A DNA stretch of 38,840 nucleotides from Bacteroidia bacterium (GTDB taxonomy: Bacteria; Bacteroidota; Bacteroidia; AKYH767-A; OLB10): the NCBI GenBank assembly GCA_016788185.1, contig JAEUTF010000105.1, positions 1 through 38,840 on the forward strand, in the 5' to 3' direction. Both the position numbers and the translations under genes were made by a program. The notes under the pieces are model-generated. The model made no database searches and was not told where the DNA came from. It worked only from the letters and a program-made list of their open reading frames with translations. Numbering within the stretch: the first letter of the stretch is position 1; the number at the start of each line of letters is the position of its first letter. Of the stretch, positions 1 to 38,840 are shown in pieces.

Positions 1-1
1 C

Positions 2-733
2 ATTTACGAAAACACATGCACCCTTTCGTTCGACAGTTCGGGGGATTCGCTGCACAAACGCGGCTACCGCGATTATACCAACCAGGCGCCCATCAACGAA
101 GCCCTGGCGGCGGCCCTGGTGATGCAAAGCGGCTGGGACCACAAAATGCCCCTGGCGGATTTTATGTGCGGCAGCGGCACCCTCCTGATTGAAGCGGCCC
201 TGCAAGCCCTGAACATCGCACCCAACAAACTGCGCAGGAAATTCGGTTTCATGGGCTGGAAAAATTATGATCCGAAACTTTGGAAAAAAGTACTGGATGA
301 AGCCCTCGCCGCTGAAAAAAAAGCGGAGGGTCTCAGCCTCTACGGATCCGATATCAGCGGAAGCGTGCTGGACAAAGCCCGGCAGAACATTGAACATGCC
401 GGCTTATCGGAGATCATCAAGCTGAAAAAATGCTCCTTCGAAAAATTTCCGGTACCGGCTCCAAAGGGCATGCTGATCTGCAACCCGCCCTACGGACTCC
501 GTATCGAACCCAAAGACATCCTGGATATGTACCAGCGGATGGGGGATAAAATGAAAAGGGATTTTAAAGGATGGACCTGCTGGATTTTCACCGGCAACCT
601 GGAAGTGGCGAAATTCATCGGGCTTCACCCCTCGAGAAAAATTCAACTCTACAACGGTCCCATAGAATGCCGTTTCCTGAAATTTGAAGTGTACGAAGGC
701 TCCAGAAAAGCCAAAAAGCAAGCGGAACAGTAG
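2..733 (+). CDS. THUMP/RlmL-type 23S rRNA guanine-N2 methyltransferase, 5' truncated
   Basis: C-terminal part of a class I SAM-dependent RNA methyltransferase of the RlmL/YcbY N-domain family, which methylates 23S rRNA. The frame is open from base 2, so the N-terminal ferredoxin-like and THUMP domains lie outside the window. Visible landmarks are the family motif SLHKRGYR near the left edge, the SAM-binding loop DFMCGSGTLLIEAAL, the acidic motif YGSDISG, and the catalytic CNPPYG motif typical of N-methyltransferases. The stop is TAG at 731-733. The next gene converges from the other strand 63 bases away. The family is clear; the exact target base is inferred from homology, so no symbol is given. 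Confidence 0.9.
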   Translation: MYENTCTLSFDSSGDSLHKRGYRDYTNQAPINEALAAALVMQSGWDHKMPLADFMCGSGTLLIEAALQALNIAPNKLRRKFGFMGWKNYDPKLWKKVLDEALAAEKKAEGLSLYGSDISGSVLDKARQNIEHAGLSEIIKLKKCSFEKFPVPAPKGMLICNPPYGLRIEPKDILDMYQRMGDKMKRDFKGWTCWIFTGNLEVAKFIGLHPSRKIQLYNGPIECRFLKFEVYEGSRKAKKQAEQ

Positions 734-796
734 CAGCGGTACTTCGCACCCACCGGCAGGAGAAAAGATCGCTGCCGCTTTCGGCGAATAAAAAAA

Positions 797-1759
797 TCAG
801 GATTCCTGCATTTCGGAATGTCCCGCCAACGGACGTTCAAAAACGTCCTTCAGGTCCTTCTCCAGGCGTTTCTGAATCTGCAGTTCCTCCTGCAGCTGCC
901 TGGATGTTTTGCTGCTGCCATCGTGACTCCATCCGGGAGGCCTGAAAACATAACCCAATTTGGCTTTGAGGCCGGGGGCCGCGGCCACATCGCGGAAAAT
1001 ATTCCTGAATTCATGCGTTACGCTCTTTACCGGATGATGCGGCTCTTCCGGCATTTTGGTGATGCCGAATTTCACCGGTTCCTCCTCTTCCTCCGCCTGG
1101 AAGGTCCCGAACAGTTTATCCCAGATGATCAGGGCCATGCCCATGTTTTTATCGAGGTACAGCACATTGCTGGCATGGTGTACCCGGTGGTGCGAGGGAC
1201 TGACAAAGACCGCTTCGAACCAGGCCGGCATTTTGCGGATAAACTGCGTATGCACCAGGATGCCGTATATCTGCGTGACCGAGAACATCAGCAATATGTC
1301 CATGGGTTGGTAGCCCAGGAAGACGATCGGCATAAAATAAACGAAGCGGTACAAGGGCTGCAGCACGGAGGAGCGGAATCCGGTGCTCAGGTTGAACTCG
1401 GGTGATGAATGATGGGTCACGTGTACGGCCCAGAAAATACGGCTGCTGTGATCCATGCGGTGTTCGGCATAAAAGGCCAGATCCTCCAGTATAAACAAGG
1501 TCAGCCAGTACAGCACCAGGTTCTCCGGACCATCGGTCAGGCGGTATTCCCAGGCAAGAAACAAAGCCAGGAGATACACGCCCCTGAACAGTACATCCAC
1601 GCCCATGTTGGCGAGGGTCATGTAGAGGTTCATGAGCGTCTCTTTCCAGGAATAGAATCCCTTCATCTTCCAGTTGCTCATCGCTATCTCAAGGAGTATA
1701 ACGGCCGTGTACAGCGGTACGGAGAAAAGAACAACCAATTTTTCGGCGGAAGAGATCAT
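797..1759 (-). CDS. Sterol desaturase / fatty acid hydroxylase superfamily membrane protein
   Basis: A 320-residue integral membrane di-iron oxygenase-type protein. It has several hydrophobic N-terminal segments and the histidine clusters of the superfamily: EHRMDH, HVTHHS, a single H in LVHTQF, and SPSHHRVHH. These would hold two irons and hydroxylate or desaturate a lipid or carotenoid-like substrate in the membrane. The C-terminal 80 or so residues are charged and soluble. The start lies 2 bases after the moaCB stop, so it is probably the last gene of the molybdenum cofactor/formate operon, though its function has no obvious tie to that pathway. The substrate cannot be told from sequence. 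Confidence 0.85.
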   Translation of the reverse strand: MISSAEKLVVLFSVPLYTAVILLEIAMSNWKMKGFYSWKETLMNLYMTLANMGVDVLFRGVYLLALFLAWEYRLTDGPENLVLYWLTLFILEDLAFYAEHRMDHSSRIFWAVHVTHHSSPEFNLSTGFRSSVLQPLYRFVYFMPIVFLGYQPMDILLMFSVTQIYGILVHTQFIRKMPAWFEAVFVSPSHHRVHHASNVLYLDKNMGMALIIWDKLFGTFQAEEEEEPVKFGITKMPEEPHHPVKSVTHEFRNIFRDVAAAPGLKAKLGYVFRPPGWSHDGSSKTSRQLQEELQIQKRLEKDLKDVFERPLAGHSEMQES

Positions 1760-1761
1760 GA

Positions 1762-2673
1762 TCAGTGTGAACTACCCTGGCGGACGGCAAAGATATGAAG
1801 GAGTTGCGGGAAAAGAGCATCCATGCTTTCCGCTGCGCCCCGGGTGGAACCGGGCAGGGTGAGCACGAGGGTTTCCCCCAGCATGCCGGCTATTCCCCTC
1901 GAGAGCATGGCGTAGGGCATGCGTTCCTGCCCGTAACGTCGGGCCGTTTCCATGATTCCGGGAATCTGCCGGTCGAGCAGCGGCAGGATCGTTTCGGGTG
2001 TATGGTCGCGGGGGGAAAGGCCGGTGCCGCCGGTAAAAATGACGAGATCCGTTTTATTCCCTGCCAGTTCCGATAACTTTTGCCGTATCCTTTCCGGCTC
2101 GTCGGGGATGACCGTATAGTGCACCTCACTGAAGGAAAGACGTTCGAGCTTTTCCCGGATGAGCAGTCCCGCCCGGTCTTCCTTCTTCCCGGCGGCGACG
2201 GTATCGGAGCAAACAATGACGGCCGCCCGGAGGCGGTCGCCTACCAGGTCGCGAAGGCCGTCGCTCTTCCCTCCCTTTTTTTCGAGGAGACGGATGTTGC
2301 CAATGCAGATGCCCTTGTCGACAGGTTTGAGCATATCGTACATGGTGAGGGCCACCACGGAGGCGCCGTGCATGGCCTCCACTTCCACCCCGGTCTTGTA
2401 AATGGTGTGCACCTCCACTTCAATATGGATATCCAGTCCTTCCATACGGTGACGCACAGCCGTAAATTCGATGGGCAAGGGATGACAATCCGGAATCACG
2501 TCGCTGGTTTTCTTTACGGCAAACAAACCGGCCACCCTCGAACATTCCAGCACATCTCCTTTGGGCACCCTGCCCTCCCGGATGGCCTCCATGGTGGCAG
2601 CGCTGCTGACCGTAAGTGTCGCGCCGGCTACCGCCTTCCGGAGGGTGTTGGATTTATGGGTAATGCTGATCAT
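1762..2673 (-). CDS. moaCB: Bifunctional molybdenum cofactor biosynthesis protein MoaC/MoaB
   Basis: A 303-residue fusion. Residues 1 to about 138 are MoaC, the cyclic pyranopterin monophosphate synthase that acts after MoaA: KKTSDVIPDCHPLPI around 54-68, the GVEVEAMHGASV segment and TMYDMLKPVDKG. Residues from about 145 are a MoaB/MogA-like domain that adenylylates molybdopterin: VIVCSDTVAAGKKEDRAG and the FTGGTGLSPRDHTPET loop. I chose the ATG at 2671-2673, which begins MISITHKS in true MoaC style and overlaps the fdhA stop as ATGA; a longer in-frame opening adds 22 residues unlike MoaC. The fusion is common in Bacteroidetes. Confidence 0.93.
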   Translation of the reverse strand: MISITHKSNTLRKAVAGATLTVSSAATMEAIREGRVPKGDVLECSRVAGLFAVKKTSDVIPDCHPLPIEFTAVRHRMEGLDIHIEVEVHTIYKTGVEVEAMHGASVVALTMYDMLKPVDKGICIGNIRLLEKKGGKSDGLRDLVGDRLRAAVIVCSDTVAAGKKEDRAGLLIREKLERLSFSEVHYTVIPDEPERIRQKLSELAGNKTDLVIFTGGTGLSPRDHTPETILPLLDRQIPGIMETARRYGQERMPYAMLSRGIAGMLGETLVLTLPGSTRGAAESMDALFPQLLHIFAVRQGSSH

Positions 2674-5393
2674 GCCTTCACCTTGTATTTTCCCTTGCTC
2701 TTGCGGATGTTCACAGCTACCACCTTGTATTCCGGACACATCGCCTCCGAATCTCTCTCGCTGCTGGTGATGATGTTGAGCAACACTTCGGGAAAGTGAA
2801 AGGTGGTGCTCAGCACGCCGGGTTTGACCTCATCGGTGATCCGGGCTTTGATATCGACCTTGCCACGGGGCGATTCCACGCAGACCATGTCGCCCTCTTC
2901 AATAAAATGTTTCTCCGCATCCGCAGGGTGTATCATCAGCACGTCTTCGGTAAGGATCTTTACATTTCCGGTACGCCGGGTCATGGTGCCGGCGTTATAG
3001 TGTTCCAGTTCGCGGTTGGTGGTGATGATGTAGGGATATTCCCTGCCGTTTTTAACGATTTCCTCCGTTTCCTTCCAGTCGAAATAATGAAACAAGCCCT
3101 TGCCGCGCTTGAAGCTTTCCGTATGCAGGATTTCCGTATCGCTGCCGTCGGCCAATACCGGCCATTGCTTGCCGTTATCGCCTAGATTCTCCCAGCTTAC
3201 GCCGGCGAAGAAAGGCACGATCCCGGAAATTTCCTGTAACAGGGTATCGGCACGATAGTCGCCTTGCGGGTATCCCATGCGGTTCATGATGTCCGCCATG
3301 ATCTGTCCATCGGGTTTGGTGCCCTCCAGCGGCTCCACCACGGCCTGCACCTTCTGGATGCGTCGCTCGCCGTTGGTAAAGGTTCCGTCCTTTTCCAGAA
3401 AGGAGGATGCCGGTAACACCACGTGGGCATAATTACAGGTTTCGGTATGGAAGATCTCCTGCACCACCAATAAATCCAGGCTCTGCATGGCCTTCACCAC
3501 GAGGTTGGTATTGGGATCCGTTTGCACTAGGTCCTCGCCCATCAGCCACATGGCTTTGAGCTTTCCTTCGATGGAGGCATCGTACATTTCCGGAATCTTC
3601 AGTCCTTTACCCATGGGAATTTTCACCTTGTAAAACTCCTCGTACATCCGGTTGATTTCCGGATCATAGGAATTCAGGTAGCCGGCTCCCTGATGCGGCT
3701 GGCACCCCATATCGGCCGCGCCCTGCACATTGTTTTGTCCGCGGAGGGGATTCACGCCCACTCCCCGTCGACCGATGTTGCCGGTTATCATGGCCAGGTC
3801 GGAAATCAGCATGACGGTATAAGATCCCTGGCTGTGCTCCGTCACACCGAGACCGTGAAAGGACATGGCGTTGGGCGCCTTTGCATAGTCGATGGCGGCC
3901 GCGCGGGCGAGGTGCCTGTCGACACCCGTGATGCGCTCCAGCTCCTCCATCTTCAGCTTTAAAATCTGCTCCTTAAAACTTTCGTAGCCTTCGGTGCGCT
4001 GTTCAATGAATTCCTTTGCTTCGAGTCCTTCCGTAATGATGTAGTACAGGAGCATGTTCATCATGGCCACGTTGGTTCCGGGTCGCAATTGCAGGTGATG
4101 GGTGGCATAGCGGGCCAACTCCGTGCGGCGAGGGTCAATGACTATGGTCGGCTTTCCCTTCATCGCAAACTGCTTCAGCTTGGCGCCGGTCACCGGATGC
4201 GCATCCGTTGGATTCGCCCCGATCACCATGATGCAGTCGGTGTATTTCAGATCCACGATGGAATTGGTGGCCGCTCCCGTGCCGAAGGCGCGTTGCATTC
4301 CCAGGGCCGTTGGTGAATGGCAGACACGGGCGCAGGCATCGATGTTATTCGTGCCGATCACGGCCCGGATGAATTTCTGCATGAGGTAGTTTTCCTCGTT
4401 CGTGCAGCGTGCGGAAGAAATGCCGGCAATGGCATCCGGTCCGAACCGGGCTTTGATGTCACTGAGCCGTCCGGCTATGTAGTCATAGGCTTCGTCCCAG
4501 GTGGCCGGCTCCAGTTTCCCGTTGCGACGGATCTGCGGCGTGCGCAAACGGTCCGGATGGTTGTAAAAGGAAAAGGCAAAACGGCCTTTGAGGCAGGTAT
4601 GGCCCTGGTTCACCTCCGCATCGTAAGGCGCCTGGATCGACTTCACTTTGCCGTTCACTACGGCCACTTCGAGGTTGCAGCCTACCCCGCAATAGGTACA
4701 GATGGTGCGCACCTTTTTGTCGGCCACCACTGATTTCGATTCAAAAACGTCGGAGATGGCAGAGGTCGGACAGGCCTGGGCGCAGGCGCCGCAGCTGACA
4801 CAGTCCGACTCAAAAAAAGTATTGTTGAAACTCTTTATGATGTGGCTGTCGAAGCCTCTTCCGGCCATGCTCAGCACCAGTTCACCCTGCACTTCATCGC
4901 AGGCTCTGACACAGCGGGCGCAATTGATGCACTTGGAAAAATCGGAAGTCATGTAGGGATGACTTTTGTCCTTCTCGTAGTGCAAATGATTTTTACCGGC
5001 CGGATAACGAACATCCCGGATGCCGACGCGGGCGGCTACAGTCTGCAATTCGCAATTGTTGTTGACCTCGCAGGTGAGGCAGTCGAGCGGATGATCAGTC
5101 AGCACCAGTTCGACAATATTGCGGCGCAAGCGTTGGATCCTCTCTGAATCGGTATAAATGTAGGATCCGGGCATGACGGGTGTATGGCAGGAGGCCTGGG
5201 CTTTGGCCGGACCATCCTTCACCAAGGCCACGTCCACACTGCACACGCGACAGGCCCCATAGGGGTCCAGGTTGGGGGCATCGCAAAGGGTGGGTACAAA
5301 ATCCTTCCCGTAATGCCGGCGAACGAAATTCAGGATCGTTTCACCCTCTTGCAAGGAGTACAGTTTATCATTGATATAGGCTGTCTTTCCCAT
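2670..5393 (-). CDS. fdhA: NAD-linked formate dehydrogenase, molybdenum catalytic subunit
   Basis: A 907-residue cytoplasmic catalytic subunit oxidising formate to CO2. The N-terminus is NuoG-like: a 2Fe-2S site at C37, C48, C51 and C69, then H101/C105/C108/C114 for a 4Fe-4S cluster. Two ferredoxin-type clusters follow at C155-C165 and C198-C208. The molybdopterin domain starts with a further cluster (C232, C235, C239, C267), a lysine in CLKGRF, and the molybdenum ligand C358 followed by H359 in ARVCHSPT. The ligand is cysteine, not selenocysteine. The C-terminal part is a dinucleotide-binding barrel. It pairs with the flavin subunit 1 base upstream and overlaps moaCB by 4 bases. No Tat signal is present. 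Confidence 0.95.
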   Translation of the reverse strand: MGKTAYINDKLYSLQEGETILNFVRRHYGKDFVPTLCDAPNLDPYGACRVCSVDVALVKDGPAKAQASCHTPVMPGSYIYTDSERIQRLRRNIVELVLTDHPLDCLTCEVNNNCELQTVAARVGIRDVRYPAGKNHLHYEKDKSHPYMTSDFSKCINCARCVRACDEVQGELVLSMAGRGFDSHIIKSFNNTFFESDCVSCGACAQACPTSAISDVFESKSVVADKKVRTICTYCGVGCNLEVAVVNGKVKSIQAPYDAEVNQGHTCLKGRFAFSFYNHPDRLRTPQIRRNGKLEPATWDEAYDYIAGRLSDIKARFGPDAIAGISSARCTNEENYLMQKFIRAVIGTNNIDACARVCHSPTALGMQRAFGTGAATNSIVDLKYTDCIMVIGANPTDAHPVTGAKLKQFAMKGKPTIVIDPRRTELARYATHHLQLRPGTNVAMMNMLLYYIITEGLEAKEFIEQRTEGYESFKEQILKLKMEELERITGVDRHLARAAAIDYAKAPNAMSFHGLGVTEHSQGSYTVMLISDLAMITGNIGRRGVGVNPLRGQNNVQGAADMGCQPHQGAGYLNSYDPEINRMYEEFYKVKIPMGKGLKIPEMYDASIEGKLKAMWLMGEDLVQTDPNTNLVVKAMQSLDLLVVQEIFHTETCNYAHVVLPASSFLEKDGTFTNGERRIQKVQAVVEPLEGTKPDGQIMADIMNRMGYPQGDYRADTLLQEISGIVPFFAGVSWENLGDNGKQWPVLADGSDTEILHTESFKRGKGLFHYFDWKETEEIVKNGREYPYIITTNRELEHYNAGTMTRRTGNVKILTEDVLMIHPADAEKHFIEEGDMVCVESPRGKVDIKARITDEVKPGVLSTTFHFPEVLLNIITSSERDSEAMCPEYKVVAVNIRKSKGKYKVKA

Positions 5394-5394
5394 T

Positions 5395-7050
5395 TTATGG
5401 TTTGCTGAAGTAAGGATTCAGTTCGGCTTCAAAATATTTCAGAGCATTCTTTACCGGCAGGGGCAAACCGCCGCCCAGCGCGCACAGGGAACCACTTTCC
5501 AGTGTTTCCAGCAAATCGTTCAGCAGGGTCCTGTCCAGTTTGTAGTCAGAGTTCCTGGCTTTTTCGATCATTTCATATCCTCTTGTCGATCCGATGCGGC
5601 AGGGGAAACACTTGCCGCAGCTCTCGTGCGCCGTAAAACGAAAGAGGTGCTCCAGGTAATCGATCAGGGGGTACTCTTCCGGTATGCAGACCACCGAAGC
5701 ATGGCCGAGGAGGAATCCTTCCCGGGCAAAAGAATCAAAATCGATGGTCAGCTGGTCGATACAGCTTACCGGAACAAGGCCACCCAGCGGACCACCGATG
5801 TGCATCGCCTTTACGGGAACACGGAAACCGCCCCCGCAATCATCGATCACTTTCCGCAGGGGGGTGCCCATATCGGCTTCGTATATACCCGGTTTATTAA
5901 AATGTCCGTCGAGCGAGATGAGTTTGGTACCGGTGGACCGGGCCGTGCCGATGGCGGCATAGGCATTTCCTCCGTACTGAAGGATGTACGGCAGGTTGGC
6001 CAGCGTTTCCACATTGTTCACCACGGTTGGCTTGTTGAACAGACCCTGCTGGGTGGGATACGGCGGCCGCACGCGCACTTCCGGGCGTTGTCCTTCTATG
6101 GAGGAAAGCAGGGCGGTTTCTTCGCCGCAGATGTAGGCGCCCTGCGCTTTGATCACTTTAAAATCGAAGGAAAATCCGGAACCGTCTATGTTTTCACCCA
6201 GCAGCTTCAGCGCCTGCAGTGCTTCAATCGCCGCGTTGATGGTTTCAACCGACTCGGGGTATTCGCCGCGTATGTACACGACTCCGTAGCGGGCTCCGGT
6301 AATGTACCCGGCCAGCAGCATGCCCATCAGCAGGGCGTGCGGGCGTTCTTCCATGATGTAACGATCGGAGTAGGCACCCGGATCTCCTTCGTCAGCATTG
6401 CACACGATGAACTTCAGCGGATCGCTCGCATTCCGGCAGGACTCCAGTTTGAAAGCCATCGGAAAGCCGGCTCCACCCCTTCCCCGCAAGCCCGAGTCCT
6501 TCAGTTCGGCCAACAACTGAAGCGGATCTTTCTTCAACGCTTCCCGGAAAACCGAATAATAGGTATCTACAGGTCCATACGGGGCGGTGAGTACCGGGGT
6601 TCCGGTGTTTCCGACCTGGTATTTCTCGGCGGTGGTTCCCTTTTTTTCCAGGATGGTATCCAGGTTGTCTGCATCACGGCCCGAATAATTATGTCCCATC
6701 GTATGAAAGGCGCTGTTTTCATGACAACGGCCCAGACAACACATCTCCCCGATTTCCTGCGTGCTGAAATGCTTCCGGAGTTTTGCCGTCAGGGCCTCCT
6801 GCGTTCCGGCTGTCCGGCAGGCGCTTCCATTACAGACATACACTTTCTTCCCCTGATTTTCGGGACGTAAAAAATCATAAAACGATACGCTGCCGTACAC
6901 GTTGGATTTGCCCATCAGGAATTCATCGCGGATTTTATCCAGGTCCTCCAGCGAAGGCGTACCGGTGGCGGCGGCAACCCGTCCCAGTTCTTCGAAGAGA
7001 TTTTTGTCAAGCCCTTTGCGGCCGGATAATTCACTTAAGTTTTTAGACAT
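5395..7050 (-). CDS. fdhB: Formate dehydrogenase flavin/NADH-binding subunit (NuoE-NuoF fusion)
   Basis: A 551-residue diaphorase subunit that passes electrons from the molybdenum subunit to NAD+. Residues about 15-125 form a NuoE-like thioredoxin-fold 2Fe-2S domain with C73, C78, C105 and C109. The NuoF part follows: GLRGRGGAGFP for FMN/NADH binding, CNADEGDPGAYSDR, and GAYICGEETAL. The C-terminal 4Fe-4S site is SCGKCFPCR plus a later cysteine in SLCALGG. Having the NuoE and NuoF parts in one chain suggests a two-subunit enzyme with fdhA. The start abuts the fdhD stop directly. It could be mistaken for a hydrogenase HoxF-type subunit, but no hydrogenase genes are nearby. Confidence 0.93.
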   Translation of the reverse strand: MSKNLSELSGRKGLDKNLFEELGRVAAATGTPSLEDLDKIRDEFLMGKSNVYGSVSFYDFLRPENQGKKVYVCNGSACRTAGTQEALTAKLRKHFSTQEIGEMCCLGRCHENSAFHTMGHNYSGRDADNLDTILEKKGTTAEKYQVGNTGTPVLTAPYGPVDTYYSVFREALKKDPLQLLAELKDSGLRGRGGAGFPMAFKLESCRNASDPLKFIVCNADEGDPGAYSDRYIMEERPHALLMGMLLAGYITGARYGVVYIRGEYPESVETINAAIEALQALKLLGENIDGSGFSFDFKVIKAQGAYICGEETALLSSIEGQRPEVRVRPPYPTQQGLFNKPTVVNNVETLANLPYILQYGGNAYAAIGTARSTGTKLISLDGHFNKPGIYEADMGTPLRKVIDDCGGGFRVPVKAMHIGGPLGGLVPVSCIDQLTIDFDSFAREGFLLGHASVVCIPEEYPLIDYLEHLFRFTAHESCGKCFPCRIGSTRGYEMIEKARNSDYKLDRTLLNDLLETLESGSLCALGGGLPLPVKNALKYFEAELNPYFSKP

Positions 7051-7875
7051 TTAGCTGGCTATCTTTTCAGCGTTATTCATTACTATCCTTTCGGGGTGTG
7101 TGTATACCGTTAGCTTGTCATTACGGCAGAAAGCCAGGAGGGTCATCCCGGCTTCGCCGGCCATCTCCACCGCCATACCGGAGGGAGCTGAAACGGATGC
7201 GAGGATGGGTATGCCGGCGGCCCTGGCTTTGTTTACAATTTCATAACTGATTCTGCCGCTTACGGTGATGCAGACGGCCTCGCCCAGCTTTCGCTGCAGC
7301 AGCAGGGCCCCAATGGCCTTGTCAACGGCATTGTGACGGCCAATGTCCTCGCTGATGTGGAGGAGATGCCCCTCCCTGTTGAAAATTCCGGCCGCATGCG
7401 TACCCCCGCTTTCATCAAAGGCCGCCTGCCGGCTGCGCATGGCATCAAACATCTTCTCCACCAGCCCGGGATCCAGCAGGATCTGGTCATCCAGCCGGTT
7501 GGGGGAAGCCCCGTCCAGACTGGTCTTTCCACAAATGCCGCAGGAAGAAACCGAAAGGATGCTCCTGTTGTTACCAAAATCTTTCCGCAATTTCTCCTCG
7601 GGAATGAGCACATTCACCTGTACGACATACCCCTTTTCATTTCTCTCCTTTACTTCGAAACGGGGATCCGCATCTGTATCCACGCAGATGCCTTCGGTGA
7701 ACAGCAATCCTCTTACCAGCGCTTCCTCTTCACCCGGACTTCGCATGGTAATCGTAAAAGGTTCATCGTTTACCGCGATGCTGAGCAACTCCTCTACGGC
7801 CAAAGCATCCTCCACCCGGGAAAAAATCCCGTGTTTGTAATACAGGCCGGGGTAGCGTGTGTTGCTCATCCGCAT
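7051..7875 (-). CDS. fdhD: Formate dehydrogenase accessory sulfurtransferase FdhD
   Basis: A 274-residue protein of the FdhD family, which carries sulfur from a cysteine desulfurase to the bis-MGD molybdenum cofactor before insertion into formate dehydrogenase. The sulfur-transfer cysteines are C112 and C115 in SSCGICGKTSL. Further landmarks are GLLFTEGIC, the EDIGRHNAVDKAIG motif and the SGRISYEIV motif. The first ATG overlaps the fhs stop by one base; a second in-frame ATG two codons later is equally possible. Its place between fhs and the two dehydrogenase genes fits its role exactly. Confidence 0.95.
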   Translation of the reverse strand: MRMSNTRYPGLYYKHGIFSRVEDALAVEELLSIAVNDEPFTITMRSPGEEEALVRGLLFTEGICVDTDADPRFEVKERNEKGYVVQVNVLIPEEKLRKDFGNNRSILSVSSCGICGKTSLDGASPNRLDDQILLDPGLVEKMFDAMRSRQAAFDESGGTHAAGIFNREGHLLHISEDIGRHNAVDKAIGALLLQRKLGEAVCITVSGRISYEIVNKARAAGIPILASVSAPSGMAVEMAGEAGMTLLAFCRNDKLTVYTHPERIVMNNAEKIAS

Positions 7876-9560
7876 CAGGATAATCCGGTAATGTTGCCTT
7901 CGTTATCGATATCCATTCCTTCCGATGCCGGAACGGCGGGAAGACCGGGCATACGCATGATCTGGCCCAGGATGGGCACGACAAAACCTGCTCCGGCCGC
8001 CAGCTCAAACTCACGAACGTTTACTTTGAATCCGGTGGGCCTTCCGATTTTCTTTTCATCGTCGGAAAATGACATCTGTGTTTTGGCCATGCACACCGGG
8101 AGATGGTTGTACCCAAGTTCAATGTAATCTTTCAGCTGCGCTCTTGCTTTCGAGGTATAGGTTACATCATCGGCTCCGTAAATCTCCTGGGCAATACGCC
8201 GGATCTTATCCTCAATGGGCATACTCATTTCGTACAGCGGATGGTAATCGTTTTTACCGCTTTCAATGGAAGCCACCACGGCACGGGCCAGTTCTTTGGT
8301 GCCTTCACCACCCAACTCCCAGCCTCTTGAAATCACCGCGGTCACGTCTACTTCGGCGCAGCGCCTGATCACATAGTCCACCTCCTCGTCGGTATCGCTG
8401 AAAAAACTGTTGATGGCGACCACCGGCGTAAGGCCGAACTTTTTACAGTTTTCGATATGACGGGCCAGATTTTCGTATCCGCGTTCGAGGTAGGTCATGT
8501 TCGGGGTGTTGTATTCGGCTTTCTTTGCACCCCCGTGATGACGCAGCGCGCGAATGGTCACCACCAGCACCATGGCTTTGGGCTTCAGTCCGGCCATGGG
8601 ACATTTTATGTCGAGGAATTTCTCGGCGCCCAGATCCGCTCCAAAGCCGGCCTCGGTCACGGCATAGTCACACAGAGTAAGACCCATTTTCGTAGCTACG
8701 ATGGTGTTGGTTCCCTGCGCGATGTTGGCAAAAGGTCCGCCGTGAATGATGGCGGGATTCCCCTCCAGAGTTTGCACCAGGTTCGGTTTGATGGCATCCC
8801 GGAGCAGCAGGGCCATGGCCCCTTCTGCTTTCAGATCACGGGCAAAGACCGGCTTCTTGTCAAAAGTATAGCCTACAAAAATATTACCCAGACGGCGTTT
8901 CAGGTCTTCAATGTCCTTGGAGAGGCAGATGATGGCCATGACTTCCGAAGCGGCGGTAATATTAAATCCGTCCTCCCGCGGTATGCCGTTGGCACTGCCA
9001 CCGATTCCGATAATGATGTGTCGCAGCGCACGGTCGTTCATGTCCATCACCCTTTTCCACATCACGGTGCGGGGGTCAATGTTCAGGCTGTTGGCTTTAC
9101 TCTGGAGGTTGTTATCGATGAGGGCGGCGAGCAGATTGTTGGCCTTTTCAATGGCGGCAAAATCGCCTGTAAAATGCAGGTTGATGTCAATCATCGGAAT
9201 CACCTGGGAATAACCCCCGCCTGCCGCTCCGCCTTTGATGCCGAAAACAGGTCCGAGAGAAGGCTCGCGCAGGACGACCGCCGATTTTTTTCCGATTTTA
9301 TTCAGGCCATCGCTGAGGCCGATCGACACGGTGGTTTTCCCTTCGCCGGCCGGAGTCGGGTTGATGGCCGACACCAGAATCAGGTTCCCCTGGGCCACTT
9401 TCTTCTCATCAATCAGGGAGAGCGGAAGCTTTGTTTTGTACTTTCCGTATTGCTCCAGCAGATCAAGGTCAATGTCCAGTGAACGGGCTATATCCCGAAT
9501 TGATTTAATATCAGCACGCTGCGCAATTTCAAGGTCCGTAAGGTGTTCTGTAGAGATCAT
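7875..9560 (-). CDS. fhs: Formate--tetrahydrofolate ligase
   Basis: A 561-residue enzyme that joins formate to tetrahydrofolate using ATP, giving 10-formyl-THF. The P-loop is TPAGEGKTTVSIG, followed by LREPSLGPVFGIKGGAAGGG and HFTGDFAAI, all standard for the family. The ATG at 9558-9560 gives MISTEHLTDLEIA, the usual N-terminus and length; the frame stays open about 290 bases further upstream but only inside moaE. Being placed among formate dehydrogenase genes lets the cell choose between oxidising formate and feeding it into the folate pool, or the reverse if the dehydrogenase reduces CO2. Confidence 0.95.
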   Translation of the reverse strand: MISTEHLTDLEIAQRADIKSIRDIARSLDIDLDLLEQYGKYKTKLPLSLIDEKKVAQGNLILVSAINPTPAGEGKTTVSIGLSDGLNKIGKKSAVVLREPSLGPVFGIKGGAAGGGYSQVIPMIDINLHFTGDFAAIEKANNLLAALIDNNLQSKANSLNIDPRTVMWKRVMDMNDRALRHIIIGIGGSANGIPREDGFNITAASEVMAIICLSKDIEDLKRRLGNIFVGYTFDKKPVFARDLKAEGAMALLLRDAIKPNLVQTLEGNPAIIHGGPFANIAQGTNTIVATKMGLTLCDYAVTEAGFGADLGAEKFLDIKCPMAGLKPKAMVLVVTIRALRHHGGAKKAEYNTPNMTYLERGYENLARHIENCKKFGLTPVVAINSFFSDTDEEVDYVIRRCAEVDVTAVISRGWELGGEGTKELARAVVASIESGKNDYHPLYEMSMPIEDKIRRIAQEIYGADDVTYTSKARAQLKDYIELGYNHLPVCMAKTQMSFSDDEKKIGRPTGFKVNVREFELAAGAGFVVPILGQIMRMPGLPAVPASEGMDIDNEGNITGLS

Positions 9561-9573
9561 AATGTTTAAGGAA

Positions 9574-10017
9574 TCATTGATTTTCTTTCCAAATATAAGT
9601 TTCATCGCTGAGAATTTCCCTGCCCCATACGGGAACTTCCGCCTTGATCCTTTCCACCAGTTCCCGGCAGGCCTCCTGCGCTTCGTTCCGGTGGGCCGAT
9701 GAGGTAAAAACGAAGAGTGAAATCTCACCTGCTCGGATCGTTCCGAGACCATGGTAAATGTGCATACAGGAAAGCGGGTATTTTGAAAATGTTTCCTCCC
9801 GGATCCGGTGGAGGACCTCCTCCGCCATCTCGGTATAGGCGGTGTATTCAATCGCCGTTACCCAGCTTCCGCCCCTGGCATCCGCCCTGACCTGGCCGAG
9901 GAAAATGGCATGTGCACCAATTTCTGTTTTGGCACTGTGTCCGGCGATGGACGCCGCGATAAATTCAGGTTGTATCGCCCCATCCATAAAAACCTTCTTT
10001 ACCTTCTTCGCACTCAT
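9574..10017 (-). CDS. moaE: Molybdopterin synthase catalytic subunit MoaE
   Basis: A 147-residue large subunit of molybdopterin synthase, which with thiocarboxylated MoaD converts cyclic pyranopterin monophosphate to molybdopterin. Family signatures are GAHAIFLGQVR, the IYHGLGTIRAGE segment and SSAHRNEA. The first lysine of the catalytic C-terminal motif is present in RIKAEVPVW, but the usual WK pair reads WGRE, so the second lysine seems to be missing. The ATG at 10015-10017 overlaps the preceding stop as ATGA and gives the usual length. The longer in-frame opening upstream lies inside the neighbour and was not used. Confidence 0.93.
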   Translation of the reverse strand: MSAKKVKKVFMDGAIQPEFIAASIAGHSAKTEIGAHAIFLGQVRADARGGSWVTAIEYTAYTEMAEEVLHRIREETFSKYPLSCMHIYHGLGTIRAGEISLFVFTSSAHRNEAQEACRELVERIKAEVPVWGREILSDETYIWKENQ

Positions 10018-11141
10018 AACGAATGAATATCTTTTAATTTTAGCTTTAGTTTGCCCAGCCCCCCGTCGATACTGTAAAATGTTCCGGACGGAAAACAGGC
10101 GCGAAGGATCTGAACCCCCGTCTTGCTGCGGATGCCCGACTGGCACACCAATACGATTCGCCCGGCGTTTCCGATTTCACCGCTCCTGCTTTCCAGTTCC
10201 TGAAGCGGAATATGTATTTTTTTCCAGCCCAGTTCCGGCAGGTCCGTGTGCTCTTCACGTACATCCAGCAGGATGTCCACTGCGGTGGGGACCAGGCCGA
10301 GAAAATCGTCGGCAGAAATATCCGTGTCCTCTTCCGCCCCTTCATTGCAGAATGCGGGGTAATTATACTTCCGGAAGGCCTCTTCGCCGGCAGGGATCAT
10401 GGCAGGGGTTTCGGGTCGGGCGGGAATGCTGAACACCTGCGTCAGGTAATCGGTAAAACGGATGGTAAGGATTTTATTCCCCAGTGTATCGCCGTACCGA
10501 GTGATGATCTTGAGGACCTCGTTCGCCTGCAGCATTCCGATCGTTCCGGGTATAACGCCAAGGACACCCGCTTCTTCACAATTCATGATTTCCGAGGTGG
10601 CGGGAGGAACGGGGAAGAGATCGCGGTAATTTGAAGCCGGCACACCTGATGTCTTGTCATTGAACACCGCTACCTGTCCTTCATAGGCGGTCACGGCACC
10701 GTACACCAGCGGCCTGTCGGCGATGACGCAGGCATCGTTCAGCAGGTACCGGGTGCTGAAATTATCGCTTCCGTCCACGATGATATCGTAATCAGCCACC
10801 AGGTCCAGGGCATTCGCGTTATCGATGCGGAAAGGATAGGCTTCAAATTCCTGCCCCGGGTATTTACGGGTGAGTTCGGCTTTCGCCGCCAGTGCCTTGG
10901 CTGTTCCCACATCAGCGGCACCGTACAAAATCTGGCGGTGCAGGTTGCTGCTGTCGATAAGGTCCCCATCTGCAATGCCAATGTGCCCCACACCGGCCGC
11001 GGCCAGGTAAAGCAGGAGCGGACAGCCCAATCCTCCGGCTCCGACCACCAGAACCCTGGCCCGGGATAGTTTCTCCTGACCGGCCGTTCCGATTTCAGGA
11101 AGGATCATCTGCCTTTTGTATAGATCAAAAATGCTGTACAT
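10014..11141 (-). CDS. MoeB/ThiF-family adenylyltransferase with C-terminal rhodanese domain
   Basis: A 375-residue E1-like enzyme, expected to adenylate the C-terminal Gly-Gly of MoaD. The Rossmann nucleotide loop VVGAGGLGCPLLLYLA is at 32-47; DGDLIDSSNLHRQ and the NCEEAGVLGVIPG stretch around C188 follow. A rhodanese domain occupies about 275-375, with C333 in LVCQSGIRS as likely sulfur carrier, so one protein may both activate and sulfurate MoaD. The zinc-binding CxxC pairs of E. coli MoeB are absent: the first is replaced by NYRD near 171-174. It sits 2 bases after moaD. A role in ThiS activation for thiamin cannot be excluded. Confidence 0.88.
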   Translation of the reverse strand: MYSIFDLYKRQMILPEIGTAGQEKLSRARVLVVGAGGLGCPLLLYLAAAGVGHIGIADGDLIDSSNLHRQILYGAADVGTAKALAAKAELTRKYPGQEFEAYPFRIDNANALDLVADYDIIVDGSDNFSTRYLLNDACVIADRPLVYGAVTAYEGQVAVFNDKTSGVPASNYRDLFPVPPATSEIMNCEEAGVLGVIPGTIGMLQANEVLKIITRYGDTLGNKILTIRFTDYLTQVFSIPARPETPAMIPAGEEAFRKYNYPAFCNEGAEEDTDISADDFLGLVPTAVDILLDVREEHTDLPELGWKKIHIPLQELESRSGEIGNAGRIVLVCQSGIRSKTGVQILRACFPSGTFYSIDGGLGKLKLKLKDIHSL

Positions 11142-11143
11142 GC

Positions 11144-11377
11144 TTATCCTCCTGAAAACGGGGGGAGCAAGGCCACCTCGGCACCTTCCTCCATGTTGAT
11201 GTTTTCCGACACCACCTGACGGTTGACGGCAAGGACATACATTTTACTGTCGAGGCCGGGAAAATCGGCATGAAGCCGGCTTTTGAGTTCATCCAGTTGA
11301 TCAATTCCTGACCACTCCCATTCGCTTTTCCCGGTGATTTCGGCAAGTTTTCCGAATGCCCGTATTTTTATACCCAT
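11144..11377 (-). CDS. moaD: Molybdopterin synthase sulfur carrier subunit MoaD
   Basis: A 77-residue ubiquitin-fold sulfur carrier ending in FSGG, the C-terminal Gly-Gly that is adenylated and thiocarboxylated before sulfur is donated to the MoaE site. Central landmarks are the VLAVNRQVV strand and the EGAEVALLPPF approach to the tail. It starts inside the last codons of the mobA-like gene (10-base overlap). A strong purine-rich AAGGAGGGG stands just ahead of its ATG. Such a Shine-Dalgarno sequence is uncommon in Bacteroidetes and suggests this small subunit is translated efficiently. Confidence 0.93.
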   Translation of the reverse strand: MGIKIRAFGKLAEITGKSEWEWSGIDQLDELKSRLHADFPGLDSKMYVLAVNRQVVSENINMEEGAEVALLPPFSGG

Positions 11378-11958
11378 CTCCCCTCCTTTTCTGCCCGTAT
11401 CAGATCATCGGGCGTATTGATATTCATGAACATCTTTTCATCTGACAATAAATCCTTTTCCACGTCCAGCGTTTTGTAATGACATCGCTCAATCAAGGTC
11501 TGCAATTTATAGCTTCCTGTCTGCATGCCTTTCGTCCACCTTGGCAAAATATCCTTTGAATAATATCCGACCAGCGGTTCCATTCTACCCTTCAACTCCG
11601 GGATACAGATTTCATAGCCCTCCGACTTTTTCAAGATAGCAAAAATCAGATCAGAATCGATGAACGGCGTATCGCAGCTGAGTATAAAATTCTGTGATAC
11701 AGCCGAATGCGAAAGCGCCGTAATAATGCCTCCTGCCGGTCCTATGCCCCGGACGAGGTCTGGTATCCTTTCCGGACCTATGGCATCGTAGGCGGGATCA
11801 TTCCCCACCAGAAAGAGCTTAGCGACGCAGGGTTCGAGGTGACGGATAACATACTCCACCAGGTATTTCCCCTTTACTTTGAGGAGCCCCTTGTCGGTAC
11901 CCATGCGCGAACTCCTGCCCCCGACCATGATGTATCCATTCACCGTCATTTCCTTCAT
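11368..11958 (-). CDS. mobA: MobA-like molybdenum cofactor guanylyltransferase
   Basis: A 196-residue NTP-transferase of the MobA family, adding GMP to Mo-molybdopterin to make the guanine dinucleotide form needed by formate dehydrogenase. The nucleotide loop is VGGRSSRMGTDKGLL at the N-terminus, followed by SCDTPFID, the metal-binding aspartate segment, and the late NINTPDDL motif. Start choice is between ATG at 11956-11958 and an ATG three codons on; the first overlaps the previous stop as ATGA. The bis-MGD dehydrogenase in the same operon supports guanylyl rather than cytidylyl transfer. Confidence 0.9.
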   Translation of the reverse strand: MKEMTVNGYIMVGGRSSRMGTDKGLLKVKGKYLVEYVIRHLEPCVAKLFLVGNDPAYDAIGPERIPDLVRGIGPAGGIITALSHSAVSQNFILSCDTPFIDSDLIFAILKKSEGYEICIPELKGRMEPLVGYYSKDILPRWTKGMQTGSYKLQTLIERCHYKTLDVEKDLLSDEKMFMNINTPDDLIRAEKEGRWV

Positions 11959-12695
11959 CCTGTTCCGAGCAATTTAACCGACGCGATCAACAACACCATC
12001 GCCAGTAATTTTTCAAGCACCGGCTTTCTCCATTTCACGGATCCCAGGTAAGCGCCGGCGAATCCTCCCACCAGCACCGACCCCAGCATCACGATTATCG
12101 AAAACTCCATGTCGAAGCCTGTTATCAATTGGCCGGCCATGCCCGACAACGAATTTACGAAGATAAAAAGGGATGAAACCGCAGCGGTCTGTTTTACATT
12201 GGCCCATCCGAATAACAAAAGCAAAGGGCTCAGTAAAATTCCGCCGCCGATACCAATCAGACCAGAAAGGAAACCGATGACGAGGCCACTAATCAGCAGG
12301 ATCCATACGTTTGATTTCCTTTCCTGTCCGGTTCGTTTCAAAGGAAATAGTCCTGACAATTGTATCACCGGAAAGATCAGCAGGATGCCGAGTATGAATT
12401 TGTAAGTGTGGTCATCCGGCACCAGCAATCCGCCTGCGAAAGAAGCCGGTATGGAAGCCAGTGCCAGGGGAATAAATATATTTTTGTTGAAGTGACCTTC
12501 CCGTCGAAAATGAAAGAAAGCCAATGCCGACACTCCCAGGTTCATGATCAGGGCGGCAGGCCGAATAAAATCCGGTGCAAAACCGAACAGACTCATCAGC
12601 GCGATGTACGCACTGGCTCCTCCATGACCCACGGCCGAATAGAGGAAGGCCGCCAGGAAGAGTAAAAAATAAAAGTAAGAAGGAACTTCCGGCAT
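11955..12695 (-). CDS. TSUP family (TauE/SafE-like) membrane permease in the cofactor operon
   Basis: A 246-residue integral membrane protein with about eight hydrophobic segments in two repeats. Glycine-rich motifs typical of the TSUP (sulfite exporter TauE/SafE) family are YSAVGHGGASAY near the start and GFLSGLIGIGGGILL in the second half. Family members move sulfite, sulfonates, sulfur compounds or other small anions. It lies between moeA (10 bases upstream) and the mobA-like gene (4-base overlap), and no ModABC molybdate transporter is visible in the window. Transport of an anion related to cofactor or formate chemistry is my inference from position only. Confidence 0.85.
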   Translation of the reverse strand: MPEVPSYFYFLLFLAAFLYSAVGHGGASAYIALMSLFGFAPDFIRPAALIMNLGVSALAFFHFRREGHFNKNIFIPLALASIPASFAGGLLVPDDHTYKFILGILLIFPVIQLSGLFPLKRTGQERKSNVWILLISGLVIGFLSGLIGIGGGILLSPLLLLFGWANVKQTAAVSSLFIFVNSLSGMAGQLITGFDMEFSIIVMLGSVLVGGFAGAYLGSVKWRKPVLEKLLAMVLLIASVKLLGTG

Positions 12696-12705
12696 TGGTG
12701 CAGCG

Positions 12706-13881
12706 TCATAGTTTAATCACCACTACTTCCCGGCCTTCGTCCACCTGCTCCGTTTCTTCATCCAGCAAGACCAAGGCATCGGCCATCGCAAATGAATTCA
12801 ATTTATAGCTCTCCTGATCGTGCAGAATGCTCACCGTATTTCCTTCCGTTTTTGCTTTTAAAAGATGCGTCATTCCCGGCTTTTTACTGAAGGGCCGGTT
12901 TAGTTTCAAGCTTCTTTCTTCTTCGTGGCTTATACCGGCAAGCCGGTTCAGTGCAGCGACGACATAGACATAATAGCAGGTAAGTACCGAAGCCGGATTT
13001 CCGGGCAGGCCGAAGGCCAGTTTTTTACCTTTCGTACCGAAAAAAAGTGGCTTCCCGGGCTTCTGACGAACTTTGTGAAATTGCTTTTTAAAGCCGCATT
13101 CCTGCAAGGCCGGAGCTACGAAATCAAAATCACCGGCCGAGACACCACCTGTCAGCAGGAGCACGTCGCATTTTGCCAATGCAAGGCGGATAGCCGCCTT
13201 CAGTTTTTCCTTATCATCAGCGGCATGCATCACCAGGGCTGGTTCCAGGTACCTGCTGCGCAGTGCGCTGTGCAGTGCAAAGGAATTGCATTCGTAGACC
13301 TGCCCTTTGGCCAGTTTTTGCCCCGGCACAGCCAGCTCGTCTCCGGTGACAATGATCCCAACCCTGGGGCGGCTGATGACTTTCACACGGGCAATTCCAA
13401 CCGAAGCCAGAAAAGCGATGGCGCCGGCGTTCAGCGTTGTTCCTTTTTTCAAAGCGATCTGGCCGGTCCGAATATGAGATGCCCGTTTCCGAATATTGGC
13501 GCCTGCCTGCAGGGCGGTATCGAGTATGCGCAGGTATTCGCCCTTCTGCACGACTTTCTCCCGGATCACTACCGTATCGGCTCCGGCGGGAATCTCCGCC
13601 CCTGTAAAAATCAGGGCCGCTTCGCCTTTTTTTAAACGCTTGCTTACTTTTTTTCCGGCAGGAATAAGGCCGGTTATTTTTAAATCCGATTTTTTATCCC
13701 AGGTCCTGAATGAAAATGCATATCCATCCATGGCCGATTGGTGGAAAGGAGGAGCATCCGATCTGACTTTTATGTCCTCGGCCAGTACCAGACCGAAAGC
13801 CTCCTGCAAAGCCAGCGTAACCGCTTTCAAGGGGACACTGCATTTCCGTACGGTGCCCAGGGCCTGGTGAAATGAAATCAT
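12706..13881 (-). CDS. moeA: Molybdopterin molybdenumtransferase MoeA
   Basis: A 391-residue MoeA, which inserts molybdate into adenylylated molybdopterin. The domain order is standard: an N-terminal linker with SDAPPFHQSAMDGYAF, the IFTGAEIPAGADTVVIRE barrel segment, a MoaB-like domain with VGIIVTGDEL and LLTGGVSAGDFDFV, and the GLPGNPASV loop before a small C-terminal beta domain. It is followed closely by the TSUP gene and preceded by moaA with a 15-base gap. All motifs needed for activity are present. Confidence 0.94.
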   Translation of the reverse strand: MISFHQALGTVRKCSVPLKAVTLALQEAFGLVLAEDIKVRSDAPPFHQSAMDGYAFSFRTWDKKSDLKITGLIPAGKKVSKRLKKGEAALIFTGAEIPAGADTVVIREKVVQKGEYLRILDTALQAGANIRKRASHIRTGQIALKKGTTLNAGAIAFLASVGIARVKVISRPRVGIIVTGDELAVPGQKLAKGQVYECNSFALHSALRSRYLEPALVMHAADDKEKLKAAIRLALAKCDVLLLTGGVSAGDFDFVAPALQECGFKKQFHKVRQKPGKPLFFGTKGKKLAFGLPGNPASVLTCYYVYVVAALNRLAGISHEEERSLKLNRPFSKKPGMTHLLKAKTEGNTVSILHDQESYKLNSFAMADALVLLDEETEQVDEGREVVVIKL

Positions 13882-13896
13882 GGTGCGCTGTTTGTT

Positions 13897-14880
13897 TTAT
13901 CCTCCAATGGCCAGCATGGACCTGTTCACCATTTTTCCGGCATCAATTTCCTCCAGTGAACCGCTCATCTGACCACCTCTTTCCGCTTTTTTATCCAGAA
14001 CACAAAGCCTGATCAGGGATTCCAGATCGTCTCCGTTCCGCAATGCCGACAACAGATCCACTTCCCCTTTGGAGAAGAGGCAGTTCTTCATCTTGCCATC
14101 GGCGGTGAGCCGCAAACGGTTGCAGGAACCACAGAACGGATGTGTCATGGTACTGATGATGGCAAAAGTTCCGGCAAATCCCTCTACCTTGAAACTTCTG
14201 GCTGTATCGTGTGCCTGGTCATTCAATTTTGAAAAAGAAAAATGCCTTCCGGCCACTTCCAGTATTTCATCGGATGAAACCACTTGCTCATGGCTCCAGC
14301 CATTGTCTTTAAACGGCATGTATTCGATAAACCGTATGTGAAGAGGCAGATCCCTGGTCCAGCCGATAAAGCCGGGAATCTCCTTGTCGTTGACTGATTT
14401 CATCAGGACGACGTTCACTTTCACATGAAACTGCTCCTGCAGCAGGAGCAAAATATTCGCATGTACTCTTTCAAATTCATCCCGGTGGGTGATGCGCCTG
14501 AAGGTCTCAGGGTTCAGGGAGTCAAGACTCAGGTTGACCGATCGTATTCCCGCTTCTTTAAATACTGCAATAAATTCATCCGCATTGACACCATTGGTGG
14601 TTAAAGTCAAAGTCACGGGCAGGGCAGAAAGGCGCCGGATGATCTCTTTCGCGTCTTTTCTCACGAGGGGTTCGCCCCCCGTCAACCGGATTTTCTTTAC
14701 CCCCAGGGAAACAAAGAGGGTGGCCAGCTTTTCGATTTCCTCCGCACTCATCCTGGAGGAAGAATGCAGGACCTTCTCCAGGCCACCGGCCGGCATGCAA
14801 TACGTACAACGCAAATTGCATTTGTCCGTCAGCGAAATGCGCAGGTAGTCGTGTGGCCTATTGAATGAATCTGACAGCAT
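13897..14880 (-). CDS. moaA: GTP 3',8-cyclase MoaA
   Basis: A 327-residue radical SAM enzyme catalysing the first step of molybdenum cofactor synthesis. The radical SAM cluster is C21, C25 and C28 in CNLRCTYC. The second 4Fe-4S cluster that binds GTP is the CGSCNRLRL segment plus a later cysteine in KNCLFSKG. The protein ends in Gly-Gly, as functional MoaA does. It is the first gene of the cofactor string; only 55 bases separate it from the acyltransferase upstream, and I found no convincing promoter there, so it may be co-transcribed or use an unrecognised promoter. Confidence 0.95.
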   Translation of the reverse strand: MLSDSFNRPHDYLRISLTDKCNLRCTYCMPAGGLEKVLHSSSRMSAEEIEKLATLFVSLGVKKIRLTGGEPLVRKDAKEIIRRLSALPVTLTLTTNGVNADEFIAVFKEAGIRSVNLSLDSLNPETFRRITHRDEFERVHANILLLLQEQFHVKVNVVLMKSVNDKEIPGFIGWTRDLPLHIRFIEYMPFKDNGWSHEQVVSSDEILEVAGRHFSFSKLNDQAHDTARSFKVEGFAGTFAIISTMTHPFCGSCNRLRLTADGKMKNCLFSKGEVDLLSALRNGDDLESLIRLCVLDKKAERGGQMSGSLEEIDAGKMVNRSMLAIGG

Positions 14881-14935
14881 CCGGTGAACTCTTCTTCGGG
14901 GTTGAAATTACGTTATTCCGGGGATGGAAATACCC

Positions 14936-15841
14936 TTAATACACATGCTCCCTGATCTCAATGTGTGCGGGCCTCTTTTTCTTCCACCGGCGATGGCTCC
15001 AAAGCCAGAATTCAGGTTTCCGGAGGATATCCTCTTCGAGCAGACGGGTATGCCTGCTGGTGATTTCACCGTAGGCCGTGGAGGCGGGATCATCGGTCAC
15101 CACCTTAAACTCCACGCGGTAATGCCCTCTGGACACTTTATGGATACATCCATATACCACGGGGTAATTGTATTCAACCGCAAAACGCTCGGTTCCAAAA
15201 AGCACCGCGGTCTCCTGATTCAGGAAATGCATCCAATAGGCTTTGTTCACGTTTCCCGGCGACTGATCGGTTCCGAAGATCATGGTGGTCAGCTCCTGCT
15301 TTCTTTCCTCAAATTCCTTTTTTACCTCTTTGATCGGAATCATGTGCAGACCGTATTTCCCTCTCGTTTTTCTCATTTTTTCATCAAAGAAGGAATTTGA
15401 AAGCGGTTTATAAATGGCAATACTTTTATGCCGTATAGCCTCGTCAATCGCCACAGCAAACAATTCCCAGTTATTGTAATGTCCGCCGGCCAGGATCACA
15501 CTGCGGCCCTGCTCAAAATAACGGTTGATCAGTTCCGGGTTTTCAAACTTCATTCGTTCACGAACCTGTTCCCTGCTGATGGTGAAAATCTTTAAACTCT
15601 CCACGATGATGTCGCAGAAGTGACTGTAAAAGTCGCGGGTGATCTTTTCCTGCTCTTTGGATGACCGGTCGGGAAAGGACCGGCAGATATTGCCGTGGAT
15701 CACTTTTCGCCGGTACCGGATCAGGTAATAAAAAATGAAAAAGAGCACATCGGAAATCCGGTAAAGCAGAAAAAAAGGCAATGAAGATACCGGAAGTATC
15801 ACCAGGTAATAAAGCAGTGCCGATAGTAATTTGTTAAGCAT
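14936..15841 (-). CDS. LpxL/HtrB-like lysophospholipid (lipid A) acyltransferase
   Basis: A 301-residue member of the lipid A biosynthesis acyltransferase family, anchored by an N-terminal membrane segment (residues about 8-40, very hydrophobic). The catalytic motif is GGHYNNWE, an HxxxxE-type motif at about 120-127. Later conserved pieces are FGTDQSPG and the YPVVYG strand. It would transfer a secondary acyl chain to lipid A precursors, or act on aminolipids, at the inner membrane. It reads in the same direction as moaA but has no functional link to it. Confidence 0.87.
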   Translation of the reverse strand: MLNKLLSALLYYLVILPVSSLPFFLLYRISDVLFFIFYYLIRYRRKVIHGNICRSFPDRSSKEQEKITRDFYSHFCDIIVESLKIFTISREQVRERMKFENPELINRYFEQGRSVILAGGHYNNWELFAVAIDEAIRHKSIAIYKPLSNSFFDEKMRKTRGKYGLHMIPIKEVKKEFEERKQELTTMIFGTDQSPGNVNKAYWMHFLNQETAVLFGTERFAVEYNYPVVYGCIHKVSRGHYRVEFKVVTDDPASTAYGEITSRHTRLLEEDILRKPEFWLWSHRRWKKKRPAHIEIREHVY

Positions 15842-15938
15842 GGCGTGCTGCGAAGATCAGAAATTCCCTTCGATTCAACACGGATCAGCGCGGAAAATGA
15901 ACGGCTGTTCCGGCGCATACTATCGAGGAAATTAACAA

Positions 15939-15970
15939 AAAAGCCCAATGGTATACACCACAGGGCTTTT
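15939..15970 (-). terminator. Rho-independent terminator after the Omp28-like gene
   Basis: Eight-pair outer stem AAAAGCCC/GGGCTTTT, a symmetric two-base internal loop, then an inner TGGT/ACCA stem with a four-base loop. On the minus strand the arm runs into a T-rich tail. It lies 17 bases past the stop of the minus-strand gene. Confidence 0.8.
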
Positions 15971-15987
15971 CAGGTATCATCTTTATT

Positions 15988-17229
15988 TTATTCAATCACG
16001 AGACGATTACTGATCACGGATCCGTCAACGTTCACGCGTACCAGGTAGATTCCGGCACGGAGTTCACCTACCGGCAGACTCAGCACGTTTTTACCGGCAG
16101 CACCGGTAAACTGCTGTGAGAAAAATGATTTACCCAGTACATCAACGATATCCACCGTATAAGCAGTTGAATTTTTAAGGTTTACTTCCAGCTGCGCAAA
16201 CTGATCGGCAGGATTGGGGTAAAGAGCAAGGCTGAAATTATCGGCCTTGACTTCGGCCACGGTGGTGGTGATGCCGTACGCTCCACGGTTGGCGTTGAGC
16301 ACATGGCCGGTGCTGGCATCCAGCAGGATGCCGATCACACGCATTTCGTTTTCATCCCAGGTAAGCGGAATGGTGGTACTGAAGGTATACGAGTAGGTGC
16401 TGTTGGCTGATACCGAAGCGGGAACAGAGCCGGCTTGTCCGGTGTAGCCACCAAGGATTTCACGACCTACGAACTGATAAACCATGTTGGCGAAAGGAAC
16501 CGGATCGGGATCAGTCTGCCAGTTATGGCCGGCTCCCACCAGCGGAATGTTGTTGGTCTGGAAACTGTAATAGTTGGCCTGGCTGTAAGCGGCGGTTGTT
16601 CCGGTCACCTCATCTTCCACCAGAATGGCTCCGAGACGGAAGTTTCCTGAAAGATCAGCGGCGAAGGTGGATGATACCACCACGTCGACCTGGCGGGTAG
16701 CCGCATTAAAATAGGCGCTAACCCCTACATCGGCCGGCGATACATCGTTGATCCGTTCGCTGTAAGAGGCTCCGAAATCGGTCGGATCCACATCGACGTC
16801 TTTACGGTCCACCGCACCGCCGGGATAACCGCTGATCAAGGTGCCCATGCCTGCATCGTAGGCTGTGTTTTCCATGGGATCGGAATTGTGAACAGCCACC
16901 ACGAGGGCCGTGCCGGGGAATACGGTATCAATCTGCTCGGTATACACGGCACCGCGCGGACACCATCCGCACCAGGTACCTGTTCCCTCTTCAATCAGGA
17001 CCCTTTTGGTGGTCTGAAAGGATAAACCCGTTACCAGGGTATTCAGGGTATCATCGGTATGATCGGCATCGCCTGCCACATCCACCCAAACTTTCAGGGG
17101 ATAAGGCGCAGGGTTATTGACCATCAGCGGGGTGTTGTGAATAAACGCATAGGAGGCACCGGAAGCGATGTTCAGACTGCCGATGGTGTTGCTGTATACG
17201 GTACCGTTTGATTCGTATTTAATGTCCAT
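15988..17229 (-). CDS. Omp28-like T9SS-sorted surface protein, C-terminal part (frameshifted)
   Basis: A 413-residue reading frame that is the C-terminal two thirds of a larger secreted protein; it lacks a signal peptide of its own. It has a thioredoxin-like Omp28 region starting at KRVLIEEGTGTWCGWCPRG, with a redox-type WCGWC motif. The T9SS type A sorting domain is at the end, from about NFSLALYPNPADQ to VNVDGSVISNRLVIE. The true protein continues upstream in another frame: reading past the first in-frame ATG gives FVEGEVLNLGANPITS, which follows directly from the end of the neighbouring frame. The first ATG is thus probably not a real start. It is the downstream piece of a broken gene, or intact if the shift is a sequencing error. 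Confidence 0.8.
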   Translation of the reverse strand: MDIKYESNGTVYSNTIGSLNIASGASYAFIHNTPLMVNNPAPYPLKVWVDVAGDADHTDDTLNTLVTGLSFQTTKRVLIEEGTGTWCGWCPRGAVYTEQIDTVFPGTALVVAVHNSDPMENTAYDAGMGTLISGYPGGAVDRKDVDVDPTDFGASYSERINDVSPADVGVSAYFNAATRQVDVVVSSTFAADLSGNFRLGAILVEDEVTGTTAAYSQANYYSFQTNNIPLVGAGHNWQTDPDPVPFANMVYQFVGREILGGYTGQAGSVPASVSANSTYSYTFSTTIPLTWDENEMRVIGILLDASTGHVLNANRGAYGITTTVAEVKADNFSLALYPNPADQFAQLEVNLKNSTAYTVDIVDVLGKSFFSQQFTGAAGKNVLSLPVGELRAGIYLVRVNVDGSVISNRLVIE

Positions 17230-17255
17230 ACTCGTAATGGGATTCGCGCCGAGAT

Positions 17256-18041
17256 TCAGGACTTCACCCTCAACAAAGGTGGAACCGGGTGTACGATATA
17301 GGGATTTACGGTGACTGATTTCAAACGAGCCTGATCGGCGGCCTGGGTACCGTAAATGAACTGGTAGTAGCTGTTATCGGCTGGCGTGGCATCGGCACCG
17401 GCAAGGGTTTGCAAGGCAGGAGAGCCTGCAATCGCTGTAGCAGTGGTGCTGTTCAGCTGAATACCGGCGGATACATTGTAGGCCTGGTTATGACGCTGAT
17501 CCACAATGTAAATGTTGTTGCTGGTTTCTTCCAGTACCACGGACCAATACGTATAAATGTTCGCATTGGACGTAGAGTACGAAGAAAACAACACCCAGAA
17601 CTGCCTGTTGGGGGCCGTACCGAAGGTTTTGGTCACGATGTTGTCATTCGCCCCGGTTCCACGCAGGCCCAGAACGCAGACCGAATTGTCCGGAATGTTG
17701 GCCGAAGGCAGTGCAACGATGCTGTAGGGAGGCACCGTCACCGCCGATGTGGTGAAAGTCAGTACGCCGCTGGTAGATACCTTGAACTGCGTTACTGCAC
17801 TACCGTTAAACTGGAAAGCGAAAGGAATGGTGGCAAGGGATGACCAGGCGGGGGCTGCTGCGCTGCCCGCATGGATAGAGGTCCAGCCGGCAGGCAAACC
17901 ACCACCCACGGGATATTCCCCGTCGTTGTTCAGACTGCCGGGATTGGTTCCTGCACCGGGATAAGGCACATAGTAATACTGCGCGGATGCCGCACTTGCC
18001 ACGAAGAGCATTGCAGCAAAGATTTTGTAAATTTTGTTCAT
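17256..18041 (-). CDS. Omp28-like T9SS-sorted surface protein, N-terminal part (frameshifted)
   Basis: A 261-residue frame opening with the signal peptide MNKIYKIFAAMLFVASAASA and then a beta-rich domain ending LKSVTVNPYIV. I chose the ATG at 18039-18041 because it starts the signal peptide; the frame stays open upstream without one. After IV the frame meets a stop within about 12 codons, whereas the frame shifted by one continues as PGSTFVEGEVLNLG into the Omp28/T9SS part. Adding one base near 17292 would restore a single protein of about 684 residues (2054 bases present, 2055 needed). Confidence 0.8.
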   Translation of the reverse strand: MNKIYKIFAAMLFVASAASAQYYYVPYPGAGTNPGSLNNDGEYPVGGGLPAGWTSIHAGSAAAPAWSSLATIPFAFQFNGSAVTQFKVSTSGVLTFTTSAVTVPPYSIVALPSANIPDNSVCVLGLRGTGANDNIVTKTFGTAPNRQFWVLFSSYSTSNANIYTYWSVVLEETSNNIYIVDQRHNQAYNVSAGIQLNSTTATAIAGSPALQTLAGADATPADNSYYQFIYGTQAADQARLKSVTVNPYIVHPVPPLLRVKS

Positions 18042-18079
18042 TCTGGTTTTAGAATTTGGTACGTTTCGTATTGAATGTT

Positions 18080-18110
18080 CAAATGTAAGAAATACAATGC
18101 GAATAACAAA
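18080..18110 (-). promoter_or_regulatory. Bacteroidetes-type promoter of the Omp28-like gene
   Basis: On the minus strand TTTG (18107-18110), 19 bases, then TACATTTG (18080-18087). Both boxes and the spacing match the Bacteroidetes -33/-7 consensus. The predicted start of transcription is about 30 bases ahead of the signal-peptide ATG. Confidence 0.7.
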
Positions 18111-18284
18111 TCCTTGATTGTCAAAAACCAATGGCGCTATTTGCTGAATTACAAGTAATTACAAAAGTATGACCTTTCAAGTCTGCTGGGGAAGCAGCGC
18201 ATAAGCTTCGGCCTGCGTCTACCGTGACATTGACCCTGAAAACAACGCACCCAGAAAAAGAGTGGAAAAAATAAGCATTCTCTC

Positions 18285-18315
18285 TTTGTGATCTCTTAGC
18301 AATTCAATACATTTA
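18285..18315 (+). promoter_or_regulatory. Probable promoter of the S74/T9SS protein gene
   Basis: TTTG at 18285-18288, 19 bases, then TACATTTA at 18308-18315, one mismatch from TAnnTTTG. It lies 22 bases ahead of the start codon at 18338. Confidence 0.5.
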
Positions 18316-18337
18316 CTAGCAACAAAACCAATGGATC

Positions 18338-19696
18338 ATGAAAAAACAACTCACCTCTCTTCTGATTACTACGCTTAGCCTGACAGGACTTCAGGAAGTG
18401 TCCGCGCAATCACCCTGGTTACTGAACGGAAATGCCGGCACCACGTCTACCAATTTCATCGGCACCACCGATGCAAAAGCGCTGAAGATAAAAACCAACA
18501 ATCAAACCCGGATGACGATCACCAGCAGCGGAAAGATTGGTATCGCCAACGCAGCACCGGTGTCGAGGCTGGATATCCTGGGGATTACGAGTTCCACCGA
18601 GCCTGTTTTGAAGTCAGTCGTGAAGTATACCGGAGGAGCTGATGTCATTGCCATTGAGGGTTCGTCCACGCCGTCGGACACCAGCGGCATTGGTGTTCGG
18701 GGTACAGGAAATTATATCGGTGTACAGGGTTGGAGTAACCTGATCGGGGTGGATGGATTTGGCATCACGGGCGTTTTCGGCTCATCGGCGGTTGCTGACG
18801 AAGTCTCCTACCCTACCGGTGTCTGGGGCGAAAGTGACAGCGGAGATGTGGGCAATGGCGTATTCGGATATGCAGGACGCTCTAATCAGAACATTGCGGT
18901 CTGGGGCATTGCCACCGATACAGCTACCGTCGGTGGCATACGGGATTACGCCGGTTTCTTTCAGGGCAATGTTTTTGGTTATCGTTTCTTCCAGTTGTCG
19001 GATGAGCGGATGAAGAAAGACATCCGTCCCCTGGGCACAACACTGGCACAACTGATGAATGTTAAAACAGCTACGTACCATTACAAATCCGGCGAACACC
19101 GTGATCTGCATTTACCGGCGGGCATCCAGGTGGGCTTCCTGGCAGAGAATTTACAACAACAATTCCCCAACCTGGTATCCGAAACTACTTTGCCTTCCAA
19201 GGTGCATCCGAAAAACGGGCTGGTCATCGCCGAAGAAGCCGATGTTAAAGTGGTCAATTACCTGGGCATGATTCCGGTTCTTACCCGTGCGATCCAGGAA
19301 CAGCAGGAGCAAATGGAATGGAAGGACGAAAAAATCAGCAGGCTTCAGCAGCAACTGGAACTGCTGGAAAGCCGTCTGAGCAAACTCGAATCGGCTGCTT
19401 CCGGAGTTTCCACAGAGAAAATCACGGTTCCTGTCTCTTCCGTCGTGCTCGGACAAAACATTCCCAATCCCGCCAATGAAATGACCTTGATTTCATATGC
19501 GCTGCCCGAAACGGCGCAACAGGCCAAATTAACCGTAAGTGACGCAGAAGGAAAGGTGCTGCGTGAAATCAAACTCAGCCAGGGCAAAGGACAGATTCAG
19601 CTCGACCTGCAAGGCCTCAGCCAGGGTCAGTATTTTTATTCCATGTACAGCAACGGTTCACTGCTGGAAACGAAATCCTTCCAGGTGATCCGCTGA
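18338..19696 (+). CDS. T9SS-sorted surface protein with S74 (endosialidase chaperone) domain
   Basis: A 452-residue secreted protein. It starts with a signal peptide ending at VSAQ (about 24). A glycine-rich region with repeated short GVxG-like units (about 115-200) resembles tail-fibre beta-structure. The S74 intramolecular chaperone domain starts at about 221 with SDERMKKDI, where S221 is the residue expected to direct self-cleavage. A coiled coil of about 45 residues follows (about 310-355), and a T9SS type A sorting domain (LGQNIPNPANEMTLISYALP to the end). Similar proteins are common on Bacteroidetes surfaces; the ligand or role is unknown. A strong terminator follows. Confidence 0.85.
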   Translation: MKKQLTSLLITTLSLTGLQEVSAQSPWLLNGNAGTTSTNFIGTTDAKALKIKTNNQTRMTITSSGKIGIANAAPVSRLDILGITSSTEPVLKSVVKYTGGADVIAIEGSSTPSDTSGIGVRGTGNYIGVQGWSNLIGVDGFGITGVFGSSAVADEVSYPTGVWGESDSGDVGNGVFGYAGRSNQNIAVWGIATDTATVGGIRDYAGFFQGNVFGYRFFQLSDERMKKDIRPLGTTLAQLMNVKTATYHYKSGEHRDLHLPAGIQVGFLAENLQQQFPNLVSETTLPSKVHPKNGLVIAEEADVKVVNYLGMIPVLTRAIQEQQEQMEWKDEKISRLQQQLELLESRLSKLESAASGVSTEKITVPVSSVVLGQNIPNPANEMTLISYALPETAQQAKLTVSDAEGKVLREIKLSQGKGQIQLDLQGLSQGQYFYSMYSNGSLLETKSFQVIR

Positions 19697-19721
19697 TCAG
19701 ACCCTTGAACAGCTTCCTGAA

Positions 19722-19758
19722 AAATGCCGTTGCAAGCGCTGCAACGGCATTTTTTTTC
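19722..19758 (+). terminator. Rho-independent terminator after the S74 protein gene
   Basis: A perfect 12-base-pair stem (AATGCCGTTGCA with its complement TGCAACGGCATT), a five-base loop and a run of eight T on the plus strand. Confidence 0.92.
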
Positions 19759-19775
19759 TTACGTGCCGCTTTGAG

Positions 19776-19783
19776 TATCTTTG
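19776..19783 (+). promoter_or_regulatory. -7 element of the PIG-L deacetylase promoter
   Basis: TATCTTTG matches TAnnTTTG exactly and lies just 12 bases before the ATG at 19796. No clean TTTG is seen 19-21 bases upstream, where the T-tract of the preceding terminator falls. If used, the mRNA leader would be very short. Confidence 0.5.
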
Positions 19784-19795
19784 AAGGCCTGCCCT

Positions 19796-22285
19796 ATGAA
19801 GAACATCCTACTCAGTTTCCTGCTGCTCTTGTCCGGAGGAGTATTTGCTCAATCCAGTACCGACCTGTATGAAAGACTAAAAAAGCTGAATGTAACAGGC
19901 ACTGTACTCTATGTGGCCGCTCATCCCGACGATGAAAACACAAGGCTGATCACCTGGCTTTCGAAAGAAAAGCAGTTTCGTACGGCCTATATTTCCCTGA
20001 CACGCGGTGATGGCGGTCAAAACCTGATCGGTTCCGAACTGGGTGTTGAATTGGGCCTGATCCGAACCAGGGAACTCATGGCCGCCAGAACCATTGATGG
20101 CGGTGAACAATTTTTTACAAGGGCCTACGATTTCGGTTTTTCCAAAAGGCCGGAGGAAACCCTTCAGATCTGGGAGAAAGAAAAGGTGCTCGAAGATTTT
20201 GTGCAGGTGATCCGTACACTTAAACCGGACATCATCATTTGCCGTTTCCCTCCCGACAGCAGGGCCGGACACGGGCATCACTCCTCCAGCGCCATCCTGG
20301 CCCGTGAAGCCTTTGATGCAGCCGCCGATGCAACACGGTTTCCGGAACAGGCAAAGGAACACGGAACGTGGAAAGTAAAACGATTGTACTGGAACACCTT
20401 CAACTTCGGGAGCAACAATACCACCAACGAACAACAACGCAAAGTGGATGTCGGAGGATTTAACGCGCTCAGCGGAAAGAGCAACGGTGAACTTTCGGCA
20501 GAGAGCCGTTCGCAACACAAAAGCCAGGGCTTTGGCGTGCCCAGCCAGCGCGGAACTCTGATGGAGTATTTTGAACCGATAGCAGGCGACACCTCCGTGG
20601 CTGACCCCTTCGTGCAACTGAACAATTACTGGGGAAGCACGGAAAACGGAAAAGCCATTTCCGCTGCCATTAGTGCTGCGGCAGAAAAGTACAATTTTCT
20701 GCACCCCGAAGCTTCTATTCAGGACCTCTTGCGGATCCGAAAGATGGTGAACCAACTCAACCCTGACCCTATCAGGGATCAGAAACTGAAAGAACTGGAA
20801 TCGGTGATTCTGGATTGTGCAGGACTATGGACCGCCGCCTACTCGTGGAGTGACCAGTATGCCGTGAAAGACACCCTGCATGTCGGGCTGCAGGCCGTTT
20901 TACGTAATTATAAGGACGCGAAAATCATCCTGCACACCAATGCGTTCCTGGACAGCAGTCTTGAGTTTTCATTGCTGCAACAAAAACCACTTACGCAAAA
21001 ACTGGAGTTGAAAGGATCACTTTCTGACACACAACCGTACTGGCTGCAGAAGGATCACCAGCCGGGTGTCTTTCAGATGGAAGACCGCAATCAAACCGCC
21101 AAACCCTGGAACGATCCTCCGGTCCTGCTGCAAGCCAGCCTGGTTCTTTTTGACGAACGCATCCCGTTCAGTATTCCGGTCCGTTACAAGGAAACGGACC
21201 CTGTCAAAGGAGAACTCATCCATCCGCTTTGTATCAGCCCCAAACTAACGGGTACCCTTTCCGAACAAGTATCAGTTTTTAATTCCGTTCAGCCACGCTC
21301 CTATCAGTTGAATCTGACGTACTGGGGAACAACTCCGGAAACCCTGATGGTTGGCGCAGCCACTGCAGGACCGGAGGACTGGAAGATCCACTTCAGAGAT
21401 ACGGCCATTTATTTCAAAGGGAAAAACGATAAACATGTCTTGAGTTTTACAGCCGAACCCCGCAGCCAGTCGGCGGCCAGGGGCACCATCCGTTTCGGAT
21501 ACACCGGAAGCGACGGCCTGAAATCCGAATTAAAAGGGAGAAGGAAAATCAGCTACGGCCACATCCCCACCATCACCTGGTTTCCTGCTTTAAAAACCGA
21601 GCTTCAATATGTACCCGTTAAAGCGGGCTGTAAAAATATCCTGTATATAAAGGGGGCCGGTGACGATGTGGCTCCTGTATTGAGACAAATCGGCTACCGT
21701 GTTGATGAAGTCAGCGCCCGGGAAATCCGCGAAAAGAAACTGGAAGACTATGACGCCATTTTGACCGGCATCAGGGCCTATAACACCGACGATGATTTGC
21801 CGGAGGTGTACGACCGAATCATGAAGTTTGTGGCACAGGGCGGCACTTTTCTGGTTCAATACAATACCAACTCCAATCTCCATCCGGCCCGGTACATGAG
21901 TCCCTTCCCCTACGCGATCAGCCGGAACCGGGTCACGGAAGAAAAAGCGGAAGTGCGTTTTACGGATCCCAGCCACCCCTTGCTGAACCGACCCAATAAA
22001 ATCAGTGCAGGCGACTTTGACGGATGGGTTCAGGAAAGGGGGCTTTATTTTGCCACGAAGATCGATTCTGCGTTTGCCAATCTACTGCTCATGAACGACC
22101 ACGGTGAAAAGCCGCAGGAAGGCAGTCTGATCACCTGCTCCTACGGAAAGGGACGTTACATTTATACTGGACTCGCGTTCTTCCGGCAACTTCCGATGGG
22201 GGTTCCCGGTGCGATACGTCTCTTCGCCAATCTCATCGGCGAATACGATCACACAAAGGCACAGCAGGAAAAAAAAACCAAATAA
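19796..22285 (+). CDS. Secreted PIG-L family deacetylase with C-terminal amidotransferase-like domain
   Basis: An 829-residue exported protein. The signal peptide ends near GGVFAQ (19). The PIG-L/LmbE zinc deacetylase domain follows, with AAHPDDE at 41-47 and GHGHHSSSAILAREAF further on; such enzymes remove N-acetyl groups from sugars. After a beta-rich middle part, the last 220 residues resemble a class I glutamine amidotransferase/ThuA-like fold (KNILYIKGAGDD, then YDAILTGIRAYN and GGTFLVQYN). I chose the ATG at 19796 over a TTG five codons upstream because it begins the signal peptide. The next two genes follow within 8 bases and by overlap, so deacetylation outside the membrane and uptake may be linked. 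The substrate is unknown. Confidence 0.88.
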   Translation: MKNILLSFLLLLSGGVFAQSSTDLYERLKKLNVTGTVLYVAAHPDDENTRLITWLSKEKQFRTAYISLTRGDGGQNLIGSELGVELGLIRTRELMAARTIDGGEQFFTRAYDFGFSKRPEETLQIWEKEKVLEDFVQVIRTLKPDIIICRFPPDSRAGHGHHSSSAILAREAFDAAADATRFPEQAKEHGTWKVKRLYWNTFNFGSNNTTNEQQRKVDVGGFNALSGKSNGELSAESRSQHKSQGFGVPSQRGTLMEYFEPIAGDTSVADPFVQLNNYWGSTENGKAISAAISAAAEKYNFLHPEASIQDLLRIRKMVNQLNPDPIRDQKLKELESVILDCAGLWTAAYSWSDQYAVKDTLHVGLQAVLRNYKDAKIILHTNAFLDSSLEFSLLQQKPLTQKLELKGSLSDTQPYWLQKDHQPGVFQMEDRNQTAKPWNDPPVLLQASLVLFDERIPFSIPVRYKETDPVKGELIHPLCISPKLTGTLSEQVSVFNSVQPRSYQLNLTYWGTTPETLMVGAATAGPEDWKIHFRDTAIYFKGKNDKHVLSFTAEPRSQSAARGTIRFGYTGSDGLKSELKGRRKISYGHIPTITWFPALKTELQYVPVKAGCKNILYIKGAGDDVAPVLRQIGYRVDEVSAREIREKKLEDYDAILTGIRAYNTDDDLPEVYDRIMKFVAQGGTFLVQYNTNSNLHPARYMSPFPYAISRNRVTEEKAEVRFTDPSHPLLNRPNKISAGDFDGWVQERGLYFATKIDSAFANLLLMNDHGEKPQEGSLITCSYGKGRYIYTGLAFFRQLPMGVPGAIRLFANLIGEYDHTKAQQEKKTK

Positions 22286-22293
22286 ACAGCACG

Positions 22294-22404
22294 ATGGAAT
22301 CCGGAAGCAAACACGCTGTCTGGAACAGGAATTATATCTTCCTGTTCCTCTTTCTGTTGCTTCAAATGGTCTTTTATTACCTTTTCAGCCTGTACTTCGC
22401 ATGA
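22294..22404 (+). CDS. 36-residue single-span membrane protein coupled to the symporter
   Basis: A small reading frame of 36 codons plus stop. It begins MESGSKHAVWNRNYIF with positive charges and continues as an almost unbroken hydrophobic stretch rich in L, F and Y (residues about 14-36), which fits one membrane span with the N-terminus inside. It starts 8 bases after the deacetylase stop, and its TGA overlaps the symporter ATG as ATGA. The position recalls the small membrane partners found ahead of some SSS symporters (for example YhdT before PanF), but I cannot assign it to a family. Coding status is inferred from the clean overlap and hydrophobic composition. Confidence 0.65.
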   Translation: MESGSKHAVWNRNYIFLFLFLLLQMVFYYLFSLYFA

Positions 22405-24122
22405 GTCAACTCGATTGGGCAGTACTCTTTCTGACCCTGGCGGGCATTGTATTGTACGGCATGTACAAAAGCCGGGGCCAGACCGATCTGGAGAGCTATT
22501 TTCTCAACAACCGGTCCATGCCCTGGTACATTGTACTTTTCTCTATCATGGGCACACAAGCCAGTGCCATTACTTTCCTTTCCGCTCCCGGACAAGCTTA
22601 TACCGATGGGATGCGCTTCGTTCAGTATTATTTCGGGCTCCCTCTGGCCATGATCGTTATCTGTGCTTTTTTTCTACCGGTTTATCAAAAACTCAACCTG
22701 TACACCGCCTATGAATTTCTCGAAAAGCGTTTTGACCGGAAAACCCGGTTGCTCACCTCCTTTCTGTTCCTGCTCCAGCGAGGACTTTCTACCGGGATCA
22801 GCATCTACGCGCCTTCCTTAATACTCTCATCGCTCCTGGGCTGGAACATTCATCTGACGAATCTGCTCATGGGCGGGCTCCTGATTCTTTATACCGTAAG
22901 TGGCGGTGTAAAAGCCATCGCATATACACAAACACAACAGCTCCTGATCATTTTCTGCGGTATGTTTCTTTCCGGTTACATGGTGGTAAAACTTCTTCCG
23001 GAGCATATCGGTTTCTTCGATTCCCTGCATCTGGCCGGAGCTTCCGGAAAGCTCAATGTCATTACGACCGGCATCAGCGATGGTGATTTCAACTGGAAAG
23101 ATAAATACAACCTCTTCAGCGGAATCATCGGTGGTTTCTTTCTCGCACTTTCCTACTTCGGCACCGATCAATCGCAGGTCGGCCGATACCTGGCGGCCGG
23201 AAACCTTCAGGAAAGCCGCAGGGGATTATTGATGAATGGCATTGTGAAAATCCCCATGCAGTTTCTCATCCTGCTGGTCGGTAGTCTTGTGTTCAGTTTT
23301 TACGTGATTTACGAAGGACCGGTGCATTTCAATACACAACAATTTGAAAAAGCAAAAAGACAGGAAGCCGGACAGGAATTGCGGCAAATTGAATCCGGAT
23401 TCAACGAAATCCGAAAAGAACAGCGTACCATAGCGCTGGCCTACCTGGAGGCGAAGTCCGATCAACAGGAAGCAAAGGCCATTGAACTGAAAAATGAACT
23501 TCGGGATCTGGATAGTCAGTCACAGGCACTTCGGAAAAAAGCCGCCACGGTGATTAAAAAAACCATGCCGCTCTCCGATTCAAACGACACCAATTACATC
23601 TTTTTACACTTTGTGGTGCACCATCTGCCGAAAGGCCTGGTCGGTCTGTTGGTGGCCATCATTTTTCTTGCCGCCTGGGGCTCGATTGCCGCCGCCCTGA
23701 ATTCACTGGCATCCACCTGCATCATCGACTGGCATCAACCCCTGCGACCCAAAGAAAGAACGGATAAAAGGAACCTTCAGCTTTCGCGCCTTTATACCTT
23801 TGGCTGGGGCGTTTTTTCCATCCTTGTAGCGTCTCTTGCGGGCAAACTGGGTTCTCTGATTGAAGCGGTCAATATACTGGGCTCCCTATTTTACGGCACC
23901 ATCCTGGGCATCTTTGTATCGGCCCTGTTCATCAAAAAGCTGAAAGGTGCGCATGTATTCTATGCAGCCCTCCTTACGGAAGTCATTGTGATCGCCGTCT
24001 ACTTTTCCGATGCCATCTCCTTTTTATGGCTGAACCTGATCGGCTGCGCGCTGGTGATTGTTTTCGCCGGCATTTCCGAATTAATTTTCCCCTATAAGGC
24101 CTCCACTGACCACAATCAGTAA
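22401..24122 (+). CDS. Sodium:solute symporter (SSS family) with a charged coiled-coil insertion
   Basis: A 573-residue membrane transporter of the SSS/LeuT-fold family, with about 13 hydrophobic segments. Typical pieces are the early FSIMGTQASAITFLSAPG segment, the TVSGGVKAIAYTQ loop and SYFGTDQSQVGRYLAA. Residues about 312-392 form a strongly charged, helical insertion (QQFEKAKRQEAGQELRQIE and onward) between two membrane spans, absent from textbook members such as PutP. I chose the ATG at 22401 because it overlaps the small upstream gene as ATGA and begins the first span; the frame is open further upstream only inside the deacetylase gene. It probably imports a sugar or sugar derivative with sodium. 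Confidence 0.9.
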   Translation: MSQLDWAVLFLTLAGIVLYGMYKSRGQTDLESYFLNNRSMPWYIVLFSIMGTQASAITFLSAPGQAYTDGMRFVQYYFGLPLAMIVICAFFLPVYQKLNLYTAYEFLEKRFDRKTRLLTSFLFLLQRGLSTGISIYAPSLILSSLLGWNIHLTNLLMGGLLILYTVSGGVKAIAYTQTQQLLIIFCGMFLSGYMVVKLLPEHIGFFDSLHLAGASGKLNVITTGISDGDFNWKDKYNLFSGIIGGFFLALSYFGTDQSQVGRYLAAGNLQESRRGLLMNGIVKIPMQFLILLVGSLVFSFYVIYEGPVHFNTQQFEKAKRQEAGQELRQIESGFNEIRKEQRTIALAYLEAKSDQQEAKAIELKNELRDLDSQSQALRKKAATVIKKTMPLSDSNDTNYIFLHFVVHHLPKGLVGLLVAIIFLAAWGSIAAALNSLASTCIIDWHQPLRPKERTDKRNLQLSRLYTFGWGVFSILVASLAGKLGSLIEAVNILGSLFYGTILGIFVSALFIKKLKGAHVFYAALLTEVIVIAVYFSDAISFLWLNLIGCALVIVFAGISELIFPYKASTDHNQ

Positions 24123-24256
24123 ATATTCCTTGAATAATATCAGAAAATCCGATAAATTGCGTTGAAATTGCAAGGTCTTGTATTCAAATCTGCGCAGTAC
24201 CTGTTCATGGAAACCGGTTCCGGCGTTAAGAAAATAGATTTCAAAATAACATCACC

Positions 24257-24805
24257 ATGAAAAACCTGACTTTCACCTTACTGGTGGCCGGCCTGCTGCT
24301 AACGAGCACAGCCTGTGACAAAGACAACCTGACCGGATTCAGTTTCACGCATGACTATGCGGAATTTACCATTACGGTTGACTCGACCTCCTTACAGGGC
24401 GACCTGAATCTTGGCACCATGGAAATTGAAACGGATGTTCAGGGCCTGATGTCGGACAACGGCGTCAGTGTAGACAATCTGAACTCCGTAAAAGTCAAGG
24501 CGGTCAACCTGAGTATTGAAGACAGCCATGCGACGCCCTACACCTTTGATCTGCTCGGGAAAATTGTCACAGAAATCAGCAACACCGCGGGCAGTTCCAT
24601 GAAAGTTTTTGCGAAAAAAGATCCTGTTCCCACCGGAGGATTAAGTACCATCGACCTGGATGTGCAGGACGTTGAACTCATGGATTATTTTAAATTATCA
24701 AAAATAAAATTCAATATTTCGGGTTTCACCAACGGCCCCATTGAGCATTCCTTCAATGTAAAAGTGAAGATGAAAGTTAAATTTGAGGGAGAAGTAATCA
24801 AATAA
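24257..24805 (+). CDS. Hypothetical lipoprotein
   Basis: A 182-residue protein with a lipoprotein signal peptide: a short hydrophobic segment ending LLLTSTAC, so C20 would be lipidated. The mature part is rich in beta-strand residues, with patterns such as VKVKAVNLSIED and FNVKVKMKVKFEGEV, and looks like a single beta-sandwich domain. I do not recognise a named family and see no catalytic motif. It stands alone between the symporter and a convergent gene; no good promoter match was found in the 134 bases ahead of it. Confidence 0.8.
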   Translation: MKNLTFTLLVAGLLLTSTACDKDNLTGFSFTHDYAEFTITVDSTSLQGDLNLGTMEIETDVQGLMSDNGVSVDNLNSVKVKAVNLSIEDSHATPYTFDLLGKIVTEISNTAGSSMKVFAKKDPVPTGGLSTIDLDVQDVELMDYFKLSKIKFNISGFTNGPIEHSFNVKVKMKVKFEGEVIK

Positions 24806-24834
24806 ATTTCGGCTCGTATTGATCGCACAAGCAT

Positions 24835-24866
24835 AAAAAAGAAAGGCTGCCCGGTGGGCAGCCTTT
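24835..24866 (-). terminator. Rho-independent terminator after the DUF2911 gene
   Basis: A perfect 11-base-pair stem AAAGGCTGCCC/GGGCAGCCTTT with a three-base loop. The minus strand continues into TCTTTTTT. The plus-strand side lacks a T-run, so it mainly serves the minus-strand gene. Confidence 0.88.
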
Positions 24867-24884
24867 CCTGATTTCAGCATCATT

Positions 24885-25721
24885 TTATTTCAAGGAGCTG
24901 ATCAATTTCTCATTCAGCCGCACATAGGTATCGTCACCCTCTTCCTTCGCTATGGCCATTGACCTGGTGGCGGTTTCGGTTGCTTCCTTTTTCATCCCAA
25001 GTTTCGCATAGCAATTGGCCTTTTGATGGATGTTCCAGTAGGCGCGGGGATTACTCGCAATGGCCTTATCGTACCAATCCAGCGCCAGTTTCAGGTCCTT
25101 GCCATTTTCCATGTAATAATTGGCAGCTGCTCCGTAGGGCCTGTTATCTTTGATCACATACCGCTCTATGTCTTTCATGATTCTGGCATCGATGTCGGTG
25201 GAAATCGGCATTGAAACCATGGTTTTATCCCAGCAAAGCTGCAGTTCGCAGGAGGTAGGCCGAATGTTTCCAATATTGATGCTGAAGGTTTCCATCTTCT
25301 CTGCCATCGATACCGGACGGGCTTTCACACGCACCACATCTTCTTCCTGCTTGTAGGCATCGGCGCTGGTGGTCGAGGTGCTTTTGCTGATGATCAGAAT
25401 CCATTCAGAAGCTCCCGGAATGGTCAGCAGACCATATTTACCGGGATGAACTTTCACGCCGCCGATGCTCACTGTATCACCAAAAGTAATCGTAGTCGCA
25501 TTGTTGGCTCCCGTTCTCCAGATGGCGCCAAACGGTACTACATCGCCAAAAATGGTCCGGTCCTTTACACTAGGCCTGGAATACGACACCTCGATGGTCG
25601 ACAGTCCGAAATCCTGCTTTAATGTTTGAGAAGGTGAAGGAGCAGGTACTTTCAAAGTTTGTGCTGTAGCTGACATTTCCAATGAAACGAGGGCCATGAC
25701 GCACAGAATAATTTTTTTCAT
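24885..25721 (-). CDS. DUF2911 domain protein with C-terminal TPR-like repeats
   Basis: A 278-residue exported protein. The signal peptide is MKKIILCVMALVSLEMSATA. The DUF2911 domain covers about 25-175, with VSYSRPSVKDRTIFG, FGAIWRTGANNATTITF and GKYGLLTIPG, the family's conserved blocks. The last 80 residues form TPR-like helices (ALDWYDKAIASNP, then ANCYAKLGMKKEAT). The molecular function of DUF2911 is unknown. I chose the ATG at 25721 because it opens the signal peptide and has AAGGAAA just ahead; the frame extends 28 codons further without support. Confidence 0.88.
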   Translation of the reverse strand: MKKIILCVMALVSLEMSATAQTLKVPAPSPSQTLKQDFGLSTIEVSYSRPSVKDRTIFGDVVPFGAIWRTGANNATTITFGDTVSIGGVKVHPGKYGLLTIPGASEWILIISKSTSTTSADAYKQEEDVVRVKARPVSMAEKMETFSINIGNIRPTSCELQLCWDKTMVSMPISTDIDARIMKDIERYVIKDNRPYGAAANYYMENGKDLKLALDWYDKAIASNPRAYWNIHQKANCYAKLGMKKEATETATRSMAIAKEEGDDTYVRLNEKLISSLK

Positions 25722-25911
25722 AGTGTTTCCTTTGTTTGAATATGCAAATTTCAACATTAATCCTTTGCCTGCGGCCGGATACGATGGCGATTTACCCTTT
25801 GACATCCAGCAAAGTAATAAAATTCAGTCCTTTCATGTGCATCCTTTCCCTTGAACCAGTGGGGATCATCCCTGAAAAGCAGGATGCTTAAATTTCATAG
25901 TTTAGCCTTCC

Positions 25912-27138
25912 ATGAAAGCCCGCCTGCATCACTCCCCCTTGAATCTGGCGGTCTTTGTTGCAGGCCTGGGTTTTTTCGTAGATGCCTTTGATCTTTTCCT
26001 GTTCAATATTTACCGGATCCCAAGTCTGAAGGACCTTGGATTGTCGGGAAAGGACCTGACTAGCTATGGGGAGAATCTGCTTGCCATACAAATGGCAGGA
26101 ATGATGATCGGCGGCATAGTCACCGGCATGATCGGAGATAAAAAAGGCCGGGTGTCAGTCCTGTTCGGATCCATTCTGCTCTATTCCGTCAGTAACATGG
26201 CCAATGCGTTTGTGTACGATATTCAGAGTTATGCGGTGGTCCGGTTTTTTGCCGGACTTGGCCTGGCGGGAGAACTGGGGGCCGGCATTGCGCTGGTGAG
26301 TGAAAGCATGAGCATAGAAAACCGAGGTTACGGCACCATCATGGTGGCTACCTTGGGGGCCATCGGTGCTGTGACTGCCGGGTTAATCGGAAATATCATT
26401 CCCTGGCGGATGGCCTTTCTGGGCGCCGGAATACTGGGATTGCTGTTACTCTTTTTGCGTATGAAAACCATGGAAACGGACATGTTTCAAAAAACCATTC
26501 AGAACCCTATAGTGAAGAAAGGCTCCTTTTCCCTTTTGTTTTCCTCCCGCTCCCGGACCATAAAATACCTGGCCTGCATTCTCATGGGCGTCCCGATCTG
26601 GTACAGTGTGGGCTTATTGATCACCTTATCTCCTGAAATTGCATCACTGTACCACATTGAAGGACTTCAACTGGGTACCTGCTTTATACTTTTCCAGGTA
26701 GGAATCACACTCGGCGATTTAAGCAGCGGGATGCTGAGCCAGCTGCTGAAAACGCGAAAAAAAATCATCTTCGCCTATATGCTCTTTGCAATAGCTGCCA
26801 CCGTGCTGCATTTCCTGATGATCAGCCGGAGCAAAGATTTATACATCACATCTCTCCTGATGGGAACCGGATGCGGGTATTTGTCGGTGTACGTGACTGC
26901 AACTGCCGAGCATTTTGGCACCAACCTCCGTGTACTGGTTTCGGCCACCGTCACCAATTTTATGCGGGGGGCGGTAACCATTCTTGTTCCTTTACACGTT
27001 TGGATGGAAAAAACCTGGCAACTGAATCTTGTCGAGAGTCTCTCCCTGACCGGGATGCTCGTATGGCTATTGGCGCTGGCATCGGTCATGCTGCTGCCGG
27101 AAACCTACGGGAAAAATCTTGAATACACTGAAAAATAA
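25912..27138 (+). CDS. MFS transporter
   Basis: A 408-residue major facilitator superfamily permease with about 12 membrane spans. The loop after span 2 carries GMIGDKKGRVSVLFG, the classic MFS motif, and the first span holds GLGFFVDAFDLFLFN, as in the sugar/metabolite:proton symporter group. The FAGLGLAGELGAGIALVSE segment fits span 4 of that group. The substrate is unknown. It may head a small operon with the RsmF-like and AlkA-like genes downstream (8- and 32-base gaps), though they are not functionally related. Confidence 0.88.
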   Translation: MKARLHHSPLNLAVFVAGLGFFVDAFDLFLFNIYRIPSLKDLGLSGKDLTSYGENLLAIQMAGMMIGGIVTGMIGDKKGRVSVLFGSILLYSVSNMANAFVYDIQSYAVVRFFAGLGLAGELGAGIALVSESMSIENRGYGTIMVATLGAIGAVTAGLIGNIIPWRMAFLGAGILGLLLLFLRMKTMETDMFQKTIQNPIVKKGSFSLLFSSRSRTIKYLACILMGVPIWYSVGLLITLSPEIASLYHIEGLQLGTCFILFQVGITLGDLSSGMLSQLLKTRKKIIFAYMLFAIAATVLHFLMISRSKDLYITSLLMGTGCGYLSVYVTATAEHFGTNLRVLVSATVTNFMRGAVTILVPLHVWMEKTWQLNLVESLSLTGMLVWLLALASVMLLPETYGKNLEYTEK

Positions 27139-27146
27139 AGCTAAAG

Positions 27147-28487
27147 ATGGTGTCGTTCCCGCAATCCTTTCAGGAAAAGATGCAGCAGTTGCTGGGCGAA
27201 GAGGAAGGCCTCCGTTTTTTTGAAAGCCAGGAATTACCTCCTCCGGTATCCGTCCGTTTACATCCCCTTAAAGGTCCTAATCTTTATTCATCCGAAAGAA
27301 GGATTCCATGGTGTAAGGAGGGACGCTATCTCAGCGAAAGACCCTTGTTTACACTTGAGCCTGTATTTCACGCCGGCGCCTATTATGTGCAGGAAGCAGG
27401 ATCCATGCTGATCGAAGTTTTATTGAGCAAAATTCTGAAGGAAATAGCATCGCCGTTGGTGTTGGATCTTTGTGCGGCCCCCGGTGGAAAGTCAACGCAC
27501 CTGCTGAGCATGCTGAACGGGAAGGGTGTTTTGGTGAGCAATGAACTGATTCCATCCAGAAACAAAGCCCTTCGTCATAACCTGGCGAAGTGGGGATATT
27601 CAAACAGCATTGTTACGCAGAATAAGAGTTCTGAAATCAGCAGAAGTGCCCTGCAGTTTGACATCCTTGTGGTGGATGCCCCCTGCAGCGGAGAAGGATT
27701 GTTTCGAAAAGAAGCAAAAGCCATTCAGGAATGGAGTCCGGATCAGGTGGCGATTTGCTCCAGACGTCAGCAAGAAATCCTTCACGATATTCTCCCGGCC
27801 CTGAAACCGGGAGGCTATCTCCTGTATTCCACCTGCACGTACGAGGAAACGGAAAACGACGGTCAGATGGCTGATTTAATCGGAAAATACGGGTTGCAGG
27901 TGTGCATGCCATCAGAAATTCCCGGAGGGATCACCGCTACGCGATACGGCTGGCAGGCCTTTCCCCACAAAGTGGAAAGTGAAGGTTTTTATTGCTGCCT
28001 GTTACGAAAAACGGATGAATCTGCTGACGCAAAGGTTTTCAAAAAAGGTTCCGGGGCAAAACCACTGCCCTTCGCTCCATCAAAAGACTGGCTGAAGGAT
28101 CCGCTTCGCTTTGTATTCCGAACCTATGCCGGCAGAATGCATGCGTTGCTGCCTGAAACGGACGAAGCCTTGCATCGGCTCAGCAGTTCCTGTTTCCTGC
28201 GCGCCGCGGGAGTCCCACTGGGTGAAGTGAAGGGCAAGGATTTCATCCCCGCTCCGGAACTGGCCCTGAGCCTCGAGCTGGATCGTGAAAAGACAAGACC
28301 ACTCGCACTGTCGCGGGATGAAGCGCTGCGTTATCTGAAATGCGACACGCAACTCAAAGATAGCCCGGCCGATGGCTTTCACCTTGCATGCTTTGAAACG
28401 TACCCCCTTGGCTGGGCCAAAAAAATCGGGCATCGCTGGAACAATTATTTTCCCAAAGAGTGGAGAATTTTAATGGATACGGAATAA
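27147..28487 (+). CDS. RsmF-like rRNA cytosine-C5 methyltransferase (NOL1/NOP2/Sun family)
   Basis: A 446-residue SAM-dependent RNA methyltransferase. The SAM loop is LDLCAAPGGKSTHLLSML. The two cysteines of the m5C mechanism are C180 in DAPCSGEGLFRKE and C230 in STCTYEETEND. The N-terminus (SFQEKMQQLLGEEE) and the extended C-terminal region, about 160 residues with late LKDSPADGFHLACFE, match RsmF/YebU-type enzymes, which modify 16S rRNA. The exact target cytosine is inferred from family resemblance only. Confidence 0.9.
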   Translation: MVSFPQSFQEKMQQLLGEEEGLRFFESQELPPPVSVRLHPLKGPNLYSSERRIPWCKEGRYLSERPLFTLEPVFHAGAYYVQEAGSMLIEVLLSKILKEIASPLVLDLCAAPGGKSTHLLSMLNGKGVLVSNELIPSRNKALRHNLAKWGYSNSIVTQNKSSEISRSALQFDILVVDAPCSGEGLFRKEAKAIQEWSPDQVAICSRRQQEILHDILPALKPGGYLLYSTCTYEETENDGQMADLIGKYGLQVCMPSEIPGGITATRYGWQAFPHKVESEGFYCCLLRKTDESADAKVFKKGSGAKPLPFAPSKDWLKDPLRFVFRTYAGRMHALLPETDEALHRLSSSCFLRAAGVPLGEVKGKDFIPAPELALSLELDREKTRPLALSRDEALRYLKCDTQLKDSPADGFHLACFETYPLGWAKKIGHRWNNYFPKEWRILMDTE

Positions 28488-28519
28488 TCTTTAAAAAAAA
28501 TCAACCTTTCACAAAAGCA

Positions 28520-29134
28520 ATGAACCCGGATATTCAAAAGGCTTACCGGCACCTCTACAAAGATCCGGTGATGAAGACCATCATCAGGCAAAGCGGAAAA
28601 CTGGAACCTGCACCTCATAAAGATTTATTCAGTGCATTGCTGCTGGCCATCGTCAGCCAGCAATTGTCAGTAAAAGCAGCCGACACCATCTGGAACCGTT
28701 TTATTCTTTTGTTTCCGGGTAAAAAGCCGGATGCCGATTCCTTGCTTAACATGGATGTCGAACTCATCCGTGCGGCGGGATTATCGTATCAGAAAGCAGG
28801 ATATCTGAAGAACATCGCAGCCTTTTCAAAAGAAAAGACCCTGGAATACCGCCGGCTCTACAGGAAAAGTGACGAAGACCTTATTGAATACCTTTCCTCC
28901 ATCAAAGGGGTCGGGAGGTGGACGGCCGAAATGATATTGCTGTTCAATCTGAACAGGCCCGATATTTTTCCGCTGGATGACATTGGCATACAACAGGCCA
29001 TGGTGAGTCTCTATAACATAAAGCTGAAAGGGAAACCACTGAAGGAAGAAATGCTGCGTTTGTCATTTGCCTGGCAGCCGTACCGGAGTCTTGCTTCAAG
29101 ACATTTATGGCGCTGGAAGGATTCCGCTCCATGA
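28520..29134 (+). CDS. AlkA-like DNA-3-methyladenine glycosylase (HhH-GPD)
   Basis: A 204-residue base-excision repair glycosylase removing alkylated bases. The helix-hairpin-helix and catalytic Asp lie in SIKGVGRWTAEMILLF and FPLDDIGIQQAM, with D154 as likely catalytic residue. SALLLAIVSQQLS is the family's early conserved helix. It corresponds to the catalytic core and lacks the extra N-terminal domain of E. coli AlkA. The ATG at 28520 gives a natural N-terminus (MNPDIQKAY); the frame extends 20 codons upstream into the preceding gene. Confidence 0.9.
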   Translation: MNPDIQKAYRHLYKDPVMKTIIRQSGKLEPAPHKDLFSALLLAIVSQQLSVKAADTIWNRFILLFPGKKPDADSLLNMDVELIRAAGLSYQKAGYLKNIAAFSKEKTLEYRRLYRKSDEDLIEYLSSIKGVGRWTAEMILLFNLNRPDIFPLDDIGIQQAMVSLYNIKLKGKPLKEEMLRLSFAWQPYRSLASRHLWRWKDSAP

Positions 29135-29413
29135 AAAACATTTCATGCTTTTCATGACATTGCCTTTTAAAAAAACACAAGGTCATTTTGTCTCTTTCAG
29201 CTGATGGCTTTCCTGATCCTTTCCCAGACCATTTTTAGGATCCGGCGAGAAAGCCCCCCTATTCGCCTTCCATGGCTCCCTGCTTCCAGAATCTCACCTT
29301 TCAAACCTGTTAACATTTTGATAGAAGTGAAGAATATTTCCATGGAATAGTTGCTGGTATCAAAAATATTTGGAACTTAGTCCCACACACACCCAAAACA
29401 ACGAGTACCCTTT

Positions 29414-30442
29414 ATGAAAAACTCCCTCAAGGGAGGCAAATGGCCCTTATACAAGGTGCTGCTTGCCTGCGCCCTTACTGGTGCATTTTCCTATGCCATC
29501 AGTAAAAGGTCCAACTCCACGCCGAAGTATCCCTCAGCCTCTCCGGCAGCTGAAAGAAAAGCTACCCTGAATGTAACCCGGCTGAAAAACCAGGGCTTGA
29601 TACAGCCTTTGCTGATGGCGGAAGTCGATGATGAATCCGTGGTGTATACCGGATTGAAAGAGCAGCTTCAGGCCAGTATTTCGAGGCAACAAAACGATGG
29701 TGTGATCACCCGTGTCAGTGTTTACCTGTTCAACTTTAATCAGGCCGACTGGATGTCCATCAACAAAGATCAGGAATACGATCCGGGCAGTATCATGAAA
29801 CTTCCGATTCTTCTGGCTTACCTGCGAAAGGCGGAAAGCAATCCCGGACTTTTCGACAGGAAAATCCTCTATACGGGCCCCGATGCCAGTATGCCGGAGC
29901 AAACCATTGTTTCCGGAACATTGATTCCCGGAAAACATTACAGCATCCGCGAGTTATTGCGGTACATGCTGGTGGAATCCGACAACCAGGCCAATGCCCT
30001 GCTCAACAGAAGCATTGAACCGGAATTTGTATTCAAGGTTTTTTCTGACCTGGGACTTCAGGTTCCGAAAGTGGAGCAGTCGGCAGTCAAAATGAACATT
30101 GTTGACGTCAGTAAATTCCTCAGGGTATTGTTTAACTCCAGCTACACCGGCCGCGAACAGTCGGAGTATGCCATGCAGCTTCTGACCAAAACAAAGTTCA
30201 GCGAGGGCATGAAAAAAGCGATTCCGGACTCCATCACGCTGGTGCATAAATTTGGGGAACGCGGGTACCGGGATACGACCTACCAGGAGTTACATGAAAC
30301 CGGAATCATTTATGTACAGGGAACACCCGTTCTCCTCACCATCATGACCGGCGGAAACGATCAGGCAAGGCAGGCGGGGTGTATTCGTGAACTAACCGGC
30401 ATTTGCTACAACTGGGTGTACAACTCCCTCGCATCGCATTGA
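29414..30442 (+). CDS. Class A beta-lactamase-like serine hydrolase
   Basis: A 342-residue membrane-anchored or exported hydrolase with one N-terminal hydrophobic segment (residues about 12-30, KVLLACALTGAFSYAIS). The penicillin-recognising motifs are S126-I-M-K129, S189-D-N191 and H278-K-F-G281. No clear ExxxN omega-loop glutamate typical of true class A beta-lactamases is visible, so a transpeptidase/carboxypeptidase-like or unknown hydrolase role fits as well as antibiotic hydrolysis. It stands alone between two long gaps (279 bases ahead, in which I found no convincing promoter or gene). Confidence 0.82.
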   Translation: MKNSLKGGKWPLYKVLLACALTGAFSYAISKRSNSTPKYPSASPAAERKATLNVTRLKNQGLIQPLLMAEVDDESVVYTGLKEQLQASISRQQNDGVITRVSVYLFNFNQADWMSINKDQEYDPGSIMKLPILLAYLRKAESNPGLFDRKILYTGPDASMPEQTIVSGTLIPGKHYSIRELLRYMLVESDNQANALLNRSIEPEFVFKVFSDLGLQVPKVEQSAVKMNIVDVSKFLRVLFNSSYTGREQSEYAMQLLTKTKFSEGMKKAIPDSITLVHKFGERGYRDTTYQELHETGIIYVQGTPVLLTIMTGGNDQARQAGCIRELTGICYNWVYNSLASH

Positions 30443-30472
30443 TTTATAACTAATAAATAAAAGACATCTGGA

Positions 30473-30503
30473 ATTGCATTCCCCTGGCATTTGATTAATT
30501 TTG
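30473..30503 (+). promoter_or_regulatory. Promoter of the SlyD-like gene
   Basis: TTG at 30474-30476 (preceded by A), 19 bases, then TAATTTTG at 30496-30503, an exact TAnnTTTG match. Predicted transcription start is about 60 bases ahead of the ATG. Confidence 0.7.
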
Positions 30504-30573
30504 TGGCTGAACAATCAAAGAGATAGCGAAAGGCGCATGCTGTTTTACTGTCCTTTGCCAACGAAAATAAAAA

Positions 30574-31086
30574 ATGCAAATTGGACAAAACAAAGTAGTC
30601 AGCGTGACGTATGTGCTGCACAGCAGCAAAGAGGGAAATGAGCGCACTCAGGTGGAGGAAACAGGAAATGACAATCCCCTGATCTTTCTTTTTGGCTCGG
30701 GTCAGCTCATTCCTGCCTTTGAAGAAAACCTAAACGGACTGACGGAAGGGAGCCCCTTTTCCTTCAGCATTGAAGCCGGGAATGCCTATGGCATTGTGGA
30801 AGAAGATGCTTTTGTACGAGTGCCGGACGATATGTTTAAAACGGAAGGCGTGCTCGATCTGGATGTACTTCGCATCGGCAACATGGTACCTCTGCTCGAC
30901 CGCGAAGGCAATCAGCTGGTCGCCCGTATAGCAGGAATTGAAGACACAACGGTACTGCTTGATTTCAATCATCCGCTGGCAGGTCACGACCTTCATTTTG
31001 CCGGAACCGTGGTCGGGATCCGCGAGGCTACCGAAGAAGAACTCGAACACGGACATGCCCATCACCCCGGCATGCACGACCATTGA
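30574..31086 (+). CDS. SlyD-like FKBP-type peptidyl-prolyl cis-trans isomerase
   Basis: A 170-residue cytoplasmic prolyl isomerase/chaperone. The N-terminal FKBP strands (VVSVTYVLHSS) and LIFLFGSGQLIPAFEENL are followed by an insert-in-flap segment, as in SlyD, with NAYGIVEEDAF and the DFNHPLAGHDLHF motif. The C-terminus is histidine-rich (HGHAHHPGMHDH), which suggests nickel or other metal binding. No nickel enzyme genes are nearby, so its partner is unknown. It has its own promoter and a shared terminator. Confidence 0.92.
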   Translation: MQIGQNKVVSVTYVLHSSKEGNERTQVEETGNDNPLIFLFGSGQLIPAFEENLNGLTEGSPFSFSIEAGNAYGIVEEDAFVRVPDDMFKTEGVLDLDVLRIGNMVPLLDREGNQLVARIAGIEDTTVLLDFNHPLAGHDLHFAGTVVGIREATEEELEHGHAHHPGMHDH

Positions 31087-31129
31087 TTTAGGAATCTTTA
31101 GGGGAGCCGATCTGAAGATTGAGTTCCTG

Positions 31130-31173
31130 AAAATGAAAAAGGGCAGTCTTTACAGACTGCCCTTTTTCATTTT
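31130..31173. terminator. Bidirectional terminator between the SlyD-like and sqr genes
   Basis: A perfect stem of about 20 base pairs around a four-base loop (core GGGCAGTCT/AGACTGCCC), flanked by A-rich and T-rich arms. It lies 43 bases after the plus-strand stop and 13 bases past the minus-strand stop, and can end transcription in both directions. Confidence 0.92.
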
Positions 31174-31186
31174 GAACTGACGGAAA

Positions 31187-32458
31187 CTACTCCATCATTT
31201 TCCCTTTCAGCATCTGGTTCCAGTAGAGATACGGGAGGCCATATTTCTTCAAAATCCACATGCTGTACTGCTCTTTTGAGGTGTCCCAGAATTTACTCAG
31301 GAGCGGATCCGAATCTCGCACATTGTCGTATTTAAATTCCGCAAGCACCATTTTACCATACCCGGTCACCAACGGACAGGAAGAATAACCGGAATACTCC
31401 CTTTCCAGTACGGTATGCTGCCTGATCAGGGTTAATATATTTTCAGCCACGACCGGAGCCTGCTTGCGAATGGCCGCACCGGTTTTTGCAGTGGGCAGCG
31501 CTGCTACATCGCCCAATCCAAAAATATCAGCATACTTGTTGTGCTGCAAGGTACGTATGTTCACATTCAACCATCCTTTAGATGGTCCTTCCTGGTGAAC
31601 CAGTACGGAATTGCGGATAAAGTCAGGAGCCCGCTGCGGCGGTGCCAGGTGCAGCATGTCGTAGGACATTTCAACAAGATGATCATCCCTGAATTCCTCT
31701 TTAATACTGCTATCCGCCTTCAACTGATCCAGGTTCCCCTCCGGCTTAACATATTTAAACCATATTTTCTTCTGAACCGGGTCGATTTTTACGGGGCTGT
31801 AAAAAAAACGGGTAATTACCTTCTTCCGGCGAATCACTTCATTCAGTGTATCCGCAAAATCCTTTACCCCGAAAATGACAGATCCGGGTGCAGCATAGAT
31901 CACATTGGTTTTATCACGTACACCGTTTTTCACAAAAGCCTCTTCGGCCAGGTACATGATCTTTTGCGGCGCTCCCCCGCATTTAATCGGAGTGGAAGGT
32001 TGGGTGAACACTGCATTGCCTCCTTTGAAATTTTTTAGCACTTCCCAGGTATGCAGGGGATCCGTATAATTGCTGCAAACGAAATCCGTTTTCAAGGCTT
32101 CCTTCAACCCGGGCAGGGCATCCAGATCCATCACCAGTCCGGGACAAATCACCAGGTATTCATAACGATGTTCACCGGATGCACGGGTATAAACTATTTT
32201 TGCCTCCGGATCGATTCGCTCTGCGTAATCCCTGATCCATTCCACTCCTTTTGGAATGACAGATGCTTCGTCGCGGCGGGTATCTTTAAAATTGAAGGTA
32301 CCTGCCCCAACCAGCGTCCAGGCCGCCTGATAATAATGATCCCCGGAAGGCTCAATGATGGTTATTTCCACCTCCGGAGATTTCCGTTTCATATAGGCGG
32401 CAGTCATGATCCCGGCAGTTCCTCCGCCAATGATCAACACCTGGTGTTTCGTTTTCAT
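31187..32458 (-). CDS. sqr: Type II sulfide:quinone oxidoreductase
   Basis: A 423-residue FAD flavoprotein oxidising sulfide and passing electrons to the quinone pool at the inner membrane. The FAD loop is IIGGGTAGIMTA at 9-20. The two redox cysteines are C160 in PIKCGGAPQKIMYLAE and C361 in SSCPLVTGYGKMVLAEF, both closely resembling the type II enzymes that include human SQOR. FGLGDVAALPTAKTGAAIRKQ is the second FAD contact. The hydrophobic, aromatic C-terminus may bind membrane and quinone. Downstream of the rhodanese and persulfide dioxygenase genes, it completes a sulfide to persulfide to sulfite/thiosulfate route. Confidence 0.95.
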   Translation of the reverse strand: MKTKHQVLIIGGGTAGIMTAAYMKRKSPEVEITIIEPSGDHYYQAAWTLVGAGTFNFKDTRRDEASVIPKGVEWIRDYAERIDPEAKIVYTRASGEHRYEYLVICPGLVMDLDALPGLKEALKTDFVCSNYTDPLHTWEVLKNFKGGNAVFTQPSTPIKCGGAPQKIMYLAEEAFVKNGVRDKTNVIYAAPGSVIFGVKDFADTLNEVIRRKKVITRFFYSPVKIDPVQKKIWFKYVKPEGNLDQLKADSSIKEEFRDDHLVEMSYDMLHLAPPQRAPDFIRNSVLVHQEGPSKGWLNVNIRTLQHNKYADIFGLGDVAALPTAKTGAAIRKQAPVVAENILTLIRQHTVLEREYSGYSSCPLVTGYGKMVLAEFKYDNVRDSDPLLSKFWDTSKEQYSMWILKKYGLPYLYWNQMLKGKMME

Positions 32459-32515
32459 ACTTTGGATTTTAGATTAATTAAAAACAATTCTATGCGTCCC
32501 GGCGAGTTCAGATCA

Positions 32516-32536
32516 GCAGGTCCGGCAATCACCTGC
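32516..32536 (-). other. Small hairpin between rhodanese and sqr genes
   Basis: Six-base-pair inverted repeat GCAGGT/ACCTGC with a nine-base loop, 8 bases past the rhodanese stop. No T-run follows, so it is not a standard terminator; it could tune read-through or protect the mRNA end. Weak evidence. Confidence 0.3.
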
Positions 32537-32544
32537 CCACTCTG

Positions 32545-32883
32545 TCATGATGCACGTTGCGGCCACTCCTGAATCCCTCCTTTGAGATTAACAACCTTTA
32601 AACCGGCACCCGACATGATACGGCAGGCGTTGGCACTCCGTGCACCGCTTCTGCAAAATACAAAATACTCCTTCGACTTGTCCAGCTTTGACACTTCTGT
32701 ATTAAATCCCTGCGACATCACGTTGATATTTTTGGCACCCCTGATAGAACCGGAACTGAATTCTCCCGGCGAACGAACATCCAGTAATACCGCATTCCCC
32801 GATGATTCAAAGCGGGATCGGAAGTCACGGCCGCTGAGATCTTCGTAATTTTTAGCAAACAGACTCTTTATAAATTTCAACAT
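32545..32883 (-). CDS. Single-domain rhodanese sulfurtransferase
   Basis: A 112-residue rhodanese domain protein. The active-site loop is FCRSGARS with C77 as persulfide carrier; LLDVRSPGEFSSGSI is the usual CH2A motif. There is no signal peptide. I prefer the ATG at 32881-32883; a TTG four codons upstream could also serve. The gene sits 26 bases after the MBL-rhodanese gene and 86 bases before sqr, and probably shuttles sulfane sulfur between sulfide oxidation and the dioxygenase. Confidence 0.9.
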   Translation of the reverse strand: MLKFIKSLFAKNYEDLSGRDFRSRFESSGNAVLLDVRSPGEFSSGSIRGAKNINVMSQGFNTEVSKLDKSKEYFVFCRSGARSANACRIMSGAGLKVVNLKGGIQEWPQRAS

Positions 32884-32909
32884 AATGTCTTTCAATTAAA
32901 CGATTCAAC

Positions 32910-34325
32910 TTACAACATGGTATTGGGCGCCACATATTCTGATACTTTAAACTTACCCGATTCTTTCAGAGCTTTAAAGCCCCCTCTCACATCCACCAGG
33001 TTATGAAATCCACGGGCTTTTAAGATTGAAATGAAGATCACCGAACGGTAGCCTCCTGCGCAGTGAATATAGGTCGGCGCATTCCGGTTTATCTTGGTCA
33101 TGCTGTCGTTGATGTAATCAAGCGGAGCATTGACGGCATCGATGAGGTGCTCGGCATCGTACTCACTTTTCTTGCGTACGTCGAGGATGCTGACATTCGA
33201 ATTCTCTCTGCAGATGCCAGCCAGTTCAGCGGCGCTTACCGATTCAATGCTATCCGTTTCCTTTCCTGCTTTTTTCCAGGCCTCGAAACCGCCCTCCAGG
33301 AAGCCGATTGAAAAATCATATCCGACACGGGCCAGCCTGGTAATGGCCTCTTCCTCGCGGCCCGGTTCGGTCACCAGCAGGATCTCCTGCTTAAGATCCG
33401 GAATCAATGCTCCCGCCCAGGGAGCAAAACTTCCGTCCATACCGATGTTGATGGAATTGGGAATAAAGCCCTTGATGAACTCATCCGGCTGGCGTGTATC
33501 CAGCAACAAGGCACCTGTCTCACCGGCGACCAGTTCAAAGGCGTCGGCATTCAGGGGACGTGCCCCGCGTTTCATAACCTCCGTAAAACTTTCATATCCC
33601 ATTTTATTCATGGCTGCATTTTTAGGGAAATAGGCAGGAGGAGGCATCAGGCCGGTGATCACCTCTTTCACAAAATCCTCCCTCGTCATGTCGGCTCTCA
33701 GGGCATAATTGCTGGCTTTCTGATGAGCCAATGTGTCGGTTGTTTCATTGGACATATTTTTTCCGCAGGCCGAGCCGGCACCATGCCCGGGATACACGAT
33801 TACATCATCGGGTAGAGTCATTACCTTGTTCCGTAAAGAATCAAAAAGATAACCTGCCAGCACCTCTTGTGTAATGGCCCCTTTCTGAGCAAGGTCCGGA
33901 CGACCTACATCCCCGATAAACAGGGTATCCCCTGAAAACAGAGCATATTCCCTTCCCTGCTCATCGATAACCAGGAAGCAACTTGATTCCATGGTATGCC
34001 CCGGAGTGTGGAGAACCTTTATTTTAATTTTGCCCAAAGAAAGCAACTCTCCATCCTGTGCTACATGAGCATCAAATGCGGGTTGTGCCGTCGGACCGAA
34101 AACAATGGTCGCTCCGGTTTGCTTTGCCAAATCCAGATGGCCCGATACAAAATCGGCATGAAAATGTGTTTCCAATACATATTTGATTTTTGCATGGTCT
34201 GCCTGAGCCCTTTGCAGATACGGAGCAGATTCACGCAAAGGATCTACAATCGCCGCTTCGCCGTTCGATTCAATGTAATAGGCTCCATGAGCCAGACAAC
34301 CGGTGTAAATCTGTTCAATTTTCAT
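32910..34325 (-). CDS. CstB-like persulfide dioxygenase-rhodanese (copy 1)
   Basis: A 471-residue three-domain protein. Residues 1 to about 235 are a metallo-beta-lactamase-fold persulfide dioxygenase with the iron ligand motifs THFHAD (54-58), HTPGHT (H110) and SGDTLF (D133), plus C187 in GAGSACGKN. Residues about 255-355 are a rhodanese-like domain whose active loop reads VTEPGRE without cysteine, so it is a pseudo-rhodanese. Residues about 362-471 are a second rhodanese with C422 in HCAGGYRS. This order matches Staphylococcus aureus CstB, which oxidises persulfides to thiosulfate. It begins a three-gene operon with the rhodanese and sqr. Confidence 0.92.
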   Translation of the reverse strand: MKIEQIYTGCLAHGAYYIESNGEAAIVDPLRESAPYLQRAQADHAKIKYVLETHFHADFVSGHLDLAKQTGATIVFGPTAQPAFDAHVAQDGELLSLGKIKIKVLHTPGHTMESSCFLVIDEQGREYALFSGDTLFIGDVGRPDLAQKGAITQEVLAGYLFDSLRNKVMTLPDDVIVYPGHGAGSACGKNMSNETTDTLAHQKASNYALRADMTREDFVKEVITGLMPPPAYFPKNAAMNKMGYESFTEVMKRGARPLNADAFELVAGETGALLLDTRQPDEFIKGFIPNSINIGMDGSFAPWAGALIPDLKQEILLVTEPGREEEAITRLARVGYDFSIGFLEGGFEAWKKAGKETDSIESVSAAELAGICRENSNVSILDVRKKSEYDAEHLIDAVNAPLDYINDSMTKINRNAPTYIHCAGGYRSVIFISILKARGFHNLVDVRGGFKALKESGKFKVSEYVAPNTML

Positions 34326-34377
34326 CGCTGTAATTTTTGAAGATTAACTGTTTAAGATGTACGATTCAATGATCAAA

Positions 34378-34421
34378 CAAAAATACCTTACCCTGCCCGC
34401 ATCAGGGGTTACTTATGTTAC
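34378..34421 (-). promoter_or_regulatory. Promoter with candidate Crp/Fnr site, CstB-like copy 1 operon
   Basis: On the minus strand a site GTAACATAAGTAAC (34408-34421), matching itself in reverse at GTnACnTAnGTnAC, is followed by 22 bases and TATTTTTG (34378-34385), a full -7 match. No -33 TTTG is present, as expected of an activator-dependent promoter. If transcription starts about 6 bases past the -7 box, the site centre lies near -42, the class II activator position. The same spacing occurs upstream of the TSUP gene. Confidence 0.55.
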
Positions 34422-34577
34422 ATGACTGTACTGATCTTTGTCAGTGTAAATCTCAATAAAAGTGCTTTCTCTGCGCGGCGACTTAAAGGATCACCCGACC
34501 CTGACCAGCATCAGGAGAACATGAGCCTGCTGCAAAAGTCGGTTCCGGAAAGGCAGAGGTGCAGCGCAACACTTATG

Positions 34578-34621
34578 AAAAAACCCCGGAATGTTGTTGT
34601 AAAAACCAACACATTCCGGGG
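34578..34621 (-). terminator. Rho-independent terminator after CstB-like copy 2
   Basis: Stem of 15 base pairs with one bulged base (CCCCGGAATG core) and a seven-base loop; the minus strand then reads six T. It lies 24 bases past the copy 2 stop and separates the two sulfur operons. Confidence 0.9.
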
Positions 34622-34645
34622 TCGTTCAGGCCACTAAATTGCGCC

Positions 34646-36061
34646 CTACAGGAGGGTGCTCGGACACACATAGTCCGTCACTTCAAATTTTCCGGATTCC
34701 TTAATGGTCTTGAATCCGCCTTTCACGTCCACCAGGTTGTCGTATCCTCTCGCCTTCAGGATGGAGGCAAAGATCATGGAACGATAACCACCTGCACAAT
34801 GCACATACACCGGCTCATTTTTATCGATCAGCAACATGGATTCATTCACAAAGTCGAGGGGAGCATTCACCGCGTCTTTGATGTGCTCGGACAGGTACTC
34901 GCTTTTCTTGCGAACGTCGGCAATCTTTGCTCCCGGGTGCTTTGCCTTGATTTCCGCCAGTTCGTCGGCCGAAATGGAAGTGATATGATCCGTCTCCATG
35001 CCGGCAGATTTCCAGGCCTCAAAACCACCCTTGAGGTATCCGATGGCGTGGTCGTATCCCACCCTGGCCAGACGGGTAACCACCTCTTCCTCACGACCGG
35101 GATCCGTAATCAGCAAAAGCGTTTGCCTGACATCCGGGATGAGCGCACCCACCCAGGGAGCAAAACTTCCATCGATTCCAATATTGATTGAATTCGGAAC
35201 AAATCCGGCTGCAAAGGTTTGCGCGTCCCTGGTATCAAGCAGGAGGGCATCGGATTCATTCGCGGCCGCTTCAAAGGCTTCCGGCGACAAGGCCTGTGTG
35301 CCTCGTTTGACCACTTCCGAAATATTGTCATAGCCCTGTTTGTTCATCATGACGTTCTGCGGAAAATACGCGGGGGGCGGCATCAGTCCTGTAGTCACTT
35401 CCTTGATGAATTCCGCCTTGGTCATGTTGGCTCGCAGGGCATAATTCACTTCTTTCTGGTGGCCGAGGGTATCACTGGTTTCCTTACTCATGTTCTTTCC
35501 GCATGCGGATCCTGCGCCGTGCGCCGGGTACACCGTAATGTCATCGGGCAGGGTCATTACTTTGTTACGGAGTGAATCATAGAGGAAACCGGCCAGGTCG
35601 TCCTGGGTTATATTGCCCTTTTGTGCCAGGTCCGGACGGCCTACATCCCCGATAAACAAAGTGTCGCCGGTAAAGAGGGCTACTTCCTTTCCGTTTTCAT
35701 CCTTCAAAAGGTAACAACTGGATTCCATGGTGTGACCCGGCGTATGCAGTACCTTGAAAGTCACCTTTCCAACTTTAAACTCCTCTCCATCCTGTGCCAC
35801 ATGGGCGGTAAATGCAGTTTGCGCGTTGGGTCCGTAAACGATACTCGCACCGCTGGCATTCGCCAGATCGATATGACCGGAAACGAAATCAGCGTGGAAG
35901 TGCGTTTCAAAAACATACTTGATTTTTACGCCGTCTTTCTCCGCACGGTCGATATAGGGCTGCACTTCGCGCAGGGGATCAATCACCACGGCTTCATTTT
36001 CAGAGACAATGTAGTAGGCTCCCTGGGCAAGGCAGCCTGTGTAAATCTGTTCGATTTTCAT
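34646..36061 (-). CDS. CstB-like persulfide dioxygenase-rhodanese (copy 2)
   Basis: A 471-residue paralogue of the neighbouring CstB-like protein, the same length, and by eye about two thirds or more identical without gaps. All iron-site motifs are kept (THFHAD, HTPGHT, TGDTLF), as is the cysteine in GAGSACGKN. The middle rhodanese again lacks a cysteine (ITDPGRE), and the last rhodanese keeps HCAGGYRS. It follows the TSUP permease by 42 bases and has its own terminator. Keeping two intact copies suggests different expression or substrates rather than decay. Confidence 0.92.
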   Translation of the reverse strand: MKIEQIYTGCLAQGAYYIVSENEAVVIDPLREVQPYIDRAEKDGVKIKYVFETHFHADFVSGHIDLANASGASIVYGPNAQTAFTAHVAQDGEEFKVGKVTFKVLHTPGHTMESSCYLLKDENGKEVALFTGDTLFIGDVGRPDLAQKGNITQDDLAGFLYDSLRNKVMTLPDDITVYPAHGAGSACGKNMSKETSDTLGHQKEVNYALRANMTKAEFIKEVTTGLMPPPAYFPQNVMMNKQGYDNISEVVKRGTQALSPEAFEAAANESDALLLDTRDAQTFAAGFVPNSINIGIDGSFAPWVGALIPDVRQTLLLITDPGREEEVVTRLARVGYDHAIGYLKGGFEAWKSAGMETDHITSISADELAEIKAKHPGAKIADVRKKSEYLSEHIKDAVNAPLDFVNESMLLIDKNEPVYVHCAGGYRSMIFASILKARGYDNLVDVKGGFKTIKESGKFEVTDYVCPSTLL

Positions 36062-36103
36062 GTTTTATAATTTGCTTTAGTTTATGACGACTGGTAATGG
36101 TTT

Positions 36104-36907
36104 TTATTTAAACCAGATTTCTTTCACGATGATATAGACGCCGGTGAGCAGGACAAACCAGCCGAAGCCTTTCTTGAGTTTTTCTCCGTCAAAACGCCGG
36201 GTCATCCTGTTGCCGATAAAGATGCCGATCACAGCAATCAGGGTTACGGATAACAACAAGACCCAGTCGAGTTCATAGTGACCAATGTCGCCCATAAAAC
36301 CAATCAGGGATTTGGCTGCGATGATGAGGAGCGAGGTCCCTACGGCCTCCTTCATGGGCAGGTTGCTTAACAATACGAGCGCCGGAATAATCAGAAAGCC
36401 TCCTCCCGCTCCCACGAGTCCTGTTAAGGTTCCGACAATGATGCCCTCCAGAAGAATCAAAGGATAATTGTAGGTCCTGGCTTCTTTGGGAACATCTGAA
36501 ACGGCCTTGCCATTTTTCCGGATCATGGAATAGGCCGCAGCCACCATGAGCACCGCAAACAGCAGCAACATGAAGATGGATTTGGTTACTTCCAGGTTAC
36601 CCACTGTAAACACCGTCGCCGGTATTGCAGGAACCAGCAGCAGACGGGTCAGATAGACGGCGGCAATAGACGGTATGCCGAATACCAGCGCGGTCCGTAC
36701 ATCAATCAGTCCTTGTCTGAATTTCGGGAAAGCGCCTACCAGGCTCGTGGTACCGACAATGAATAAGGAATAGGACGTTGCCAGTACCGCATCCACATGA
36801 AACAGGTACACCAAAACCGGCACCGTGAGTATACTCCCGCCTCCGCCAATGAGGCCCAATGAAATTCCAACAAGTGCAGAAGCAAAGTATCCGATGATTT
36901 CAAGCAT
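36104..36907 (-). CDS. TSUP family (TauE/SafE-like) permease in the sulfur locus
   Basis: A 267-residue integral membrane protein with about eight spans in two repeats. Signature loops are GISLGLIGGGGSILTVPVL at the start and GTLTGLVGAGGGFLIIPAL in the middle. The TSUP family includes exporters of sulfite and other sulfur compounds. Flanked by a Crp/Fnr regulator and a persulfide dioxygenase, it probably removes sulfite or thiosulfate formed by persulfide oxidation, although import of a sulfur compound is possible. It has its own candidate promoter upstream. Confidence 0.88.
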   Translation of the reverse strand: MLEIIGYFASALVGISLGLIGGGGSILTVPVLVYLFHVDAVLATSYSLFIVGTTSLVGAFPKFRQGLIDVRTALVFGIPSIAAVYLTRLLLVPAIPATVFTVGNLEVTKSIFMLLLFAVLMVAAAYSMIRKNGKAVSDVPKEARTYNYPLILLEGIIVGTLTGLVGAGGGFLIIPALVLLSNLPMKEAVGTSLLIIAAKSLIGFMGDIGHYELDWVLLLSVTLIAVIGIFIGNRMTRRFDGEKLKKGFGWFVLLTGVYIIVKEIWFK

Positions 36908-36926
36908 TTCCTATAATTTTCGAATG

Positions 36927-36970
36927 CAAAGATGAGGATGCTTTAAACCGAAAACGGTAACTTTCATCAC
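36927..36970 (-). promoter_or_regulatory. Candidate Crp/Fnr-controlled promoter of the TSUP gene
   Basis: On the minus strand GTGATGAAAGTTAC (36957-36970) is followed by exactly 22 bases and CATCTTTG (36927-36934), one mismatch from TAnnTTTG. The site shares 8 of 14 positions with the one ahead of CstB-like copy 1 and has the same spacing. It overlaps the stop codon of the regulator gene. Confidence 0.45.
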
Positions 36971-37635
36971 ACAGGCAGATTTTTTAAATCGATGTAATTT
37001 CTGAACAACTTTAACTTTCCATTTTGCTCCATGGCCTTCAGCAACCTTGATACCACCACCCTGGATGTTCCCAGATCGTTGGCTATTTCCTCGTGTGTCA
37101 GCCGCAACTCATCCGTTTTTAATGCCCCCCGTTGCTTCTTCAGGTAAAATTCCAGGCGTTCATCCAACCCTTTAAACACCGTATGATCGATCAAGTTCAG
37201 TAATTCCTCGAAGCGGTTCCGGTAGGTCTCCAGGACGAAATAATACCAGGTACGGTACTTCGACATCAGATTATCCATGAGGGCAATCGGAATCAGGATC
37301 ACCTCGGTGTCTTCCGTCGTTCTGGCCAGCAGTTCACTCTGCTCCTGCCGGGCGGCACAGATCATGGATAAGGCACAGGCATTACCGGGTTCGAGGTAGT
37401 ACATAAAAAACTCACTGCCATCGTCTCCTTCCTTGTACACCTTCACCCTACCCTTGGTAATCAACATGGTAGATTTGAAATACTGCCCGGGTTTCATCAG
37501 CACCTCCCCTGCTTTAAAGTCCCTGATGAATGCATTTTCCACCAATTCCCTTCGTAATTCCGGCTCCAGCGAGGGGTAATGCTCCTGTAATTTGTCCGAA
37601 ATCAACATTTTCTCTGTAGTAGCCATCTGATTCAT
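36967..37635 (-). CDS. Crp/Fnr family transcriptional regulator of the sulfur locus
   Basis: A 222-residue regulator with an N-terminal cyclic-nucleotide-binding-type beta barrel (FKAGEVLMKPGQYFKST, about 40-56), a long dimer helix and a C-terminal winged helix (LTHEEIANDLGTSRVVVSR, about 179-197). It has only two cysteines, C87 and C93, inside the effector domain, and no N-terminal Fe-S cluster cysteines of FNR. In the recognition helix the glutamate shared by CRP and FNR is V193, while the R192 and R197 positions are kept, so its DNA target should differ from both. Its position directly upstream of the sulfur genes suggests it controls them, perhaps sensing persulfide. Confidence 0.9.
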   Translation of the reverse strand: MNQMATTEKMLISDKLQEHYPSLEPELRRELVENAFIRDFKAGEVLMKPGQYFKSTMLITKGRVKVYKEGDDGSEFFMYYLEPGNACALSMICAARQEQSELLARTTEDTEVILIPIALMDNLMSKYRTWYYFVLETYRNRFEELLNLIDHTVFKGLDERLEFYLKKQRGALKTDELRLTHEEIANDLGTSRVVVSRLLKAMEQNGKLKLFRNYIDLKNLPV

Positions 37636-37794
37636 CTCGCCAATGTAGCGTTTTCATGCTAAATTCCGGAAAATCCAATAAACAAGCCCTCTTCTTCGTT
37701 CAGTTTTGCACATAGCACTGTTAAATAGCCCTTTCATAGGGATGTATTAGCCAATTGAAAGCTTGGTATTTTTAACCGCTAAACCCATTGCAGT

Positions 37795-38840
37795 ATGGCC
37801 GGAAAAGGAAACAGGTTGAAAGAGCCGATCGTGAAACAGGAAGCTGAAGAGGCTGAAACTGGTGTTGAAGAAAAACCGGTAAAGAAGATCCGGCAGAAAA
37901 AAGAAAAAGTTCAGCCGGCCGGTCCTGCCCCTTTCATCCGCATGATGCAGGATGACAAGACCCACCGCATCGCAGGTTTATTCCTCCTGCTGATTTCGGT
38001 GTACCTGCTGATCGCTTTCACTTCCTATTTTTTCACCTGGAAAAACGACCAGAGCCTGGTCAACGGATCATGGCTCGACCTCATCATCTACTCGGATAAA
38101 AAAGTGGATAACTGGCTGGGGAAACTGGGCGCCATCGTTTCCCACCAATTTATTTTTTCATGGTTTGGCCTGGCCGCCTACTCCTTTGTGCTGCTTTCCT
38201 TCCTGGGTGGATTCAAGATTCTTTTTAAGGCGGCATTGATGCCTTTAAAAAAGACTTTTTACTACAGTATCTTCACCCTGCTTTTCATTCCTCCTTCCCT
38301 ATCATTTCTGTTCAGCGGCAAACCGGATTTACTGTTCCTTGGGGGCGGACTCGGTTACCAGTTAAACCTGTGGCTGAGTCTTTCTATCGGTAAAGTTGGT
38401 ACGGGATTTCTGCTGGCCTTTACCGGCCTCTCTTTCCTGGTGGCCGCGTTCAATCTCGAGTTTAAACTTCCCGGAAAAAAACAGGTTCCGGGATCTGCAG
38501 AGGATCCGGATGAGGAAATTTTCTCTAGGGATGCGGATGATATTTCCACAGGAAACAGGTTGAAAGAAGATCTGATTTCGGAAACGGAATTGTCCATCGA
38601 CTTGCCCGATCAGTATGCTCACCGCGATGAAATAGAAACAGCGCCGCTTGCTTTGACTGACGAACCTGCCTTCAAAGCGCCGGTACCCGAATTGCATCTG
38701 CTCGACCCTGTGCTTCCCCCGGCTGAAATGGAACTGGAGGTGTCTGCGGACGAGGACCAGCTGCAACTGGAAATAGAGTCCATCCGGGATGCAGAAGTGG
38801 CTGCCGATGGTGATTTGCAGGTGGTGAATGCCGAAGATAC
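37795..38840 (+). CDS. ftsK: DNA translocase FtsK, N-terminal part (truncated by the window end)
   Basis: An open frame of 348 codons running off the right edge. A charged, lysine-rich N-terminus is followed by about four membrane spans (roughly residues 60-220), with the loop WLDLIIYSDKKVDNWLG between spans 1 and 2, then an acidic linker, as in Bacteroidetes FtsK. The motor domain with Walker motifs lies outside the window, so the name rests on the membrane part and linker. The start ATG at 37795 is the first of the frame. It is divergent from the regulator gene, with a 159-base gap in which no clean promoter match was found. Confidence 0.82.
   Translation, partial: MAGKGNRLKEPIVKQEAEEAETGVEEKPVKKIRQKKEKVQPAGPAPFIRMMQDDKTHRIAGLFLLLISVYLLIAFTSYFFTWKNDQSLVNGSWLDLIIYSDKKVDNWLGKLGAIVSHQFIFSWFGLAAYSFVLLSFLGGFKILFKAALMPLKKTFYYSIFTLLFIPPSLSFLFSGKPDLLFLGGGLGYQLNLWLSLSIGKVGTGFLLAFTGLSFLVAAFNLEFKLPGKKQVPGSAEDPDEEIFSRDADDISTGNRLKEDLISETELSIDLPDQYAHRDEIETAPLALTDEPAFKAPVPELHLLDPVLPPAEMELEVSADEDQLQLEIESIRDAEVAADGDLQVVNAED

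Follow-up and report, generated by a model that had tools for sequence, protein, structure and literature searches.

A conserved one-helix small protein, encoded before a sodium:solute symporter in Bacteroidota, as a probable accessory subunit

Introduction

What does a frame of only 36 codons encode when it lies between the gene of a PIG-L family deacetylase and that of a sodium:solute symporter (SSS/SSF), and could its product belong to the transporter? The question arises in a stretch of 38,840 nucleotides from a Bacteroidia bacterium (contig JAEUTF010000105.1), called here the window. A preliminary description of this DNA had proposed that the frame fills the gap between deacetylase and symporter, that it encodes a membrane protein which is hydrophobic after a positive N-terminus, that it shares ATGA with the symporter start, and that the protein may be a required subunit of the permease; the proposal was staked on the preservation of the frame in relatives and on an excess of synonymous changes. 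As a rule, transporters of the SSS family are regarded as machines made of one protein.

Results

The features seen in the window held on inspection. The small gene occupies positions 22294–22404 of the forward strand, stop codon included, and its 36 codons (ATG...TGA) translate as MESGSKHAVWNRNYIFLFLFLLLQMVFYYLFSLYFA. It starts after a gap of 8 nt from the end of the PIG-L gene (19796–22285, forward strand; PF02585, E=7e-14), whose product has a signal-peptide-like N-terminus and which is probably in the same operon as the small gene and the symporter, and its stop codon (TGA) shares the ATGA at 22401–22404 with the symporter ATG (22401–22403). The N-terminus carries K6, H7 and R12, there is no charged residue beyond residue 13, and the single hydrophobic stretch corresponds to one transmembrane (TM) helix, predicted from hydrophobicity and the helical conservation moment at residues ~14–33 (22333–22392, forward strand). 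As the flank on the N-terminal side is more positive than that on the C-terminal side, an N-in/C-out orientation is predicted.

When the genome was searched with a profile of the relatives, this frame gave the best match (E=5.5e-9), the runner-up being at 0.04. No model of Pfam or NCBIfam matches the 36-aa protein of the window, no corresponding model is found for 78 members of the family among the matches listed, and a profile search of PDB with the family gave no match; in the literature, within a coverage that leaves most subscription journals outside, no paper on such a symporter partner in Bacteroidota was found.

The loci for comparison were selected on the symporter, and the small frame played no part in the choice; 80 loci of named genomes and 30 from a phylum draw were added to the family of the window. 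In this family, all the orthologous symporters with readable upstream DNA are preceded by a short frame, with the pattern W...Y...L..QI..Y..(T)..(F/Y)S, which ends at or just before the symporter start, whatever gene lies further upstream. Over the whole set, the frame is indeed preserved in relatives: the profile finds it in 115 of the 124 symporter loci, with the exact ATGA overlap in 102, and at a larger distance in two further loci (L109 and L133), the upstream region of one locus (L059) being cut off by the end of its contig. The genera that carry it include Chitinophaga, Segetibacter, Chryseobacterium, Pedobacter, Dyadobacter and Spirosoma.

The phylum draw comprised 395 genomes, and the symporter was found at E<=1e-100 in 143 of them (144 genes). 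A profile built from 78 small proteins (A3) gave 130 matches at E<=0.01, 103 of which lie directly upstream of a listed symporter and on the same strand, with gaps of 0 to ~95 nt; among the 54 matches with E<=1e-8 the proportion is 52 to two, the remaining pair being found beside a broken symporter (G050) and as a detached copy (G298). The upstream DNA of the 41 symporters with no profile match was read by eye, and in front of 32 a divergent ORF of ~24–45 aa, with one helix, was recognized by a criterion of hydrophobicity looser than the profile; when representatives of these are aligned, the conserved W/Y and the I/F register are kept, and often the T. Thus, a one-helix ORF (~24–48 aa) adjoins 135 of the 144 symporters (103 by profile and 32 divergent), and for the nine others, the gene lies elsewhere in five genomes and none is found in four (G136, G159, G167 and G185). 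The control consisted of 14 distant SSS paralogues (26–30% identical) that these genomes also encode and that were readable upstream; a similar frame, short and hydrophobic, precedes one of them, and it begins with TTG. The orthologous symporter was not found in the plasmid collection. By this distribution, the small gene is shown to accompany a single SSS subfamily throughout the phylum, and judged by its frame, profile, homologues and substitutions (see below), 22294–22404 is a genuine protein-coding gene conserved across Bacteroidota.

Two individual loci deserve mention on their own account. In the locus of G050 (L174), an intact small ORF stands before a symporter that is apparently broken by a frameshift or an assembly error. 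In L089, the usual small ORF is missing and an unrelated hydrophobic, lysine-rich ORF of 51 aa (~4846–5001, MAQNNKRRSPVFAMVVGLGLGLLIALVRKKIALGLLIGILVAAIIYKRDKR), which also ends in an ATGA overlap with the symporter, is found in its place, perhaps as a non-homologous replacement.

The neighborhood raises the possibility that the product is a small membrane protein with a role of its own, such as binding PIG-L or another envelope protein, and that it is simply co-expressed with the symporter. Contact with the symporter is, after all, something that we infer, and the PIG-L gene lies upstream in 72 of the 80 loci. However, loci with no PIG-L gene retain the small gene beside the symporter (for example L086, L090, L097, L101 and L104), and PIG-L persists where the small gene has been lost (L182–L184, L084 and L085), to the point of abutting the symporter in L182–L184; furthermore, the draw has no profile match at E<=1e-8 in any genome that lacks the symporter or its remnant. 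Since the small gene is independent of PIG-L and PIG-L outlasts it, the partner would be the symporter, and an independent role appears unlikely. Dependence of the small gene on the PIG-L gene was likewise rejected, as the former is present where the latter is missing. Another neighbor, encoded on the reverse strand at 24885–25805 of the window and presumably DUF2911-like, often adjoins the symporter locus, with 38 ORFs of its cluster in the 80 loci.

The excess of synonymous changes was sought in disjoint pairs chosen by the similarity of their symporters. Pooled over the family, pS is 0.61 and pN 0.19, which gives an omega of ~0.17 for the small gene, a rough value because many pairs are saturated in dS, and in the same comparison the omega of the symporter is 0.06. 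The unsaturated pairs agree, with 14 synonymous and 2 nonsynonymous changes in L090/L097, 4 and 2 in L009/L011, and 18 and 4 in L104/L134. The pair nearest to the window (L001/L003) is saturated, and therefore the test holds for the family and not for the window alone; at that level, the substitutions show that the small gene is under purifying selection.

What is conserved has, in addition, a helical period. In 89 non-redundant members, the Fourier spectrum of conservation has its maximum at 100 degrees per residue (p=0.0006 by permutation), and the conserved positions, numbered back from the C-terminus (W-27, Y-23, V-20, L-16, I-12, F-9, F-6, T-5 and F-2), form a pattern, W..WY..V...L...I..F..FT..F, which occupies one face of the helix. 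In the peptide of the window this face would be represented by Y14, F17, L21, M25, F28 and S32, with W10 before the helix and F35 after it. A lone TM helix with one conserved face is what should be expected if the helix packs against a partner. When covariation was sought over 94 pairs of small protein and symporter (Meff 48, the number of effective sequences), the scores did not rise above a within-clade permutation null, and no interface was located.

The gene is not always found beside the symporter. Four genomes (G077, G049, G123 and G061), all of one genus, have no small ORF next to it, and their orthologous gene, of 38 aa (MEEENSTTNWTKTYIAVFITGIVFILIFWAFTSLFNLP), is encoded on the symporter's strand, 15.3 kb farther upstream; in a sister genome (G088), the small gene adjoins the symporter (MENQNPEETNWKRTYTQVFIWGVVCILLFYWFTSTFNLP). 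The detached copy of G077 (L224, 1688–1804) stands behind another gene, which we take to be WbqC-like. In G298, the copy (L175, 485–631) comes after an unrelated ORF, ~109 kb from the symporter on the same contig, and none is found beside the symporter. A symporter tree built with FastTree (165 tips, rooted at the midpoint) gives adjacency as the ancestral state and counts 8 losses of it, two of which are the detachments. Several lineages have no detectable small gene (L182–L184, L084/L085, L065/L072 and L198), and thus it would be dispensable there.

These observations bear on a further explanation, that the short ORF is a leader for translational coupling, which opens the symporter start or delivers ribosomes to it, its product having no function. 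The ATGA overlap of 102 of the 124 loci is what such a leader would present, and there is a precedent in cbrX, for which such a role has been proposed with respect to cbrA, the downstream gene, whose product has an SLC5 domain (cited in PMC9100948). However, it is the amino-acid sequence itself that is conserved, and not the overlap alone; one helix face is maintained; gaps of up to ~95 nt separate some profile matches from the symporter; and the gene is not always in cis, as a gene kept at 15.3 kb or ~109 kb would act in trans, as a protein and not merely as a leader. It is therefore quite improbable that the ORF is nothing but a leader, although coupling may be an added role of it, and the overlap leads us to infer that the translation of the symporter is coupled to that of the small ORF. 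As for a chance open frame, 36 codons are few and hydrophobic codons are common in such frames, but conservation throughout the phylum, synonymous-rich change and a unique profile match led to its rejection and make it scarcely credible.

The symporter itself (22401–24122, forward strand, 573 aa) matches PF00474 (E=6e-34, 118 bits for a cut-off of 22.8) and TIGR00813 (208.3 bits for a cut-off of 184), and its AF2 model (pLDDT 87) has 13 predicted TM helices, TM0 to TM12, by reading of the helix list. The closest structures to the AF2 model of an orthologue with 61% identity (L042) are the sodium/iodide symporter, the sialic-acid symporter SiaT and the human SGLT1/2 (Z ~33); the alignment with SiaT (5nva; Z 40.5, 462 residues) places it in the LeuT-type SSS fold. 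The structural alignment of L042 with SGLT2 spans only 21..549, and the model ends after TM12, so the symporter would have no equivalent of TM13. The small protein was also modelled fused to the L042 symporter, by means of a TAA read as Q, a modelling device which makes no claim of read-through, and with an alignment of three paired rows; it was predicted as one helix at a moderate pLDDT of ~70–75, and a docking site is not established by this model.

The symporter has a further peculiarity between TM7 and TM8, where a helical hairpin is predicted to be inserted (residues ~324–388; 23370–23564 of the window). It is found across the subfamily with a poorly conserved sequence, and one might guess that it faces the periplasm and meets the PIG-L enzyme.

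Discussion

Taken together, the small protein is probably a one-helix accessory subunit of the adjoining SSS symporter. The preliminary description had gone further in calling it a required subunit: the idea of a small partner comes out strengthened by the helix face and by the detached copies, but the word required is too strong, because some lineages have lost the gene.

The way in which such a subunit would operate can be outlined. The small protein would be made first, and as its stop overlaps the symporter start, the two proteins would be produced in coupled amounts and at one site. It would insert into the inner membrane with the N-terminus inside and the C-terminus outside, according to its positive N-flank, and its conserved face (W/Y/V/L/I/F/T/F) would pack onto the exterior of the 13-helix symporter, in such a way that the helix would remain off the path of the substrate and would stabilize the symporter, or aid its insertion or assembly, in a role like that of MAP17. 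As regards the substrate, the secreted or periplasmic PIG-L deacetylase encoded next door suggests that it could be similar to an amino sugar.

In a broader and more tentative reading, which we consider possible rather than likely, this previously unmodelled, minimal single-helix family would constitute, throughout the phylum, an additional and detachable helix of SSS symporters with 13 helices, a convergent bacterial counterpart of the SGLT2-MAP17 pair. If this were true, a tiny partner present across a phylum would alter the way in which these transporters are cloned and assayed, as expression of the symporter by itself might yield a false-negative result, and it would offer a small bacterial model for the control of an SGLT-type transporter by one added helix, a question that SGLT2-MAP17 also poses. 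The small gene is also a clear case of a gene of ~36 codons that has no model in the family libraries.

Comparison with Known Systems

Small partners of SSS proteins and coupled small ORFs are already known, and what appears to be new, with respect to Pfam, NCBIfam and the sequences of PDB, is this family. KdpF, AcrZ and CydX are single-helix accessory proteins of ~30–50 aa in large membrane complexes; the small protein shares with them the minimal one-helix size class, but those complexes are others, and no sequence relation appears in the profile libraries (for the relatives, among the matches listed). Closer in context are the proteins that we take to be the bacterial small SSS partners, namely DUF485 (YjcH-ActP), DUF3311 (beside MctP), DUF4212/TIGR03647 and YhdT-PanF, which resemble the present case in that a small hydrophobic protein is encoded directly upstream of an SSS permease. 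Partners of this type have ~60–100 aa and mostly two helices, and differ from the 36-aa protein in being longer; DUF485, DUF3311 and DUF4212 do not match the protein of the window, and no model of these partners, YhdT included, appears for the 78 family members among the matches listed.

In Pseudomonas, cbrX is reported to be a small ORF co-transcribed and translationally coupled with cbrA, which encodes a kinase with an SLC5 domain (cited in PMC9100948). The likeness lies in a small ORF placed before a gene whose product has an SLC5 (SSS) domain, and the difference in that the role known there is coupling to a sensor kinase, whereas the small gene described here also occurs detached.

The human MAP17 (PDZK1IP1), with ~114 aa, is longer than the 36-aa protein, its gene does not overlap that of the transporter, and it has no Pfam match in the protein of the window and is absent for the relatives among the matches listed. 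It is a single-TM auxiliary subunit of SGLT2 that binds TM13, and a stabilizing role has been proposed for it (PMC10803289). The symporter described here is without that helix; however, in both cases one TM helix would accompany a transporter of the SSS fold, SGLT2 being itself a structural relative of L042. By analogy, MAP17 would thus be a protein similar in role, unrelated in sequence and larger in size.
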